In this document: positions 1-64,000 of the stretch, one piece after another | Numbering within the stretch: position 1 is the stretch's first letter | Layout: each line of letters begins with the position of its first letter | Source: Candidatus Zixiibacteriota bacterium | GTDB taxonomy: Bacteria > Zixibacteria > MSB-5A5 > GN15 > FEB-12 | NCBI GenBank assembly: GCA_029860345.1 | Contig: JAOUBJ010000002.1 | Span: 124,001-188,000, forward strand | DNA length: 64,000 nucleotides | Reading direction: 5' to 3' | Notes under the pieces: generated by a model | Told to the model about the DNA's origin: nothing | Seen by the model: the letters and a program-made list of their open reading frames with translations, nothing else | Database searches by the model: none | Program-made: the position numbers and the translations under genes

Positions 1-124
1 CGCCGTCGCGGTAAACTGCTGAGTCGATCCCGAAGAACCGCTTGATATTGATATTGTCTCGCGACAGTACGATTTCATTAAGTCTTTCTCGCTCTTTCTT
101 GAACAGTTCTACCGATTTGGCCAT
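1..124 (-). CDS. Carboxymuconolactone decarboxylase-like protein, N-terminal part
   Basis: Only the first 41 codons lie in the window; the gene runs off the left edge. The ATG (complement of 122-124) has a GGGAG ribosome-binding site a few bases upstream. The peptide begins MAKSVELFKKERERLNE and continues with an IKRFFGIDSAVYRDG segment. That opening resembles the N-terminus of a subgroup of carboxymuconolactone-decarboxylase/AhpD-like proteins, in which the redox-active CxxC comes later and is therefore not visible here. The family assignment rests on the opening alone. Codon use matches the neighbours. Confidence 0.5.
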   Translation of the reverse strand, partial: MAKSVELFKKERERLNEIVLSRDNINIKRFFGIDSAVYRDG

Positions 125-492
125 GTTTTTCTCCCGGTTTTTTGGCGAATATAGCCGTGTCGGGAAACCAGGGCAACACAAAACAGGCTCGGGTCGACCG
201 AGGTCATTCCCGCGCAGGCGGGAATCCACTCTTGGCACGTGCTGTAAGGCGACTCGCCTGACAGCCCATGCGCGAAAACCCCGCGTGGCGTCTGGGTGTC
301 GGGTGGAGTCCCTCAACACCACCCACAGTAGAGCGGGTCCGTCTTCGCCTGCGCGCCACCGTCGTTGGGTGGCCGCCGCAAGCCTTGAGGCTGTGTCGCA
401 GTAGCAGGTTCCTCCTGTTCCTGCGTTTGCCGAAGGCGAGCGTGTGAACCGGGGGTTTCAAAGGCTGCTCCTACACCACGCCTTAGTAAGAG

Positions 493-537
493 TCGCAGGG
501 TCACAACCACGCCTAAGGCGTGGTCAGGACCCTGCGA
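493..537. repeat. Nested inverted repeat (cruciform)
   Basis: An outer 10-bp perfect pair, TCGCAGGGTC (493-502) with GACCCTGCGA (528-537), encloses an inner 8-bp pair, ACCACGCC (506-513) with GGCGTGGT (517-524), around a TAA loop. No T-run follows, so it is more likely a repeat element than a terminator. Confidence 0.7.
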
Positions 538-611
538 AACCACAGTATGATGCAGCCTGCGGGCTCTGCCCGTGCCACCCAATCAAGTCGGCAGAAGACT
601 GGCCAAAGGTA

Positions 612-641
612 TTGACATTTGCCGGCGGATGGCTGCATACT
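612..641 (+). promoter_or_regulatory. Sigma70-like promoter for the DinB-family gene
   Basis: A perfect -35 hexamer TTGACA at 612-617 is followed, after 18 bases, by CATACT at 636-641 (4/6 match to TATAAT). It sits about 40 bases before the ATG at 684, which is preceded by an AAGGAGA ribosome-binding site. Sequence match only. Confidence 0.45.
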
Positions 642-683
642 GTACCCAATTGGTAGATTATCACTCAAATCGAAGGAGACCCG

Positions 684-1166
684 ATGAACCAGAAAGTAGC
701 TCTCTTTGCCAAACAGTACCAAATCAACCGCTGGTTGATCTCGTCAGCCTTGAAAGACCTTTCGCAGGAAGCCATCGAGAGTCGAATCGAGGATAAAGGT
801 AATTCCATGAAGTGGTTGGTCGGACACCTGGCTTCCTCGCGTTTTGTAGTCCTCAGCCATATTGGAATCGAACAGGAGCGACCGTTCGGCGATCTGTTTG
901 CGCGCGGCGCCGAGGTGAAAGATGCCGCTGACTATCCGTCGTATGCCGAGATTCTCAAAGTCTGGGAGGAAGTTGCGGATAAGGTCGAGGCGCGGTTTGA
1001 AGAGTTGACCGACGATGATCTGGGTGCGCCGATGGATGCTCAGTATCCCATTAGCGACGGCACGGCTTTGAGCGGTATTGCTTTTTTGGCCTTACACGAG
1101 ACCTATCACGCCGGACAACTGGCCTATATCAGACGCCTGAACGGCGGCGACCAAATCACCGGGTGA
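684..1166 (+). CDS. DinB-family protein
   Basis: A 160-residue protein of the DinB/YfiT four-helix-bundle superfamily. His48 (in VGHLAS), His138 and His142 (in HETYHAGQ) occupy the places of the family metal-binding triad, and the AGQLAYIRR ending is typical. DinB-like proteins are small cytoplasmic metal-binding proteins, some of them thiol-dependent transferases or damage-inducible; the reaction of this one cannot be told. The ATG is preceded by AAGGAGA with good spacing. It has its own promoter-like sequence and appears monocistronic. Confidence 0.85.
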   Translation: MNQKVALFAKQYQINRWLISSALKDLSQEAIESRIEDKGNSMKWLVGHLASSRFVVLSHIGIEQERPFGDLFARGAEVKDAADYPSYAEILKVWEEVADKVEARFEELTDDDLGAPMDAQYPISDGTALSGIAFLALHETYHAGQLAYIRRLNGGDQITG

Positions 1167-1190
1167 GGGGGCGCCAGCCCCGTTTGCGAG
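1165..1190 (+). terminator. Possible weak terminator after the DinB gene
   Basis: A GGGGC-GCCA-GCCCC hairpin lies directly after the TGA and is followed by CGTTTG rather than a true T-run. It could stop transcription weakly. Confidence 0.3.
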
Positions 1191-1253
1191 CATTCGCGGA
1201 AATTGTTTACAGACCCCTTGCCAATTAGCTGCTACTTCCTTATCATCCACTTC

Positions 1254-1277
1254 GTGAAAAAGTTCACTTGCGTGAAC
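1254..1277. promoter_or_regulatory. Alternating GTGAA/TTCAC operator-like repeat before iorA
   Basis: Three half-sites in alternating orientation, GTGAA (1254-1258), TTCAC (1263-1267) and GTGAA (1272-1276), lie about 45 bases upstream of iorA. The right pair forms the perfect palindrome GTTCAC-TTGC-GTGAAC (1262-1277). The even 9-base spacing suggests binding of a dimeric regulator, but no regulator gene is adjacent. Confidence 0.4.
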
Positions 1278-1320
1278 CAGGGTTAGTTAGAGAAAGGCCT
1301 GAACAGATCAAGAGAAAGAT

Positions 1321-3102
1321 ATGAAAGAACTGATGTCGGGAAATGAAGCGGTGGCACGCGGTGCCTTTGAGGCCGATGTGAAACTCGCCTCGGCCTATCC
1401 GGGGACACCGTCGACTGAGATACTCGAAACGATTGCCGCCAAGTATCGATCAGTGTATGCGCAGTGGTCGCCCAATGAGAAAGTTGCCTACGAAGTGGCA
1501 ATCGGTGCTTCGATGGGCGGGGCGCGGGCGATGGTTACCATGAAGCATGTCGGTCTCAATGTGGCGGCCGATCCGTTCATGACCCATTCGTACACCGGCG
1601 GCGGTGGTGGTTTTGTCATTGTCTGCGCCGATGATCCGGAGATGCACTCTTCGCAAAACGAGCAGGACAACCGTCACTACGCCAAGTTCGCTCAGGTGCC
1701 GATGCTGGAACCGTCCGACTCAGCCGAAGCGCGCGCAATGTTGCTGGCCGGTTACGAAATCTCCGAGGAGTTTGATACGCCGGTGATGCTTAGGTTGACT
1801 ACTCGCATCTCGCACGCCAAAACTGTGGTCGAAGTTGGTGAGCAGGTGACAACCCAACCGAAGAAATTCGCAAAGGAACCGGCCAAGTATGTCATGATCC
1901 CCGGTTTTGCCCGCGGGCGTCACGAAGTAGTGCGCAAGCGGCTGGCCGGTCTTGAGGAGTTCACGGAACAGTCACCATACAACTACATTGAGAACAACGG
2001 CTCCAAAGTCGGCATTATCACCGGTGGGATCGCGTTCCAATATGCCAAAGAAGTGGCGCCTGAATTGGACTATCTGAAACTGGGCCTGAGCTTTCCGTTG
2101 CCCATGAAGATGATCGGCGATTTTGTGAAGAGTCACGAACGGGTGATCGTGGTCGAGGAACTCGAACCTTTCTACGAGGATCAGATTCGTGCTGCCGGTT
2201 TCGATGTGGAGGGGAAGAAGTTTTTTGGTCATCTGGGCGAGTACTCGCCGCATCGTGTCGCCCAGGGTCTTAAGGACGCCGGTGTTTTGACAGAAGTCTC
2301 AGTCGTTGCCAAGACGAATGGGTCACCGCTCTTCCCGCGTCCTCCGGTGCTGTGCCCCGGCTGTCCGCATCGTGGCATGTTTATGGCGCTAAAAAAGCTC
2401 AAGGTGGCCGTCACCGGCGACATCGGGTGCTACACACTGGGAGCGCTACCGCCGCTGAAGGCGCTTGATAGTTGTATCTGCATGGGTGCCTCAATCGGGA
2501 ATGCAATCGGCATGGGACGGGTCGACGGTTCCGAGAACGGGGTGGTGGCGGTGATAGGTGACTCGACCTTTCTGCATAGCGGTATTACCGGTCTGTTGGA
2601 CGCAACATTCAACAAGAGCAACGTTACCGTCGTTATACTCGACAACAGCACCACGGCCATGACCGGCGGACAGGAACATCCGGGCACCGGTCGCACCTTG
2701 ATGGGGGGCACGGCCGGAAAGGTGGACCTGCCGAAGCTGTGCCGGGCGCTGGGTATCTCTCGCGTGCATGAAGTGGATGCTTATGACTACGACGCATGTA
2801 TGAGCGCAGTCAAACAGGAACTGCACTCGGACGAACCCTCGGTGCTGATTACCAATCGTCCATGTGTGCTGATGCCCGAACGAATAATGGATGAACCATA
2901 CGTGGTCGACCTGGCCCATTGCAACGGCTGCTCGGCCTGTTTCCGGATTTCCTGTCCGGCTATCGCAGCTTCGGATGAGACCAATGATCACGGCCATCCC
3001 AAGGCGGTGATCGACGAGACTCTTTGCACCGGTTGCACACTGTGCGCGCAGATTTGTCCCGAGGAGGCGATCGTCTTGAAAAATCAGATGGTGAAAGTGT
3101 AG
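1321..3102 (+). CDS. iorA: Indolepyruvate ferredoxin oxidoreductase, alpha subunit
   Basis: A 593-residue subunit that, with IorB, oxidatively decarboxylates aryl-pyruvates from aromatic amino acid transamination to aryl-acetyl-CoA and passes electrons to ferredoxin. The N-terminal part (AYPGTPSTEI, about residue 24) is the pyrimidine-binding domain. LCPGCPHRGMF (about 342) and the following GDIGCYTLG and IGDSTFLHSG mark the thiamine-diphosphate domain. The C-terminus has two 4Fe-4S motifs, CNGCSACFRISCP and CTGCTLCAQICP. The length fits the family. iorB starts six bases after the stop, so the two form an operon. Confidence 0.96.
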   Translation: MKELMSGNEAVARGAFEADVKLASAYPGTPSTEILETIAAKYRSVYAQWSPNEKVAYEVAIGASMGGARAMVTMKHVGLNVAADPFMTHSYTGGGGGFVIVCADDPEMHSSQNEQDNRHYAKFAQVPMLEPSDSAEARAMLLAGYEISEEFDTPVMLRLTTRISHAKTVVEVGEQVTTQPKKFAKEPAKYVMIPGFARGRHEVVRKRLAGLEEFTEQSPYNYIENNGSKVGIITGGIAFQYAKEVAPELDYLKLGLSFPLPMKMIGDFVKSHERVIVVEELEPFYEDQIRAAGFDVEGKKFFGHLGEYSPHRVAQGLKDAGVLTEVSVVAKTNGSPLFPRPPVLCPGCPHRGMFMALKKLKVAVTGDIGCYTLGALPPLKALDSCICMGASIGNAIGMGRVDGSENGVVAVIGDSTFLHSGITGLLDATFNKSNVTVVILDNSTTAMTGGQEHPGTGRTLMGGTAGKVDLPKLCRALGISRVHEVDAYDYDACMSAVKQELHSDEPSVLITNRPCVLMPERIMDEPYVVDLAHCNGCSACFRISCPAIAASDETNDHGHPKAVIDETLCTGCTLCAQICPEEAIVLKNQMVKV

Positions 3103-3107
3103 GTGTG

Positions 3108-3695
3108 ATGATGGAATGTGAATTCAGCATACTGATCGTGGGGGTCGGCGGCCAGGGGGTGCTTCTGGCCTCGGAATTGATTGCCGCCGTGGCTTTGAAA
3201 TCAAACCTGGATGTGAAAAAGTCCGAAGTGCACGGAATGGCCCAGCGTGGGGGGGTGGTTTCTTCGCATGTGCGGATAGGACACCGCGTCCATTCACCCA
3301 CCATTTCTTATGGCCGGGCCGATGTTCTGATTTCGTTCGAGCAGGCGGAGGGATTGCGGGCGATAGATTGGATCAAAGAAGACGGGGTGGCAATTGTCTC
3401 GACCACTTCGATAGTTCCGGCCATAGTGAGTTCATCCAGGGAATTGTCCTATCCCGACGAACCGATCAAGCAGATGCGAGAAAAAGCCGAACGAGTGGTG
3501 TCTGTCGAGGCCGACATGATCGCCAGGGAGTTGGGTAACCCGCGCCTGGTCAACACGGTTCTTCTGGGGGTGCTGTCGAACCACCTGCCGTTCGATGCTG
3601 CCTTGTGGCGTGAGGTGATCGAAGCCGGTGTCAAGGCGCAGTTTGTCGAGGCCAATCTGGCCGCCTTCGAGCGTGGCCGCTCTGTGGAGGCTTAG
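3108..3695 (+). CDS. iorB: Indolepyruvate ferredoxin oxidoreductase, beta subunit
   Basis: A protein of about 195 residues, the gamma-type catalytic partner of IorA. The N-terminal GVGGQGVLLASE and the segment EVHGMAQRGGVVSSHVRIG are hallmarks of the pyruvate/ketoisovalerate oxidoreductase gamma domain. The frame is open further upstream inside iorA, but the ATG at 3108 (or the next ATG at 3111) lies just after the iorA stop and matches the family N-terminus. It is transcribed with iorA. Confidence 0.94.
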   Translation: MMECEFSILIVGVGGQGVLLASELIAAVALKSNLDVKKSEVHGMAQRGGVVSSHVRIGHRVHSPTISYGRADVLISFEQAEGLRAIDWIKEDGVAIVSTTSIVPAIVSSSRELSYPDEPIKQMREKAERVVSVEADMIARELGNPRLVNTVLLGVLSNHLPFDAALWREVIEAGVKAQFVEANLAAFERGRSVEA

Positions 3696-3787
3696 TAGGG
3701 CAGGGTCCGTCTTCGGACCGGCAACTCGCAGACCAGTCACCCGCCATTTTGTCATACTGGCGAAGGCCAGTATCCAGTCTTCGATTT

Positions 3788-3869
3788 GGGTGGCCGCCTC
3801 CAACCTTGTATGGGGCGGGTGTCCAACTACCGTAGAATCACCCCCAAAGCGACTTTGAGGGTGCCACCC
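3788..3869. repeat. Three-hairpin intergenic repeat, copy 1
   Basis: Bounded by GGGTGGC (3788-3794) and GCCACCC (3863-3869), which pair. The right internal hairpin is CCCCCAAAG-CGA-CTTTGAGGG; the left one (CCTCCAACC...) is less well preserved than in copy 3. Other copies are at 50869-50945 and 53730-53804. Confidence 0.7.
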
Positions 3870-3898
3870 AGCCGGCCACAGAGGTGGCGCAGTCTTTA

Positions 3899-3937
3899 CT
3901 TGTAGGTCAGGAGCGCTCAGGGCTCCTGACCTACAAG
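3899..3937. repeat. 16-bp-stem inverted repeat
   Basis: CTTGTAGGTCAGGAGC pairs perfectly with GCTCCTGACCTACAAG around a short loop. No T-run follows. Related sequences ending in GACCTAC occur near 46837-46871 and 53883-53919, so this is a dispersed hairpin family rather than a gene-specific terminator. Confidence 0.7.
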
Positions 3938-3954
3938 ACTATACCTACTCTATC

Positions 3955-3982
3955 TTGACAAAAACCATCGCGGGTCTATTTT
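3955..3982 (+). promoter_or_regulatory. Sigma70-like promoter for the small membrane protein
   Basis: TTGACA at 3955-3960, a 16-base spacer, then TATTTT at 3977-3982. It lies about 75 bases before the ATG at 4058. Confidence 0.45.
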
Positions 3983-4057
3983 GACTTATTGTGAGACAGC
4001 CTCAAGCAGGTCAACCGCTCAAATGGAATCTAACAATGAATACGGAGGAACAGTAGT

Positions 4058-4516
4058 ATGGGAGACAAGATGGACAAGGATGAATATGTCGAGCTATGGA
4101 AGTTTTTTCGAGATAAATCGATAAGCGTCAAAGGGGCTATGTTCAATACGATCTCCTGGATATTGAGTATAGCGGTCGCTATCCTGGGGTTCATAGTTGC
4201 AAGTGTGGCTGACGGACAACCGAAGAACCCGGATATTGATCTATCTCTGCTGATGAAAACTGGCTCCGTAGCCGGCATGATGATTTGTGCATACGCCTTC
4301 ATCGCACTTGAAGAGTCAGCAAAGTGGATTCGGAAGCACTTGAGGTGCGCAGAAAAATGTCTATCGAAATCTGACAGACTGAAGGACATTGTTGGCACCG
4401 ATCACAATAAAGATAAAAGTGTGGGTACGGTTTGGTTGCTGCGTGGACTCGTAATTACCATATTTGGTGTCTTCGTAGTGGGCTTTGGGTGGTCATGCTG
4501 TTTCAGTGCGGGCTGA
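4058..4516 (+). CDS. Small membrane protein, possibly RipA-like
   Basis: A 152-residue protein with three probable membrane segments (about 31-51, 68-86 and 126-147). Between the second and third is a basic, cysteine-containing cytoplasmic stretch. The N-terminal YVELWKFFRDKSISVKG followed by a membrane helix recalls small bacterial membrane proteins of the RipA type, but the likeness is weak. A GGAGG site lies nine bases before the ATG, and a promoter-like sequence precedes it. It stands alone between repeat clusters. Its base composition is more AT-rich than its neighbours, which could mean recent acquisition. Function unknown. Confidence 0.65.
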   Translation: MGDKMDKDEYVELWKFFRDKSISVKGAMFNTISWILSIAVAILGFIVASVADGQPKNPDIDLSLLMKTGSVAGMMICAYAFIALEESAKWIRKHLRCAEKCLSKSDRLKDIVGTDHNKDKSVGTVWLLRGLVITIFGVFVVGFGWSCCFSAG

Positions 4517-4661
4517 AGTACTTGGGTGGGAAGGACCCAGTGCAATATTAGTAAGATGGTGGGTTCACGGCTCGGCTGCGCTTGAGGTGACATGGTAAAG
4601 ACTGGATTCTGGCCTTCGCCAGAATGACAGAGTTCCCACAGCAAGCTGATGGGGCACCCAA

Positions 4662-4683
4662 CGGCAGATGTGGACATCTGCCG
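4662..4683. repeat. GGCAGATGT palindrome, copy 1
   Basis: A perfect 10-bp inverted repeat, CGGCAGATGT-GG-ACATCTGCCG. Identical copies are at 37321-37342 and 50769-50790, all intergenic. Confidence 0.75.
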
Positions 4684-4837
4684 GGCACGTCACGCAGGTG
4701 TCGGGCGGGGTCGCCCAACACCACCCAAACAGTAAGCTGTGGGCCACCCGGCCAGACAAGGTTTGAGACGGTCACCCGAAGAGAAGATGGATTCCCGCCT
4801 TCGAGGGAATGACAAAGGGGCGAGGAGAAGTCTTTTC

Positions 4838-4866
4838 TTGACTGGAACACTCAACAATGGTATGAT
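4838..4866 (+). promoter_or_regulatory. Sigma70-like promoter for manC
   Basis: TTGACT (4838-4843), a 17-base spacer and TATGAT (4861-4866), both 5/6 matches with ideal spacing, lie about 40 bases upstream of the manC start. This is one of the best promoter matches in the window. Confidence 0.6.
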
Positions 4867-4904
4867 CGATCAGGTGTGAAAACTCGGCATAGAGGTGTGT
4901 AATT

Positions 4905-5984
4905 GTGCTGTATGGTGTGATTTTGGCAGGGGGCAAAGGAGAAAGATTCTGGCCGGTGTCGCGAGCAAATCGGCCGAAACAGTTTCTGAAACTGACATCC
5001 GATAAGACGATGCTCGAGGAAACTATCGATCGGGTCCTACCGTTGATTCCAATGGAGAACGTGCGGATCATCACCAGCCGTTCCATGAGCAAATTCATCC
5101 AGGACTCGATGCCCCAAGTCGGCGAAGACAACATTCTCAGCGAACCATTCGGACGAAATACTTGCGCCGCTATCGGACTGGCGGCCATCCATCTGATCAA
5201 AGACGATCCGCACGCCAATTTGGTCGTTTTGTCAGCCGATCATCTGATCAAACCGACCGAGAAACTGTTGAAATGTCTGGAGGGCGGCGCCGCTATCGCC
5301 TCGGCCGGTGGAAATCTGCTCACTCTCGGTATTGTCCCGACGCGGCCCGAAACAGGATATGGTTACATCAAAGTGGGTGACCAGTTCGAACATCCGAGCG
5401 ATCTGCCGGCATACTTCGTGTCCGGCTTTACAGAGAAGCCGCGTGTGGCTGTGGCCAAGGAGTATTACTTCAGCGGCAAGTTTCTCTGGAATAGTGGCAT
5501 GTTCATCTGGACAGCCGAGGCCTTTCTCAAAGCCCTGGCCGAACATCAGTCGGAGATGCACAGCCTGTTGATGGATTACTCGGAGCATATCGGTAAGGCG
5601 TCGGAGATTGAGGCTCGCATGCAACTGTACACAAAAGCGACCTCAATCTCAGTTGACGTTGCCGTTCTGGAAAAAGCGGACAACGTTCTTACGATCAAAG
5701 CGGATTTTATTTGGGACGATGTCGGCGACTGGAACGCCCTGGGGCGTTATAAAGAAAAAGACTCGGACAGCAACGTGCAGATCGGCGAAGCCATCTCCAT
5801 GGACTCTTATGAGATGACATTGTTCAACGACTCCGACGGGATCCTGGCCGTGCTTGGCTGTTCCGACCTGATAGTGGTCCGGTCGGGTGAGGTCACCATG
5901 GTGGCGCACAAGACTCGGGCCGAAGATATCAAGAAGTTGCTGGCGAAACTTGGAGAAAATGAAGAAGCGCGCAAGTATCTTTAG
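4905..5984 (+). CDS. manC: Mannose-1-phosphate guanylyltransferase
   Basis: A 359-residue nucleotidyltransferase making GDP-mannose from mannose-1-phosphate and GTP for glycan or exopolysaccharide synthesis. The signature LAGGKGERFWPVSRANRPKQ (residues 7-26) binds the nucleotide; EPFGRNTCAAIGLAA, VLSADHLI and GYGYI follow in the usual order, and FTEKP with WNSGMFIW marks the sugar site. The length matches the single-domain form without the C-terminal isomerase. The start is GTG with a GAGG site upstream. The next gene overlaps its 3' end by 26 bases. Confidence 0.93.
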   Translation: MLYGVILAGGKGERFWPVSRANRPKQFLKLTSDKTMLEETIDRVLPLIPMENVRIITSRSMSKFIQDSMPQVGEDNILSEPFGRNTCAAIGLAAIHLIKDDPHANLVVLSADHLIKPTEKLLKCLEGGAAIASAGGNLLTLGIVPTRPETGYGYIKVGDQFEHPSDLPAYFVSGFTEKPRVAVAKEYYFSGKFLWNSGMFIWTAEAFLKALAEHQSEMHSLLMDYSEHIGKASEIEARMQLYTKATSISVDVAVLEKADNVLTIKADFIWDDVGDWNALGRYKEKDSDSNVQIGEAISMDSYEMTLFNDSDGILAVLGCSDLIVVRSGEVTMVAHKTRAEDIKKLLAKLGENEEARKYL

Positions 5985-6582
5985 TCTGATCATCGCGACC
6001 CTCGGGCTTAACTGGATGATCGGATGCCAAGACCCCCCGCCGGGCGGCTCAGAAGAGGGCACGTCGGGCCGCACCCTACCGCCGGGGCTTGAGCGCTACG
6101 ATCCATTGGAGTCCGAAGAAGACCGTCAAGTTGTTCCGCGCCTGTCGCCTAATGATGGTGAGATCAAAGCCGGTTCGGCCGGTCAGCAGGCTTCCGCATT
6201 AGAACCGTACGACCCGGGTTGGAACTATCTTTCGCCGCAAGAGCAAATCGACACTCTCAACAGTCAGGCCTATCGAGTGCAAATATTGACGACGAAAGTC
6301 TATGGTGAGGCGTCTGCGGCGCGGCGAGTGGCCGAAGAGATTTTCGATAGACCGGTGTTCATGGAATACGAGGTGCCGTACTTCAAACTGCGCGTCGGTA
6401 GTTTCGCAGATCGCGACGCTGCCGAAAACTACCAAACAAGAGCTAAGGCGGCAGGATATGCCAATGCCTGGGTTGTAATGGTCACGATCGGTGTGAAGGA
6501 GTTGACACCACTTTACGATAGTCTGCCGTCGGCTCCAGGAGACAGCGCTGATGTCGAGAATGGTCCCCAGCCGAATGAGTGA
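5959..6582 (+). CDS. SPOR-domain lipoprotein
   Basis: A protein of about 207 residues. The N-terminus MKKRASIFSLIIATLGLNW is a lipoprotein signal ending in an MIGC lipobox. A proline-, glycine- and acid-rich linker follows, then a C-terminal SPOR domain (about 110-185: YRVQILTTKVY, EVPYFKLRVGSFADRDAAE). SPOR domains bind denuded septal peptidoglycan. I chose the ATG at 5959 because it has a GGAGA site and gives a signal peptide; a longer frame would lie inside manC. It overlaps manC by 26 bases and the Sua5-like gene by 32, so translation is probably coupled. Confidence 0.82.
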   Translation: MKKRASIFSLIIATLGLNWMIGCQDPPPGGSEEGTSGRTLPPGLERYDPLESEEDRQVVPRLSPNDGEIKAGSAGQQASALEPYDPGWNYLSPQEQIDTLNSQAYRVQILTTKVYGEASAARRVAEEIFDRPVFMEYEVPYFKLRVGSFADRDAAENYQTRAKAAGYANAWVVMVTIGVKELTPLYDSLPSAPGDSADVENGPQPNE

Positions 6583-7213
6583 GCAACGCATCTGTCCTGT
6601 CGATGCCGGCTTGTTGCAACCCACAATGTTAGCACGGGCGGCTGAAGTCCTGGCCAACCGCGGGTTGGTTGTCGCACCGACGGAGACCCGATACGGACTA
6701 CTGGCTCGGGCCGATGACACTGCGGCCCTGGATAGACTGTATCAGGTTAAAGGTCGCCTTAGCGGTACGCCGGTCGCGGTCTTCCTCGACGGGGTAGCGG
6801 CGCTGGCGAAGCACGCCGTGATGACGGCATCATCGGACGTTTTGGCCAGGCGGTTCTTGCCCGGTCCACTCACCCTCGTTTTGAAAGCCTCCCCCGATCT
6901 GGAATGGCCGGTAGTATCCGACGGATGGATCGGACTGCGGGTGTCATCCTCGACCGTAGTGCAAGGATTGGTAGAGTTCGCACAATTTCCTTTGTCCGCG
7001 ACATCGGCCAACAGAAGTGGTCGACCGGAGGCTGAAACAATCGAAGATGTAATTGATGTTTTCGGCGATGAAGTTGCCTTGTATCTCGACGCCGGACGAT
7101 TGGACGGTGCGGTGTCGACGGTGGTGCGATGTGATGGTGATCAGGTTGCGATTCTGAGAGAAGGCGCCATAGCCCAAGCTGACGTGATGGCGGCATTGGA
7201 GACAGCCAGGTGA
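6551..7213 (+). CDS. Sua5/YciO/YrdC-family protein
   Basis: A 220-residue protein. The family makes threonylcarbamoyl-AMP from threonine, bicarbonate and ATP for the t6A modification of tRNA. Visible motifs are VVAPTETRYGLLARA (about 40-54), YQVKGRLSGTPVAVF, FLPGPLTLVLKA and LSATSANRSGRP. In most members the first motif reads PTDTxYGL and the second KxRP; here they are PTETRYGL and KGRLSG, so it could be a divergent member or a YciO-type paralogue. An AGGAG site nine bases upstream supports the ATG at 6551; 6575 is possible. The GTG of the next gene overlaps the stop. Confidence 0.85.
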   Translation: MSRMVPSRMSEQRICPVDAGLLQPTMLARAAEVLANRGLVVAPTETRYGLLARADDTAALDRLYQVKGRLSGTPVAVFLDGVAALAKHAVMTASSDVLARRFLPGPLTLVLKASPDLEWPVVSDGWIGLRVSSSTVVQGLVEFAQFPLSATSANRSGRPEAETIEDVIDVFGDEVALYLDAGRLDGAVSTVVRCDGDQVAILREGAIAQADVMAALETAR

Positions 7214-7713
7214 GTGAGAAGTTCGTAGTTCTGTTTGTGTGTACCGGGAACACATGCCGTTCGCCGATGGCCGAAGGAGCTCTGAGGAGTCTCCTTGAAA
7301 GCAAGCGCCCGGATAAGTTCGAGGTGATCTCGGCCGGTACCATTGGGGCCTCCGGATATCCGGCCACGATGTACGCAGTCGAAGCAGCCAAACTCCGAGG
7401 CGCCGATATCTCCAGCCACCAATCGCAGCCGCTCACAAATCGACTGGTAGATAGCGTTGACCTGATACTCGGTATGACATCGAGTCACGTCGACCAGGTT
7501 CTCAGATTGGCCGATGATGCAAGGAGCAAGACGTATCTTTTTAAGAACTTCCCGGATTCCGACCTGCAAGGCGAGGGTGTCGACGATCCTATCGGGCAAT
7601 CACTGGAACGATACAACGAGACTTTTCTGGAAATCTATGAGTTTCTCGACCGGCGGCTGGATGAATTTGTAAAACTGATAGATGCTAAAACTGACGCTGA
7701 GACTAATGCCTGA
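7210..7713 (+). CDS. Low-molecular-weight protein tyrosine phosphatase-like
   Basis: A 167-residue protein with the N-terminal P-loop FVCTGNTCRSPMAEG (residues 9-23), which holds the catalytic Cys and Arg of the CX5R motif. A DPIGQS segment near 120 supplies the general-acid Asp. The family includes protein tyrosine phosphatases, arginine phosphatases and arsenate reductases. Linkage to a Sua5-type gene is frequent for the YwlE-like branch. The GTG start overlaps the preceding TGA. The next gene starts eight bases after its stop. Confidence 0.88.
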   Translation: MSEKFVVLFVCTGNTCRSPMAEGALRSLLESKRPDKFEVISAGTIGASGYPATMYAVEAAKLRGADISSHQSQPLTNRLVDSVDLILGMTSSHVDQVLRLADDARSKTYLFKNFPDSDLQGEGVDDPIGQSLERYNETFLEIYEFLDRRLDEFVKLIDAKTDAETNA

Positions 7714-7720
7714 AGGACGC

Positions 7721-8545
7721 ATGATACACAAGACGCTGCTGTTGGCGGTGATTTTCTTCGGACTTCTGCCGCTTATTTTCTTTGCCACCGTCCAGCTCGA
7801 AGTCACCCAGGCGTTGGCCGATGGTGATTTGTCCGACAGCGATTCTGTCCAGTTTGATCGCTTTGTCGATAATGTCGCTTTCGGTGTCGGTGAACGGTTG
7901 AGTTTTGACATCAACTACGGGTTCATCAATGCCGGTACGGCCAGCATGGAGGTGATGCGTCTGATTGAATTCAGCGGTCGTCCCTGCTATCAAGTTGTGA
8001 CTCGGGCCAACTCAAACAGCTTTTTTTCAACTTTCTATACCGTGGACGACCGAGTGGAGTCGGTCATAGATGCCGTCGGCTTGTTCAGTTGGCGTTTCGA
8101 GAAGAATCTTCGCGAAGGCAGTTATCGATCCGATCGCATGTATGCTTTCGATCAGCGTGAGCACTTCACCGTGTACAAAGGGGACACTATCGAAGTCGCG
8201 CCCTGGGTCCAGGACGCCATAAGTGTTCTCTACTATGTTCGTTCGCAGGAACTCAATGTCGGGTCGTCGTTGTACATCGATAATTTCACTGATGGCAAGA
8301 ACTATCCACTTGAAGTGAAAATCCTCAAGAAAGAGAACATTACAGTAGAAGCCGGCAACTTCGACTGTGTGGTAGTAGAGCCGCTGACCCAGTCGGTGGG
8401 TGTCTTCAAGCACGAAGGACGGCTGAAAGTATGGCTGACCGATGATCGGCTCAAGATGCCGGTTCTGATGAAGTCCAAAATCCTTGTGGGATCGATCTCG
8501 GCTGAGTTGACCGACTTCAGCCTGGGCGAAATCGAGGCTTTTTGA
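7721..8545 (+). CDS. DUF3108-like envelope protein
   Basis: A protein of about 274 residues with an N-terminal hydrophobic segment (residues 4-24), a probable signal peptide or anchor. The body has a pattern typical of DUF3108 proteins: VGERLSFDINYGFINAGTA, a central VDDRVESVID, then VEAGNFDCVVVEP and GRLKVWLTDD. These are thought to be periplasmic beta-rich proteins; no reaction is known. The frame opens at 7682, but the ATG at 7721 follows GAAGGA and clears the upstream gene. It ends three bases before the next start. Confidence 0.75.
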   Translation: MIHKTLLLAVIFFGLLPLIFFATVQLEVTQALADGDLSDSDSVQFDRFVDNVAFGVGERLSFDINYGFINAGTASMEVMRLIEFSGRPCYQVVTRANSNSFFSTFYTVDDRVESVIDAVGLFSWRFEKNLREGSYRSDRMYAFDQREHFTVYKGDTIEVAPWVQDAISVLYYVRSQELNVGSSLYIDNFTDGKNYPLEVKILKKENITVEAGNFDCVVVEPLTQSVGVFKHEGRLKVWLTDDRLKMPVLMKSKILVGSISAELTDFSLGEIEAF

Positions 8546-8548
8546 GTC

Positions 8549-9505
8549 ATGGCGGCCCGTTCGAAAAAGAAATCCCTGGTCGATCTTTCCGATGTCAAAC
8601 GTCAAGCCGGTACACGACAACATAACCGCACTCAAATCGATTCGTTCGGTCGTCCGGCCAAAAAGGGTGGGGCGGATTTCTTTGATTCACTTCCACGCTT
8701 CCTCAAGGCCGGTGAACTCAATGAGTTCGTTGCTCTGACAGCAAAAGCCCGCAAGAAAGGCCGACCCTTTCATCTGATGTTGGGGGCACACAACATCAAG
8801 GTCGGATTGTCACCGATTTTGATCGACCTCATGCGGCGGGGGTCGGTTACCTCGCTTTCGTTCAACTCGGCCGGACTAATCCATGATCTGGAAGTATCGT
8901 TTTTCGGCGCAACATCGGAAGATGTTCAAGCCGGGCTGGCCGACGGTTCGTTCGGTATGGTCAAAAAAACGGCGGAATTGTTCGCGGCCGTGACACACCT
9001 TGCTTCGAAGCGCAGTATCGGTTTGGGAGCCGCCGCCGGTATGTTCATCAATGGTGAGCGTGCAAAACATCGGAAGGTCTCGCTGTTCGGTCGCGCTGTG
9101 GCTTTGGACCTGCCGGTCACCGTTCATATCGGCATCGGTACCGATATCGTGGCCCAACATCCGGAATACAATGCCGCCGAGGCGGCTGAGGCGTCGCATC
9201 TCGATTTCAGGCTGCTGGCCTCTTTGTGTACCGAGATTGATCAGGGTGGGATAGCGGCCAATATCGGTTCGGCGGTGATTTTGCCGGAAGTGTTTCTAAA
9301 GGCGCTGACCGTGGCCCGAAACGTCTCAAAACACAAAAGCCGTCTGGTGACGGCGAATTTCGACATGATCCTGCAATACCGACCGATGCAGAACATTGTG
9401 AGTCGCCCCACGGCTGGTTGCGGCAGGGGATTCAACTTTGTCGGACATCATGAGATCATGGTGCCTCTGTTGGCCTGGGCCTTGCGGCGCGAATTTGAAC
9501 GATAG
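8549..9505 (+). CDS. Deoxyhypusine synthase-like protein
   Basis: A 318-residue protein. After a basic N-terminal tail it has GAHNIKVGLSPILIDLMRRG, FNSAGLIHDLEVSFFGATSE and a C-terminal GCGRGFNFVGHHEIM. The order of the glycine-rich turns and the SAGLIHD segment recall the deoxyhypusine synthase fold, which binds NAD and spermidine. Bacterial members are often of unknown substrate, and some make homospermidine. I cannot place the catalytic lysine with certainty, so the activity is open. Co-directional with and close to the DUF3108 gene. Confidence 0.5.
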   Translation: MAARSKKKSLVDLSDVKRQAGTRQHNRTQIDSFGRPAKKGGADFFDSLPRFLKAGELNEFVALTAKARKKGRPFHLMLGAHNIKVGLSPILIDLMRRGSVTSLSFNSAGLIHDLEVSFFGATSEDVQAGLADGSFGMVKKTAELFAAVTHLASKRSIGLGAAAGMFINGERAKHRKVSLFGRAVALDLPVTVHIGIGTDIVAQHPEYNAAEAAEASHLDFRLLASLCTEIDQGGIAANIGSAVILPEVFLKALTVARNVSKHKSRLVTANFDMILQYRPMQNIVSRPTAGCGRGFNFVGHHEIMVPLLAWALRREFER

Positions 9506-9510
9506 GCCAC

Positions 9511-9538
9511 TTGCCATAGACAACTTTTAACATATATT
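9511..9538 (+). promoter_or_regulatory. Sigma70-like promoter for the ftcD cluster
   Basis: TTGCCA (9511-9516), a 16-base spacer and TATATT (9533-9538) lie about 70 bases before the ftcD ATG. The leader then has a small CCCGG/CCGGG hairpin near 9559-9575. Confidence 0.45.
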
Positions 9539-9609
9539 GGCGGGGTTTGGATACTCTTCCCGGCGGTAATCCGGGAGTGCTTGATGTAGTTTATTTCGCG
9601 GAGACAATA

Positions 9610-11118
9610 ATGGCTAAGTTAATTGAATGTGTTCCGAATTTCTCAGAAGGTCGCCGTCCCGAGGTGATCGACGCAATCTGTGAGGCTATCACTTCGGCTG
9701 ATGGCGTTGTGCTGCTTGACAGGGAGATGGACCCCGATCACAATCGGGCGGTGGTGACTTTTGTCTGCCATCCTTCGCTTGCGGTCGAGGCCGCTTTTCG
9801 TGGCTATCAGAAAGCGGCCGAGCTTATCGACATGACAACGCATCAGGGCGAGCACCCGCGAATGGGCGCCTGCGATGTCTGTCCGTTTATCCCGATATCG
9901 GAAGTGAGCATCGAGGAAGCGGTCGAACTGGCCAACAAGCTGGGCCGCAAAGTAGGTGATGAACTATCGATTCCGGTGTTCCTGTACGAAGATGCACGCA
10001 CCAAGCCGGATCGTAAGAACCTGGCCAAAGTGCGTACCGGTCAGTATGAAGGTATGATCGACGCGATTGAAAAAGATCCCAAACGCAAGCCTGATTACGG
10101 TCCGGCCAAGATGAATCTGAAATCCGGCGCCACAGCCATCGGTGTGCGCTTCCCGTTGGTGGCGTTCAACGTTTACCTGGATACCAACAAGAAGTGGATT
10201 GCCGACAAGGTGGCTGATGCCGTTCGCAGTCTGAAGGGTGGCTATCGTTTTGTGAAGGCCCTCGGTTTTGAAATTAAGGAGCGCGACCAGGTGCAGATTT
10301 CAATGAACCTGGTCAATTTTACCAAGACACCGGTTTTCAGAGTCTTTGAAACCATAAAATCTGAAGCGGCCCGCTATGGTGTCAACGTCACGTCGTCGGA
10401 GATAATCGGGTTGGTGCCGAACGAAGCGATGCTCGATGTCGCCGATTTCTACCTGCGTCTTGAGAATTTCTCGGCCGAGCAGGTGCTTGAGCATAAACTT
10501 CAGCAGTCCGGCGGAGGTTCGTCGGTCAAAGAGAGCTTCGCCGATGAAGTGGCCTCATCATCACCTGCGCCCGGTGGCGGTTCGGTGGCGGCGGCGGCTG
10601 GGGCATTGGGCGCGGCCCTGGCTTCGATGGTCTGTCGGCTGTCCATCGGCAAGAAGCAGTTTGAGGCGGTCAAAGGGGAGCTCACAAAGGTCCGTGACCA
10701 GGGGGATGAGTTGCGCAGTGAACTGTCGACCCTGGTGGAGACCGACAAGGAGGCGTTCAATAAAGTCATGGAGGCTTTCAAGCTGCCCGAGGGGTCCGAG
10801 CGCGATGAAGGTGTCGAGAAAGCCAACAAGCATGCCGCTGAAGTACCGTTGACGGTCATGAAGAAATCGCTGGAGGCGCTGAAACTGGCCCGGGTAGTGG
10901 CCGAGAAAGGTAACCAGAATTCTATCACCGATGCCGGCGTGGCCGCCTTGATGGCCCGCGCCGCAGTTCACGGGGCAGGTTATAATGTGCGCATCAACCT
11001 GACCTCAATCGATGATGAGAAGTTTGTGACGAAACTAAAAGATGAAGCGGATGTTATAACCAGTGAGGCTGAGGGTCTGGCGGAGCAGATCAGAGAGTTG
11101 GTTGAAAGCAAACTATAG
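9610..11118 (+). CDS. ftcD: Bifunctional glutamate formiminotransferase / formiminotetrahydrofolate cyclodeaminase
   Basis: A 502-residue fusion. Residues 1 to about 300 are the formiminotransferase (LIECVPNFSEGRRPEVI at the start, then THQGEHPRMGACDVCPFIPI), which moves the formimino group from formiminoglutamate to tetrahydrofolate. Residues about 310-495 are the cyclodeaminase (SSPAPGGGSVAAAAGALG, ending in an NVRINLTSI segment), which releases ammonia to give methenyl-THF. Both steps belong to histidine breakdown; an ammonia-lyase of that pathway is encoded at 52149, but hutU and hutI are not in the window. The frame opens earlier, but the ATG at 9610 matches the family start. The PHP gene begins at the next base after the stop. 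Confidence 0.95.
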   Translation: MAKLIECVPNFSEGRRPEVIDAICEAITSADGVVLLDREMDPDHNRAVVTFVCHPSLAVEAAFRGYQKAAELIDMTTHQGEHPRMGACDVCPFIPISEVSIEEAVELANKLGRKVGDELSIPVFLYEDARTKPDRKNLAKVRTGQYEGMIDAIEKDPKRKPDYGPAKMNLKSGATAIGVRFPLVAFNVYLDTNKKWIADKVADAVRSLKGGYRFVKALGFEIKERDQVQISMNLVNFTKTPVFRVFETIKSEAARYGVNVTSSEIIGLVPNEAMLDVADFYLRLENFSAEQVLEHKLQQSGGGSSVKESFADEVASSSPAPGGGSVAAAAGALGAALASMVCRLSIGKKQFEAVKGELTKVRDQGDELRSELSTLVETDKEAFNKVMEAFKLPEGSERDEGVEKANKHAAEVPLTVMKKSLEALKLARVVAEKGNQNSITDAGVAALMARAAVHGAGYNVRINLTSIDDEKFVTKLKDEADVITSEAEGLAEQIRELVESKL

Positions 11119-11955
11119 ATGACACAACGAATCGATCTGCATCTCCACACCACCTGCTCAGACGGTCTGAGAACGCCCTCGGAAATCCTGGAGGAAGTAC
11201 GCAGCCGAAAACTGGCAGCGTTTGCCATCACCGACCACGACACCATCGACGGTTTCCTTGAGACCGGTGAATTACTCAAGGAAGGCGACCCGGAACTGAT
11301 CGCCGGCCTTGAGTTGTCCTGCTCTGCCGAAAAAGGCGACCTGCACCTGCTGGCCTACCTTTTCGATCCGGACAATGCCCGATTGTTGGAAGCGCTTAAT
11401 GATTTTCAGGAAAAAAGGAACCAACGGGGTCGCACGATGGTGCAAAGACTAAACGACATGGGAATCACGATTACATACGACGACGTCTTGCAAGCAGCCG
11501 GCAGTGCCCCGATCGGTCGACCGCACGTGGCCGAGGCGATGCATCGGCGCAAAGCGGTGGCCACTTACGATGATGCCTTCAGACAATACATCGGAGACCG
11601 GAAACCGGCCTATGTTCCCAAGGCGAATTTCACACCGGCGGAAGCAATCGATCTGATCCATGCCGCCGGTGGGGTGGCCGTGCTGGCCCATCCCATGGTA
11701 GGCGGCGCCGTAGATCGGATCGAGGAATTGGTGGCCCTTGGTATTGACGGCATCGAAGCGCTGCACCCCGATCACAAGCAACATCAGGTGGCAAACCTCA
11801 AGGAGATAGCGGCTCGTTTTCGCCTGATCTGGACCGGCGGTTCCGACTTTCACGGTCGCGGTGGGCGTTGCGGTTCAGTTGGGTCCGAGGCGGTGCCGAT
11901 AGACTGTTTACAACAATTGAGATTACGCTCATCACAGAAGCGAGGTTCGGATTGA
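11119..11955 (+). CDS. PHP-domain phosphoesterase
   Basis: A 278-residue protein of the PHP family, trinuclear-metal phosphoesterases. The first motif is IDLHLHTTCSDG (residues 5-16), followed by ITDHDTIDG, GLELSC, a GRPHVAEAM segment, VLAHPMVGG and the closing GGSDFHG. This pattern is that of the YciV/RNase AM type (3',5'-nucleoside bisphosphate phosphatase), which degrades pAp or short RNA ends. It starts directly after ftcD and overlaps the next gene by four bases (TTGA). Confidence 0.85.
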   Translation: MTQRIDLHLHTTCSDGLRTPSEILEEVRSRKLAAFAITDHDTIDGFLETGELLKEGDPELIAGLELSCSAEKGDLHLLAYLFDPDNARLLEALNDFQEKRNQRGRTMVQRLNDMGITITYDDVLQAAGSAPIGRPHVAEAMHRRKAVATYDDAFRQYIGDRKPAYVPKANFTPAEAIDLIHAAGGVAVLAHPMVGGAVDRIEELVALGIDGIEALHPDHKQHQVANLKEIAARFRLIWTGGSDFHGRGGRCGSVGSEAVPIDCLQQLRLRSSQKRGSD

Positions 11956-14069
11956 GAATATTATTGACGGTCCTGTTTATCATCCTATTGGCCGGACAAA
12001 TCTCCGGCGGTGAAACGCTGTCTCGCGAGATGCAGGTCGAGATCATTGGCGATTATATGCTGGTCACCGGCCAGGGTGGTTTAGATATGACCGCGACCAG
12101 CCATGACGACGCCGACTCGCACCCGCTCAAGTGCGGCACCCCGGCCATTCTCAACTTTGTCACGAACTATGATAAGCTCGACCCTGATCTGCTCAAGTCG
12201 CTCGGTGTACAGGAAATCAGCCGTCCGACATTTCTGACCGACTCCGTTGACTCACCCCAAGGACTGTTCAGGGTGCATTATACCACGACCGGTCTGGATG
12301 CGCTCCTGGGTGGTGCCGACACGGCCAGGAAAATCGCCGACATTATGGATTCTGTCTATGCCTACCTTATCGATACGCTGGGCTACCCGCCGCCGCCTTT
12401 GGATGGATACGAACCCGGGGGGGACGAAAAGTACGATATTTACATGCGCTACCTGGGGACTCTATTCTACGGGCAAACCTGGACAGATTCGATTGGTTAT
12501 CCCACTTTCAAGCAGGCGACCTCCTATATCGAAATGAACTCCAATCCCACCAATCTGGCCAACTATGCCAACCGGCCCCTGGATGCTATTCGGGTGACCG
12601 CGGCCCATGAGTTCTTTCATGCCGTGCAGTTCGGTATTGATTGGGGAGAAACAGAGGACTTTAACAGCGAGACACTCCAGCGTCGCTACTGGATGGAAAT
12701 GTCGTCGACTTGGGTGGAAGAAGAAATCTATGACGACATCAACGACTACTATTCCTACCTGGATTTCTTTTTTAATGTTCCGGGAGCTTCCCTGCAGCGG
12801 TTCACCGGTGGCACCGATCTGCACCCTTACGCTTCGGTGGTCTATCCGATTTACCTGAGCGAAAAATACGGACGCGATATCATTCGTGACATCTGGCTAA
12901 TGTGCGGTTCGATGGGCTTTGGTCCCAGTTTCCTTAAGGCGGCCGATTCGGCAATCCTGATGGCCAGTGATCGCACACAAAACTGGGTCTCGGCTTTCTC
13001 TGAGTTTGCTCTGTGGAACTACCTGACCGATGAGCGATCAGATTTGGCCATCAAGAATGGTTCCGACAATTCTCCGGTGACGGGCTATTCTGAGAAAGAG
13101 GAATATCCAGCCATACCGTTTGACAAACTTCACACCTATTTCAAGTACCCGGTTTTTTTGCAAACCAACGCCAATAGTGGCGAGAGTCCGAAAGTCAATG
13201 GTGCCTACTACTTCACCCTCAATGAACTGGCTACCGCCCTCGTAATGCACGACACAATTATATGGGTGTGCGACTCCGGCGCCGGCGAGTTTCCCAACTG
13301 CACAGATTCTACCCAGACCAGAGATACTACCTATATCACCGAGTGGCGCTACAGTTTTACAACCCACATCGATACTTTTTTCAATGTATACCTTTCGCTC
13401 ATCGACTCCAAAGTGCCAACGCTTCCGGAACCCTGGGGTATGAACGTCATTTACCAGTTCGAAGAGGAACCGGATTCGCTGATTGTTGATCGATTCTATA
13501 TTCCGGACGACGCCGGTCTCAAGATAGATCTGCCGGAGCACGATCAGTATCGGTCGATGGTGTTTATCCTGACTCCGGCGACCACCGAACATGGTTTTTA
13601 TGACACCCTTTGGTACCGCACCATGCTTGTCGGATACGGGATTGGAGAAAACAGTGTTCTCGACTCGCTGGTTAACATCCCGGCCGCGGTGCTCGACCTC
13701 TATCCCAATCCGGTAATGGTGGCCGAGATGGACCAACCTCGTGTTACCTTTTTGTTGCAGACGGGTACCGACAGTAGCAGTTTCCCGGTGGCCGGTTCGC
13801 CGTATTTCAGTGACCCGGCCACGTTGCAGATTGACATTTACACCGTTGCAGGTGAGCGGGTCAAGACGATTTCCAGAGATGATGACCAGGCGGACCGAAG
13901 CTCCGAATGGAGGCGGAGCGGCAAATGGTCGGCCGAGTGGGATCTCAAAAACGAAAGCGGCGCCGACATAGCCGCCGGAGTGTACCTTGTTTATGCGCGG
14001 CTTTTCTCAAAGGCCAAGCGAGGCGCCCTGCTGGCCGAAGATCACTCCAAGGTGCTCGTGATTCGATGA
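11952..14069 (+). CDS. Secreted zinc metalloprotease-like protein with Por-type C-terminal module
   Basis: About 705 residues. I take the TTG at 11952 as start because it has a GAGG site, overlaps the PHP stop as TTGA, and gives the signal peptide RILLTVLFIILLAGQ. The middle holds HEFFH (about 219-223), an HExxH zinc site, followed by WMEMSSTWVEEEIYD, which carries further acidic residues. This resembles the MXAN_6640-type putative metalloproteases. The last 110 residues (LDLYPNPV, IDIYTVAGERV, GVYLVYARL) form a beta module like the type IX sorting or FlgD-like domain, suggesting export to the surface. It overlaps the next gene by ATGA. Confidence 0.75.
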   Translation: MRILLTVLFIILLAGQISGGETLSREMQVEIIGDYMLVTGQGGLDMTATSHDDADSHPLKCGTPAILNFVTNYDKLDPDLLKSLGVQEISRPTFLTDSVDSPQGLFRVHYTTTGLDALLGGADTARKIADIMDSVYAYLIDTLGYPPPPLDGYEPGGDEKYDIYMRYLGTLFYGQTWTDSIGYPTFKQATSYIEMNSNPTNLANYANRPLDAIRVTAAHEFFHAVQFGIDWGETEDFNSETLQRRYWMEMSSTWVEEEIYDDINDYYSYLDFFFNVPGASLQRFTGGTDLHPYASVVYPIYLSEKYGRDIIRDIWLMCGSMGFGPSFLKAADSAILMASDRTQNWVSAFSEFALWNYLTDERSDLAIKNGSDNSPVTGYSEKEEYPAIPFDKLHTYFKYPVFLQTNANSGESPKVNGAYYFTLNELATALVMHDTIIWVCDSGAGEFPNCTDSTQTRDTTYITEWRYSFTTHIDTFFNVYLSLIDSKVPTLPEPWGMNVIYQFEEEPDSLIVDRFYIPDDAGLKIDLPEHDQYRSMVFILTPATTEHGFYDTLWYRTMLVGYGIGENSVLDSLVNIPAAVLDLYPNPVMVAEMDQPRVTFLLQTGTDSSSFPVAGSPYFSDPATLQIDIYTVAGERVKTISRDDDQADRSSEWRRSGKWSAEWDLKNESGADIAAGVYLVYARLFSKAKRGALLAEDHSKVLVIR

Positions 14070-14590
14070 ACCTTCAGCCGCGGTTGATTAGCAGAATCGC
14101 ACTGTTTTCCGCTCTGATATATGTTCTGTCATACGCTACGGCTTATTTGCCGAACGTCTCTTTTGTGTTCTTTATAGTCTTTGCAGGGGGATACTTGTGG
14201 GGTGCCCTGGCCGGTTCGATGATAGGTTTGATCGGCATGTGGTTGTCCAGTTCGTTCAATCCGTTTGGGCCGGCTGCTCTTCCGTTGTTGGTGGCACAGA
14301 TGATTGGGGCTGGTTGCGGTGGTTTGGTCGGCGCATTTGTGCATGGACGATCGGATCACGGACGCATCCCCCCCGGTATGATGTGGTTGATTCTGGCCGC
14401 GGTCGTCTGTACTTTGGCTTACTATCTGCCGGTGAATGGTGTCGATGCCTGGTTGTACCAACCGTTCTGGCCGAGGTTTATCAGTGGCTTGCCGTGGGTA
14501 GCCATTTCGATGGTATCCAACGCTTTGATTTTCCCGTTGCTTTTCGGCGTTGTGACTCGTTTATATGCGCGAGAAAGCAGGTTCAGATGA
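14066..14590 (+). CDS. ECF-type transporter S component-like membrane protein
   Basis: A 174-residue protein with five or six hydrophobic segments. The N-terminal RLISRIALFSALIYVLS and the loop between helices, GGYLWGALAGSMIGLIGMW, are typical of ECF S components, the substrate-binding subunits of vitamin importers. The substrate cannot be read from the sequence. It has ATGA overlaps with both neighbours, so it is probably made together with the protease and the outer-membrane barrel. The shared energy-coupling genes are not in this window. A longer frame upstream lies inside the protease gene and is rejected. Confidence 0.72.
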   Translation: MNLQPRLISRIALFSALIYVLSYATAYLPNVSFVFFIVFAGGYLWGALAGSMIGLIGMWLSSSFNPFGPAALPLLVAQMIGAGCGGLVGAFVHGRSDHGRIPPGMMWLILAAVVCTLAYYLPVNGVDAWLYQPFWPRFISGLPWVAISMVSNALIFPLLFGVVTRLYARESRFR

Positions 14591-16599
14591 TCCGACTACT
14601 AATAGCGTTCTTCATCATAGTCTTACTCTCGCTGCCCACTTTAGTATCGGCGGCCGACTCCACCGAAGTCGAAGTCGTGGTCGATAGCGCACAGCTTGCG
14701 ACCCCGAACGACAGCCTCGACTCCATCGAACCTACCGTTGACAGCTTGACCGATTCGAGCGCGGTAGCAAGTTTCAACGAACGATATGAAGAGTACAAGA
14801 AGCGACATGTGGAACGAACGCCGTCCTTTTCGTTTTTCGATACCGTTGTTGCCTACTTTGCATCTGAACGCTCCAACGTGCATGAGGCTCGCAGCCGTGC
14901 TTCGTTTCATGATGTCGGCGACTATTTCCGGTCGGACCCTTCTTACTTTACGCTGGACCATCAGGAAACACCGATGCGCAAAACGGTACAGCCGTTCGGC
15001 CTGGCCGGTGATCGGCTGAACCTGGTTGTCAATCGTCAGGCCACTCATCCGTTCGAACACGTTATTGAGCCGGATGGATTGATCGATCTCAACGATCTGC
15101 CGTCGTCGTTCGATCACGACATTTACCTCCTGCCCGGTCCGGTGGGTAGGTTACTTGGTGGTCGACAAATGGTCGCCACTTTGGTTACATTGCCGGAGGA
15201 ACCATCCGGAGATAATCCCGTGACGTCTATCTCGGCTGATAAGGGGGACTATGTTTTTTCGTGGGTACGAGGACGCTACTCGCGACGGTTTTCACGCGGA
15301 CGAAGCATGAACCTGGCGCTCGGTTATCGCAAAGCGGACGGACCGGTTTCGGGACGCGCCGATGACTCCTACCACTATATCGGGGATATGTTCTTTCCGA
15401 TTGGTGGGCGCCACGGAATCAAAGCGCAGGGGCGGCTGTACAGCCGCGACGGTTGGCAGGACGTGCGGTCCGACATCGGCGGACAGGCAATTCCACGCGA
15501 CCGTTTTGATCGACATGCCACGGTCTCTGTCGAACGCAGTCTAAACGAAGGTAGTGGCCGTTGGTTGCTCGGCTACAAACATCTCAGGCAAGGGTCATTC
15601 TCCGAAGGCGCCTACCTGTCACGGTACAACCAGACCGGCAATGGTGGTTTCATGGCGCGCGAGTGGTTGAGCGGCAGGACGGCTTTCAATCTCAGACTCG
15701 ATGGTGACTATCTCGAATATGAAAACTATCAGGACCTCTGGTCAAAGACCTGGGCGGATTTCACTTTCGACATGATTCGGCTTGGCGATGGCGTGCGCTA
15801 TGGTTTGTCCATTGGTGGTCGCTACGACGATGACTTCTCGTTTCTGCCCAATGCCGCTGCGGTAATACATAAAGATGCATCTGGCTGGTTTGTCTCGTTG
15901 TCGGTGGGGTACGCCGAGCGAGAACCGTCGCTTTCCGAACTGTTCCTGCCCGAGCAGCAGGCAGCCGTCTACAATGAGTCGACTCGGGATTATGCAAATG
16001 TCGGCAATCGTGAGTTGGAGCCTGAGAAACAACTAATTGGAAATATCCGTGCAGAGTACGGCAGTGTGCAGAACGCCGTGGGGCTGGATGTTACCGGCGG
16101 GATGATAGAAAACGGAATCGACTGGCAACAGATACAAGACGCAGACAGTATCGGCAGCTTCACCAGGTTTTCACCAATCAACGGCGATGTTGAATTTGTC
16201 AGCGCCACGGTGCACCAACGACTAAAGTACCGTGACTTGGCCACTCTGACCTCCGGCGGATCATATCACTATGTTGACTATGCCGAATTCGAAGATAGGG
16301 CGTACTTGCCCGAGTACCAGGCCTTCGCAGGCATGGAGTTGCATCACTACCTGCAAAAGCAACGCATCCACTTATTTGCCTATGGCGAAGTGATATACGT
16401 GGGCCCCTATCACGGTTACGTGGTCCAGAACCTTGGTGAAGAGCTGATCGTGAACGCCAAGTTTTCGGTTGGTCTAACCAATTTTCGTTTTCATTTGGTA
16501 TTTCAGAATATGCTCAATCAAGCCTATTTACAGCGTGACCACATGACCTTTCGCGGCAGCTTTTTCTATTACGGATTAGTGTGGAATTTTGACGATTGA
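14587..16599 (+). CDS. TonB-dependent receptor-like outer-membrane barrel
   Basis: About 670 residues. A signal peptide (MIRLLIAFFIIVLLSLPTLVSA) precedes an acidic, serine-rich linker. A degenerate plug-like part (about 150-220, with DRLNLVVNR and IYLLPGPVGRLLGG) leads into a long barrel of alternating aromatic residues. The last strand, GSFFYYGLVWNFDD, is not a textbook Phe-terminated signal but is similar. The segment VSVGYAEREPSLSELFLPEQ resembles the region that marks TonB-dependent receptors. The plug is weaker than in the receptor at 54119. Its overlap with the ECF S-component suggests a shared substrate. Confidence 0.75.
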   Translation: MIRLLIAFFIIVLLSLPTLVSAADSTEVEVVVDSAQLATPNDSLDSIEPTVDSLTDSSAVASFNERYEEYKKRHVERTPSFSFFDTVVAYFASERSNVHEARSRASFHDVGDYFRSDPSYFTLDHQETPMRKTVQPFGLAGDRLNLVVNRQATHPFEHVIEPDGLIDLNDLPSSFDHDIYLLPGPVGRLLGGRQMVATLVTLPEEPSGDNPVTSISADKGDYVFSWVRGRYSRRFSRGRSMNLALGYRKADGPVSGRADDSYHYIGDMFFPIGGRHGIKAQGRLYSRDGWQDVRSDIGGQAIPRDRFDRHATVSVERSLNEGSGRWLLGYKHLRQGSFSEGAYLSRYNQTGNGGFMAREWLSGRTAFNLRLDGDYLEYENYQDLWSKTWADFTFDMIRLGDGVRYGLSIGGRYDDDFSFLPNAAAVIHKDASGWFVSLSVGYAEREPSLSELFLPEQQAAVYNESTRDYANVGNRELEPEKQLIGNIRAEYGSVQNAVGLDVTGGMIENGIDWQQIQDADSIGSFTRFSPINGDVEFVSATVHQRLKYRDLATLTSGGSYHYVDYAEFEDRAYLPEYQAFAGMELHHYLQKQRIHLFAYGEVIYVGPYHGYVVQNLGEELIVNAKFSVGLTNFRFHLVFQNMLNQAYLQRDHMTFRGSFFYYGLVWNFDD

Positions 16600-16653
16600 G
16601 CCGGACATCGCTGTGGCTTGACTTTGGACGGTCGGTCAGGTTAATTGACCTTC

Positions 16654-17214
16654 ATGCACCAATTGAACCTTACGCGCGAAACCGCCTATCCAATGGTGGT
16701 CGACAAAATCGGCGTCAACAATCTGTTAAAACACATCCTGGCCGTCGAAGCAGGGATGCGACAGTTGGCCGTGCACCTGGGGGAGGATGTCGAATACTGG
16801 GGCCTCACCGGGTTGGTGCACGACCTGGACTACAACCAAACCAAGGACGACGAAGCTCGCCACGCTTACCTCACCTGTGAATGGTTGGCCGAGTACGATC
16901 TCCCCAGGGAAATGCAGGACGCCATCATCGCCCACCCCGGACATCAACCCTGCCGGAGCCGGCTGGACTGGGCGCTCTATTCTGTCGATCCGGCTACCGG
17001 GTTTATTGTCGCTTGCGCTTTGATGCATCCGGACAAGAAGCTGGATGTGTTGGACGCGGAGTTCATGCTTCGCAGGTTCAAAGAAAAGCGGTTTGCAGCC
17101 GGAGCATCACGCGAAAACATGGAGGCATGTTCGCATCTCGGATTGGCCTTGACCGATTTCCTGATGTTGGTACACGCGGGCATGATGACCATCGCCGATG
17201 AGCTTGGGCTGTAG
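16654..17214 (+). CDS. HD-domain hydrolase-like protein
   Basis: About 186 residues. His27 (LLKHILAVE), the His56-Asp57 pair in GLVHDLDY and later IIAHPGH give the metal-ligand pattern of the HD superfamily, which contains metal-dependent phosphohydrolases. The substrate is unknown. The ATG at 16654 is the more conventional start; a TTG at 16645 in the same frame is closer to a CAGG site and is possible. The MFS gene starts four bases after the stop. Confidence 0.8.
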   Translation: MHQLNLTRETAYPMVVDKIGVNNLLKHILAVEAGMRQLAVHLGEDVEYWGLTGLVHDLDYNQTKDDEARHAYLTCEWLAEYDLPREMQDAIIAHPGHQPCRSRLDWALYSVDPATGFIVACALMHPDKKLDVLDAEFMLRRFKEKRFAAGASRENMEACSHLGLALTDFLMLVHAGMMTIADELGL

Positions 17215-17217
17215 CAC

Positions 17218-18546
17218 ATGAAGAGCGCCGATCGTCTCTTGCGAAAAGATATCGTTGGTTGGTCGCTGTACGATTTCGCCAACACCATCTACTCCATGAA
17301 CATCACGTCGATGTATCTCAAAAGATACATTGTCGACGACCTGGGCAAGGATGATCGGTACTTCGATATTCCCTTTTCGCTGTCGATGCTTTTGGCGGCC
17401 TTGTTGTTGCCGGCCTTGGGGGCGATGTCGGACCACTCGGCCAAGAAAAAGATATTCCTCTTTCTGTTCACGCTGACTTGCTGCATAGCGGTCGGCGGGA
17501 TGACCTTTGTACCGCCCGGGTTTATTTTCGTGACCATCATCCTGTTTATCGCCGCCAATTTCTCTTATGAGGCCGGTATGCCGTTTTACAACTCGCTGTT
17601 GTACTCGGTGGCTTCGGGGCGCCGCGCACGGTTGGTCTCAGGCATTGGCGTGGGCGTCGGGTACGTAGGTGCAATTCTCGGAATCATTCTGGTGCAGCCG
17701 TTCGTGAGTGGATCGGTTCTGGGTCTCGACGTCCCGTTCATCGAGGGCGGGGGCAAGGTGGCCTCGTTCCTGCCGACCGCGCTTTTGTTCGCGCTTTTTG
17801 CCCTGCCGATTTTCTTGTGGGTAAAGGAGGCCCCGGTCAAATCGACCGCCCCAAAAGTGAGTTGGAAAAAAGCTTACAAAGACGTCTGGGATGGATTGCG
17901 CCAAACCAAAAAATACCCCGGCGTTTTGCGGTTTTTGGTAGCCGATTATTTCTTCGAGGATGCGGTGGCGACAGTGATAGTCAACATTAGTCTGTATCTA
18001 TCGGTGGTAGTCGGTTTGGCCGAAGACCAAATCAGCACCTTCCTCATTATAACGCCCATCGCCGCTGTCATCGGATCGTTTTTTATCGGCAAGCTGGCGC
18101 AAATCTGGTCGCTAAAACGGCTCGTGAACATCATCGTCTATGGCTGGGTGATCGCGCTAATTCTATTCGTGTTTGTCGAGAATATGATGTTCATCTGGAT
18201 ACTCGGTTCCATCGTCGGTGTTCTGATGGGCGGGTTGTGGACCACCACTCGACCACTTTTGGCCGAGTTGGTCCCGCGTGAAGAGTTGGGCCGGTTCTTT
18301 GGCCTGTTTTCACTGTCGGGTCGGGCAGCGGCTTTTATGGCCCCGCTGATATGGACTACGGTCGTCTACTTTTTTCAGCCGGATCGCATTCTGGGTCAAA
18401 CAACCATCTCGATCTTCGGTATAAATGACATGGACGCAGCCAAGTTGCCGTACCGAGTTGGTGTATTATCGTTGAGTCTCATGATGATTGTGGGCCTTTA
18501 CATTTTTCGCAGGGTACCGTCTGGCGCGGATAGAGTGAATGGTTAA
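17218..18546 (+). CDS. UMF1/Atg22-type MFS transporter
   Basis: A 442-residue membrane protein with about twelve hydrophobic segments. The start DIVGWSLYDFANTIYSMNI is the characteristic opening of the UMF1 family (Atg22-like major facilitators). The YDFANT motif, a PLLGAMSDHSAKKK-like loop and the motif LMGGLWTTTRPLLAELVP follow. Substrates of the bacterial members are not defined; amino-acid or drug efflux has been suggested. The start of the next gene overlaps its end by eight bases. Confidence 0.88.
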   Translation: MKSADRLLRKDIVGWSLYDFANTIYSMNITSMYLKRYIVDDLGKDDRYFDIPFSLSMLLAALLLPALGAMSDHSAKKKIFLFLFTLTCCIAVGGMTFVPPGFIFVTIILFIAANFSYEAGMPFYNSLLYSVASGRRARLVSGIGVGVGYVGAILGIILVQPFVSGSVLGLDVPFIEGGGKVASFLPTALLFALFALPIFLWVKEAPVKSTAPKVSWKKAYKDVWDGLRQTKKYPGVLRFLVADYFFEDAVATVIVNISLYLSVVVGLAEDQISTFLIITPIAAVIGSFFIGKLAQIWSLKRLVNIIVYGWVIALILFVFVENMMFIWILGSIVGVLMGGLWTTTRPLLAELVPREELGRFFGLFSLSGRAAAFMAPLIWTTVVYFFQPDRILGQTTISIFGINDMDAAKLPYRVGVLSLSLMMIVGLYIFRRVPSGADRVNG

Positions 18547-19588
18547 AAAAGTCGACAAATGGTTTCAGTACACAGGTTGTGTGCACATCCACACCACCGA
18601 GTCGGACGGCACCAAACCGCTCGAAGAGGTGGTGGCCCTGGGCTGTGAGGTCGGGTTGGACTTTATGATGTTTTCCGATCACATGAATGTCAACAACCGC
18701 GATGCAGGCAAAGAGGGTTACTATGGCGACACACTGGTGACGGTGGGATATGAGCACAATGATCTCGATGACCACCATCACTACCTGTTATTCGATTCGC
18801 CTGGCGTCTATCCCAAGGATATGACCGCCGCCCAATATGTCGCAGCCGGTGCTGCCGATGGCGCGCTGGGGATTCTGGCTCATCCGGATGAAGTGCGCAC
18901 GGCGCTCAAGAACCACCCGGCCTATCCGTGGAAGGATTGGTCGGCGGTGGGCTTCTCCGGTATCGAGTTATGGAATCAGATGTCGGAGTGGACGGAAAAG
19001 CTTACGCGCTACAACTTGCTGGCCATGGCTTTTTCGCCGCGCAAATCGATTGTGGCGCCGACCGATCGCATTCTGAAAAAGTGGGATGAATTGAACATGA
19101 CCGGCAAGTGCGTTGGTCTGGCCGGTGTCGATGCCCATGCTTTTGCAATCAGGATATGGCCGTTCACATTCGAGATATTCCCTTATAAAGTCCATTTCAA
19201 GTCTCTCAGGTGCTACCTACTGATGACGGCACCGCTCAATTCCGATGCGGCCACAGCGCGGGCACAACTGTATGACGCTATTCGTGATTGTCGATTGTTC
19301 TTTGCCAACGAACGATGGGGATCAGCCGAGCGCTTCCGTTTTTTTGCCGAATCCTCAGGCGGACGGGTCGTGTGCGGTGGTGAACTCCCGCTTTCCAGCG
19401 ATCTGCGTTTGAATGTCGAACTTCCTTCCAAAGCATCGCTCAGGCTGATCCACAACGGCCGCCCGATTGTCGAGACTGAGTCTGACCGCTTGCAGTTCAA
19501 TGTCTCCTCCGGCGGTATCTATCGCGTTGAGGCTTTCAAGGGTCGCCGCGGGTGGATTTTCTCGAATCACATTAGAGTGGGTTCCTGA
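18539..19588 (+). CDS. PHP-domain protein
   Basis: A 349-residue protein. CVHIHTTESDGTKPLEEV (residues 14-31) is the first PHP metal motif; FMMFSDHMNV, GILAHPDEVR, IELWNQMSEW and GVDAHAF supply the other ligands. After the catalytic part (to about residue 260) there is a C-terminal beta-sandwich of about 90 residues that is usual in secreted or surface PHP proteins, though no signal peptide is seen. The phosphoester substrate is unknown. It overlaps the transporter gene by eight bases, and the following small gene begins directly after its stop. Confidence 0.82.
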   Translation: MVKKVDKWFQYTGCVHIHTTESDGTKPLEEVVALGCEVGLDFMMFSDHMNVNNRDAGKEGYYGDTLVTVGYEHNDLDDHHHYLLFDSPGVYPKDMTAAQYVAAGAADGALGILAHPDEVRTALKNHPAYPWKDWSAVGFSGIELWNQMSEWTEKLTRYNLLAMAFSPRKSIVAPTDRILKKWDELNMTGKCVGLAGVDAHAFAIRIWPFTFEIFPYKVHFKSLRCYLLMTAPLNSDAATARAQLYDAIRDCRLFFANERWGSAERFRFFAESSGGRVVCGGELPLSSDLRLNVELPSKASLRLIHNGRPIVETESDRLQFNVSSGGIYRVEAFKGRRGWIFSNHIRVGS

Positions 19589-19589
19589 T

Positions 19590-19994
19590 ATGTCCGACTC
19601 CGAGCGGCAGGTGATCTTCTATGAACCCGAAGGCCGGCCTTCCGGACAGATTGAGGGAAGATTGAGCTGCAAATTCCTGCTGGTGTTCGACGAACAGTGT
19701 CTGTTTCTACTTTTTGGCCCGCCCACCCAGTTTCCCTACCATGCCTACCTGCTTGATCGCTTTTGTTCCGACCGTCAGATTCCGTCCAGTTGGGTCAAGC
19801 AGCCCGACTTGGTCGAGGTCCATGCTCCGCATATACATGTCCGTGGTGGGGGGTGGATGGAAGTCGACTTCGGCTCGAAAACAGTAAGGTTGGAGGGCCA
19901 ATCGCGTGCATACGGCGACTATGATCGCGAGGAACTGGTCGCATTAGTGGAAAACCACCCCTTTTTTGATGGATATGAGTGGTCGGTTGAGTGA
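19590..19994 (+). CDS. Janus/Ocnus (PHPT1)-like protein
   Basis: A 134-residue protein. It can be aligned by eye with the eukaryotic protein-histidine phosphatase PHPT1. Lys28 in CKFLLVF corresponds to the phosphate-binding Lys21, His51 in PYHAYLLDRF to the catalytic His53 (EYHADIYDKV), and the C-terminal GGGWMEV...KTVRLEGQSRAYG to GGGRISH...KKIHVYGYSMAYG. The conserved Arg of the GGGR motif is Trp here. If the match is right it may remove phosphate from protein histidine or lysine. The start ATG lies one base after the PHP gene stop. Confidence 0.5.
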   Translation: MSDSERQVIFYEPEGRPSGQIEGRLSCKFLLVFDEQCLFLLFGPPTQFPYHAYLLDRFCSDRQIPSSWVKQPDLVEVHAPHIHVRGGGWMEVDFGSKTVRLEGQSRAYGDYDREELVALVENHPFFDGYEWSVE

Positions 19995-20040
19995 CGAGTC
20001 GCCGTCCGCGCCCGCCCGGAAGCAATCGTCTCAAATTCTC

Positions 20041-20069
20041 TTGACAAGCATTGGCTTAATGGCTACAGT
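20041..20069 (+). promoter_or_regulatory. Sigma70-like promoter for the nuo operon
   Basis: A perfect TTGACA (20041-20046), a 17-base spacer and TACAGT (20064-20069), 4/6 with the important first TA. It lies about 40 bases upstream of nuoA, which has a GGTGG site before its ATG. Confidence 0.6.
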
Positions 20070-20109
20070 TGGGCAATTGAGTCGCGTATTGTGACTGTAA
20101 GGTGGATTG

Positions 20110-20469
20110 ATGATGTTTGAGACATTTTACCCCATTCTGTTTATGCTGGTCATTGCCGCAGTTTTGGCCTCGGTTCTTGCCTTTCTCTCCATATATGTCG
20201 GGCGACGCACCCGTCTCGGACAGAAGTTCGAGCCTTACGAGTGTGGTGTGGAACCGGTGGGAAGTACACGCGACCCGGTGCCGGTCAAGTTCTTCCTGGT
20301 GGCGATCCTGTTTATATTATTCGATATCGAAGTTATCTTTCTCTATCCCTGGGCCGTGATCTCGCGCAATCTCGGTGTCTTCGGTTTTGTTGAGATGCTG
20401 GTGTTTGTCGTTATTTTGCTGGTCGGTTACTTTTACATGCTTGGCCGAGGAGCCCTTAAGTGGGACTAG
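20110..20469 (+). CDS. nuoA: NADH:quinone oxidoreductase subunit A
   Basis: About 119 residues with three membrane helices. YECGVEPVG (about 43-51) and [20 protein letters not shown] are the family signatures; the acidic residues near helix 2 and the loop take part in the quinone-site region of the complex I membrane arm. The codons at 20107 (TTG), 20110 and 20113 (both ATG) are in frame; I take 20110 for its spacing to GGTGG. nuoB begins ten bases before its stop. Confidence 0.95.
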
Positions 20470-20963
20470 AAGAAAAGATCCCCGATTCAATTATCCTGAC
20501 CACCCTGGACAAGATGGTAAACTGGGCGCACAAGCGCTCGATGTGGCCGTTCGGTTTCGGCTTGGCCTGCTGTGCTATCGAGATGATATCGACATTCTCG
20601 CCACACTACGATTTGGCCCGATGGGGTATGGAAGTCATGCGACCGTCGCCGCGACAGGCCGATCTGATGATCGTGGCCGGTCGCGTCTCCATGAAAATGG
20701 CGCCGGTGGTCAAGACCCTGTACGAACAGATGCCTAATCCGAAATGGGTGCTGGCCATGGGAGCATGCGCCTCCTGCGGCGGAGTGTTCAACAACTATGC
20801 CGTCCTGCAAGGCGTGGATCGGATCATCCCGGTCGATATCTATGTGCCCGGATGCCCGCCGCGACCGGAGCAATTGATGGACGGTATTCTGAAACTGTTT
20901 GAAAAAGTCGACAAGGAGTCCATCAAGGACAAGCGAGAAGACTGGGGCCGCAAAGCAGTCTGA
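20460..20963 (+). CDS. nuoB: NADH:quinone oxidoreductase subunit B
   Basis: A 167-residue peripheral-arm subunit that carries the terminal iron-sulfur cluster N2, the direct donor to quinone. The Cys-Cys pair in GLACCAIEM (residues 38-39), the Cys in ACASCGGVF and that in GCPPRPEQ are the cluster ligands. GTG start overlapping nuoA. Confidence 0.96.
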
Positions 20964-21025
20964 CTGTTATGGTCAGTGTGACGTGCAGTCTGCTGAATCG
21001 GCCGAGATTGTGAAATTTGGAACCA

Positions 21026-21550
21026 ATGGCAGCGATGGAAGAACAACTCCGAGGTTTTATCAAAGAACGATTCGGTGATGCCATCATCAGTGAGGATGAC
21101 TTCCGAGGTGACCAGTCTTTCTTCATCAAGCCGCAAGCGTTGATCGATATCTGCCAGGCATTGCTGGATGATACCGAGTTGAACTTCAAGTTTTTGGCCG
21201 ACCTGACCGCTGTCGATTGGCTGGGGCATCGACGTGAAAAGGACGGACGGTTTGAGGTCGTTTACAACCTGTACTCCATCGCCCATTCATACCGGTTCTT
21301 CCTGAAGGTACGATTACCCGCCGAGGATCCGTCAATCGCAACTTTGTGCGATCTTTGGCCGAGCGCCAACTGGATGGAGCGCGAGGTGTACGACCTTTTC
21401 GGCATCGTGTTCGTGGGTCACCCGGAACTCACAAAAATCCTGACACCGGATGAACTCGACGGGCATCCGCTGCGCAAAGATTTCCCGCTGACCTATGAAC
21501 AACCGCAGTTCAGCTTCAACAAAAACGACCCGCCCGAGGTGACGCACTAG
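21026..21550 (+). CDS. nuoC: NADH:quinone oxidoreductase subunit C
   Basis: About 174 residues, the 30-kDa peripheral subunit. The signature region WMEREVYDLFGIVFVGHPEL is followed by RKDFPL. It is a separate gene, not a nuoCD fusion. ATG at 21026 follows TTGGA; TTG 21017 and ATG 21035 are also possible starts. The stop overlaps the GTG of nuoD by one base. Confidence 0.94.
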   Translation: MAAMEEQLRGFIKERFGDAIISEDDFRGDQSFFIKPQALIDICQALLDDTELNFKFLADLTAVDWLGHRREKDGRFEVVYNLYSIAHSYRFFLKVRLPAEDPSIATLCDLWPSANWMEREVYDLFGIVFVGHPELTKILTPDELDGHPLRKDFPLTYEQPQFSFNKNDPPEVTH

Positions 21551-22722
21551 TGGTCGAGCAGAAAACAGTCACCCTGAACATGGGTCCGCAGCACCCGTCC
21601 ACGCACGGCGTCTTACGAGTTGTGATCGAACTGGATGGCGAGCGCGTGGTTCGGGCCGAACCGACCGTGGGCTACCTTCACACCGGTATCGAGAAGACCA
21701 TGGAGTCCAAGCTGTATTACAAGGCGCTGCCGTGCACCGACCGCATGGACTATCTGGCGCCGATGTCGAACAATCTTGGCTACTGTCTGGCCGTGGAAAA
21801 GTTGATGGACGTGGAGATTCCCCAGAAGGTTCAGTGGGTGCGAGTTGCTTTGGCCGAGTTGACTCGGATCAAGTCGCACCTGGTCTGGTTGGGCACGCAC
21901 TCGATTGATCTCGGTGCTATGTCCATGCTCCTGTATACCTTTCGTGATCGTGAATCGATTGTCGATGTCTACGAAGCCTGCGGTGGGCAACGCATGATGA
22001 CCAGTTACATCCGCATCGGCGGCCTGGCTCATGACCTGCCTATCGACTTCGACAAGAAAATGCGCGCGGCTGTCAGCCAGGTCAAAGAGGGGCTGGCCGA
22101 TTATGAAAACCTGTTGACCAGCAACGAGATTTTTATCAACCGGACCCGCAACGTGGCCGTGATATCGGCTGAAGAAGCCGTCGCCTGGTCACTGTCGGGG
22201 CCGATGTTGCGAGGCAGCGGGGTCAAGCATGATCTGCGCAAAGCAAATCCCTACAGTGGTTACGAGAACTTTGATTTCGATATCGCCTTCGGCACCAACG
22301 GTGACGCATACGATCGCTACCAACTCAGATTGGAGGAAATCAGGCAATCGATACGGATTATCGAACAGGCCCTCGATGGTATGCCGGAAGGTCCCTATCG
22401 GGCCCATGTCCCCGGAGTGGTGCTGCCGCCAAAGGAAGACGTGCTGTACAAAATGGAGTCGATGATTTTCCATTTTAAGATCATTACCGAGGGCTTCAAA
22501 GCCCCGGTCGGCTCGATCTACCAGGCCGTTGAGTCGCCCAAGGGCGAGTTGGGTTTTTATATCACCGGCGACGGCACCAATATGCCCAGGCGAATCCGGG
22601 TCAGACCGCCGTCCTTTATCAATCTGGCCGTTCTGCCGCGTCTGGTGGAGGGAATGATGTTCTCCGATGTCGTCTGCGCAATAGGCTCAATTGACATCGT
22701 TCTCGGAGAGGTGGACCGATGA
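21550..22722 (+). CDS. nuoD: NADH:quinone oxidoreductase subunit D
   Basis: A 390-residue (49-kDa type) subunit that forms the quinone pocket with NuoB. Family motifs are LNMGPQHPSTHGVLR near the N-terminus, with the quinone-contacting His, YLHTGIEKTME, and RVRPPSFINLA near the end. GTG start. It overlaps nuoE by four bases (ATGA). Confidence 0.96.
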   Translation: MVEQKTVTLNMGPQHPSTHGVLRVVIELDGERVVRAEPTVGYLHTGIEKTMESKLYYKALPCTDRMDYLAPMSNNLGYCLAVEKLMDVEIPQKVQWVRVALAELTRIKSHLVWLGTHSIDLGAMSMLLYTFRDRESIVDVYEACGGQRMMTSYIRIGGLAHDLPIDFDKKMRAAVSQVKEGLADYENLLTSNEIFINRTRNVAVISAEEAVAWSLSGPMLRGSGVKHDLRKANPYSGYENFDFDIAFGTNGDAYDRYQLRLEEIRQSIRIIEQALDGMPEGPYRAHVPGVVLPPKEDVLYKMESMIFHFKIITEGFKAPVGSIYQAVESPKGELGFYITGDGTNMPRRIRVRPPSFINLAVLPRLVEGMMFSDVVCAIGSIDIVLGEVDR

Positions 22723-23195
22723 TCCTTACCGATGAATCGATCAAACTCATGCAGGAGAAAGCGGCCAGGTATCCGCGCGCCAAGTCGGCCATATTGCCGG
22801 CGCTGACGATAGCCTATCGACAAGTCGGCCATCTCAACGATGAGATTTACTCGGAGATTTCCGATGCGATCGGTGTGCCGACTCTGGAGATCGCCGAGGC
22901 AGCGACGTTTTATACCATGTTCCCCAAGGAACCGACCGGCAAGTACCTGATCCAGGTTTGTCATAATCTGTCGTGCTCGCTGTTGGGGGCCGATTCGCTG
23001 GTCAGGTATCTCGAAGACAAGCTGGATATCCAGAAAGGCGAAACGACCTCGGATGGGCTGTTTACGCTAATCTCGGTGGAGTGCCTGGGTTCCTGTTCGA
23101 CTGCGCCTATGATGCAGATCAACCATGATTACTACGAAAACCTGACGCCTCAAAAAGTTGATTCGGTTCTGAAACAGTTGAGGAACGAGGCATGA
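22719..23195 (+). CDS. nuoE: NADH:quinone oxidoreductase subunit E
   Basis: A 158-residue subunit with a thioredoxin-like 2Fe-2S domain. The four cluster ligands are in VCHNLSC (C-x4-C) and ECLGSC (C-x3-C). It holds cluster N1a beside the FMN site. Starts ATGA with nuoD and overlaps nuoF by four bases. Confidence 0.95.
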   Translation: MILTDESIKLMQEKAARYPRAKSAILPALTIAYRQVGHLNDEIYSEISDAIGVPTLEIAEAATFYTMFPKEPTGKYLIQVCHNLSCSLLGADSLVRYLEDKLDIQKGETTSDGLFTLISVECLGSCSTAPMMQINHDYYENLTPQKVDSVLKQLRNEA

Positions 23196-24526
23196 CCTTT
23201 TACTCACCTGTCATCACCAACGCCGCAGAAGCAACCGAGAACGAAAAACTGCATCTGTTCAAATATGCAGAGGACCCCGATCAACCTAAGATCGAAACGT
23301 TTGAAGCTCATGGTGGCTATGCAGCCTGGAAGAAAGCGCTGTCTTCCATGTCGCCGGGTGAGGTTATCGACGAGGTCAAGAATTCCGGCATCCGGGGTCG
23401 TGGCGGCGCCGGTTTTCCCACCGGTGTGAAATGGAGCTTTGTGCCCAAAGACAGCACAAAGCCGCGTTACCTGATTTGCAATGCCGATGAGTCCGAGCCG
23501 GGTACCTGCAAGGATAGGGTGCTGATGGAGCGTGACCCGCATTCGGTGATAGAAGGCATGGCCATCGGATCGTATGCCATCGATTGCCATCTGATGTTCA
23601 TCTATATTCGCGGTGAGTTCGGTCATTCGGCGGTGATGATGGAGCGGGCTATGGCGGAGGCTTACCAACGTGGCCACCTCGGCAAGAATATCCACGGCAG
23701 CGGCTACGATCTGGAGATGATCGTGCATACCGGCGGCGGTGCTTACATCTGCGGCGAGGAAACAGCCCTTTTGAATTCACTGGAAGGTGAACGCGGCATG
23801 TCGCGGATTCGCCCACCATTCCCGGCCATCGCCGGGCTTTACGCCTGCCCGACAATCGTCAACAATGTCGAAAGTCTGGCCGCCGTGCCGTTCGTAATCA
23901 ATCGCGGTGCCGATTGGTACAGAGCGCTCGGCACCGAAAAATCGGCCGGGACAAAAATCTTCTCTTTGAGCGGACACGTCAACCGACCGGGCAACTACGA
24001 AGTGGAACTCGGTTTCTCGCTTAAGAAGTTAATCTACGATCCAGCCTTCGGCAACGGCATCCCGGGCGGCAAAAAACTCAAGGGTGTCATCCCCGGCGGA
24101 TCGTCGACACCGTTCTTGACACCGGAGATGATAGAGGTCGGCCTGGATTATGAGTCGCTTCAGGAAGCCGGCTCGATGCTCGGTAGCGGCGGCGTGATCG
24201 TGTTCAACGAAGATACCTGCATTGTGTGGGCGCTGAAAAAACTGGCTCATTTCTACCGCCACGAGTCCTGCGGAAAGTGCACACCCTGCCGGGAAGGCAC
24301 GGGATGGCTGGAAAATATTATTACTCGTATTGAAGCCGGGCAGGGACGCGACGGTGATATCGAACACATCGAGGAAATTTGTGGGAATATCATCGGACGC
24401 ACCGTCTGCCCGCTGGGTGATGCCGCCGTGATGCCGATTCAGTCGGCCATCAAGCACTGGCGCGATGAATGGCAGTATCACATCGACCACAAGAAGTGTC
24501 TGGTGCAATCGGAGTTCGGATTCTAA
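23192..24526 (+). CDS. nuoF: NADH:quinone oxidoreductase subunit F
   Basis: A 444-residue flavoprotein that binds NADH and FMN. GRGGAGFPTGVKW (about 69-81) is the glycine-rich NADH/FMN site; CNADESEPGTCKDR follows, and the 4Fe-4S N3 ligands are in ESCGKCTPCREGTG with the fourth Cys in GRTVCPLGD. Electrons enter the complex here. Co-transcribed; nuoG starts eleven bases after the stop. Confidence 0.96.
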   Translation: MTFYSPVITNAAEATENEKLHLFKYAEDPDQPKIETFEAHGGYAAWKKALSSMSPGEVIDEVKNSGIRGRGGAGFPTGVKWSFVPKDSTKPRYLICNADESEPGTCKDRVLMERDPHSVIEGMAIGSYAIDCHLMFIYIRGEFGHSAVMMERAMAEAYQRGHLGKNIHGSGYDLEMIVHTGGGAYICGEETALLNSLEGERGMSRIRPPFPAIAGLYACPTIVNNVESLAAVPFVINRGADWYRALGTEKSAGTKIFSLSGHVNRPGNYEVELGFSLKKLIYDPAFGNGIPGGKKLKGVIPGGSSTPFLTPEMIEVGLDYESLQEAGSMLGSGGVIVFNEDTCIVWALKKLAHFYRHESCGKCTPCREGTGWLENIITRIEAGQGRDGDIEHIEEICGNIIGRTVCPLGDAAVMPIQSAIKHWRDEWQYHIDHKKCLVQSEFGF

Positions 24527-24537
24527 AGTAGATTCTT

Positions 24538-27102
24538 ATGGCACAGGATACCAAGAAAAGCACCGCGGCCGAAGTCAAGCCCAACACTGTGACCCTCACC
24601 ATTGACGGGCAAGAGACAACAGTACCGCGCGGCACCAGCGTGCTGGTAGCAGCCCAGCAGATGGGTATCGAGATACCTACTTTTTGCTGGCATCCGAAAC
24701 TGAAATCGGTCGGCGCCTGTCGCATGTGCTATGTAGAGATTGAGAAGCGTCCCAAACTTGAAGTTTCCTGTGCCACCGACGCCATGGAGGGGATGCTGGT
24801 ACTGACCAACTCGGACAAAGTGCTCAAGGCTCGTCGCGCCTTGATCGAGTTCCAGCTTTTGAATCATCCGCTGGATTGTCCCACTTGCGATAAAGGCGGG
24901 GAGTGCACGCTACAGGACCTAACTGTGGAACATGGCTTTGATGACAGCCGGTATGAGTTTCAGAAGAATCGGTTCGTCGATGACGGCATGACCACGACCT
25001 TTGATGATCTCCAAATCGGCCCGGAGATCATTCTGAATCGTAACCGATGCATTCTCTGCTACAAGTGTGTGCGGGCCAACAAAGAGGCCTTCGGCGAATA
25101 CGATCTCGGTGTCTACGAACGCGGCAACTCGGCAGAAATCGGCGCTGCGCCGGGGATGCAGGTGGACAATCCTTTCTTTGGCAATCTGATTGAAATCTGT
25201 CCGGTCGGCGCTCTGACCAGTCAGGAATGGCGTTACAAAGTCCGGGTCTGGCTGACCAGGACAGTGCAATCAATCTGTAACTTTACCAGCTCAGGCACCG
25301 GCATCCTGTTCTACAAAGACGCCCACAAGAACCACATCTACCGTGTGCAGTCATCATGCAACGATGATATTGATGACGGCTGGCTGGCCAACGTCACGCG
25401 GTACAGCCACCAGGTGATAACTTCGGATGAACGTTTGCAGACACCGTTGATTAAGAAAGACGGCAAGCAGGTCGAAGCTACGTGGGACCAGGCGCTGGAC
25501 TTGATCCACCGTCGCTTTGGCGAGATTAAAGAAAAGAAGGGGGGCGTATGTATCGGCGGTCTGGCCGCACCCAATCTCGATAACGCCAGCCTGTACAGCT
25601 TTGGCAAGTTTATGCGAACGGTTCTGAACTCCAACAATCTGGATTTCCGTCAGGACTACAAAAGGCTCCCGGCGAGCGAATCGGTTTTTGGTGCTCTCTG
25701 TCGCCAGGAATTCAAAATTGCCGACATCGACGACTCTGATGTGATCGTCGTCTTCGGCTCTGACATGCTGCGCGAACATCCCAACGAATATGTCCGGATG
25801 CGCAAGGCGTACAATTTCTCTGGCACCAGCGTGTTCTCGATCAACCCTTATGGTGTGAAGTCGGCCGATATTGCCCAGTTGCAGATGGTGTACGAGGCCG
25901 GTACGGATGAAGCTGTTGTAAACGGACTCTGTTTAGCGGCCATCGAAGAGAACCTGGTCACGCAGTCTGCGGCGACTGATCTACTCAGCAAACTCACTCC
26001 TAAAACCTGTGCCGAGGCTGCCGCCGCATCTGGTGTGGATATCGACGCTCTGAAAACCGTGGTTCGGGCGCTGGCCGAGGGTCGAAAGATCACCTTCGTC
26101 GTTGGTGAATTGGTGGCCCGTTCGACTGGTCGCGAGATCATCGCTCAGGCTTTGGCCAATCTGGATCGTCTTCTCAGCCTAAGGAGCAAAGGACAGCTTG
26201 CCGTCCTGGCCCGTCATGCCAACTCCGTGGGTGCCGAGCGGCTTGGCCTGATGCCGCAACCGTCGGAATCAATCCGTAAGGAACTCCAGTCGATTTGGGG
26301 CCGTTTCCCCGACGGCGATGCACACAACACCGATGCCATGCTCGCTCTTATGAAGAAAGAAGAGATCGATGGGCTTTTTGTTCTCGGCGCCAACCCGATC
26401 ATGCTCTGTCCTGATCGAGATTTTGTGCAGGAGGGAATCAGCAAGGTCGACTTCATGGTAGCCTGCGACCTATTCGAAACGGAGACCACTGAGCTGGCCG
26501 ATGTCGTCCTGCCTTTGTCATCATGGGCCGAGTTCGAGGGCGCCTACGTTAATCTGGAGGGACGACAACAGGTAGCAAGAAAGGTACTGAATCCGATTGG
26601 CCAGTCTCGGCCCGGTTATGAGATAGTGGCCGCTATTGCTGAACGTTTCGAGGCGCCATGGTTTGAGTCGGCCGCTCAACTCACCAACGAATGCGATCAA
26701 CTGCTGAAGATTAAGCCTGATACATCTTTACCTGACGAGTTTCTCAAAGCCGATCCACAGCAGCAAACAACCACCGAAGAATTTCCCCATCCGCTCTATG
26801 TGGTCGATGATGCTCACCATGCCGGCCATCTGAGCGAGAAAGCTCCCTCGCTTGCCAATGTTGTGGGTGAGGCATATATTGAACTTTCCAAAGAGACGGC
26901 GGCCAGGTACAAGGTGACATCCGGCGATCCGGTCCGGGTCGAATCGGAGGTCGGCAAGGTGATTGTGCCGGTCAGAATCTCGAAGTGGATTAAGAATGAT
27001 GCGCTGGTGATCCCGCGAAACTTCTTTGCGACCAAGACCGGCGAATTGTTGAAGCGCAAAGACCGCGTAGACAGGGTGAAGATCAGCAAGGTTGATGAGT
27101 GA
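24538..27102 (+). CDS. nuoG: NADH:quinone oxidoreductase subunit G
   Basis: An 854-residue peripheral subunit. The N-terminal ferredoxin-like domain has the 2Fe-2S ligands in TFCWHPKLKSVGACRMC. The His-Cys motif region is HPLDCPTCDKGGEC, and the C-rich RCILCYKCV with EICPVGAL carries the next cluster. Residues from about 215 form the molybdopterin-oxidoreductase-like domain, which has no cofactor in complex I. The extra cluster (N7) of some bacteria would need several Cys near residue 240; only one is seen (SICNFTSSG), so it is probably absent. Confidence 0.95.
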   Translation: MAQDTKKSTAAEVKPNTVTLTIDGQETTVPRGTSVLVAAQQMGIEIPTFCWHPKLKSVGACRMCYVEIEKRPKLEVSCATDAMEGMLVLTNSDKVLKARRALIEFQLLNHPLDCPTCDKGGECTLQDLTVEHGFDDSRYEFQKNRFVDDGMTTTFDDLQIGPEIILNRNRCILCYKCVRANKEAFGEYDLGVYERGNSAEIGAAPGMQVDNPFFGNLIEICPVGALTSQEWRYKVRVWLTRTVQSICNFTSSGTGILFYKDAHKNHIYRVQSSCNDDIDDGWLANVTRYSHQVITSDERLQTPLIKKDGKQVEATWDQALDLIHRRFGEIKEKKGGVCIGGLAAPNLDNASLYSFGKFMRTVLNSNNLDFRQDYKRLPASESVFGALCRQEFKIADIDDSDVIVVFGSDMLREHPNEYVRMRKAYNFSGTSVFSINPYGVKSADIAQLQMVYEAGTDEAVVNGLCLAAIEENLVTQSAATDLLSKLTPKTCAEAAAASGVDIDALKTVVRALAEGRKITFVVGELVARSTGREIIAQALANLDRLLSLRSKGQLAVLARHANSVGAERLGLMPQPSESIRKELQSIWGRFPDGDAHNTDAMLALMKKEEIDGLFVLGANPIMLCPDRDFVQEGISKVDFMVACDLFETETTELADVVLPLSSWAEFEGAYVNLEGRQQVARKVLNPIGQSRPGYEIVAAIAERFEAPWFESAAQLTNECDQLLKIKPDTSLPDEFLKADPQQQTTTEEFPHPLYVVDDAHHAGHLSEKAPSLANVVGEAYIELSKETAARYKVTSGDPVRVESEVGKVIVPVRISKWIKNDALVIPRNFFATKTGELLKRKDRVDRVKISKVDE

Positions 27103-28090
27103 AGGTATGTTGGAAGTTGCGTTGATATCATCGATAAAAGTCATCTTCGTGATCGCTGTGGTCATGACCGGCTGTGCTTACTCGACATATATGGAGCGCA
27201 AGGTTGTGGCCAGGCTGCAGCATCGTATGGGACCCACTTATGCCGGACCGTATGGATTGCTGCAACCCATAGCGGATGCCGTCAAACTGATTTTCAAAGA
27301 GGACATTGTTCCCAATCGCGTTGAGCATATTATCTTTGCCCTGGCGCCTATAGTCTCATTCGTCCCGGCCCTGCTCACCTTCGTGGTGGTGCCGTTCGGT
27401 GGCGAAATCGAGTTGTTCGGATATCAGATCCAGATGGTCGGCTCGGACTTGAACATCGGCATTTTGTTCGTGTTTGCAGTCACCTCGCTGGGTGTCTATG
27501 GCATCGTGCTGGCCGGATGGTCGTCGGGATCCAAATACTCTCTCATGGGTGGTATCCGGTCATCGGCCCAGATGATCTCTTATGAAGTGGGATACGGTCT
27601 GTCGATCATCGGCGTGGTGCTGGTGGCCAATACCCTTTCTCTGCGTGAGTTGGTAGAGAGTCAAGCCACCTTCGGTAGTTGGCTGATCTGGAAGCAGCCG
27701 CTGGGGTTTCTCTTGTATCTGACCTGCGCCACCGCCGAGACCAACCGAGCTCCCTTTGACATGCCGGAAGCCGAATCGGAACTAGTGGGGGGATACCATA
27801 CCGAGTATTCGTCGATGCGATTCGCCATGTTCTTTATGGGTGAATACGCCAACATGCTGGCCGTTGCGGCCATCGGAGCCACTTTGTTCCTCGGCGGCTG
27901 GCAGGGGCCGTACTTGCCGCCGGTAGTCTGGTTGATCTTGAAAGTTATTGCGTTCATGTTCTTTTTTATATGGTTGCGCGCTACCTTACCGCGTTTTCGC
28001 TATGACCAGTTGATGAACTTTGGGTGGAAAGTACTGTTTCCGCTGGCCTTGTTGAATACCATGGTAACCGCGGCGCTGGTAATGTTGTGA
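27095..28090 (+). CDS. nuoH: NADH:quinone oxidoreductase subunit H
   Basis: About 331 residues with eight or so membrane helices, joining the peripheral arm to the membrane arm and shaping the quinone tunnel. ERKVVARLQHRMGPTYAG and the quinone-site loop NRAPFDMPEAESELVGG are diagnostic. TTG 27092, ATG 27095 and ATG 27107 are in frame near the nuoG stop; I chose 27095 after AAGG. Overlaps nuoG. Confidence 0.95.
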   Translation: MSEGMLEVALISSIKVIFVIAVVMTGCAYSTYMERKVVARLQHRMGPTYAGPYGLLQPIADAVKLIFKEDIVPNRVEHIIFALAPIVSFVPALLTFVVVPFGGEIELFGYQIQMVGSDLNIGILFVFAVTSLGVYGIVLAGWSSGSKYSLMGGIRSSAQMISYEVGYGLSIIGVVLVANTLSLRELVESQATFGSWLIWKQPLGFLLYLTCATAETNRAPFDMPEAESELVGGYHTEYSSMRFAMFFMGEYANMLAVAAIGATLFLGGWQGPYLPPVVWLILKVIAFMFFFIWLRATLPRFRYDQLMNFGWKVLFPLALLNTMVTAALVML

Positions 28091-28109
28091 AATATTTTTT
28101 GACGGTGAT

Positions 28110-28622
28110 ATGGCAGTGAAAGAGATTATAAAAGCCCTCGGACATGTGATTTTCAAGATGCCTATCGGCTTTGCGGTCACGCTGAAGCACTTGTTCAAAC
28201 GACCGGTGACACTGGATTATCCGGCGCGCAAGAAGCCGATGACCCCACGCTACCGGGGGCGGCATTATCTGGAACGCTACGACGACGGCACCGAACGATG
28301 TGTCTGCTGCGGTCTCTGCGCCGCCGCCTGCCCGGCTGATGCTATCTACATGGAGCCTGAGGAATCTGAAAACGGAGAACGCCGCGCCGAGGTGTATGAG
28401 ATAAACCTGCTGCGCTGTATTTTCTGCGGTTTTTGTGAAGAAGCCTGCCCGGAAGAAGCTGTCTTTCTGGGACAAGATTACGAGTTTTCCGACTCGGAAC
28501 GGAACTCATTCATCTGGACCAAGGAGCAGATGCTGGTTCCGCACCCACGTCAGGACAATCCGTTCAAACGCATCATCCGCCGTGTGAGAAGAGTGTACGG
28601 CATACTGGATAAAACAAAATGA
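28110..28622 (+). CDS. nuoI: NADH:quinone oxidoreductase subunit I
   Basis: A 170-residue ferredoxin-like subunit carrying clusters N6a and N6b. Two 4Fe-4S motifs are seen: CVCCGLCAAACP (about 65-76) and CIFCGFCEEACP (about 109-120). It links the G/B clusters. Its stop overlaps the nuoJ ATG (ATGA). Confidence 0.96.
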   Translation: MAVKEIIKALGHVIFKMPIGFAVTLKHLFKRPVTLDYPARKKPMTPRYRGRHYLERYDDGTERCVCCGLCAAACPADAIYMEPEESENGERRAEVYEINLLRCIFCGFCEEACPEEAVFLGQDYEFSDSERNSFIWTKEQMLVPHPRQDNPFKRIIRRVRRVYGILDKTK

Positions 28623-29203
28623 GTCTCGACACGATCATTTTCGGAGCATCAGCAGTCATCGCCGTTTTTGGTGCGGTCATGATGATCGGCCAGCGCAATC
28701 CGGTCGCCTCCGTCTTATACTTCATCGTGTCGCTGGTGGCGCAGGCGGTTCTCTACGTGCAACTCGGCGCTCTGTTTTTGGGAGCGGTGCTGATAATTGT
28801 ATACGCCGGTGCAATCCTGGTGCTGTTCTTGTTCGTGATAATGCTTCTGAACCTTCGCGGGACGGAAGACTTTGGCGGCGGTTCGTCGCCGGTGAGTAAG
28901 TTTACCAAATTCCTGGTGGCCGCATTGCTCGCCGTGGAGTTAGGATTCGTCGTGAGGAACGGCGTGTTTCCGGACGCAGGCACCCAGACAATACTGCCTG
29001 ACGGTTTCGGATCGGTCAAAGCGGTGGCCGAGTTGATCTTCATGAAGTACCTCTATCCCTTCGAACTGACCTCAGTACTATTGTTGGTGGCCATCGTCGG
29101 CGCCGTGGTGCTGGCCGGTCGTTCGAGAGCATCAGAGTCAAGAGACAGGGTGGAGGATGCAGGTGCGGCAGGCAACCCTCCCATCGAAGAGGTGCATGGC
29201 TAA
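28619..29203 (+). CDS. nuoJ: NADH:quinone oxidoreductase subunit J
   Basis: A 194-residue membrane subunit with five helices. Recognised by its place and by the segment IIVYAGAILVLFLFVIMLLN (helix 3, which contains the pi-bulge region in structures). The C-terminal 30 residues form a hydrophilic tail rich in Arg, Glu and Gly. nuoK starts at the base after the stop. Confidence 0.93.
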   Translation: MSLDTIIFGASAVIAVFGAVMMIGQRNPVASVLYFIVSLVAQAVLYVQLGALFLGAVLIIVYAGAILVLFLFVIMLLNLRGTEDFGGGSSPVSKFTKFLVAALLAVELGFVVRNGVFPDAGTQTILPDGFGSVKAVAELIFMKYLYPFELTSVLLLVAIVGAVVLAGRSRASESRDRVEDAGAAGNPPIEEVHG

Positions 29204-29506
29204 ATGGTGACTATTCCTGCATTCCTGGTGGTAGCAGTGGTGCTGTTCGGGATCGGCTGTGTTGGCGTGATGATATCGCGCAACATCATAATTATGTTTA
29301 TGTGTGTGGAGTTGATGCTCAACGCCGCCAACCTGGCGCTGATCGCTTTCTCGCAAGCACTGGGCAAAGAAGATGGCCACGTAATGGTGTTTTTGGTCCT
29401 GACCGTCGCAGCGGCTGAAGCCGCGGTGGGGCTGGCTATGGTGATAATGATTTTCCGTAATCGCGAAACGATAAACATCGATCGGTTTGGGATACTGAAG
29501 TGGTAG
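29204..29506 (+). CDS. nuoK: NADH:quinone oxidoreductase subunit K
   Basis: A 100-residue three-helix subunit. The proton-channel Glu residues are in MCVELMLNAANLAL (about 31-44) and AAAEAAVGLAMVI (about 73-85). Length and motifs match the family. Confidence 0.95.
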   Translation: MVTIPAFLVVAVVLFGIGCVGVMISRNIIIMFMCVELMLNAANLALIAFSQALGKEDGHVMVFLVLTVAAAEAAVGLAMVIMIFRNRETINIDRFGILKW

Positions 29507-29518
29507 GTAAGAATTAAC

Positions 29519-31456
29519 ATGGCTGAGTATTTGTATCTGGTACCGGCCCTCCCGCTGGCCGGGTTCCTGATCAACGGTCTCCTGATCGGTCGTCTGCCGA
29601 GACCGGTGGTATCTTTTGTTGCCTGTGCTTCGATTGGTGTATCGTTTGTGGTCTCGGTCTTGCTCTTCTTCGATTTGAAAGGGCTGCCTGCTGACGGTCG
29701 TATAATCGAGCAGGTCCTCCTGCCGTGGATAATGGCCGGTGATTTCCATGTCAACATCGCTCTCATGCTCGACCCGCTGTCGGCCGTCATGATTCTGGTA
29801 GTCACCGGTGTCGGGTTCCTGATCCATGTCTATTCAATCGGCTACATGCACAAGGACCCCGGGTATGCCCGCTACTTCACCTATCTGAATCTCTTTACTT
29901 TCTCCATGCTGGTGTTGGTGCTGGCCGACAATTTCCTGTTCATGTTCGTCGGCTGGGAGGGCGTGGGGTTGTGTTCGTATCTTCTGATCGGCTTTTGGTT
30001 CGACCGACAGTCGGCCACCGATGCGGGCAAGAAGGCGTTCATCGTCAACCGTATCGGCGATTTCGGATTCTTGATAGGCATGTTTATAATCTTCTGGCAG
30101 GTCGGTTCGCTTGATTTTCAGACCGTGATGCACAGCGCACCCGGTTCGTTCGCGGCCGGTGGTACTTTGATCACCGCAGCTTGTCTTTTGTTGTTCGTGG
30201 GCGCCACCGGCAAGTCGGCTCAGATTCCGCTGTTTGTCTGGTTGCCCGACGCCATGGAAGGACCCACGCCGGTCTCGGCTCTGATCCACGCGGCTACTAT
30301 GGTGACAGCCGGCGTCTACATGATCGCCCGCAGCAATGTGCTCTTTCTGATGGCGCCGGATGCCTTAATGATCGTGGCTATAATCGGCGCCGCCACAGCC
30401 TTCTTTGCGGCCACCATCGGTCTGGCCCAAAACGACATCAAACGTGTATTGGCCTATTCGACGGTGAGCCAGTTGGGTTATATGTTCCTGGCTTGCGGCG
30501 TGGCAGCTTTCACGGCAGGTATCTTTCACTTGATGACTCATGCCTTTTTTAAGGCGTTGCTCTTTCTCGGGGCCGGCTCGGTCATCCATGCCATGTCCGA
30601 CGAACAGGACATGCGAAAAATGGGCGGCCTCAAGAAGTACGTGCCGATCACCTATGCGACGATGCTGCTTGCTACGCTGGCCATATCCGGCATTCCGCTT
30701 TTCAGTGGCTTTTTCTCCAAGGATGAAATCCTGTGGAAATCGTTCTCATCGCACTATGGCCATCCACTCTTGTGGGTGATCGGAGTTGTGACAGCCGGCT
30801 TGACCGCCTTCTATATGTTCCGGCTTGTCTATCTGACTTTCTTTGGCTCTGAACGCATGGACGATCACACTCGCGAACACTTGCACGAATCACCGAGATC
30901 CATGACTATGCCGTTGATAGTTCTGGCCGGTCTCTCGGTTGTTGGTGGGTTTGTCGGCTTGCCTCACGTGTTCGGCTTCACCAATTACTTCGAACAGTGG
31001 CTTGAGCCGGTAATGGCCGGTGCTTCGCAGCATGCTGCCTCGCAGGCCATGGCCGCAGGCGGCGGTAACACCGGACTGGAACTGGGTCTGATGGCCGTCT
31101 CGGTGCTGATGGTCGCCTTTGCCATTTATATGGCCTACCGAATATACAACCGGGCTCCGGAGATGGCGACCAGACTACGCGACAAGATGCCCTGGGCTCA
31201 TCGTATTCTGCTGAACAAGTATTTTGTGGATGAAATATATAGTGCTGCGATAGTCCGTCCGGTGGTCAATGGGTCCAAGTTCCTGTGGACGATTTTCGAC
31301 GTTCGACTGATCGACGGGCTGGTTAACGGGCTGGCCACAATCTATGGTGATATGGCCCAACTCCTCCGCACCGGTCAAACCGGACGGGTGCGCACCTACG
31401 CCACTTTGTTCGTTTTCGGCGTGGTTGTCATTGTGGCCCTGATGCTTTTTGGATAG
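29519..31456 (+). CDS. nuoL: NADH:quinone oxidoreductase subunit L
   Basis: A 645-residue antiporter-like subunit with about 16 membrane helices and a C-terminal lateral helix. GWEGVGLCSYLLIGFW holds the key Glu, and ATGKSAQIPLFVWLPDAMEG holds the proton-path Lys. GPTPVSALIHAATMVTAGVY is the classic signature. It pumps protons at the tip of the membrane arm. nuoM follows without a gap. Confidence 0.96.
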   Translation: MAEYLYLVPALPLAGFLINGLLIGRLPRPVVSFVACASIGVSFVVSVLLFFDLKGLPADGRIIEQVLLPWIMAGDFHVNIALMLDPLSAVMILVVTGVGFLIHVYSIGYMHKDPGYARYFTYLNLFTFSMLVLVLADNFLFMFVGWEGVGLCSYLLIGFWFDRQSATDAGKKAFIVNRIGDFGFLIGMFIIFWQVGSLDFQTVMHSAPGSFAAGGTLITAACLLLFVGATGKSAQIPLFVWLPDAMEGPTPVSALIHAATMVTAGVYMIARSNVLFLMAPDALMIVAIIGAATAFFAATIGLAQNDIKRVLAYSTVSQLGYMFLACGVAAFTAGIFHLMTHAFFKALLFLGAGSVIHAMSDEQDMRKMGGLKKYVPITYATMLLATLAISGIPLFSGFFSKDEILWKSFSSHYGHPLLWVIGVVTAGLTAFYMFRLVYLTFFGSERMDDHTREHLHESPRSMTMPLIVLAGLSVVGGFVGLPHVFGFTNYFEQWLEPVMAGASQHAASQAMAAGGGNTGLELGLMAVSVLMVAFAIYMAYRIYNRAPEMATRLRDKMPWAHRILLNKYFVDEIYSAAIVRPVVNGSKFLWTIFDVRLIDGLVNGLATIYGDMAQLLRTGQTGRVRTYATLFVFGVVVIVALMLFG

Positions 31457-33055
31457 ATGATGGAAAACACAATACTGACACTGGTGACATTCTTCCCGAC
31501 CATCGGCGTGCTCCTGCTCTTGCTGGTGCCGAGAGAACGACATGACAGCATCAAAGCAGTGAGCTTAATAGTTGCATTTGTAACTATGTTACTGTCGTTT
31601 ATGTTGTGGTCGATGTTCGATCCGGTGGCCAACGGCATGCAATTCGAGTATGACTTGCCCTGGGTGATGTCGATGGGTATCCACTACCACATGGGTATCG
31701 ACGGCATCTCCCTGGTGCTGATCGTCCTCACCACTATTCTGACCGTCCTGGCCATTCTCGCTTCGTGGCGTTCCATTACCACCGGCGTGAAGGGCTACTT
31801 CATCTGCCTACTGCTCTTACAGACCGGGATGATCGGCGTGTTCTGCGCTTTGGACTTGTTCTTGTTCTATGTATTCTGGGAAGTCATGCTGGTGCCCATG
31901 TATTTCCTGATCGGCGTCTGGGGCGGACCGCGGCGCGTTTATGCAGCCATAAAATTCGTGCTGTTCACCATGTTCGGGTCGCTCTTGATGCTGGTCGCAA
32001 TTTTGTATGTGCTCTTTCAGTATCAGGCGTTCTCTGGTGAGTACTCATTCGATTTGATGAAACTGGTATCCATGCCGACGGTCTACCGCGATCAGCTCTG
32101 GCTCTTCGGCGCTTTTGCCTTAGCCTTTGCCATCAAAGTCCCGTTGTGGCCCTTCCATACCTGGCTACCGGACGCGCATGTCGAGGCGCCCACGGCCGGC
32201 TCGGTGATTCTGGCCGGTGTGCTTCTGAAAATGGGTGCCTATGGTTTCCTGAGAATATGTCTGCCCATGTTCCCGGACGCCACTATGACATACCTGCCGT
32301 ATATATGCGTCTTAAGTTTGATCGCGATCATTTACGGTGCCCTCGTAGCGATGGTGCAGAAGGACGTCAAGTCGCTGGTGGCCTTTTCATCTGTCTCACA
32401 CATGGGCTTCGTCATGCTCGGGATGTTCGCACTCAACTTTCAGGGGATGCAAGGCTCGGTGTTACAAATGATCAACCATGGCATCTCCACCGGCGCACTG
32501 TTCCTGCTCGTCGGTATGATCTATGAGCGACGGCACACCCGCATGATTTCAGAATTCGGTGGCCTGGCCAGGGTGATGCCGTTCTTTGCCGCTGTCTTCT
32601 TGATAACGACACTTTCATCGATCGGCCTACCACTGACCAACGGTTTTGTCGGTGAGTTCCTGATTCTTTTGGGCATGTTTAAGGCCAACACTGTCTATGC
32701 CGTCATCGCGGCCAGCGGCGTGATACTGTCCGCCTGCTACATGCTGTGGATGTTCCAGCGGGTAGTGTTCGGCAAAGTCACCAAACCGGAAAACCAGGAG
32801 TTGACCGATCTCTCCTGGCGTGAAAAATTGATCATGGTTCCGCTGGTGTTGCTCATGTTCGGCATTGGTGTCTATCCCAAACCGCTGCTTGAGCGAATGG
32901 AACCGGCCGTAAAACAGGTACTGCAACACGTGGCCAGGGCACAGACAGTCAGACTAGACGAAGACGGACAAGTCAGAGAGATAGCTATCCAACCGGGAAA
33001 CGAACAACTAACGACCGCCCATTTGACCCAAGGAGGTATCTCATGTCCGAAGTGA
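31457..33055 (+). CDS. nuoM: NADH:quinone oxidoreductase subunit M
   Basis: A 532-residue antiporter-like proton-pumping subunit. FWEVMLVPMYFLIG holds the essential Glu; KVPLWPFHTWLPDAHVEAPT is the family signature. The last 40 residues are hydrophilic. The glutaredoxin-like gene begins within its last 13 bases. Confidence 0.96.
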   Translation: MMENTILTLVTFFPTIGVLLLLLVPRERHDSIKAVSLIVAFVTMLLSFMLWSMFDPVANGMQFEYDLPWVMSMGIHYHMGIDGISLVLIVLTTILTVLAILASWRSITTGVKGYFICLLLLQTGMIGVFCALDLFLFYVFWEVMLVPMYFLIGVWGGPRRVYAAIKFVLFTMFGSLLMLVAILYVLFQYQAFSGEYSFDLMKLVSMPTVYRDQLWLFGAFALAFAIKVPLWPFHTWLPDAHVEAPTAGSVILAGVLLKMGAYGFLRICLPMFPDATMTYLPYICVLSLIAIIYGALVAMVQKDVKSLVAFSSVSHMGFVMLGMFALNFQGMQGSVLQMINHGISTGALFLLVGMIYERRHTRMISEFGGLARVMPFFAAVFLITTLSSIGLPLTNGFVGEFLILLGMFKANTVYAVIAASGVILSACYMLWMFQRVVFGKVTKPENQELTDLSWREKLIMVPLVLLMFGIGVYPKPLLERMEPAVKQVLQHVARAQTVRLDEDGQVREIAIQPGNEQLTTAHLTQGGISCPK

Positions 33056-33255
33056 TTATCTATACCAAGGAGGGATGTCCGTACTGTGCCGCCGCCAAAA
33101 AGCACTACACGGAACAAGGCGTCTCGTTCAACGAAATCGACATCAACGTTGAAGAGGGAGCCAAGGACAAGCTGCTTTCAATAACCAAAGGTGAGCGCAT
33201 CGTCCCGGTCATCATCGAAGGAGATGATGTCAAGCTCGGTTTCGGAGGCGGTTGA
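33043..33255 (+). CDS. Glutaredoxin-like (Uxx-star type) small protein
   Basis: A 70-residue protein. CPYC near residues 12-15 (EGCPYCAAAKKHY) is the glutaredoxin active site; ERIVPVIIEGD carries the cis-proline, as in thioredoxin folds. The ending VKLGFGGG is reminiscent of the small Uxx-star (seleno)protein families, in which the first Cys may be selenocysteine; here it is a Cys codon. An AAGGAGG site lies upstream of the ATG. It overlaps nuoM by 13 bases and sits 49 bases before nuoN, so it is transcribed with complex I. Confidence 0.8.
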   Translation: MSEVIIYTKEGCPYCAAAKKHYTEQGVSFNEIDINVEEGAKDKLLSITKGERIVPVIIEGDDVKLGFGGG

Positions 33256-33304
33256 GGATTCTAACTGATGGGCGGCGGTCGTCGCCCGAAGAAAAAACGA
33301 GATT

Positions 33305-34750
33305 ATGGACTTTACGTCGGCCTCGATAAATTTCGAACTGATCTACTCGGAAATCGCGCTGTTATCTGCCGCCTTTCTGATTTTGGTAACTTCTGCCCAG
33401 CGGCATATCGCACGTTTGGCCCCGCTGGTAGCACTGCTTGGTATGGCCGTCTCTATGTTCTATGCTGTGCAGCAGTGGGGCAATCAGATGTCCGGGTTCT
33501 TCGGTATGGTCACCTGTGATGATTTCGGCACTGCATTTAAGATACTATTCCTGATCGTGGCCATGTTGGTTTTGTTGATTGCGCATCGTTACCTCTCGGT
33601 CAAGCGAATCAGCAACCCGGAATTCTACGCCCTACTTTTGATTTCGACTATGGGCATGATGGTGATGGCCAACACGACCGATTTGCTGGTCATGTTCCTG
33701 GGCCTTGAAATCATGTCGGTACCGCTGTATGTCATGGCCGGGTTGGCCCGGCGGTCGCTTGAGTCGAACGAAGCCGGCATCAAGTATTTCATCATGGGCG
33801 CGTTCGCCTCGGCCTTTCTACTGTTGGGCATCGCCTTTGTGTTCGGTGCGTCGGGCACGACCGACCTCAGACGCATCGTGGCCGATTTCAGCTTCATTGT
33901 CTCCAACTTCAGCTACTACCTGTACGTCGGTGCCGGTCTGATTCTGATCGGATTCGGCTTCAAGGTTGCGGCGGTGCCGTTCCACAGTTGGGTGCCTGAC
34001 GTCTACCAGGGTGCGCCGACACCGGTGACAGCGTTCTTCTCGGTTGGACCCAAAGCAGCCGGTTTTGCGGTGATGCTGCGCATCTTCCTGTATGGTTTTG
34101 CACAAATGGACCTCTTGAGTGATTTGTTCTGGATACTCGCGGTGCTAACGATGACCGTCGGCAATATCCTGGCCCTCAAACAGGACAATGTCAAACGAAT
34201 GCTGGCCTGTTCTTCGATAGCGCACGCCGGGTACATACTGGTGGCTCTTTGCGTCGGCTCAAGCGATGCTCTGGCGGCAGCCTTGTTCTACCTTGTCGGC
34301 TACGCAATGTTCAACCTGGGCGCTTTTGCGGTGGTGACGCTCCTGGAAACGCGGTCCGGATGCAAGTCTGACTTCACTGAGCTAAACGGCATGGCATCAT
34401 CTGCGCCGTACTTGTCGGCGGTGCTGGCCTTGTTCATGTTCGCGTTGTCCGGATTCCCACCGACGGTCGGGTTCTTTGGTAAATTCTATGTCTTCTCAAC
34501 GGCTGTTAAGTCCGGTTACATATTGTTGACGGTGATCGGCGTTATGAATTCGTTTTTGTCGGTCTATTACTATCTGCGTGTGATCAAGACGTCGTACTTC
34601 GACAAACTTGAGGGCACGTTCGCACCGGTTACTTACTCTCCCGCTATCATGCTGGTGTTGGTGATAACTGTCGTCGGCACTCTTGGTCTGGGTTTCTTCC
34701 CGGACCAGGTACTCAAACTTTCCCAGTCGGCACTGTTTGCCTTTTTGTAG
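33305..34750 (+). CDS. nuoN: NADH:quinone oxidoreductase subunit N
   Basis: A 481-residue antiporter-like subunit with about 14 helices. FLGLEIMSVPLYVMAGL holds the Glu of the proton path, and VAAVPFHSWVPDVYQGAPTP is the family signature. It is the last of the fourteen nuo genes. The ATG at 33305 has no strong ribosome site, so translation may depend on the upstream gene. No clear terminator follows. Confidence 0.95.
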   Translation: MDFTSASINFELIYSEIALLSAAFLILVTSAQRHIARLAPLVALLGMAVSMFYAVQQWGNQMSGFFGMVTCDDFGTAFKILFLIVAMLVLLIAHRYLSVKRISNPEFYALLLISTMGMMVMANTTDLLVMFLGLEIMSVPLYVMAGLARRSLESNEAGIKYFIMGAFASAFLLLGIAFVFGASGTTDLRRIVADFSFIVSNFSYYLYVGAGLILIGFGFKVAAVPFHSWVPDVYQGAPTPVTAFFSVGPKAAGFAVMLRIFLYGFAQMDLLSDLFWILAVLTMTVGNILALKQDNVKRMLACSSIAHAGYILVALCVGSSDALAAALFYLVGYAMFNLGAFAVVTLLETRSGCKSDFTELNGMASSAPYLSAVLALFMFALSGFPPTVGFFGKFYVFSTAVKSGYILLTVIGVMNSFLSVYYYLRVIKTSYFDKLEGTFAPVTYSPAIMLVLVITVVGTLGLGFFPDQVLKLSQSALFAFL

Positions 34751-35280
34751 CAGGTAAACCTGTTTTTCGCGCTACGCACGCCTATGATTGACAGATATAC
34801 ATGTGTCGGGCGAGGTCGCCACGACACCACACCCAAGATCCAATTGTCATGCCGAGCGCGGTTCAAGGATCACTGTGTGGACGGCGGACCTCGTACTCTG
34901 CTCTTTCTTGTTCCCGTCGAGAGGTCGGTGGCCAATGGCCGGGGTGTGTTCCTCGTGGGGTTGAGTCAATAACACACCCCTAAATCCCCTCTCAAGAAGG
35001 GACTCCGAAGAAAACACCGGTGGGTCGACGGCCCTTGCGACTCTGACACACTGTCGTCCTGGGCGCAGTCGAAGGGCGAGCGTTCGACAGGCCCGAAGCG
35101 CAAAAAAAGTGATTTATCACCTTTGGCATTGACATGCTGCTCACACGGTCGTAACCTTTCATCGACGAACTCCAAGGTCCGAACACCAGGGAGATCGGCT
35201 GTTAGGTGTACGAATAATACCATAACTTAAGGAGACTCTAATCAAACTGTGGTTAGGGTCCTAAAGTAAGAGGATGAAGA
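34751..35280. other. Intergenic region before the TIR-TPR gene
   Basis: A 530-base gap. It holds an AGGTAAACCTG segment that recurs near 36700, a GTGTCGGGCGAGGTCGCC segment (34804-34821), a CCCCTCTCAAGAAGGG hairpin-like stretch near 34987, and a TCGAAGGGCGAGCGTTCGA hairpin near 35069. A promoter-like sequence is at 35129-35157. No gene recognised. Confidence 0.6.
35129..35157 (+). promoter_or_regulatory. Possible promoter for the TIR-TPR gene
   Basis: TTGACA (35129-35134), 17 bases, TAACCT (35152-35157). The -10 is weak (3/6). It lies about 120 bases before the ATG, leaving a long leader. Confidence 0.35.
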
Positions 35281-36660
35281 ATGACCGGTGACGCCACTAA
35301 GAACAGCGACATCTTCATAAGTTATTCAAGCAAGGACCGCGGTCGCATCGCTCCCTTGGTGGAAGCTCTGGAAGGAGTGGGGTGGGCTGTCTGGTGGGAC
35401 CGTAAGATTCCTGTCGGCAAGACCTACAATGAGGTCATCGAAGCAGCTTTGAACTCGTGCGGATGTGTGATCGTCGTCTGGTCGGAAAACTCGATTGAAT
35501 CTGAATATGTACGGGACGAAACCAGTGAGGCCAAGAGCCAGCATAAGCTCGTTCCCGTATTGATAGATCAAGTCAAACCACCCCTTGAATTCCGACGAAT
35601 CCAAGCCGCCAACCTGTTGAACTGGGCGCCGGAAGCTGAAAGCGCCGAGTTTGACGAACTCCTGGATGCCATCACGGACATGATAGGTAAACCTGAGAGT
35701 ACCCGGGATAGCCTGGACCAGGCTGAGGTAGGGGATGAGGATGAAGACGTCGATGACGATGAAGATGACGATGACGATGAAGATGAAGATGAAGATGAAG
35801 ATGAACTGGAGTCCGATGACTGGTTTGACAAGGGATACGAGGCTCAAGAACGCAACCAACACAAGAAGGCCCTGCGCTGTTACACCCGTGCCATCGATCT
35901 CGACCCCGATAGCGCCGAGACGTATTGCAATCGCGGCAACGCTTACGACTCTCTTATGCGATATGGTGATGCACTAAAAGACTACCGAAAGGCTATCCGG
36001 CTAGATCCGAATGATGCCGACATTTATCTAAACCGAGGCAATACATACAGCACACTGGAGCGTTTCGAGGAGGCATTGGAGGACTATAGTGCGGCCCTCA
36101 AACTTGAGCCGGATGATGCCTATGTATACGGACAAAGGGGATTCGTTTTGCATAGACTGGAGCGTTACGAAGAGGCTCTGAGGGACTACGATATGGCACT
36201 TAAGCTGGCTCCGGATGATGCCAATACGTTCCATCACAACAGGGGAGATGCATTCTTCGAACTGGGGCGTTACGATGCTGCTCTGAGAGAGTTCGGTGCA
36301 GCGATCGAGATTGACCCAGAGGACTTGTCTACGCTACAGGGTCTGGCCGAAGTGTGCATAATCGTGGGACGTTATGATGACGCATTCGGGTATGCCAAGA
36401 AAGCCCAAGCACTATCCCTGGAACATAAGGATTCATCCATTTCTTTGTATCTTGGATGCATTGCCCGGAAGTTGCTGGGACAGGATACTGAGGAAACGTC
36501 AGGCAGGTTCAATGAGTTGCTCCAAAAGGAGTTTCAGATCGATTGGTCTTTCAAGAAGATCGATGACTGGGTCAAGACCGCCGAATTATCTGACGATGTA
36601 CGGGAGTTTATTGTTGCGAAGACGGCGTTGCTGAAGACCAAGCAGAAGAAGAAGGAATAG
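35281..36660 (+). CDS. TIR-domain protein with acidic linker and TPR repeats
   Basis: A 459-residue protein. Residues 9-135 are a TIR domain (DIFISYSSKDR at the start; a VWSENS segment and SIESEYVRDE, where Glu80 lies at the position of the catalytic NADase Glu). Residues 152-180 are almost wholly Asp and Glu. Residues about 181-385 are six TPR units, such as ALRCYTRAIDLDPDSAETYCN. The tail (to 459) is basic at the end. TIR proteins may cleave NAD in defence or signalling; the TPRs would bind partners. It has no neighbour that is clearly a defence gene. ATG after AGAGGATG. Confidence 0.85.
   Translation: MTGDATKNSDIFISYSSKDRGRIAPLVEALEGVGWAVWWDRKIPVGKTYNEVIEAALNSCGCVIVVWSENSIESEYVRDETSEAKSQHKLVPVLIDQVKPPLEFRRIQAANLLNWAPEAESAEFDELLDAITDMIGKPESTRDSLDQAEVGDEDEDVDDDEDDDDDEDEDEDEDELESDDWFDKGYEAQERNQHKKALRCYTRAIDLDPDSAETYCNRGNAYDSLMRYGDALKDYRKAIRLDPNDADIYLNRGNTYSTLERFEEALEDYSAALKLEPDDAYVYGQRGFVLHRLERYEEALRDYDMALKLAPDDANTFHHNRGDAFFELGRYDAALREFGAAIEIDPEDLSTLQGLAEVCIIVGRYDDAFGYAKKAQALSLEHKDSSISLYLGCIARKLLGQDTEETSGRFNELLQKEFQIDWSFKKIDDWVKTAELSDDVREFIVAKTALLKTKQKKKE
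35734..35820 (+). repeat. Coding (GAT GAA) microsatellite in the acidic linker
   Basis: The acidic linker of the TIR-TPR gene is coded by near-perfect repeats of GATGAA and GATGAC. Slippage in whole codons would change the linker length without breaking the frame. Confidence 0.7.
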
Positions 36661-36806
36661 GTTGGTTGCGCGGTAGCACCCTTCGACTGCGCTCAGGGTG
36701 ACAGGTAAACCTGCTTTTCGTGGTGCACGGGGACGCGCCTCGCGCACGATCACTACAAATCCCACATTGAATGCTCGCGCCTATTCATCAATAAAGGAGT
36801 ATTCAC

Positions 36807-36962
36807 ATGACCACCAGCGCAGAACATATCAAAGCCAAATCATGCAGGCATCGTATTCACCATCGATTCTATCATGTAAATGTGAAAATGCGCAATCCAA
36901 ACCCATTTGTGCGCAAGCCGGCTGGTCGCCTCAAATCATGTCTGGCGGCGGGCTTGGGGTAG
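36807..36962 (+). CDS. Candidate 51-residue basic small protein
   Basis: ATG at 36807 follows an AAAGGAG ribosome site at a good distance. The 51-residue product starts MTTSAEHIKAKSCRHRIHHR and is rich in Arg, Lys and His. No family is recognised. It lies between repeats and could be the remnant of a larger gene or chance; the strong ribosome site is the main support. Confidence 0.25.
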   Translation: MTTSAEHIKAKSCRHRIHHRFYHVNVKMRNPNPFVRKPAGRLKSCLAAGLG

Positions 36963-37140
36963 ACGGGGGCGTCTACCGCCCACAGAAAACACTTTTTCCG
37001 CAAAACAAACCCATTTGCGCCCGACGTGCAGGATCGACAGACAAGAATCGTCACGCGAGGTCGCATGACGGCACAAGCGAAGATGGATTCCCGCCTTCGC
37101 GGGAATGACAGATCGGGGGTGCCCTTCGACTCCGCTCAGG

Positions 37141-37268
37141 GTGACACAATTGGCGGGTTCACGCCGCGGCGCGCGGGCGAAGACGGACCTGCCCTACGAC
37201 TCCGCTCGGGGTGACACAATTGGCGGGTTCACGCCGCGGCGGGCAGGCGAAGACGGACCTGCCCTACG
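37141..37268. repeat. 70-base tandem direct repeat
   Basis: GTGACACAATTGGCGGGTTC begins at 37141 and again at 37211; the two units are nearly identical over 58 bases, differing by two or three bases in the GCGGCG(C/G)GC(G/A)GGCG part. A related single copy is at about 50970-51028. Confidence 0.75.
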
Positions 37269-37320
37269 AGGAAAGTCGCTGTTTTTCGCGGTGCACGAGG
37301 AGGTACACCACGCACACAAT

Positions 37321-37342
37321 CGGCAGATGTGGACATCTGCCG
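37321..37342. repeat. GGCAGATGT palindrome, copy 2
   Basis: Identical to the 22-base palindromes at 4662 and 50769. It lies 70 bases beyond the stop of the minus-strand subtilase gene. Confidence 0.75.
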
Positions 37343-37412
37343 TGCACGGTACCTTACCAGATTCCCTCTTGAGAGGAGTGCCCGTAGGGCGTTGTGTGTA
37401 CTTCAATTATAC

Positions 37413-40154
37413 CTACAACAACTGCAAGTAGTAGCAGGGGGAGGGGCCGTTGGTGAACATCCAGTCGACCAGGTAGACCAGATCAGCTATGTCAATCAAA
37501 CCACCTGAACAGTCGACATCACCCGATTGATAAGGAATCGGTTCCGGACCGCCGGTGAATTGGAAATCGACCAACCAAACCAGGTCGGCGATATCAGTCC
37601 CCGGTTGACCATCCGTGTTCCCGGCCTGCACCCAGATGCGATCGGTGAAGAAAATCTCCACGGCGGTGGAATCCGATACCACGTGCGCAGGAATGTCACC
37701 GTTGTTGACATGGCTCAAACCGCGGCAGTCCACCTCGGCCAACCCGACCAGCGCCGTCTGCTCCAAACCGCTGATGCCGACATCGAGGTATTGGAAGATG
37801 ATACTGCCGTCTTTGGTCAACAGCATTTCAAAGTTGATCGTGGTGTCCGAAGCGAGATTGAAATTCGAGGGACGATACCATTCCAGCACCAGCGTGTCGT
37901 AGGAGGGGTCGTTGTACAGGTAGATTCCTGCTTCCGGCACGGCAACAGTGTCGAAGATGAGATCACTCCAGAAGGCCGAGATAAAGGTACTGAACGGTGT
38001 GCCGGGAATGTCGATGCCGCCGTAATAACCATTGACGTTGATGTTGGTGTCGGTGAAGGACACGCCGCCGTTGACACCCATGAAAACGCGGTTGAAGGTG
38101 GTGTCGTAGAACGGAAAGTGAAAACCGATATTGCGTGGACCAACGCTGCCATCGTCCAGTGGATTGCCGCTGCCCTGGTGATAGTAGTCGCCGAACGACA
38201 ACTTGGTCCCCAGCGTTTTGGCCGAGATCCACTTGAACTCCGGTCCCTCAGGATCGCCGGATATTTTCGCAGCATAAGTAGTATCGTCACAGGGTACGGT
38301 CAGGTAGACCGGGACGACACTGCTCGAATCGAGACTGCCGCCTGATAGTCCCCAATTGACCGTGAGCAGTCCCCGGTAGCGTTCGACCTGATCCTCAATG
38401 ACCGAGGCATCGAGAGTAACAGCGAGCATTAACGAATCGGACGGCCCAACCGTGCCGGCTGTCGGAGACGGCGAGAGCCAGTTGCCGAGATTCTTGAAGA
38501 GGCTGTCATTGACGACTATGGTAAAGTCCATCGCTTGCGAAATCGAACGGTTGAACAGCCAGACATCGGTCGTAGCCATGGAACCAACATCCATCGTCGT
38601 GTCGATGAGGATCGGCAGGGCGTAGATCGACGGTGGCGGTGCAAGGGTGGAGATAGCTGCGAAAAGGTTCGGACGAGGGCCGATATGCTCCGAGGTATCT
38701 CCCAACTGAAGGGTACCGGTGGGCACCAGGGCATCGCGGATCATGTCCGAGGTTAACACGGAGCCATGGTTTGCTTTGTAGTAACCTTGCAGGCAAGCTC
38801 CAGCCCCGGTGACAATCGGTGAAGCCGACGACGTTCCGCCAAAACCAGCCGTGTAATACTGGTCGTAATCACCACCACCATCGAACAGTCCGCCATAACC
38901 GCATGTGTAAACACCGGTGCCATAACCCTGAAGATTGACGCGCGCGCCGAAATTGGAAAAGCCCAGTCGCTGGAGGTCCTGAGCGTACCCGGCGGGATAG
39001 CCGGCGCCGATGACTATAGCATGTGAGTTGCGCCAGGTGGTGTCGAAGATCTGAGCATAAAGTCCGGCATCGTCGAAGTCTTCGGCTCCGTTGCCGGCCG
39101 CTTCCATCACGATTATGCCTTTGGCCCAGGCGTAGAGTATGGCATCATAGTTGGCTTGCCAGTACTCCATGCAGACGTATCCGAGCTGATCCGGGCGCGA
39201 CTGGAAGTTGTAACGAGGGCCGGGTGCGTGCAGCTCGATCAGGACCAAATCTCCCGGATCGAGGTTGTCGATAGCCGTGTACATAGCCTGCGCGAACGAC
39301 ATTGTGGAGACCGAAACCATGCCGACATCGGCCCCGTAGCAAATGCCGGTCATGCCGTAACCGTTGTTGCCGGCCACCATTTCACCCAACACGGCTGTGC
39401 CGTGATTGGTGCTGGATTGGCCTTCGCCGGGGTATGGTCCGATTACGGCGCCTAACGCTTTGTCTAAATCTTCGTGTGTTGTTTGCCAGTTAATCTCGAT
39501 ATCGATGATTTTGACCCCACTGCCGTCGCCACCGGGCAAAGTGTTGGCGTAGTCGGCATCGACACCGGCCGGCGCCGCCTCGCGATAATCCTGGTTCGGC
39601 TGGTAGTCCGGCGTCGGTGGGTCGATGTCCTCAGCCACTTCAGGAGCAGGCTGGATGTAGGCGATCTCGACTTCATCCAGCGCGTTTAGTTGCCGGACTA
39701 TTTGCTCAGCCAGGGCCGGATCGGTCAGGTCGATTCGATAGTAGCTATTGAGATCGGCCATCTCATGCCCGGAACGACGTTGAGCCGCATCCCTGTCCCG
39801 ATCAAGTTTGTCTTCTGATTGTCCAGCAAAGAGCCTGGAGAAATCACTGCCCAAAAACGGACGAAGCACCGACTCTGCCCTTTGCACAGGTCGTCCGGTG
39901 GTCAATGATATTAATCTGTTACCTCGAAGCCTGACGCCTGAGGATTGTGCGAACTTGACCACGACATGGGAAATGACAGCCTGCGAACTTACGGGAATCG
40001 CCGACGACTTGTCGGCGGTAACACGCGGGATCAGGTCCGTCGACATGCTTTCGGCCGTATCAGAGTCTATCAGCGCGGCGCCCGGCGTTGCAAGCATACT
40101 GCCGGTTGTCAGTATCAGTACCAAAAGCATTCTAGTGGCCAATTTCATCGTCAT
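37413..40154 (-). CDS. Secreted subtilisin-like serine protease with dockerin-like tail
   Basis: A 913-residue protein. A signal peptide (about 1-27) precedes a propeptide-like region to about 180. The S8 peptidase has Asp218 (VKIIDIEIN), His251 (TNHGTAVLGEMV), an Asn in EAAGNG (355) and Ser442 (GGTSSASP), the full catalytic set. Beta-rich regions (about 500-835) follow. The last 65 residues have two repeats of a dockerin type: TDIADLVWLVDF and IDIADLVYLVDWMF, each with a GD-x-D-C-S-like calcium loop. This ending suggests attachment to a surface complex. GGAG precedes the ATG. A promoter lies upstream at 40241-40268. Confidence 0.92.
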   Translation of the reverse strand: MTMKLATRMLLVLILTTGSMLATPGAALIDSDTAESMSTDLIPRVTADKSSAIPVSSQAVISHVVVKFAQSSGVRLRGNRLISLTTGRPVQRAESVLRPFLGSDFSRLFAGQSEDKLDRDRDAAQRRSGHEMADLNSYYRIDLTDPALAEQIVRQLNALDEVEIAYIQPAPEVAEDIDPPTPDYQPNQDYREAAPAGVDADYANTLPGGDGSGVKIIDIEINWQTTHEDLDKALGAVIGPYPGEGQSSTNHGTAVLGEMVAGNNGYGMTGICYGADVGMVSVSTMSFAQAMYTAIDNLDPGDLVLIELHAPGPRYNFQSRPDQLGYVCMEYWQANYDAILYAWAKGIIVMEAAGNGAEDFDDAGLYAQIFDTTWRNSHAIVIGAGYPAGYAQDLQRLGFSNFGARVNLQGYGTGVYTCGYGGLFDGGGDYDQYYTAGFGGTSSASPIVTGAGACLQGYYKANHGSVLTSDMIRDALVPTGTLQLGDTSEHIGPRPNLFAAISTLAPPPSIYALPILIDTTMDVGSMATTDVWLFNRSISQAMDFTIVVNDSLFKNLGNWLSPSPTAGTVGPSDSLMLAVTLDASVIEDQVERYRGLLTVNWGLSGGSLDSSSVVPVYLTVPCDDTTYAAKISGDPEGPEFKWISAKTLGTKLSFGDYYHQGSGNPLDDGSVGPRNIGFHFPFYDTTFNRVFMGVNGGVSFTDTNINVNGYYGGIDIPGTPFSTFISAFWSDLIFDTVAVPEAGIYLYNDPSYDTLVLEWYRPSNFNLASDTTINFEMLLTKDGSIIFQYLDVGISGLEQTALVGLAEVDCRGLSHVNNGDIPAHVVSDSTAVEIFFTDRIWVQAGNTDGQPGTDIADLVWLVDFQFTGGPEPIPYQSGDVDCSGGLIDIADLVYLVDWMFTNGPSPCYYLQLL

Positions 40155-40240
40155 GTCGTCTCCAGGTTGTAGTCTGTCCGCATTTGTGTATCGTCGGTCG
40201 GTGAGGAAGACCGGCAGGAACCTCTGTTATCTACACCAAC

Positions 40241-40268
40241 AATATACGGACCGTCGCGGTTTCGTCAA
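40241..40268 (-). promoter_or_regulatory. Sigma70-like promoter for the subtilase gene
   Basis: On the minus strand, TTGACG (40268-40263), a 16-base spacer and TATATT (40246-40241). It lies about 85 bases upstream of the start codon. Confidence 0.5.
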
Positions 40269-40327
40269 TAACATTACTATTGGAGATATCGGCAATCGAT
40301 GAGAATGCTCGAAGCAGCCGTGGCTGA

Positions 40328-41743
40328 TTATCTTATCTGACGGACTTTCTGTTCGAGCCTGTTCTTGCCGTTGATAGTCGGCGGCTTGATTGGATACCTG
40401 CCGGAGAAACAACTGTCGCAAAAACGGGTGTTGGGCAGCGCTTTGATTCCCAACATCCCCTCCAGGGAGAGGTACCTGAGTGAATCGACTTTCAGGTATC
40501 TCTCCATCTGCGCCACCGTTTTCTTGTTGGCGATCAGCTCCTGCCGAGTCGGCATATCGATACCATAGAAGCAAGGGGATATAATCGGGGGAGAGGAGAC
40601 ACGAAAATGGATCTCTTTGGCTCCGGCATCGCGAATCAGTTTGACAAGTTTGAGTGATGTCGTGCCGCGCACAATTGAATCGTCGACAACAACAACCCGG
40701 CGACCTTCCAGGACACCCCTGACTGTGTTGAATTTTACTTTGACGTCGAGGTCGCGAATGTCCTGATGCGGATCGATAAAGGTCCGGCCCACATAGTGAT
40801 TTCGGATAAGGCCGATCTCGAACCGGATACCGGACTCTTCGGAGTACCCCAAAGTGGCTGTGTTGGCCGAGTCCGGGATGCCGATGACGATATCGGCTTC
40901 GACCGGATATTCACGGGCAAGCTGACGACCCAGCCGCCGCCTGACCTTATCGACGTTTTCACCGAAAATCTTGGAGTCCGGCCGGGCAAAATAGATATAC
41001 TCAAAGATGCAGCAAGCCTGCCTGGTTTTCTTCATAGGGAAACGAGAGCGCAGTCCCTTCTTTGAGATTTCGAGCACCTCACCCGGCTTAATATCGCGCA
41101 CGTATTTGGCTCCGATGATGTCAAAAGCGCACGTTTCGGACGCCACCACCCATGAGTGCCCTAACTTGCCCAAACACAGAGGTCGAAAACCATAAGAATC
41201 ACGAGCCGCGATAATACTGTCTTCAGTCAGCAACAGAAGAGAAAAAGCGCCCTTAACACTGGACAAGGAGTCACAAATACGATCGATCCGTCGGCTCTTA
41301 CTTGAACGAGCGGCCAGGTGAAGAATCACTTCGGTATCAGAAGTGGTCTGAAAGATTGATCCTTTAGCATCCAGCCGGGAACGCAGTTGTTTCGAGTTGG
41401 TGAGGTTACCGTTGTGTGCAATGGCCAGGCTGCTGTGGCGGTTGGTGATCAGAAAAGGTTGGATGTTAATCAGCGACGATGCGCCGGTAGTACTGTATCT
41501 GGTGTGCCCCACAGAGATTCGCCCGGGGAGATTCTTGACGGTCTCCTCATTGCCGAATACTTCGGACACTTCACCCATCCCTTTGTGCATGCGTATGACA
41601 CCGTTATCGGAGGTGACAATCCCGGCTGATTCCTGCCCCCGATGTTGTAGCGAATATAGTCCGAAGTAGGTCAATTCGGCCGCCTTGGCGTTACCGAAGA
41701 TTCCGAAGACACCACAATTGTCATGAACCATATCGTCTGTCAT
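40328..41743 (-). CDS. purF: Amidophosphoribosyltransferase
   Basis: A 471-residue enzyme that makes phosphoribosylamine from PRPP and glutamine, the first step of purine synthesis. The catalytic Cys is residue 10 in HDNCGVFGIF, so a nine-residue propeptide would be cleaved, as in the Bacillus type. QHRGQESAG is a glutaminase motif; VVVDDSIVRGTT is the PRPP site. The Cys residues in QACCIFEYIYF, SPCFYGIDMPT and FCDSCFSG fit the 4Fe-4S-containing subclass. It has its own promoter. Confidence 0.95.
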   Translation of the reverse strand: MTDDMVHDNCGVFGIFGNAKAAELTYFGLYSLQHRGQESAGIVTSDNGVIRMHKGMGEVSEVFGNEETVKNLPGRISVGHTRYSTTGASSLINIQPFLITNRHSSLAIAHNGNLTNSKQLRSRLDAKGSIFQTTSDTEVILHLAARSSKSRRIDRICDSLSSVKGAFSLLLLTEDSIIAARDSYGFRPLCLGKLGHSWVVASETCAFDIIGAKYVRDIKPGEVLEISKKGLRSRFPMKKTRQACCIFEYIYFARPDSKIFGENVDKVRRRLGRQLAREYPVEADIVIGIPDSANTATLGYSEESGIRFEIGLIRNHYVGRTFIDPHQDIRDLDVKVKFNTVRGVLEGRRVVVVDDSIVRGTTSLKLVKLIRDAGAKEIHFRVSSPPIISPCFYGIDMPTRQELIANKKTVAQMERYLKVDSLRYLSLEGMLGIKALPNTRFCDSCFSGRYPIKPPTINGKNRLEQKVRQIR

Positions 41744-41777
41744 AAAACTGCCTCAGGCCTCAGCCTGGAAAGCGCAC

Positions 41778-41806
41778 AATGTATCGACCCGACCGGCGTT
41801 TGTCAA
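41778..41806 (-). promoter_or_regulatory. Sigma70-like promoter for purF
   Basis: On the minus strand: TTGACA (41806-41801), 17 bases, TACATT (41783-41778). A strong match. It lies about 35 bases from the purF start codon, so the 5' leader is short and leaves no room for a purine riboswitch. Confidence 0.6.
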
Positions 41807-41879
41807 TCAGTTTGACGGTGATTTGACCAGGCCCAAAAACTGAAGGAGTTTGCAGAGACTGATCATCTTCGGGCAAGCC

Positions 41880-41896
41880 TGTGCAACCTTTGCACA
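41880..41896. promoter_or_regulatory. TGTGCAA-CCT-TTGCACA palindrome
   Basis: A perfect 7-bp inverted repeat with a 3-base centre, located between the divergent purF and GAF-kinase genes. It looks like the operator of a dimeric regulator. It is about 75 bases upstream of the purF -35, and about 90 bases upstream of the sigma54-like site. Confidence 0.4.
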
Positions 41897-41981
41897 AGAA
41901 ACCGCTGGTGGAAAACCGGCTCCAGGTGTACCTTTAGGGCTACTTCATGATTTGACCTTGCGGCAGTTCAAAACGGCAGCG

Positions 41982-41997
41982 AGGCATTGTTCTTGCT
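41982..41997 (+). promoter_or_regulatory. Possible sigma54-type promoter
   Basis: AGGCATT-GTTC-TTGCT: GG (41983-41984) and GC (41995-41996) are spaced by ten bases, as required at -24 and -12. It lies 38 bases before the GAF-kinase ATG at 42035. Confidence 0.35.
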
Positions 41998-42034
41998 TTA
42001 TGGGTCAGAGGTGAAACCCAGGTATGATCGAATA

Positions 42035-42802
42035 ATGAGTAACGACACGCACAAATACGAGATTCTCCGTCAACTTGCGATGGCCGGAGCCGCCGGTGAG
42101 GACGTTACGTATTCGGCTGAAGCTGCTTTGAAGCAGGCGGCTGAGTTGGTGGGCCTGTCTGCTGCAGCTCTCTATCTGTGGGGTAAAAAGGGAAAGCCTG
42201 CGGTGAATGTCGCCTTTGCCGAAACCGAGACCGAACAAGAACACCTGCAAAGTCTCGAAGACGATCTATTCTCAGCCTTGCGCAACGAACGGCAACTGGA
42301 GTCCGCCTATATGTCGTTTGCCGGTGATCCTCCCCGGCATTCGTTCACGCTGCCGTTACGATATCAGGGTCAGGTTCACGGTGCAGTGATAGGATTGCAG
42401 ACGGGGGAGCGGACCATAGTGTCGGAGAACATATTTCTGGAAGCCTTAAGCGCACTGCTGGCCCTCAACTCAGCCGCCGCCGGTCTCACCCAGAAACTGC
42501 CGACCGGCCGTCAGGCGCTTGATCAGGCCAAGGTGGAAGGAATCCATCAGACGGCGGTGACGGCCAACCACGAGATAAACAACGCCCTGACTCCGATCCT
42601 CGGCATAGCCAATCTACTTAGAACCGGTCCCGGAGTCACTCCCGACATGAAAGAGAAACTGCAGAAGATAGAAAGCTCTGCCGACCGCATTCGCAGCGTG
42701 CTTCAGCGCCTGATGCGCGTCGACAAACCTGACTCGGTCGTTTACTACGACAACATCAAAATGATCCCGCTGCCGCCGGAGGATGAGCGGGATGATCAGT
42801 GA
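42035..42802 (+). CDS. GAF-like plus histidine-kinase DHp protein without ATPase domain
   Basis: A 255-residue protein. Residues about 20-150 look like a GAF domain (LVGLSAAALYLWG, HSFTLPLRYQGQVHGAVIGL). Residues 165-230 form a kinase dimerisation helix with the H-box TANHEINNALTPILG, in which His179 would be phosphorylated. The frame stops soon after, so there is no HATPase domain; it is complete, not cut by a frameshift, as far as I can see. It may be phosphorylated by another kinase or act as a phosphotransfer protein. ATG 42035 follows no strong site; a TTG upstream (41987) is possible. Confidence 0.7.
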   Translation: MSNDTHKYEILRQLAMAGAAGEDVTYSAEAALKQAAELVGLSAAALYLWGKKGKPAVNVAFAETETEQEHLQSLEDDLFSALRNERQLESAYMSFAGDPPRHSFTLPLRYQGQVHGAVIGLQTGERTIVSENIFLEALSALLALNSAAAGLTQKLPTGRQALDQAKVEGIHQTAVTANHEINNALTPILGIANLLRTGPGVTPDMKEKLQKIESSADRIRSVLQRLMRVDKPDSVVYYDNIKMIPLPPEDERDDQ

Positions 42803-42895
42803 GCGGCAAAACGGCCGTTATTCTCTCTACCAACAAGACAGACGGATTCTGTGGGGTGTGGACCGGACCTCTGGTTTCGATCCCGCTATCACAGT

Positions 42896-43615
42896 CTACA
42901 GATTCAGCCAGATAAACTCGTCCGCCTGAGTTTTGAGTTCCGTGGCGTAGATGATGTACTCATGGATATCATCTTGATACATAGCCTGAAGCATGTGCAG
43001 AACCAGATGCCATAGCATTTCGAGGGCGGGCCGAAGCTTCTCTTCATCCGCTTCTAATGCCTCCGGCAACTCTGCGGCGATCAAGTGTTCCATTTTTGTC
43101 CGGAGGGTTTCTGTGGAAGCGACCAGTCCTTCGATGTTCCGGTCGGGCAGATGGTGCTGTACGATCAGATCAATCGTCACCATGAGCCCGTCAAACTCAG
43201 GATAGCTCACCGGCAACAGGGTAGCCGCGGTAGCCTCAAAGGCGGTGTGCAGATCAGGCATCAGCTTGTAGACCTGTTCCGAATCACTCTGTCGGCAGGC
43301 ATTGGCATACTTTTCGACGAGTTCGGCAAACAGTTGTCTCTGTTCTATGAAGCTGGGTCGGCGGGTCGGTGATACCTGTTCGGGATTCATTTGTGCGATA
43401 GCCTTAAACTGTTCGGTGAACTTGGGGCCGGCCGCAATAAGTGCAGCGTAATCCTTGGCGGGCCAGGCCGTATGCCAGGCCGGGGCCATAATATTGTGGA
43501 AGTCGCCGAACGAGACATATCCGGATGCAGCGGCCTGATCGGCGGAGCAGCCTTCCTGAGCTGAAGCGATTGGAGCCGCCAGCATGAGCAAACACCACAG
43601 TATTTTTCGTGACAT
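42896..43615 (-). CDS. Secreted protein of unknown function
   Basis: A 239-residue protein. It begins MSRKILWCLLMLAAPIASA, a clear signal peptide. The rest is mainly helical, acidic, and contains many His, Met and Tyr residues near the end (HLVLHMLQAMYQDDIHEYI). No CxxCH or known metal motif is seen. A GGGAGG site precedes the ATG. Next to it on the same strand is an FAD oxidoreductase, with about 50 bases between, so the two could be cotranscribed. Function not recognised. Confidence 0.75.
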   Translation of the reverse strand: MSRKILWCLLMLAAPIASAQEGCSADQAAASGYVSFGDFHNIMAPAWHTAWPAKDYAALIAAGPKFTEQFKAIAQMNPEQVSPTRRPSFIEQRQLFAELVEKYANACRQSDSEQVYKLMPDLHTAFEATAATLLPVSYPEFDGLMVTIDLIVQHHLPDRNIEGLVASTETLRTKMEHLIAAELPEALEADEEKLRPALEMLWHLVLHMLQAMYQDDIHEYIIYATELKTQADEFIWLNL

Positions 43616-43666
43616 CAGAACACCTCCCAGTTGTTCTTGTGCGTTCGGCTGGGGCCGAACTGTCGA

Positions 43667-44815
43667 TCAGATTACGTTCGTTTCTTCGACCATGACGCCC
43701 TGTCCAAAGCGGGTCGGGCTGACGGCTGAGATATCCAAAGTCGGTTTTTTGCCGGACATTATCTCGGCGCTTAGAAGTCCTGCCGCCGGGGCATGCATGA
43801 ATCCGTGGCCGGAGAAGCCTGCTATGTGGAACATGCCGTTCACTGACGGTTCCCATCCAATAATGGCGTGATGATCCGGCGTCACCTCGTATAGCCCCGT
43901 CCATTCGTTGCCGACCTCCGCCTGTTCCAGTTGGGGTATTCGCTCGAGGGCGATTTCCAGAATGTGGTCGGTGTAGTCCGGGTCCAGAGATACATCGAAC
44001 GAAGGCTCTACCGATTTATCAGCCCAGCCCAGGAGCATCCCTTGCGATTCTTTGTGGCAGTACAATCCGGTCTTGACATCGACGACCATGGGGAAGGACG
44101 GTTTAACGAAATCCAGTTCGCCGGTCGTTACAATCTGTCGTCTGACCGGTACGACCGGCAAGTCGGCACCGACCATCTCAGCGACCACTCCGGCATGAGG
44201 TCCCGCGCAATTGATGACGAGCGGACAGCTGATTGTGCCATGGTTGGTCCGGACACCCGCAACTTCGCCTTGTTTCACGTCAATCCCGGTCACTTCAGTG
44301 TCGAAGGCAAATTCGACACCCAGTTTGCGAGCAGCTTTCTCGTAGCCGGTCAGAAACTCGTGCGGATCACCCAGGCCGTCGTCATCGCAGAAGGCGGCGG
44401 CTTGAATACCTTCCAGAGAAACATGGGGCGCTCGCATGGCAATCTCCGAAGGCTCAAGCATTGCTACATCCAGGCCCAACGACTTCTGCATCTCGTAACT
44501 GGCCCGGAACCTGATGACTTCCTCGTCGGACTGAAGAAGGAACATGTACCCAACCTTATCATACAGCGCGTCGAAACCGGTTTCCTCTTTGAAACCAGTG
44601 AAAACCTTTTCGGACAACATCGACATCTCGACATTGACTCTGGTGGAGAACTGGGCCCTTATCCCGCCGGCCGCTTTGGAGGTTGCCCCGGCACCCAATA
44701 GTGGTTCTTTTTCCAGAAGGAGTATCTGGCCGAACTTCTCACGAGCCAGATAGAAGGCGGTTGCGACGCCGATAATCCCGCCGCCGATAATAATGGCGTC
44801 GGCTCTCATCCGCAT
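43667..44815 (-). CDS. FAD-dependent oxidoreductase (DAO / sarcosine oxidase beta type)
   Basis: A 382-residue enzyme. ADAIIIGGGIIGVATAFYLA (residues 5-24) is the Rossmann motif for FAD; EKEPLLGAGATSKAAGGIRA follows. A second motif, CAGPHAGVVAEM near 204, and the C-terminal GFSGHGFMHAPAAG are typical of the DAO family, which includes sarcosine oxidase, glycine oxidase and proline dehydrogenase subunits. The substrate is an amine or amino acid, not further known. ATG at 44815 or 44809. Confidence 0.87.
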   Translation of the reverse strand: MRMRADAIIIGGGIIGVATAFYLAREKFGQILLLEKEPLLGAGATSKAAGGIRAQFSTRVNVEMSMLSEKVFTGFKEETGFDALYDKVGYMFLLQSDEEVIRFRASYEMQKSLGLDVAMLEPSEIAMRAPHVSLEGIQAAAFCDDDGLGDPHEFLTGYEKAARKLGVEFAFDTEVTGIDVKQGEVAGVRTNHGTISCPLVINCAGPHAGVVAEMVGADLPVVPVRRQIVTTGELDFVKPSFPMVVDVKTGLYCHKESQGMLLGWADKSVEPSFDVSLDPDYTDHILEIALERIPQLEQAEVGNEWTGLYEVTPDHHAIIGWEPSVNGMFHIAGFSGHGFMHAPAAGLLSAEIMSGKKPTLDISAVSPTRFGQGVMVEETNVI

Positions 44816-44983
44816 GAAGGGGCTGCCTGTCCGACATATATGGCACCGTTTGTCAGCATCGGACCAAGGTTAAACATCGACCCCCGCCAAGTCAAGCCAA
44901 TTCGCGCCAAGGCGGATTGATCACTCCAAAAACGTGCATTAAAGACTTGGCGATTGTCTGCAAAATGGATAGATTCAAAAACC

Positions 44984-46735
44984 ATGTTTTCCGGACTGCT
45001 TGATAAGTATTACCACCGTTTCGAATTCCACGGAACCCATGTCCTCATATTGCTGGCTGTGTTCGTGGGACTGGCCACAGCCTTCGGGGCGATGGGTTTC
45101 ACCTGGCTTATTCGGTATTTTAACGACCTGGCCTTTGGTCTGACCGATCAGATCCTGACCGAGGCGGTTGGAGCGCGCGGTTTCAAGTTTTGGCTGCCGC
45201 TGATTCCCATGGTTGGCGGCTTGCTGGTCGGGCCGATTGTCTACCTGTTCGCCCGCGAGGCCAAAGGCCATGGGGTACCGGAAGTAATGAACGCGGTTGC
45301 GCGTCTGGGTGGGATCATTCGTGCCCGCGTGGCCGTGGCCAAGACGATTGCCTCGGCTATTTGTATAGGGTCCGGCGGCTCGGCCGGTCGAGAAGGGCCC
45401 ATTGTTCAGATCGGATCAGCGATAGGCTCCACGGTCGGCCAGATGTTCAGGATGTCGGGTGATCGGGTGAGAATCCTGGTCGGCTGCGGCGCGGCTGCGG
45501 GGATATCGGCGGTGTTTAACGCCCCCATTGCGGGCGTGATTTTCTCGCTGGAAGTCATCCTGGGTGACTTTGCCATCAAGACTTTCTCGCCGGTGATTCT
45601 GTCGTCGGTGGTGGCCTCGGTGGTGACACGAAGTTTCATGGGGGACCATCCGGCCTTCACCGTGCCCAGTTATTCACTGGTCTCCGCATGGGAGATCCCG
45701 TTGTACGTTGTGATGGGCGCCGCCATGGGCGGTGGTGGGGTTATTTTTACGCGCACGCTTACCTGGTTTGAGGACATGTTTGAAAAACTCAAAATCACCG
45801 ACTGGACCAAACCGGCCGTGGGTGGCTTGATGCTGGGCTGCATCGCGATCTTTTACCCGCAGGTACTGGCCGACGGATACGAGACTATCAGCCTGACCTT
45901 GCACGGACAGTTGGGTGTGTCGTTGTTGCTGTTGTTAATTGTCCTGAAACTGCTGGCTACGTCGTTCACGCTGGGGTCGGGTAATTCGGGAGGTATCTTC
46001 GCGCCATCGCTGTTTATGGGTGCCGTGGGCGGTGGTGCTTTCGGGTTTTTAGTGAACTATCTTTTCCCCGGCACCGTCGCCACGCCCGGCGCTTATGCTC
46101 TGGTTGGCATGGCCGGGATGGTTGCTGCAGCCACCCATGCGCCGATCACGGCGATGTTGATTATCTTTGAGATGACTTCCGACTACCGTATCATCCTTCC
46201 CCTGATGGTCACGGTAGTATTTGCCGCTCTCATTGCCGGAAAACTCTTCGAACACTCTGTCTACACGATAAAGCTGGCCCGCCGTGGAATCGACATACGT
46301 GGCGGTAAAGACATCAATGTTCTGCGTTCGCACAAAGTATCCGAGATCATGGACAGTAAGTTCGAAACACTTAGCGCTGCCACACCGTTACTCAGTATAT
46401 TTCATGCCATAGAACGCTCCAGCGATTCTTATTTCATAGTCCTCGACTCAGCCGAGCAGTTGCGTGGTGTTCTGTCGTTCCAGGATATTCGGTCATTGAT
46501 GAGTGAGCACACTCTTGACCACCTGGTCATTGCTCAGGATGTGGTTAATCCGGAAACGGCTGTGTTGCTGGCCGACGATACGCTGGAGACGGCTTATCGC
46601 ATGTTCAACCTGCGTGATCTTCGCTTGATTCCGATTGTGGTTGCCGGTGATGAAAAGAAAGTCATCGGTGTGTTGCGTCGTGATGAACTTTTGGGGTACT
46701 ACAACAAGCAGTTGATCGAGACGTTGCGGCGGTGA
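44984..46735 (+). CDS. ClC-family chloride channel/transporter with CBS domains
   Basis: A protein of about 583 residues. The ClC core has GSGGSAGREGPIVQIG (about 130-145), with the gating Glu, and GSGNSGGIFAPSLFMG (about 333-348). The residues of the first anion motif (GKGHGVPEV) read KGHGVPEVM. The Glu in REGP fits either transporter or channel types. From about residue 450 two CBS domains follow, which often bind adenine nucleotides. ATG at 44984 is chosen; a TTG at 44954 in frame is possible, and neither has a clear ribosome site. Confidence 0.92.
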   Translation: MFSGLLDKYYHRFEFHGTHVLILLAVFVGLATAFGAMGFTWLIRYFNDLAFGLTDQILTEAVGARGFKFWLPLIPMVGGLLVGPIVYLFAREAKGHGVPEVMNAVARLGGIIRARVAVAKTIASAICIGSGGSAGREGPIVQIGSAIGSTVGQMFRMSGDRVRILVGCGAAAGISAVFNAPIAGVIFSLEVILGDFAIKTFSPVILSSVVASVVTRSFMGDHPAFTVPSYSLVSAWEIPLYVVMGAAMGGGGVIFTRTLTWFEDMFEKLKITDWTKPAVGGLMLGCIAIFYPQVLADGYETISLTLHGQLGVSLLLLLIVLKLLATSFTLGSGNSGGIFAPSLFMGAVGGGAFGFLVNYLFPGTVATPGAYALVGMAGMVAAATHAPITAMLIIFEMTSDYRIILPLMVTVVFAALIAGKLFEHSVYTIKLARRGIDIRGGKDINVLRSHKVSEIMDSKFETLSAATPLLSIFHAIERSSDSYFIVLDSAEQLRGVLSFQDIRSLMSEHTLDHLVIAQDVVNPETAVLLADDTLETAYRMFNLRDLRLIPIVVAGDEKKVIGVLRRDELLGYYNKQLIETLRR

Positions 46736-46876
46736 TAAATCACCCATAAATGGTCCTCAGGCGCTTCGCGGCGCGTGATACTATCAAGTAGCGCTAAGAC
46801 AGTGCGCGTAGCGCAAGAAACAGGCTTGCCTGTCAGGACCACAGTCCGCCGCGGCGGACCGACCTACAAGAAGAAG
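46736..46876. repeat. Intergenic repeats
   Basis: The gap contains CGCTTCGCGGCGCG-type inverted sequences and TCAGGACCACAGTCCGCCGCGGCGGACCGACCTAC (46838-46871), which contains the palindrome GTCCGCCGCGGCGGAC. Similar sequence lies at 53884. It lies between convergent genes and could act as a bidirectional terminator. Confidence 0.6.
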
Positions 46877-47641
46877 TCACAAGCCGATCACATCCCCTGC
46901 CCCCAACAAATACCCGGCCGACAAGATCAGCACGACGATCAATAGCCACCGCACAAACACGGCGCCCCGCTTGACCGCCATGCGTGCAGCTACCCAGGCG
47001 CCGGACATGTTGCCGATAGCAAGAACAAGTCCCACCGTCCAGTTAACCTGATCGTTGAACACGAAGACGGCCAAGGCTATTACCGTGAAGCAAAAAACTA
47101 TCACCACCTTGGCGCCGTTAGCGTGCACGACATCGTAGCCGATACTCAGCACCAGTCCGGCCAGCAGAAAGATACCCACGCCCGCCTGAATGAAGCCGCC
47201 GTAGATTCCGATGCCGAAAAACAAAACCATCTGCCACCAACCCGGTCGGGTGGCAATCGATTTCGTTTGTTCAAGCCATCGTTGTGGATGCATCAGTGTG
47301 ACGATCAGCATGACCAACATCAATGCTCCGATGGTGCGGCGCATGATAACTTCGTCCAGATTGACCGCGATTTGTGCGCCCACCAAAGCGCCAAGCACAG
47401 CCGGGATGGCCAGGGTGAGAGTGTGTCTGAAATCAATCAGCTTCTGACGGTGAAAACTCTTCACTGCGACCGCGTTCTGCAGGAGTATCGCGATGCGATT
47501 GGTACCGTTGGCGATGTTGGCCGGTAGGCCGAGGAAAATCAGCAGCGGCAACGTCACCAGTGAACCGGACCCGGCCAGCGTATTGATAAACCCGGCTATG
47601 AAGCCGGCTGCGATCACCGCAATGTAGAGATACCAATCCAT
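46877..47641 (-). CDS. TauE/SafE-family permease
   Basis: A 254-residue protein with about eight hydrophobic helices. The N-terminal half has GFIAGFINTLAGSGSLVTLP, and the second half has the related GIYGGFIQAGVGIF, the inverted-repeat motifs of this family of anion exporters (sulfite, sulfoacetate or similar organosulfur anions). The substrate is unknown. It stands alone, convergent with the ClC gene. Confidence 0.87.
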   Translation of the reverse strand: MDWYLYIAVIAAGFIAGFINTLAGSGSLVTLPLLIFLGLPANIANGTNRIAILLQNAVAVKSFHRQKLIDFRHTLTLAIPAVLGALVGAQIAVNLDEVIMRRTIGALMLVMLIVTLMHPQRWLEQTKSIATRPGWWQMVLFFGIGIYGGFIQAGVGIFLLAGLVLSIGYDVVHANGAKVVIVFCFTVIALAVFVFNDQVNWTVGLVLAIGNMSGAWVAARMAVKRGAVFVRWLLIVVLILSAGYLLGAGDVIGL

Positions 47642-47840
47642 CGAATCAGCGTGAAAGGCGTTTTGTGTCGGTGCGAATCATCGGCCGCTAACCTACCGCC
47701 GTACCGGCCAGCGGTCAATCCAAAACTCTGGATTTCTTGTACAGGTGCTTGGTTGTAGGTGGTGTCGGGCGACCCGGCCAGGCGCTCTGGCTGACGACAC
47801 TATCATGGCGTAAGAAAGCTTTTTTTCTCCCGGACGGCGC

Positions 47841-47869
47841 TTGACGCCGATTGTCATTTGCAGTAAATT
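47841..47869 (+). promoter_or_regulatory. Sigma70-like promoter for tldD-tldE
   Basis: TTGACG (47841-47846), 17 bases and TAAATT (47864-47869). It lies about 50 bases before the GTG at 47917. Confidence 0.4.
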
Positions 47870-47916
47870 GGCCGCCAAGCTGCGTGTAATTATTAACCCT
47901 ACTCTTCGGAGGGTTC

Positions 47917-49359
47917 GTGAAAGATAAACTCAAGGAATGTGTCGACTGGCTACGTGGCAAGGGGGTCAACTATGCCGATTGCCGTTATGTCAGGACCGAA
48001 AAGGAATCACTAAACGTCTCCGACGGCAACGTCGATTCGTTCGTGCGCAACCTGGATGTCGGCGTTGGTATCCGCGTCGTCGCCAACGGCGCCTGGGGAT
48101 TTGCCTCAACGGCAACGCTGACCGGCGCGGAGTTGAGGAAAACTGCCAACCTGGCTCTCAAGATTGCCAAAGCCTCAGCCATCACCAAACATGAGTCGGT
48201 CGTGCTCGCCGAACAGGAGCCGTATGTCGCTCGGTATCGGACCAAATTCAAGGTCGATCCATTCACAGTGTCTTCGGACGATAAGATCGGGCTGCTGATC
48301 AACGTCTGCGATGAGATTAGAAAATCCAAGAAGATCAAAACAGCCGAAGGATCGATGGAATTCCATCACATCAACAAGCTGTTCGTGTCTACCGAAGGCG
48401 CCGAGATCGAGCAGGAGATTCGAGAGGCAGGCGGTGGATACGCGGCGGTTGCGTTCGACGGCAATGAAGCACATCGCCGATCATACCCGAATTCCTTTGG
48501 TGGTGACTACGCCACCAGCGGTTACGAGTTTATAGATAGCATGAACTTCATGGACCACACCGACCGGGTGCGCGAAGAAGCCGTGGCGTTGCTTAAGGCG
48601 GCTCCCTGCCCGGACACGACCACGACCGTAATTATCAACGGACCGCAGATGGCTTTGCAAGTTCACGAATCATGCGGCCATCCGACCGAGTTGGACCGTG
48701 TTTTAGGTACGGAGATATCGCTGGCCGGTGGGTCCTTCATGACTATCGACAAACTGAAGAAGCTCAAGTACGGCTCGGACATCGTCAACATCGTAGCCGA
48801 TGCCACCGTGCCCGGCGCGCTGGGTAGTTTCGGGTACGACGATGAAGGTGTCAAAGCGGCGCGCAACTGGCTCATTCGCAAGGGGAAGTTCGTCGGATAT
48901 CTTTCCAGCCGTGAGACGGCGCCGGTGATCAACCAACGCTCCAGCGGCACCATGAGGGCCGATGGATGGAACCGTCTGCCGCTGATTCGCATGACCAATA
49001 TCAATCTCGAACCGGGCAGTTGGGAGCTCGATGATCTGATCGCCGATACCAAGAACGGTGTCTTCTTTGATATCAATAAGAGTTGGTCAATCGATGACAA
49101 GCGGCTTAACTTTCAGTTCGGCGGTGAGTGCGCCTGGGAGATCAAGAACGGCAAACTGGGTCGCATGTTCAAGAACCCCACCTACACCGGGATCACGCCG
49201 GAGTTTTGGAATTCGTGCGATGCGATTTGTAACAAGAACCACTGGCATGTTTGGGGTCTGCCCAACTGCGGCAAGGGCGAACCGATGCAGTCGGCCCATG
49301 TCGCACATGGCGCAGCACCGGCCAGGTTTAGAAACGTCAAAGTGGGGGTGAGTAAATGA
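47917..49359 (+). CDS. tldD: TldD-family metalloprotease subunit
   Basis: A 480-residue protein. The zinc motif HESCGH (His250, Glu251, His255; HEXXXH) in QVHESCGHPTELD identifies the active subunit of TldD/TldE, which degrades unfolded peptides and trims microcins in other bacteria. The C-terminus is the usual NCGKGEPMQ. It starts with GTG after a CGGAGGG site. The start of tldE overlaps its stop as ATGA. Confidence 0.94.
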   Translation: MKDKLKECVDWLRGKGVNYADCRYVRTEKESLNVSDGNVDSFVRNLDVGVGIRVVANGAWGFASTATLTGAELRKTANLALKIAKASAITKHESVVLAEQEPYVARYRTKFKVDPFTVSSDDKIGLLINVCDEIRKSKKIKTAEGSMEFHHINKLFVSTEGAEIEQEIREAGGGYAAVAFDGNEAHRRSYPNSFGGDYATSGYEFIDSMNFMDHTDRVREEAVALLKAAPCPDTTTTVIINGPQMALQVHESCGHPTELDRVLGTEISLAGGSFMTIDKLKKLKYGSDIVNIVADATVPGALGSFGYDDEGVKAARNWLIRKGKFVGYLSSRETAPVINQRSSGTMRADGWNRLPLIRMTNINLEPGSWELDDLIADTKNGVFFDINKSWSIDDKRLNFQFGGECAWEIKNGKLGRMFKNPTYTGITPEFWNSCDAICNKNHWHVWGLPNCGKGEPMQSAHVAHGAAPARFRNVKVGVSK

Positions 49360-50708
49360 TCGGAAGAGAAAAACTAATTGCCCGGCTCAGGCAAGTGATG
49401 GCCCACTCCACCGCCGATGAAACCGAAGTCGTCTTTGTGGGCAACGACTCGGGGTTGACGCGCTATGCCAATTCATACATTCATCAGAATGTTTACGAGA
49501 GTAACAACCGCGTACTGTTCCGCACCGTTCTGGGAAAGCGAGTCGGTGTGGCTTCGTGTAATTCTCTGGTGCTGGCTGATCTGAGGAAGACGCTTGCGGA
49601 TTCTATCGAAATCGCCAGACAGCAGCGTGAGAACCCCATCTTCCCGGGCCTGCCAAAGCCGGCCAAGTACAAGGCGCTTGAGACATTCGACGAAGCCACG
49701 GCCCGCTTCAGTCCCAATGACCGGGCCAAAGCGGTCAAGAAGGTCATCGCTGAGTCGAATCGCAAGAAATTCACCATGGCCGGATCGTTATCGACGGAGT
49801 GCGGTGAAATCGCCGTGATTAACTCACATGGTGTGGAAGCATACCAACCAATCAGTTCGGCCTCGATCAATATGATCGCCATGTCCGACACATCGTCGGG
49901 CTATGCCGCCGGCACCTCGCGTCGGGTCTCGGATATTGACTTCACAACTCTGGCCAGGATCGCCGTGGGCAAGTGCGACCAGTCCCAAAACCCGCGCCAA
50001 ACAGAGCCGGGTGAGTACGAAGTGATCCTTGAACCACCGGCGGTGGGGGAGATGTTGGAATGGATCAACTATGTCGGTCTGGGCGCCAAACCGTTCGTGC
50101 AGAAAACATCGTTCCTCTCCGGTCGCATAGGTCGCAAGATCACATCGGACAAGGTCACTCTCTACGACAACGCGCTCGACACCCGGTCGGCTGCGTTTCC
50201 ATTTGATTTTGAAGGCGTGCCCAAGAAGAAGGTTCCCTTCATTGAGAAGGGTGTGGCCAAAGGTGTCGTCTACGATCGTGCCTGGGCCAAGAAGGGTGGC
50301 AAGAAATCAACCGGTCATGCTATCACTGCCGATGATGCCGCCGAAGGTGCTTTTGCGTTGAACATATTTATGGCGCCCGGTAAAGTGAAGCGTGAGAAAA
50401 TGATCTCAGCCGTCAAGCGCGGCATTTTGGTTACACGATTTCACTACATAAACGGGTTGATCGATACCCGCAACATGGTGCTGACCGGGATGACCCGCGA
50501 TGGCACTTTTCTGATAGAAAACGGCGAAATCGTGGGCGGTCTGAAGAACCTGAGGTTTACCGATTCGTTCATGCGCGCCTTCAAATCGACCGTGGCCATG
50601 TCCAAAGAGACCGAGTGCATTGACTCATGGTGGAGTGGGGTTGGTTGCATGACGGTGCCTGCTGTTCATCTGGGATCGTTCCGGTTCTCGGGTAAAACAG
50701 AGTTTTAG
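49356..50708 (+). CDS. tldE: TldE/PmbA-family protein
   Basis: A 450-residue protein, homologous to TldD in fold but without the HEXXXH motif. NSHGVEAYQ and the C-terminal TGMTRDGTFLIENGEIVGGLKN-like segment are typical. With TldD it forms the heterodimeric protease. Overlap with tldD indicates coupled translation. Confidence 0.93.
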   Translation: MIGREKLIARLRQVMAHSTADETEVVFVGNDSGLTRYANSYIHQNVYESNNRVLFRTVLGKRVGVASCNSLVLADLRKTLADSIEIARQQRENPIFPGLPKPAKYKALETFDEATARFSPNDRAKAVKKVIAESNRKKFTMAGSLSTECGEIAVINSHGVEAYQPISSASINMIAMSDTSSGYAAGTSRRVSDIDFTTLARIAVGKCDQSQNPRQTEPGEYEVILEPPAVGEMLEWINYVGLGAKPFVQKTSFLSGRIGRKITSDKVTLYDNALDTRSAAFPFDFEGVPKKKVPFIEKGVAKGVVYDRAWAKKGGKKSTGHAITADDAAEGAFALNIFMAPGKVKREKMISAVKRGILVTRFHYINGLIDTRNMVLTGMTRDGTFLIENGEIVGGLKNLRFTDSFMRAFKSTVAMSKETECIDSWWSGVGCMTVPAVHLGSFRFSGKTEF

Positions 50709-50768
50709 GTTTTAGCTCGGTGGGTGGTGTATGTCCTCATGCGCCACCCTGATGGTATGAACACGGAA

Positions 50769-50790
50769 CGGCAGATGTGGACATCTGCCG
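50769..50790. repeat. GGCAGATGT palindrome, copy 3
   Basis: CGGCAGATGT-GG-ACATCTGCCG, identical to the copies at 4662 and 37321. Confidence 0.75.
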
Positions 50791-50868
50791 CGCACAGGAT
50801 TTCAGAAGGAGGGCAGCATCCCTGCGATGTTGTCATGCGCCAAGCGCAAAGGAGCCGGCTTGACCGGT

Positions 50869-50945
50869 GGGTGGCCGTCTCAAGCCTTGCTTGGGACGGT
50901 ATATATCGAGAAACCACCCCCAAAGAAGCTTTGAGGGTGCCACCC
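50869..50945. repeat. Three-hairpin intergenic repeat, copy 2
   Basis: Begins GGGTGGC and ends GCCACCC. Internal hairpins are CTCAAGCC...CTTGGGA and CCCCCAAAG-AAG-CTTTGAGGG. Its middle, an AT-rich TATATATCGAGAAA, differs from copies 1 and 3. Confidence 0.7.
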
Positions 50946-51044
50946 AACCCGCCCCCTCAACTCCGCTCGGGGTGACAGAATTGGCGGGTTCACGTTGCGG
51001 CGCGCAGGCGAAGACGGACCCACCCTACTGAAGACAGAGATTAA

Positions 51045-51887
51045 CTACTCCTCAAGCAACTCGCAACTCTGTATGCGATCAAGCCTGAACGTGCGCTCGG
51101 CTTCGGCCTGTTCGCAGAATGCGGTGACGTAGGAACGACTGCCAAGTGAGTGCAGCGATCTTGGTTGAATCACTCTCGACGACGGCGGTCGCCCGGACCC
51201 CTGATAGACAATCCGCACCCGGCGGTTTTCATCGCAGGCCAAGACCAGGTCTTCCAGACCGGGCGGAATTGTGGCGGGGGTCGATTTCCAATCGTACATC
51301 GACAGTACTTCAAAAGTATTCCTCAGGTCATCAAGGTGGTTCAATTCGGGAAAGCGCTCGACAGCGTTTTGGAACAGCCCTTGCACCAGGGCGGCATCGG
51401 CCACTGCCCGGTGGTCTTGAGTTCTGGCCAGATTAAACTGTCGGGCCAACTGAAGCAGCGAATAGGCCGGCAGACCGGGGTAGAGTCGACGGTAGATGTC
51501 CACTGTGTCCAGGATGAGGTTTTTGCCAAACTCCAGGCCGGTGCGCTCCAACTCACAAACAACAAACGAAATGTCGAAGGGTGCGTTGTGGGCCACGAGA
51601 ATGGAATCGCCGCAGAATCTGACAAAGTCGGGTAGCACTTTGTCGATCGTAGGCGCCTCCGCGACCATGTCATCGGTGATCCCGTGGATTTCAATAACCT
51701 CCTCGGGCATGGGTCGCTGAGGATTGACCAGCATGGAGAAGACCTCGGTCGATTCGGAGCTCAGGCGGAACCTGATGGCCCCTATTTCCACAATCCGATG
51801 TGCCTGCGCCCACAGGCCGGTGGTCTCAGTGTCAAAGGCGACAAACGTTTGATCGAACAAAAAATCCGAGGGTGATTTATGAGCCAT
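51045..51887 (-). CDS. DnaQ-like exonuclease fused to a WYL-like domain
   Basis: About 280 residues. Residues 14-185 are a DEDDh 3'-5' exonuclease: VAFDTETTGL (Asp19, Glu21), AHNAPFDISF with the second Asp, and DHRAVADAAL with His and Asp. Residues about 225-280 (VRIVYQGSGR, SRVIQPRSLHSLGSRSYVTAFC, RTFRLDRI) fit a WYL domain, usually a nucleic-acid or ligand sensor in regulators. The ATG at 51887 follows AGG; the frame extends to a TTG at 51938. The role may be nucleic-acid repair or degradation. Confidence 0.82.
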   Translation of the reverse strand: MAHKSPSDFLFDQTFVAFDTETTGLWAQAHRIVEIGAIRFRLSSESTEVFSMLVNPQRPMPEEVIEIHGITDDMVAEAPTIDKVLPDFVRFCGDSILVAHNAPFDISFVVCELERTGLEFGKNLILDTVDIYRRLYPGLPAYSLLQLARQFNLARTQDHRAVADAALVQGLFQNAVERFPELNHLDDLRNTFEVLSMYDWKSTPATIPPGLEDLVLACDENRRVRIVYQGSGRPPSSRVIQPRSLHSLGSRSYVTAFCEQAEAERTFRLDRIQSCELLEE

Positions 51888-51970
51888 AAGACCTGTAATA
51901 AGGGCGTCCCGAAACCGATTGACAATCGCTTTTTTCAAAGTATCTTCAGGGTGTAGAAGGAAGTCTGAGA

Positions 51971-52078
51971 ATGTATAGCGAGTCTATCCCAAATATCTAT
52001 GAGCCTCAGGTCCGGCCCCGGACCAAGGTGATGACGCGCTATACACCTGAATCTGCTTCCGGTCTTCAGGATACCTAA
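51971..52078 (+). CDS. Candidate 35-residue small protein
   Basis: ATG at 51971 has AAGGAAG upstream. The product begins MYSESIPNIYEPQVRPRTKV and ends at TAA 52076-52078. Codons look like those of the neighbours, with many G or C third bases. It lies just before hutH and might be a leader peptide. No family recognised. Confidence 0.3.
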   Translation: MYSESIPNIYEPQVRPRTKVMTRYTPESASGLQDT

Positions 52079-52148
52079 GCCGGCCTCCCACAGGCCGACT
52101 GGAAGTATCCGTTATTCCCTAACACGTTTAGCAATTGGAGTTAAGTAG

Positions 52149-53672
52149 ATGGCTATAGAGCTTGATGGTTCCCATCTGACAATAGAAGACGTTGTCGCCG
52201 TGGCTCGACACGGAGAAGCGGTCAAACTGCATCCGCAGTCGCTGGAAAAGATCCAGGAATGCCGGGCCATGGTCGAGGATAAGATGGCTGCCGGTGAAAT
52301 CATGTACGGGATCAACACCGGAATCGGCGAGTTTTCCGAAGTAGTGCTCGACGACGAACAGGTGCAGCAGTTTCAGAAGTATCTGATCTACAATCATGCC
52401 GCCGGTATCGGCGACCCGGCTCCGGTCGAATATATCCGCGGCGCCATGGTCGGTCGGATCAATGTTCATGCGCACGGCATGTCGGGTGTGCGCCCGGAGA
52501 TCACCCAGACTCTGGTTGAGATGCTGAACAAAGGGGTGACACCTTATGTCTGTCAGAAAGGGTCGGTCGGGGCTTCGGGCGACCTGGCACCAATGTCGCA
52601 AGTGGCGCTCTTGATGCTGGGCGAAGGGAAAGCATACTTTCAAGGTGAACTGCTTGACGGCAAAGATGCAATGGACAAAGCCGGGATTTCTGTCCCGGGA
52701 TTGAAGGCGCGCGACGGTCTGGCAGTCATCAACGGCTCCAATCTGCTCACCGCCATGAGTGCGATCTTCTTGTACGATGCTGATCGCTGGCTGAGGCAGG
52801 CGGAGATTGCCGCGGCCATGTCGCTGGAGGCTCTTAAGGCCAACATGAAACCGTACAGTGTGAAACTCCATCAGGCCCGAGGGTTCGCCGGAGCCGTGCG
52901 CAGTGCTCAAGCTATAGGCACTTATGTTGCCGGGGGTGACCTGGCCGAGGGCAGAGTTAAGTGCAAGGTGCAGGATGCCTATTCGATGCGTTCGACACCC
53001 CAGGTGATCGGCGCCGCGCATGATGCCTTGGCTTATGCCCGCTCGCAGGTCGAGATCGAACTGAACGGCGTCGGAGATAACCCGGTCTTTTTCCCGGATG
53101 AGAACCTGCAACTATCCGGGGCCAATTTCCAGGGCACCCCGGTATCCGTACCTATGGATATGGCCGGCGCCTGTGTAACGATGGTCAGCGTTATGTCCGA
53201 ACGGCGCATGAACCGCCTGAACAACCCGGCCCTGAGTGTGGGACTACCCGCTTTTCTGACAAAGGGAGCCGGGATGTTCTCTGGTTTGATGCTGAGCCAG
53301 TACACGGCTGATTCGCTGATCGTCGAACAACGCATGCTGTCTGCTCCGGCATCAATCCAATCGATCCCGGCGGCCGCCGATCAGGAGGATTTCGTGTCGA
53401 TGGGAATGAACACCGCTATCAAAAACTTTCAGATTCTCGACAACGCTTACGGTGTGCTCGGCATTGAATTCATGGCTGCTGCGCAAGCTCTGGATTTCCG
53501 TGACTACAAGTTTGGTGCGGGAGTTCGGAAAGCACATGAAGTCGTGCGTCGACATGTAGCCTATCTCGACATCGACCGGCCACTCTATCCGGATCATACT
53601 CGCATGCAGGAGCTGGTCAAGTCTGGTGAAATTCTGGCCGAAGTAGAGCAAGTATTGGGCAGCCAGGTCTGA
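52149..53672 (+). CDS. hutH: Histidine ammonia-lyase family enzyme
   Basis: A 507-residue MIO-dependent lyase. Ala142-Ser143-Gly144 in GSVGASGDLAPMS would cyclise to the MIO group. GVRPE, the NHAAGIGDP segment and QEDFVSMG are in the right order. Histidine ammonia-lyase would turn histidine into urocanate, feeding ftcD. Two places differ from classical enzymes (APMSQ rather than APLAH; EDFVSMG rather than EDHVSMG), so another amino acid may be the substrate. It stands alone; hutU and hutI are not here. Confidence 0.78.
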   Translation: MAIELDGSHLTIEDVVAVARHGEAVKLHPQSLEKIQECRAMVEDKMAAGEIMYGINTGIGEFSEVVLDDEQVQQFQKYLIYNHAAGIGDPAPVEYIRGAMVGRINVHAHGMSGVRPEITQTLVEMLNKGVTPYVCQKGSVGASGDLAPMSQVALLMLGEGKAYFQGELLDGKDAMDKAGISVPGLKARDGLAVINGSNLLTAMSAIFLYDADRWLRQAEIAAAMSLEALKANMKPYSVKLHQARGFAGAVRSAQAIGTYVAGGDLAEGRVKCKVQDAYSMRSTPQVIGAAHDALAYARSQVEIELNGVGDNPVFFPDENLQLSGANFQGTPVSVPMDMAGACVTMVSVMSERRMNRLNNPALSVGLPAFLTKGAGMFSGLMLSQYTADSLIVEQRMLSAPASIQSIPAAADQEDFVSMGMNTAIKNFQILDNAYGVLGIEFMAAAQALDFRDYKFGAGVRKAHEVVRRHVAYLDIDRPLYPDHTRMQELVKSGEILAEVEQVLGSQV

Positions 53673-54118
53673 GATCGTCGAGCCGACAAGTCTGTTCTTT
53701 GCGCTTCGCGCGCCGACGGGCAGTCGACCGGGTGGCTGCCTCAAACCTTGTGTTTGGGGCAGATAACAGGAATCACCCCCAAAGCGACTTTGAGGGTGCC
53801 ACCCAGTAGTAGGTCCGTGACCCTTGGAAAGTAGGGCGGGTCCGTCTTCGCCTGCGCGCCGCGGCGTGGACGCGCCAAATCGTCAGGAGCGCAATCCGCC
53901 GCGGCGGACTGACCTACGAAGACCGGAATTCCCTCACAACCTCTCCTGAGTCGCCAATTACCGGGGATAGGAATCGGGTAGAAATCCGGGTAACATAATC
54001 CTGATTTGAGTGCTCTAAAGGACCTGCAGATCGGTCAGTATGTTGGGTAACGCTGCCGATAATAAACTGGTAGGAATGGGTATACTACCAATTACATGGT
54101 AACCTGAGGAGACTTGCT
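53673..54118. repeat. Intergenic repeat cluster
   Basis: A 446-base gap with the third three-hairpin repeat (53730-53804), a GGGCGGGTCCGTCTTCGCC segment near 53834, and an AGGAGCGCAATCCGCCGCGGCGGACTGACCTAC hairpin (53887-53919). The last 180 bases are AT-richer and contain TGGTAG...CTACCA (54068-54090) over a TATACT. No gene recognised. Confidence 0.65.
53730..53804. repeat. Three-hairpin intergenic repeat, copy 3
   Basis: The clearest copy: outer GGGTGGC/GCCACCC pair, left hairpin CCTCAAAC-CTTGT-GTTTGGGG, right hairpin CCCCCAAAG-CGA-CTTTGAGGG. Confidence 0.75.
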
Positions 54119-56275
54119 ATGACTACGACCAATTCTGAGCTTTCCTGGGGAGCGACTTTGCTGCTGACAGCAGTTATAGTCGTTGCGTTTGCTCCGATTC
54201 CGGTCACGGCTGGAGAGGAAAGAGACATCGCAGACCTGGATCTGCAGACTTTATTGGACGTCGTCTTGTCGGCGTCCAAACATGAAGAGACGCTTGAGGA
54301 AGCGCCGGCCAACGTATTCATCGTTACACGCGATATGATCGAAGACTACGCCTGTCGATCTATTGCCGAGGCCCTGTCATTGGTGCCGGGCGTGCACATC
54401 ACTGAAGGATACTCTCACTCGCAGATCGGTGTGCGCGGGGTGTCGAATTTCGGTGATTGGAACTCACAGATAATGCTGTTGATAGACGGGCGTCCAACCA
54501 CCGAACAGTATGGAGGGACCCATAGTATCGATGTGTCAAGTGTGACTATAGGCAATATCGACCGTATTGAGTTTATCAAGGGACCGGCGTCGTCACTTTA
54601 TGGAAGCAATGCCTTCTTCGGTATCATCAACCTGATCACTGCCGTACCGGAGGAGAACTCGCTGGTGGTTAATAGTAGCTACTTCTGGGACACCGAGCAT
54701 ACTGGCAATAGTGCGCGCTTACTCCATCAGTTCGATAACGATCTTTCGGTTTTTGTTACCGGCTCCTGGCTCGACCGCAAGGGCAGCGATCTGTATTTCA
54801 AGGAGCTAAGTGTCCTGGCAGAGGACGATCTTGCTTTGGATGATGATGGCTACTATCAATACTATCTCGACTCAAACTCTTTCACTGGCGGTGTTGCTCA
54901 ACACATGAATACCATGGAAGACCTCTCCACCACCGGCAAGATCAAGTGGCGTGAGCTAAGCCTGGGATTCCGGTTCGCGCGTACGGACAACGGTATTCCA
55001 CATGGTTTCTACGGTGCTCTGTTCAACCGGCCGGAGAACTCAGTTTGGGAACAACGCTATTCTGTCGATCTTGCCTACAGTGGGACAGTGTCCACTGGCT
55101 TTGAACTCACAACGAGGCTCTCTTACAACCACTACAGTTGGTGGGATAAAATCCTGTACAATTACTACGAATGGGAAGCCGAGCCGGACTATCTGCCGGG
55201 GCCGATCTGGAAAGATTCGGAATTGAACGAAAGTTATGGACTCGAAACCAGAGCCAATGTGGATTTCAGCGAAAAGAACACGGCTGTGTTGGGCGCCGAA
55301 GTTCAGTTTCATAAGATAAGACACGAGTCGGGGGAGGCTGATGCTACCGGTGACAATATTGTCTACGACTACATACCCAAAGACAACGCGCAAAACGAAG
55401 GGCAGGTTTACAATGTGTATGCTCAGGACGAACACCAGCTTTCCGATAAGCTGAAGCTCGTTGGGGGATTACATTTCAACCACTATACATACACGACCGG
55501 AAAAGTGATGCCAAAGGCGGCCATTATCTTCAGGCCGAATTATCAAAGCACTGTTAAGCTGGTAGCCAGTCGAGGCTTTAGATCGCCCAGCTTTTATGAA
55601 ATCACTTTCGACGATGGCTTCCTCTTTATAGCCAACGAGGATTTGGAGCCACAATTGATCACCAGTTACGAGTTGATCTTGTCGCACGAGTTTCCTTTTG
55701 GCTTCAGCGCCCAAATGGCCGGCAACTTGTCCCAAATGACTGATTTGATTGTGCAAACAGTGATTGACGATACTGATCCGGCACATCCCGGCGGCGACTA
55801 TCTTGAGGAAGTGTCACAGTTTCGCAACCTCGGCGAGATGTCAACCCAAAGCGTAGAATTGTCGCTACATCGTAGCCCCATCTACGGTCTTGGCGGATTC
55901 GCCAATGTTACCTACCAGAAGGCAACTGTGAAAGGAGCCGATGAGGATGTACTGGCATTCAATTCGCCCAAGTGGCTTGGAAATTTCGGACTCACATATC
56001 AGGTCGTACCGGGCCGTTTCTCGGTCTCATCAAAAGTGAACTATGTCAGCACTCTCAAATGTTGGGACGGTTCTTTCCTTGACGAGCGATTTGTGATTGA
56101 TGCCAATCTCAGTTTCAAGAAAGTGGCGGGTTTCTTCGACGCTGCACTCGGAGTCAAAAACATCCTCGACGAAGAGTACAGTGTTCCACTTAACTACGAC
56201 TATGCGCCGACGGTTAACATCAGGCGCCCGGGTCGTTCGGTTTATGCGGAGTTGTCAACGTCGGTGGGCTGGTAA
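54119..56275 (+). CDS. TonB-dependent outer-membrane receptor
   Basis: A 718-residue protein. Residues 1-34 look like a signal peptide. Then comes a TonB-box-like stretch (about 40-60), the plug (EEAPANVFIVTRDMIEDYAC, DRIEFIKGPASSLYGSNAF) and a barrel to the C-terminus, which ends GRSVYAELSTSVGW. The plug motifs are those of ligand-gated channels for vitamin B12, iron chelates or sugars; the substrate is not known. It is followed by a YfiR-like and a kinase gene. A GAGGAG site precedes the ATG. Confidence 0.9.
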   Translation: MTTTNSELSWGATLLLTAVIVVAFAPIPVTAGEERDIADLDLQTLLDVVLSASKHEETLEEAPANVFIVTRDMIEDYACRSIAEALSLVPGVHITEGYSHSQIGVRGVSNFGDWNSQIMLLIDGRPTTEQYGGTHSIDVSSVTIGNIDRIEFIKGPASSLYGSNAFFGIINLITAVPEENSLVVNSSYFWDTEHTGNSARLLHQFDNDLSVFVTGSWLDRKGSDLYFKELSVLAEDDLALDDDGYYQYYLDSNSFTGGVAQHMNTMEDLSTTGKIKWRELSLGFRFARTDNGIPHGFYGALFNRPENSVWEQRYSVDLAYSGTVSTGFELTTRLSYNHYSWWDKILYNYYEWEAEPDYLPGPIWKDSELNESYGLETRANVDFSEKNTAVLGAEVQFHKIRHESGEADATGDNIVYDYIPKDNAQNEGQVYNVYAQDEHQLSDKLKLVGGLHFNHYTYTTGKVMPKAAIIFRPNYQSTVKLVASRGFRSPSFYEITFDDGFLFIANEDLEPQLITSYELILSHEFPFGFSAQMAGNLSQMTDLIVQTVIDDTDPAHPGGDYLEEVSQFRNLGEMSTQSVELSLHRSPIYGLGGFANVTYQKATVKGADEDVLAFNSPKWLGNFGLTYQVVPGRFSVSSKVNYVSTLKCWDGSFLDERFVIDANLSFKKVAGFFDAALGVKNILDEEYSVPLNYDYAPTVNIRRPGRSVYAELSTSVGW

Positions 56276-56325
56276 CCTGGTCACCTACCCGTCAGGATGT
56301 ACTAAAGGTCGCTGGGGAGTTGTAA

Positions 56326-56910
56326 ATGGTTCTAAGAACCCTGTTATGCTGCTGGTTGATAAAGTTGGTCGCCGTCGGTGCGTTGGGAAAACATGACAGC
56401 GGAATTGATCCCAATCTCGGCATTCCCCTGTTCTTGAAAATCGTCACCTACGACGAAAACTTCGATCCGGAAGAGGTTGAGGCTGTGAACATATCGGTCG
56501 TGTATGATCGCGGTCGAGTGCGTTCTTACGAGCAGTATCGATTGGCAGAGACATTCTTCAAAGATAATCCGGTGCTGAGGGTCAATGGAGTTGCAGTCCA
56601 ATACGAGGCTGTTCCATTTGATCAGATTGCCCCGACTCTGGAAGCCATGAGCGACGCGCATTACAACTTGGTGCTGGTAACCGATATCGGTGATGAGCGA
56701 ATTGCGCCGCTATCGAGAGAGATCAAGACTCATCACGTGCGTTCGTTTTCATTCAATCCGGCCTATGTATATGACGGCTTGTCGGTAGGTGTGAAGGTTG
56801 CGAAGAAGGGTCAGTTGATAGTCGTAAACCTCAAGTCATCTCGTCAGGAAGGAAGTAAGTTCAGCGCTCATCTTCTGAAACTGTGCGAAATCGTGGGGGG
56901 AAAAGACTGA
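56326..56910 (+). CDS. YfiR-like (DUF4154) periplasmic protein
   Basis: A 194-residue protein. The N-terminus MVLRTLLCCWLIKLVAVGA is a probable signal peptide. A middle with FLKIVTYDENF, and a C-terminal IVVNLKSSRQEGSKFSAHLLKL, resemble YfiR-type proteins, periplasmic regulators of membrane-bound signalling enzymes. The neighbouring kinase has an extracytoplasmic sensor domain, as one expects for a partner. A GGGGAG site precedes the ATG. The kinase starts one base after its stop. Confidence 0.72.
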   Translation: MVLRTLLCCWLIKLVAVGALGKHDSGIDPNLGIPLFLKIVTYDENFDPEEVEAVNISVVYDRGRVRSYEQYRLAETFFKDNPVLRVNGVAVQYEAVPFDQIAPTLEAMSDAHYNLVLVTDIGDERIAPLSREIKTHHVRSFSFNPAYVYDGLSVGVKVAKKGQLIVVNLKSSRQEGSKFSAHLLKLCEIVGGKD

Positions 56911-56911
56911 G

Positions 56912-59218
56912 ATGAAGTCGCTGTCGATTCGCACTCAGATAATTCTGCTGGTGCTGGCGTTAGTGTCGGTTGCCCTGGTTTCACTTGCCTTTCTGACAAC
57001 CAATCAACTGATCGGGCAACTGCACGACAGTCTGGAACGGAAGGCTAAAAGCCTGAGCGACATAATGTCGGAAAGTGTGGGGCCGGGACTTGAGTTTCAG
57101 GACAGTTCGTTCGTGGCGGATGTGGTCAGAGGCGCCTTTGCCGATGAAGATGTCGTCGGCCTTTGCATCTGTGGTCCGGGGGACGTGGCGGTTTACCGTG
57201 TTCTTCATGACGATGTGCCGCCGCACCTGATCGACGCCTGCCCACCGGCCGACACCGTTGTGGTGTTGCACGAAGCCAATCTCTGCATAGCTACAGCACC
57301 GATCATGTTCCGGGATCAATTGGTAGGGGATATCTGGATCGCCGTTTCACAGGAGTCTATGTACAACCAGGTGTACTCTAGTGTCTCGGCCATGCTAATT
57401 GGTTCTGTATTGGTCTTGGGCCTGATTTTATTTGTGGGCTCGTGGTTGTCGCGAAGAATCGTCCGGCCGATTAGACTATTCGAAGCTGCTTCTGAGAGAA
57501 TACGCGAGGGCGACATGGTGTCATCTATTGAAGTACCGATTGTCCACAAGGACTTTCTCTCCTTGGGGAGGGCTTTCAATGCCATGCAGAAGGCGTTGCG
57601 TAGCGCCTTTGAGCAGGTTCAGAGTCGCACCAAAGAGCTGCAAAACGAGCTGGCCGAGCGGAGGAAAACGGAAGAAGCGTTGCAGTTTACACAGTTTTCT
57701 GTGGATCATGCCGCTGAACCCAGTTTTTGGATGGACTCGAATGCGCGCCTGGTTTATGTCAATGAAGCAGCTTGTCAGTCACTTGGATACAGCAGAGAGG
57801 AACTGATCTCGAAGACACTGCACGACATCGATCCGAACTACCCAATAGAGGTTTGGGAACAGCATTGGAGCGATATCAAGAAACATCGTTCGTTCACTCT
57901 GGAAACCTTTCATCGAGCGAAGGATGGTCGGGACATTCCGGTCGAAGTTACGGTGAATTTCATGGAATACATGGGCAAGGAATACAACTGTGCCTTTGCC
58001 CGCGATATTAGTGAACGCAAGAAGGCAGAGCAACAAGAGGGGGAGCTTCGCGAAAAACTGGATCGGGCCGAGCGCATGGAATCGCTGGGTATTCTGGCCG
58101 GTGGCGTGGCCCATGATCTGAATAATATGCTCGGGCCGTTGGTCGGATACCCCGAGCTCATACTGATGAGGCTCCCCGAGGACAGTCCAGTGCGCAAGCA
58201 GGTGAAGCGTATGGGCAGTTCCGCTCGTGATGCCGCCGATGTGGTCCAGGACTTGTTGACGCTGGCTCGAAGGGGTCGCTATGAAATGCAGCCGACCGAT
58301 CTGAACCATGTGGTAAGAGACTACATCGAATCACCCGGGTTCGCTCAACTCACACAGCGCCGACAGGAAATCTCCCTTGACGTCAATCTGACCGATCAAG
58401 CCGCTACGATTTCCGGATCAGCGCCCCACTTGGCCAAAGTGATCATGAACCTGATCGTCAATGCCTATGACGCTATCTCGGACGGCGGTGAGTTGGCGAT
58501 TCAGACGGAGGTTCAAAGGTTGAGCCGGTTGGTAAGCGGGCATGATCGGATCGTGGCAGGAAACTATGTGTTGCTGCGCGTACGCGACACTGGTACCGGA
58601 ATCTCCGAAGCTGACTTGCCAAAAATATTCGAGCCGTACTATTCCAGGAAGAAAATGGACTCCAGCGGCAGCGGCCTGGGTCTCTCGGTTGTATATGGTG
58701 TGGTCAAGGATCACAACGGCTACTATGACGTTCTCTCCAAAGAGGGCGAGGGAACGGAGTTCATCTTGTACTTCCCGATTTCGGAGGATACGGTGCTGGT
58801 TGGTGGATCGGACAGGAAAGTCGGCGGCGGTAGCGAGACCATACTGATCGTGGATGACTCCCCCGAGCAGCGTCAGTTAGCCAGCGACATGCTTTCCAGT
58901 TTGGGTTACAACGTCGTTGAAGCCGAACATGGAACGGCGGCTGTCCGCTACATGAATGACCACAGCGCGGACCTCATCGTGCTTGACATGATAATGGAAC
59001 CTGGGTTTGATGGTTTGGACACCTACAGCGAAATCACGAGGACGCATCCAGGTCAAAAAGCTATCATAGTGAGCGGCTTTTCGGCAACCGACCGGGTTGA
59101 ACGAGCACAACTGTTGGGTGCCGGCCTCTATGTCAAAAAGCCCTACACTCGGGCTGCGCTGGCCCAAGCGGTTCGGGGCGAACTGGATCGAGTGCCTTCT
59201 GCACCAACTGCCGACTAG
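56912..59218 (+). CDS. Hybrid sensor histidine kinase
   Basis: A 768-residue protein. Residues 9-29 and about 160-178 are membrane helices flanking a periplasmic sensor of 130 residues. HAMP follows (about 180-235), then a coiled coil, a PAS domain (about 262-370), the H-box VAHDLNNMLGPLVG with His401, an ATPase with GTGIS and GSGLGLSVVYG, and a receiver domain (TILIVDDSPEQ) with Asp692. It is likely to pass phosphate to a response regulator not in the window. It is cotranscribed with the YfiR-like gene and probably the receptor. Confidence 0.93.
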   Translation: MKSLSIRTQIILLVLALVSVALVSLAFLTTNQLIGQLHDSLERKAKSLSDIMSESVGPGLEFQDSSFVADVVRGAFADEDVVGLCICGPGDVAVYRVLHDDVPPHLIDACPPADTVVVLHEANLCIATAPIMFRDQLVGDIWIAVSQESMYNQVYSSVSAMLIGSVLVLGLILFVGSWLSRRIVRPIRLFEAASERIREGDMVSSIEVPIVHKDFLSLGRAFNAMQKALRSAFEQVQSRTKELQNELAERRKTEEALQFTQFSVDHAAEPSFWMDSNARLVYVNEAACQSLGYSREELISKTLHDIDPNYPIEVWEQHWSDIKKHRSFTLETFHRAKDGRDIPVEVTVNFMEYMGKEYNCAFARDISERKKAEQQEGELREKLDRAERMESLGILAGGVAHDLNNMLGPLVGYPELILMRLPEDSPVRKQVKRMGSSARDAADVVQDLLTLARRGRYEMQPTDLNHVVRDYIESPGFAQLTQRRQEISLDVNLTDQAATISGSAPHLAKVIMNLIVNAYDAISDGGELAIQTEVQRLSRLVSGHDRIVAGNYVLLRVRDTGTGISEADLPKIFEPYYSRKKMDSSGSGLGLSVVYGVVKDHNGYYDVLSKEGEGTEFILYFPISEDTVLVGGSDRKVGGGSETILIVDDSPEQRQLASDMLSSLGYNVVEAEHGTAAVRYMNDHSADLIVLDMIMEPGFDGLDTYSEITRTHPGQKAIIVSGFSATDRVERAQLLGAGLYVKKPYTRAALAQAVRGELDRVPSAPTAD

Positions 59219-59370
59219 CGACGGCGTACTCCCACAGTCTTCGGACGAATTGATTTTTCGTTACGAAACAAATTTCGGACTTGCCTCGTTTATTCAAAAT
59301 AGGTTAATTGGTTTAAGACAATATAGTGTTGTTGATGGCGCCACTTGGCTCAGACACAACATGCTCCGAA
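59219..59370. other. AT-rich region before the Moco operon leader
   Basis: An AT-rich gap from the kinase stop to the leader. A TATAGT (59322-59327) could be the -10 of the Moco operon promoter, but no good -35 is seen at the proper distance. Confidence 0.3.
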
Positions 59371-59460
59371 CCCTGTAGGACCCACGCGGTCGACAGGGAC
59401 TCTACGGTCGGGGGAGCAATCGCCCGGCCTGCCCGGTTTGGCAAAGGAGACTCAGCAGGT
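59371..59460 (+). ncRNA. Moco-riboswitch-like structured leader
   Basis: The 5' leader of the Moco gene cluster. A first hairpin is CCCTGT (59371-59376) with ACAGGG (59393-59398). GGTCGGG (59406-59412) then pairs with CCCGGCC (59423-59429). The stretch GCCTGCCCGGTTTGGCAAAGG (near 59427-59447) resembles the conserved core of the Moco RNA motif, which in Escherichia coli moaA reads GCCTCCCGTATCTGGAAAGG. A CTCTACGG at 59400 matches the E. coli CTCTGCAC part. The middle is short, so the optional P3 stem may be missing. A terminator follows at 59465. Ligand would be Moco or its tungsten form. Confidence 0.55.
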
Positions 59461-59464
59461 ATTC

Positions 59465-59492
59465 AACCTCCGCCGACCGGTGGAGGTTTTTT
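59465..59492 (+). terminator. Intrinsic terminator in the mobA leader
   Basis: A 10-bp stem AACCTCCGCC/GGTGGAGGTT (one G-T wobble) with a GACC loop, followed by a run of T (59487-59492). It ends seven bases before the mobA ATG. The GGAGG ribosome site of mobA is inside the right arm. The left arm, CTCCGCCGACC (59468-59478), can instead pair with GGTCGGGGGAG (59406-59416) at 10 of 11 positions, so it could be switched off. Confidence 0.75.
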
Positions 59493-59498
59493 GCAAAG

Positions 59499-60059
59499 AT
59501 GATCGACACTGTTTACATACTTGCCGGTGGACAAAGCCGTCGCATGGGACAAGATAAACTACTCATGGAATGCGACGGATTGTCGTTTTTGAGCCGAACG
59601 GTCCAGACATGTCGCCCTGTCTTTTCCGAGGTCAAGCTGGTGGCTAAGCAGCCCGGGAAATTCGGACAATTCGAAAACGAGATTATATATGATTGGCCCC
59701 ACGCCGACGGACCGTTGGCTGGGGTGGTAGCGGCTTTGGAAGATTGCCGGCAGGAGTGCTGTTTTGTCACGGCCGCCGATCTGTATGACCTGGATTCAGA
59801 GATTTTCGGGCGTCTGATCAAATCATACCATGGCGAACAGTATTTCGGTTTGCTGGAAACCAACGGAATCCAGCCCCTTTGCGGTATTTATCACCGGTCG
59901 GCTCTGCCATATCTTGTATCGCAGGGGAGAGCCGGAGAGAGGTGCATGCGAAAGATCATTGCCGGACTTGATCATGATATGTTGCCGGTTGACCGACGCC
60001 AGTGGCGCAATATCAATCGGCCCGGTGACCTGATGGCGATTGGAGATAACAATGGTTGA
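59499..60059 (+). CDS. mobA: Molybdenum cofactor guanylyltransferase
   Basis: A 186-residue nucleotidyltransferase that joins GMP to molybdopterin to form the guanine dinucleotide cofactor. ILAGGQSRRMGQDK (7-20) is the GTP site; DGPLAGVVAAL and VTAADLYDLD follow in order (the latter replaces the usual CDxP motif). It is the first gene of the Moco cluster. mobB starts eight bases before its end. Confidence 0.9.
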   Translation: MIDTVYILAGGQSRRMGQDKLLMECDGLSFLSRTVQTCRPVFSEVKLVAKQPGKFGQFENEIIYDWPHADGPLAGVVAALEDCRQECCFVTAADLYDLDSEIFGRLIKSYHGEQYFGLLETNGIQPLCGIYHRSALPYLVSQGRAGERCMRKIIAGLDHDMLPVDRRQWRNINRPGDLMAIGDNNG

Positions 60060-60555
60060 GTTGGGAATCGTCGGCGGCCGGAACTCCGGCAAGACCACCC
60101 TTGTTGAGGCCTTAGTGCATCGACTGGTCAAACTCAACCACAGTGTGGCGACGGTCAAACATACCGCCCACAATCACCTTTTTGACCAGCCGGGAAAAGA
60201 TACCCATCGCCACCGACAGGCAGGCGCCGGAATGACGTTGGCCGTGAGCGATTCGGAAGTGGCCTTATTCTCCGATTCGTCGACCGAACACAGAGAGAAA
60301 CTTATGAGAGCCATGGCCACCATGTTTGACATCTGTCTGGTGGAGGGTGATCGTTCCGCCGAGCGCCCGAAAGTCTTCCTGTCACGAAACCGAAAGCCAG
60401 ACTCTCCTGTGCTACCGACCAATATTGTCACTGTCTACGGTCCCGAACTCGACGGCGTAACGGTGCCCCGGTACGAGTTGGACGACGTGGACGGGTTGGT
60501 TGGGTTCATAGTCGACAGATTCCTCACACCGACCGCGGAGGGAGCCAGTGCTTAA
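60052..60555 (+). CDS. mobB: Molybdopterin-guanine dinucleotide biosynthesis protein B
   Basis: A 167-residue GTP-binding protein. VGGRNSGKTTL (7-17) is the Walker A loop; KHTAHNHLFDQPGKDTHRH is the family motif, and ICLVEGDRS the Walker B-like. It helps MobA. The ATG at 60052 follows GGAG; it overlaps mobA by eight bases and moaA by eight. Confidence 0.9.
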   Translation: MVELGIVGGRNSGKTTLVEALVHRLVKLNHSVATVKHTAHNHLFDQPGKDTHRHRQAGAGMTLAVSDSEVALFSDSSTEHREKLMRAMATMFDICLVEGDRSAERPKVFLSRNRKPDSPVLPTNIVTVYGPELDGVTVPRYELDDVDGLVGFIVDRFLTPTAEGASA

Positions 60556-61486
60556 CCGAGGGAGGGTCCGCTACCTGCGTGTGTCGTTGCTGGACAGTTG
60601 TAATCTGAACTGCTTCTATTGTCGTCCCGACTCTCAGTCGACACACAAAGAGGTCGGCAGCCAACCGCCCGAGATGTTCGAAAGATCCATTGAACTGTTA
60701 CATCAACTGGGCGTCCGTAAAGTCCGGTTCACCGGCGGTGAACCAACGTTGTACAAGCAGTTACCTCGGTTGATTGCATTTACCCGTAGCCTCGGCGACT
60801 CACATCATATCGCTCTCACCAGTAACGGGCTGTTGCTCCATCAACATGCCCGGGAGCTGGCTGCGGCTGGGTTGGACAGCATAAACATCAGCCTGGATAC
60901 GTCTGAGCGGGAGCGCTTCAAAAGGATCACCGGCAAAGATGCGTTCCAGCAAGTGATCTCAGGTATTGATGCCGCGCTGAAATATATTGGAACGGTCAAG
61001 CTCAACTGCGTGCTCATGCGGGGAGTGAACGATGAAGATGCGGCCAACATGGTAGCATTTGCCGATCAACGCGGCGTCGACATACGCTTCATCGAATTCA
61101 TGCCATCGCGGTCGGAGCCCAACCGTGATCGTAGATACATCGCAGGCGATGAGATTCGCGCTCGGCTGCCATATGAACTCAAACCTGTTTACTCGGACCC
61201 AGCCGCCGCGGCTCGTTACTATGAATCTCCACGGTTGAATATCCGGGTTGGGTTCATCAATCCGGTAAGCCATCCTTTCTGCAGAGATTGCGACCGATTG
61301 CGCTTGGCCTCCGATGGTAACCTATATGGTTGCCTCTTCTCCGGGCAGTCGACCAATCTCTTCGATCTACTCGAAAATGATCCCGGGTCATCAGGCGAGG
61401 CAATTGCGACATTGGTTCGTTCGAAAAAGTATCTCGGTTGTGCTCAAGCCGAACAGTTGCCGTCGTTCATCAGGATGGGCGGATGA
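60548..61486 (+). CDS. moaA: GTP 3',8-cyclase
   Basis: A 312-residue radical SAM enzyme for the first step of Moco synthesis. CNLNCFYC (about 18-25) binds the SAM cluster; CRDCDRLRLASDGNLYGC near the end binds the second cluster. RFTGGEPTLY is the SAM-binding GGE motif. The protein ends in Gly-Gly, as needed for activity. Starts GTG after a GGAGGG site. Confidence 0.95.
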   Translation: MLNRGRVRYLRVSLLDSCNLNCFYCRPDSQSTHKEVGSQPPEMFERSIELLHQLGVRKVRFTGGEPTLYKQLPRLIAFTRSLGDSHHIALTSNGLLLHQHARELAAAGLDSINISLDTSERERFKRITGKDAFQQVISGIDAALKYIGTVKLNCVLMRGVNDEDAANMVAFADQRGVDIRFIEFMPSRSEPNRDRRYIAGDEIRARLPYELKPVYSDPAAAARYYESPRLNIRVGFINPVSHPFCRDCDRLRLASDGNLYGCLFSGQSTNLFDLLENDPGSSGEAIATLVRSKKYLGCAQAEQLPSFIRMGG

Positions 61487-61487
61487 T

Positions 61488-61970
61488 ATGAACAAACTCA
61501 GCCATACCGACAACGACGGCAGGGCGCGCATGGTCGACGTGGTCGATAAGGAAGTCACGCATCGCACCGCCACGGCTGAGGTCATCGTTTTGCTTAACGC
61601 CGAAACGCTCGAACTGGTTCGTGAGAACCGAGCGGCCAAAGGAGATGTTCTCACCGTGGCCAAATTGGCCGGTATCCAGGCAGCCAAGCGGACATCGGAG
61701 TTGATTCCGCTTTGTCATCCGGTAGGGCTGGACCATGTCGATGTGGAATTCAAGCTTAATGATTCAGGCAACACAATCACGATCACCGCCACCGCCACCT
61801 GTCTGGCCCGCACGGGCGTTGAGATGGAAGCGCTCACTGCGTGCAGCGTGGCTGCCTTAACCGTCTATGACATGTTGAAAGCAGTGCAGAAAGATATTGT
61901 TATCTCAGGTCTCAGACTGCTGAAGAAAACCGGAGGACGCAGTGGTGACTTCATCCGCGAAGATCCATAG
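61488..61970 (+). CDS. moaC: Cyclic pyranopterin monophosphate synthase
   Basis: A 160-residue enzyme that makes cyclic pyranopterin monophosphate from the MoaA product. LIPLCHPVGLDHVDVEF and TGVEMEALTACSVAALTVYD are the active-site motifs. The ATG at 61488 lies one base after the moaA stop; a longer frame runs inside moaA and is rejected. The MOSC gene starts within its last 29 bases. Confidence 0.95.
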   Translation: MNKLSHTDNDGRARMVDVVDKEVTHRTATAEVIVLLNAETLELVRENRAAKGDVLTVAKLAGIQAAKRTSELIPLCHPVGLDHVDVEFKLNDSGNTITITATATCLARTGVEMEALTACSVAALTVYDMLKAVQKDIVISGLRLLKKTGGRSGDFIREDP

Positions 61971-62382
61971 TATCTCCGTGTCAAAAGAGACCGGTACCAA
62001 GAAACAGAATGTTCGCAGCGTCCGGCTGGTAATGAACCACGGTATTGATGGTGACGCTCACGCCGGTTCCGGGCGCCAGGTATCTTTGTTGCCGATCGAG
62101 TCGTTCGCCAAGCTGGACGGTAATCTGGTTCAACTCAATCCGGGCGTTTTCGCCGAGAACGTGACCACTACCGGTCTTGACTTTAACGACGTCAAAGTCG
62201 GCCGGAAACTGAGAATCGGCAAGGTGGCCGAGCTTGAGATAACGCAGATCGGCAAAGAGTGCCATCACGGTTGCCACATCCGTCGAATCGTCGGCGACTG
62301 CATCATGCCGCGCGAGGGTGTTTTTGCACGCGTACTCAAGGGCGGTGAGATTCAGGTCGGCGACTCGCTGGCATGGGAGTAA
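61942..62382 (+). CDS. MOSC-domain protein
   Basis: A 146-residue protein, all MOSC domain. GIDGDAHAGSGRQVSLLP and GVFAENVTTTGLDF are the conserved parts; a Cys in GKECHHGCHI is at the place of the conserved metal-sulfur cysteine. MOSC domains bind Moco or carry sulfur to metals. It has a GGAGG site five bases before its GTG, inside moaC. It may insert or carry the cofactor. Confidence 0.9.
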   Translation: MVTSSAKIHSISVSKETGTKKQNVRSVRLVMNHGIDGDAHAGSGRQVSLLPIESFAKLDGNLVQLNPGVFAENVTTTGLDFNDVKVGRKLRIGKVAELEITQIGKECHHGCHIRRIVGDCIMPREGVFARVLKGGEIQVGDSLAWE

Positions 62383-62383
62383 G

Positions 62384-62887
62384 ATGAGTTTTTCAGTGGG
62401 CGTCATCATAATGTCGGATCGGGCCGCCTCGGGTGAGAGGGAGGACGGGTGCCTGCCGGTGATTGAGGAGGCTATCAAAGGTACGGATTTCAACCTCGAA
62501 CAATCTTTGCTTATCTCGGACTCACCGGAAGCTATTCGTGATGCGCTTGGTGATTACATCGCGCGCGGTATCAGTCTTATCCTGACCTCCGGCGGCACCG
62601 GGTGTACCAGTCGCGACAACACCCCGGAGGTGACGCTATCGCTGCTTGACAAACCGACGCCGGGCCTGGACGAAGCAATCCGAGCATTCAGCCGTGAGAA
62701 GTCGCCGTATGCATCTTTCTCCCGTGCCGTTTCCGGGGTGGCCGGGAAGTCCTACATTATAAATATGCCCGGCTCACCTAAAGCGGTGGGGGAGATTATT
62801 CAGTTTCTCCTGCCGATCATCGCGCATCCGCTCAAGCTGATCGCCGGCGCCATAACCGACTGCCAACAGGATTTGACCGACAAGTGA
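62384..62887 (+). CDS. mogA: Molybdopterin adenylyltransferase
   Basis: A 167-residue MogA/MoaB-family protein that adenylates molybdopterin before metal insertion. SDRAASGEREDGC is the N-terminal motif, and LTSGGTGCTSRDNTPE the active-site one. MogA and MoaB cannot be told apart here. The ATG at 62384 lies one base after the MOSC stop with GGGAG upstream. The moeA start overlaps its stop (GTGA). Confidence 0.9.
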   Translation: MSFSVGVIIMSDRAASGEREDGCLPVIEEAIKGTDFNLEQSLLISDSPEAIRDALGDYIARGISLILTSGGTGCTSRDNTPEVTLSLLDKPTPGLDEAIRAFSREKSPYASFSRAVSGVAGKSYIINMPGSPKAVGEIIQFLLPIIAHPLKLIAGAITDCQQDLTDK

Positions 62888-64000
62888 TAAGTTTCGCCCA
62901 AGCCACCGATCTGATTTCAGAAAACGTATCGGCGCGTAAATCTGTCAAGTGTTCAATCCGCGATGTGGTGGGTCATGTTCTGGCTGAAGACATAGAATCC
63001 GGGATCGACGTGGTATCTTTCCGCAACGCCGCCATGGATGGTTTTGCCGTGCGGTCGAACTGGCTTTCGGCCTGCAGCGAATCCAAGCCGCTGACTTTGC
63101 CCTACAAAGACACCGCCTTCGCCGGTGACGCCAGGAAGGCCGAGTATGCAGACGGTGTTGCGGTCAAGATCATGACCGGTGCGCCGGTACCGGAAGGCTA
63201 TGATTCGGTGGTTCGGTTTGAAGACACCAAGTATGACAACTGCCATGTATCGTTTTTCATCCCTGTAGGATCGCGCACCAATGTGCGTGAACCGGGAGAG
63301 GATATCGAGCGAGGGCAAAAACTATTTGCCTCCGGTGACCGGCTGGGTCAACTGGACATTGGTATTCTGGCCAGTATCGGATTGGCCGAACTGTCTGTGC
63401 ATGAACGGCCGTCGGTGCATATCGCCTCCACCGGTAACGAGCTGGTAGCACCCGGTACGGCGTTGAAGCCGGGTCAGCTCTACAACTCAAATCTATATAC
63501 CCTTGAACCCATGGTGTCACCATTCAGCCGCGCGGTCCAGTTGGATGCAACGGTGGGTGACAGTGAGGAACAACTTCGGCGTCTGTTTGAAAGCACGGCT
63601 GATGTCATAATAACATCGGGCGGTGTTTCGGCCGGAGAACGTGACCTGGTAATCGCAGCAGCCGAGGCGGCCGGGTTTCAATCGCTTTTGCACAAGGTCC
63701 GTATCAAGCCGGGAAAACCGTTTTATTTTGCCAAACGCAACCATCAGTTTCTGTTCGGCCTACCGGGCAATCCACTGTCGACCGCCGTGACCTGCGCCGT
63801 GTTGGTTTTGCCGGCGCTCAAGAAGATGTGCGGCCGTAGTGACTTCGCGATTAACCCGGTTCCGGCGCGGCTAAGCCCGAATTCAGTTCGCAAGAGCGGC
63901 CGCATGCTGATCTGGCCGGGGATGTTCAAGATGGATAGCGGTGAGATCATCGCTGAGTTTTCGAACAAGCGTTCATCGGCGGCGCTGTCGGCGCTGCTTG
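62884..64000 (+). CDS. moeA: Molybdopterin molybdenumtransferase, partial at the right edge
   Basis: At least 372 residues without a stop; the last 30 or so residues are outside. GTG start overlapping the mogA stop. Motifs in order are FRNAAMDGFAVRS, IMTGAPVPEGYDSVV, VREPGEDIERGQ, STGNELV, ITSGGVSAGERD and FGLPGNPLST, the full MoeA set. It inserts molybdate into adenylylated molybdopterin. Because the frame does not close inside the window it could be missed by simple ORF calling. Confidence 0.95.
   Translation, partial: MISFAQATDLISENVSARKSVKCSIRDVVGHVLAEDIESGIDVVSFRNAAMDGFAVRSNWLSACSESKPLTLPYKDTAFAGDARKAEYADGVAVKIMTGAPVPEGYDSVVRFEDTKYDNCHVSFFIPVGSRTNVREPGEDIERGQKLFASGDRLGQLDIGILASIGLAELSVHERPSVHIASTGNELVAPGTALKPGQLYNSNLYTLEPMVSPFSRAVQLDATVGDSEEQLRRLFESTADVIITSGGVSAGERDLVIAAAEAAGFQSLLHKVRIKPGKPFYFAKRNHQFLFGLPGNPLSTAVTCAVLVLPALKKMCGRSDFAINPVPARLSPNSVRKSGRMLIWPGMFKMDSGEIIAEFSNKRSSAALSALL

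Follow-up and report, generated by a model that had tools for sequence, protein, structure and literature searches.

REPINs with unlike left and right REPs in a Zixibacteria genome, and the RAYT that most likely mobilises them

The repeat at positions 53730–53804 of the 64,000-nt stretch of DNA analyzed here (the window) was found to be one copy of a REPIN family, the REPs of which are very probably recognized and cut by a RAYT encoded elsewhere in the same genome (L020), and this enzyme has most likely copied or moved the REPINs in trans. The element is of a known kind (REPIN/RAYT), occurring here in a new host from a little-studied bacterial group. In the original prediction, three copies in the window were likened to a non-autonomous mobile element or a unit of the REP type, which is supported by at least 77 matches of a covariance model in the genome, covariation in the stems, and a RAYT flanked by the same REPs. 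The copies in the window, and the parts of the third copy, are as follows:

3788–3869, + strand: REPIN copy 1, with an imperfect left hairpin (80.7 bits)
50869–50945, + strand: REPIN copy 2 (89.3 bits)
53730–53804, + strand: REPIN copy 3, consisting of left REP, spacer, and inverted right REP (85.4 bits)
53730–53736, + strand: left outer arm GGGTGGC of copy 3, with the GTGG foot at 53732–53735
53737–53761, + strand: left hairpin of copy 3 (stem 53737–53746 / 53752–53761, loop 53747–53751)
53775–53797, − strand: right hairpin of copy 3, head-first on this strand (stem 53775–53784 / 53788–53797)
53798–53804, − strand: right outer arm of copy 3, reading GGGTGGC with a GTGG foot on this strand

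All three copies were located where they had been predicted and featured identical GGGTGGC/GCCACCC arms. The pattern GGGTGGC-N40-70-GCCACCC was detected at three places in the window, against 0.01 on average over 100 shuffled sequences, and the right hairpin CCCCCAAAGNNNCTTTGAGGG, allowing up to three mismatches on both strands, was found only at the places of the three copies (0.07 expected). Likewise, the covariance model recovered the three copies and, beyond them, only two matches in the window (E ~0.4). The left loop of copy 3 was two bases longer than in most of the 44 copies aligned genome-wide. Regarding the fold, which had been proposed for DNA or RNA, the outer stem and both hairpins were formed in all six strands (three copies, two strands each) when folded as DNA, with a small additional spacer hairpin in four of the six minimum-energy folds. 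As RNA, the same architecture was obtained for five of the six strands, the proposal failing for the + strand of 53730–53804, which favored a single long hairpin because the right hairpin is nearly an inverted repeat of the left one. Folding energy z-scores of the window copies ranged between −2.0 and −4.7 for DNA and between −2.4 and −5.7 for RNA. Each of the three copies was located outside genes, 57–160 nt beyond the stop codon of a Pfam-matched gene.

Within the 4.76 Mb genome, GGGTGGC-N45-75-GCCACCC was present at 48 places, compared with two for the reversed pattern. Reading of 47 of these 48 places, and rejection of four that appeared by eye to be unrelated to the family (C1:484761, C2:265376, C4:46659, and C9:58144), left a family set of 44 copies with perfect arms. 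The genome-wide covariance search, in which 78 candidates were scored, yielded at least 77 matches at E ≤0.001; among the model matches listed, at least 67 distinct places were represented, namely the 44 perfect-arm copies and 23 copies with imperfect arms.

In the alignment of the 44 copies, 93.2% of the stem cells were paired, describing a conserved imperfect palindrome. Changes on both sides of a pair were counted in 37 cells, compared with 14.0 after shuffling of columns, and the covariation score amounted to 0.106, versus 0.056 in shuffled alignments and no more than 0.054 with the partners slid; neither value was reached in any of the 500 shuffles. Two-sided changes were confined to 4 of the 27 pairs, a number also reached in 26 of 500 shuffles, and the bulk of the signal came from two pairs (columns 10–28 and 64–68); the outer arms offered no possible variation, because the copies had been selected for perfect arms. 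The family is neither limited to a few copies nor devoid of covariation, the outcome that would have refuted the original prediction. Concerning the assumption that all copies are intergenic, 24 of 42 copies (two at contig starts being omitted) overlapped a mechanical ORF of at least 100 aa, compared with 1564 of 1868 random placements, this being a weak test because mechanical ORFs are abundant. The nine longest overlapping ORFs included only one with a Pfam match, located away from the element. The assumption holds for the window, and genome-wide the REPIN copies likely reside mostly between genes, as far as this rough test goes.

The unit, approximately 71–84 nt long, is composed of two different REPs arranged in inverted orientation around a short spacer. 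Read head-first, each REP starts with GGGTGG, containing the GTGG foot, directly followed by a hairpin of 10–11 pairs. GTGG immediately preceded both hairpins in the aligned copies, in agreement with the GT[AG]G tetranucleotide at the hairpin foot by which REPs are defined in passages of PMC2817692 and PMC3686654. The lower stems differ, the left REP reading GGGTGG CCGTCTCAAAC... and the right REP GGGTGG CACCCTCAAA[GC].... With up to three mismatches on both strands, the left pattern was found at 251 and the right pattern at 280 places in the genome, compared with 26 and 20, respectively, for the reversed patterns. Since the two patterns cross-match at three mismatches, only listed matches with zero or one mismatch (100 left and 100 right REPs) were used for the pairing analysis. 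Among these listed matches, heads-out pairs were left–right in 36 of 36 cases within 250 nt and in 37 of 37 within 400 nt, and no left–left or right–right heads-out pair was detected within 400 nt. At least 31 of the listed heads-out left–right pairs were spaced within 100 nt, so that the REPs recur as close inverted pairs. Heads-in pairs among the matches listed were also left–right (9 of 9), and the nine listed tandem pairs were mixed (four left–left, three left–right, and two right–right). For 101 of the 200 listed REPs, no listed partner was present within 400 nt; half-elements thus look roughly common. A mid-stem T.G was recorded for 38 of 44 left and 43 of 44 right REPs read head-first; on the reference strand, the right hairpin shows C.A at that position in 43 of 44 copies, with T.G on the other strand. 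In relatives, this position appeared by eye to be variable.

A search for Y1_Tnp domains revealed five ORFs in the genome, all above the Pfam cut-off. Four of them also exceeded the cut-off of 80 for NF047646, the NCBIfam model for REP-associated tyrosine transposases (88.7–156 bits), and the fifth, L019, scored slightly below it (75.5 bits). One of the five, L020, was flanked on both sides by REPs of the family described here, seven in total, and so a RAYT-like transposase, to be looked for according to the original prediction, was found:

G000:C3:277060–277602, − strand: RAYT L020, located outside the window (181 aa; NF047646, 93.1 bits)
C3:276933 and 277020: right REPs on one side of L020
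C3:277642, 277806, and 277970: left REPs on the other side of L020
C3:277680 (one mismatch) and 277844: right REPs on the other side of L020

The L020 protein retains H60-x-H62 and Y138, the latter aligning with residue 115 in the solved structure 4er8 (E. coli TnpA-REP), which is given as the catalytic residue in a passage of PMC8266576. The hairpins adjoining the RAYTs L016, L017, and L018 have GTAG feet, and those adjoining L019 read GGGTGGC-CCGGACG. The five RAYTs accordingly go with distinguishable REP families within one genome, and the family of this element is that of L020. By analogy with work on other RAYTs, L020 most likely recognizes the folded single-stranded, head-first REP through its foot and stem, cuts beside it using the HUH/tyrosine active site, and has copied or moved the REPINs round the genome in trans.

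Assignment of the element to L019 (C10:19117, − strand) instead appears improbable. The flanking repeats of this RAYT likewise start with GGGTGGC, a full copy of the REPIN is located 265 nt away from it (C10:18777–18852), and RAYTs that share a foot could act on each other's repeats. However, the repeats directly around L019 possess another stem (CCGGACG/CGTCCGG) on both sides, the single REPIN copy in its vicinity contrasts with the seven family REPs around L020, and L019 forms a long branch in the RAYT tree.

To L020, RAYT matches were obtained in 54 of 61 genomes, and the closest named RAYT (67% identity) originated from a Candidatus Zixiibacteriota genome (L117). Orthologues of L020 in other genera and families (39–57% identity) were surrounded by GTGG- or GTGC-footed hairpins, with the following heads as read by eye:

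L051, L052, L053, L057, and L058 flanks: GGGTGGC or GGGTGCC
L054 and L056 flanks: GCGTGGC
L055 flanks: CGTGCC

Around the closest orthologues, the TCAAAC...GTTTG core was kept by eye and the lower stem had drifted. In a scan for hairpins with feet, for which 80 of 90 loci were used and ten dropped, GTAG, GTGG, and GTGC feet were 6–7-fold denser next to RAYTs than more than 700 nt away (0.83 versus 0.14, 0.71 versus 0.12, and 0.62 versus 0.09 per kb, respectively), followed by GTTC (0.26 versus 0.05 per kb). The foot class agreed with the RAYT tree: for the 41 of 80 RAYTs that received a label (24 GTGG/GTGC and 17 GTAG; 39 rows without label), two changes were needed, compared with a mean of 13.3 and a minimum of 10 in 300 shuffles. 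This test is supportive rather than strict, because the tree was built by a quick method and places L017, L019, and L118 on long branches, and because most GTAG rows came from one query and the GTGS rows from another, so that sampling partly shaped the test. Of the 24 RAYTs labelled GTGS, 10 were surrounded by GTGC feet alone, and a REPIN in G036 had a GTGG foot at its left and a GTGC foot at its right end.

Counting against this assignment, the repeat and the RAYT did not always co-occur. Model matches were obtained in 15 genomes, only five of which (G000, G006, G025, G036, and G055) encoded a RAYT relative that was at least 39% identical; G004 featured 23 matches (both strands counted) with the RAYT only as a 26% fragment, and G017, G034, G039, and G040 encoded a RAYT of at least 39% identity without a model match, these counts being based on mostly fragmented drafts and strict filters for the covariance model. 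Single genomes of order-level relatives contained up to 12 (G053), 11 (G040), and 10 (G039) matches to L020, indicating that RAYTs multiplied in this order. As a variant, L237 and L238 in G055 possess a long right REP, with a second hairpin, ATGTATCATTGCTTCGCATGATACAT, added to the right hairpin.

The stable folds on both strands and the position of the window copies just beyond gene ends would also suit an element kept for a function in cis, namely a structured RNA or a signal for transcription (such as a terminator, mRNA 3' stabilizer, or riboswitch-like element), the link to a RAYT then being incidental. In addition, REPs elsewhere are described in a passage of PMC3686654 as acting on mRNA, an effect that can coexist with mobility. 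Nevertheless, this explanation is very unlikely. The Rfam scan of the window gave no match at the gathering threshold, and the tRNA/tmRNA scan of the window gave none either. A T-rich tail on either side, as intrinsic terminators would require, was present in a single copy among the 42 that do not lie at contig starts. Furthermore, neither strand is fully paired, each carrying one hairpin with T.G and one with C.A at a shared position in mid-stem; this is more in keeping with REPs recognized head-first, each on its own strand, than with a single RNA. Half-elements also appear common among the matches listed. A DDE transposase MITE bounded by terminal inverted repeats of GGGTGGC would account for a short dispersed unit with perfect inverted ends, but is scarcely credible, given that inspection of the sequences flanking the 44 copies by eye showed no target-site duplication, that MITEs feature neither solo halves nor two dissimilar hairpins inside, and that a Y1 transposase flanked on both sides by the same repeats is present in the genome.

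The insertion sites of the REPINs were compared with orthologous loci, and no clean empty site was found among them (the gene ends at copy 3 and two copies in G006). The gene upstream of copy 3 has orthologues in four of six other genomes of the same genus, none with a model match at the locus; the spacer was not alignable there and the downstream neighbors differed. At L210 (G006:C397:8609–9282), homology to G001 and G003 ended 4–7 nt before the REPIN and restarted approximately 84 nt after it, the two genomes containing 666 and 420 nt of other sequence, including an apparent ORF, instead of an empty site; the REPIN here lies at the junction of an indel or rearrangement, or else the draft is in error. 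The other copy in G006, L213, gave one-sided matches on separate contigs.

Upstream of the left arm, C, G, T, and C occurred in 27, 29, 22, and 30 of the 44 copies, respectively, and A followed the right arm at +1 in 27 of 44. In 20 held-out copies of this genome, enrichment was nominal only at −2, −1, and +1 (p = 0.023, 0.008, and 0.006; −4, p = 0.28; −3, p = 0.076), and in 40 copies from relatives (41 less one duplicate), −4, −3, −1, and +1 to +5 were enriched, all these p-values being uncorrected and the copies not fully independent. Taken together, CGNC tended weakly to precede the left arm directly and RGCCG to follow the right arm, most markedly in the relatives; for CGNC, the tendency was strong in the 44 copies and in the relatives but weak in the 20 held-out copies. 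A target or cleavage preference is one reading of this tendency. For copy 3, these flanks correspond to 53726–53729 and 53805–53809. A connection between the flank preference and the predicted CC cut site was not borne out.

REPINs have already been published, as have GT(A/G)G feet, heterodimers, and genomes with several RAYTs, as seen from passages of PMC3116915, PMC2817692, PMC3686654, PMC3733652, PMC8266576, and PMC6006769. According to the parts of PMC3116915 considered, REPINs of Pseudomonas fluorescens SBW25 likewise consist of two inverted REPs and a spacer, fold into a hairpin, show compensatory changes, leave singlets as remnants, and have a RAYT nearby. Both REPs of an SBW25 unit share one symmetrical consensus, whereas left and right REPs differ here and, among the matches listed, pair only with each other, half-elements appearing common. 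The y and z REPs of E. coli REP/BIME, as described in passages of PMC8266576, similarly represent two REP types in inverted pairs with an irregular mid-stem position and a single Y1 HUH enzyme (TnpA-REP), but feature a GTAG foot and an AA-GC bulge instead of the GTGG foot and T.G/C.A position. Passages of PMC2817692 and PMC3686654 on GTGG-footed REPs of Pseudomonas and Stenotrophomonas agree with respect to the GT(A/G)G head (nearly) directly before the palindrome, inverted REPs flanking the RAYT, and coevolution of RAYT and REP; the stems, RAYT clade, and phylum are different. With TnpA-Y1 subclass 2.4 (RAYT group 4), as presented in part of PMC6006769, the system shares the WQ and YIxNNP motifs, a length of approximately 190 aa, a variable HUH-to-Y insert, long REPs with a GT[AG]G foot, and a scattered distribution over phyla, although the HUH motif reads T-H-V-H instead of N-H-[IFV]-H (motifs compared by eye).

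Less ordinary are the strict left–right heterodimers, the GTGC feet in relatives, and the CGNC flank preference. Heterodimers are mentioned in a passage of PMC3733652 for several GTAG and CGTC families. The foot in published REPs is GT[AG]G, or CnGA for class 3, in the parts considered of PMC2817692, PMC3686654, PMC3733652, PMC8266576, and PMC6006769. A GTGC foot is absent from the passages of PMC8266576 considered, and none was found in a narrow literature search on REP and tyrosine transposase; literature joining Zixibacteria with REP sequences was likewise not found, in a search covering a minority of subscription journals. As a tentative and rather doubtful idea, these RAYTs may constitute a broad branch with GTG[GC] feet that departs from the published GT[AG]G rule, in which unlike ends would force excision or copying as a heterodimer. 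Foot positions 3–4 are described in a passage of PMC8266576 as choosing the cut site by complementarity (GTAG, GTGG, and GTAC); if they guide the cut here too, a GTGC foot would direct cleavage to GC, and the cleavage sites of left and right REPs would differ. If true, this would provide a mechanism for strict left–right pairing, the unit being excised or copied only as a heterodimer. The left–right rule and the GTGC feet in relatives thus offer testable ideas on cut-site choice by RAYTs, and five RAYTs with matching separate REP families in one genome represent a natural test of RAYT specificity. Moreover, a well-marked REPIN/RAYT system is added from a Zixibacteria host.

Besides the REPINs, other repeats were noticed in the window. 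A second REP family, the GTAG-footed GTAGGGYGGGTCCGTCTTCG, also seen beside the RAYT L018, occurred at five places with up to three mismatches (0 expected), two of them no more than 100 nt away from REPIN copies 2 and 3:

328–347: GTAGGGYGGGTCCGTCTTCG REP
37178–37197: GTAGGGYGGGTCCGTCTTCG REP
37248–37267: GTAGGGYGGGTCCGTCTTCG REP
51009–51028: GTAGGGYGGGTCCGTCTTCG REP
53831–53850: GTAGGGYGGGTCCGTCTTCG REP

A third REP family, GTAGGTCAGGAGC, as beside the RAYT L016, was found in inverted orientation at 3902–3934, 32 nt past REPIN copy 1. In addition, a GTCAT...ATCCAGTCTTC palindrome, which resembles published CGTC-tagged REPs, was located directly upstream of the REPIN in six copies (window 3749–3787, L047, L049, L188, L194, and L201), the REPIN therefore adjoining this repeat identically each time.
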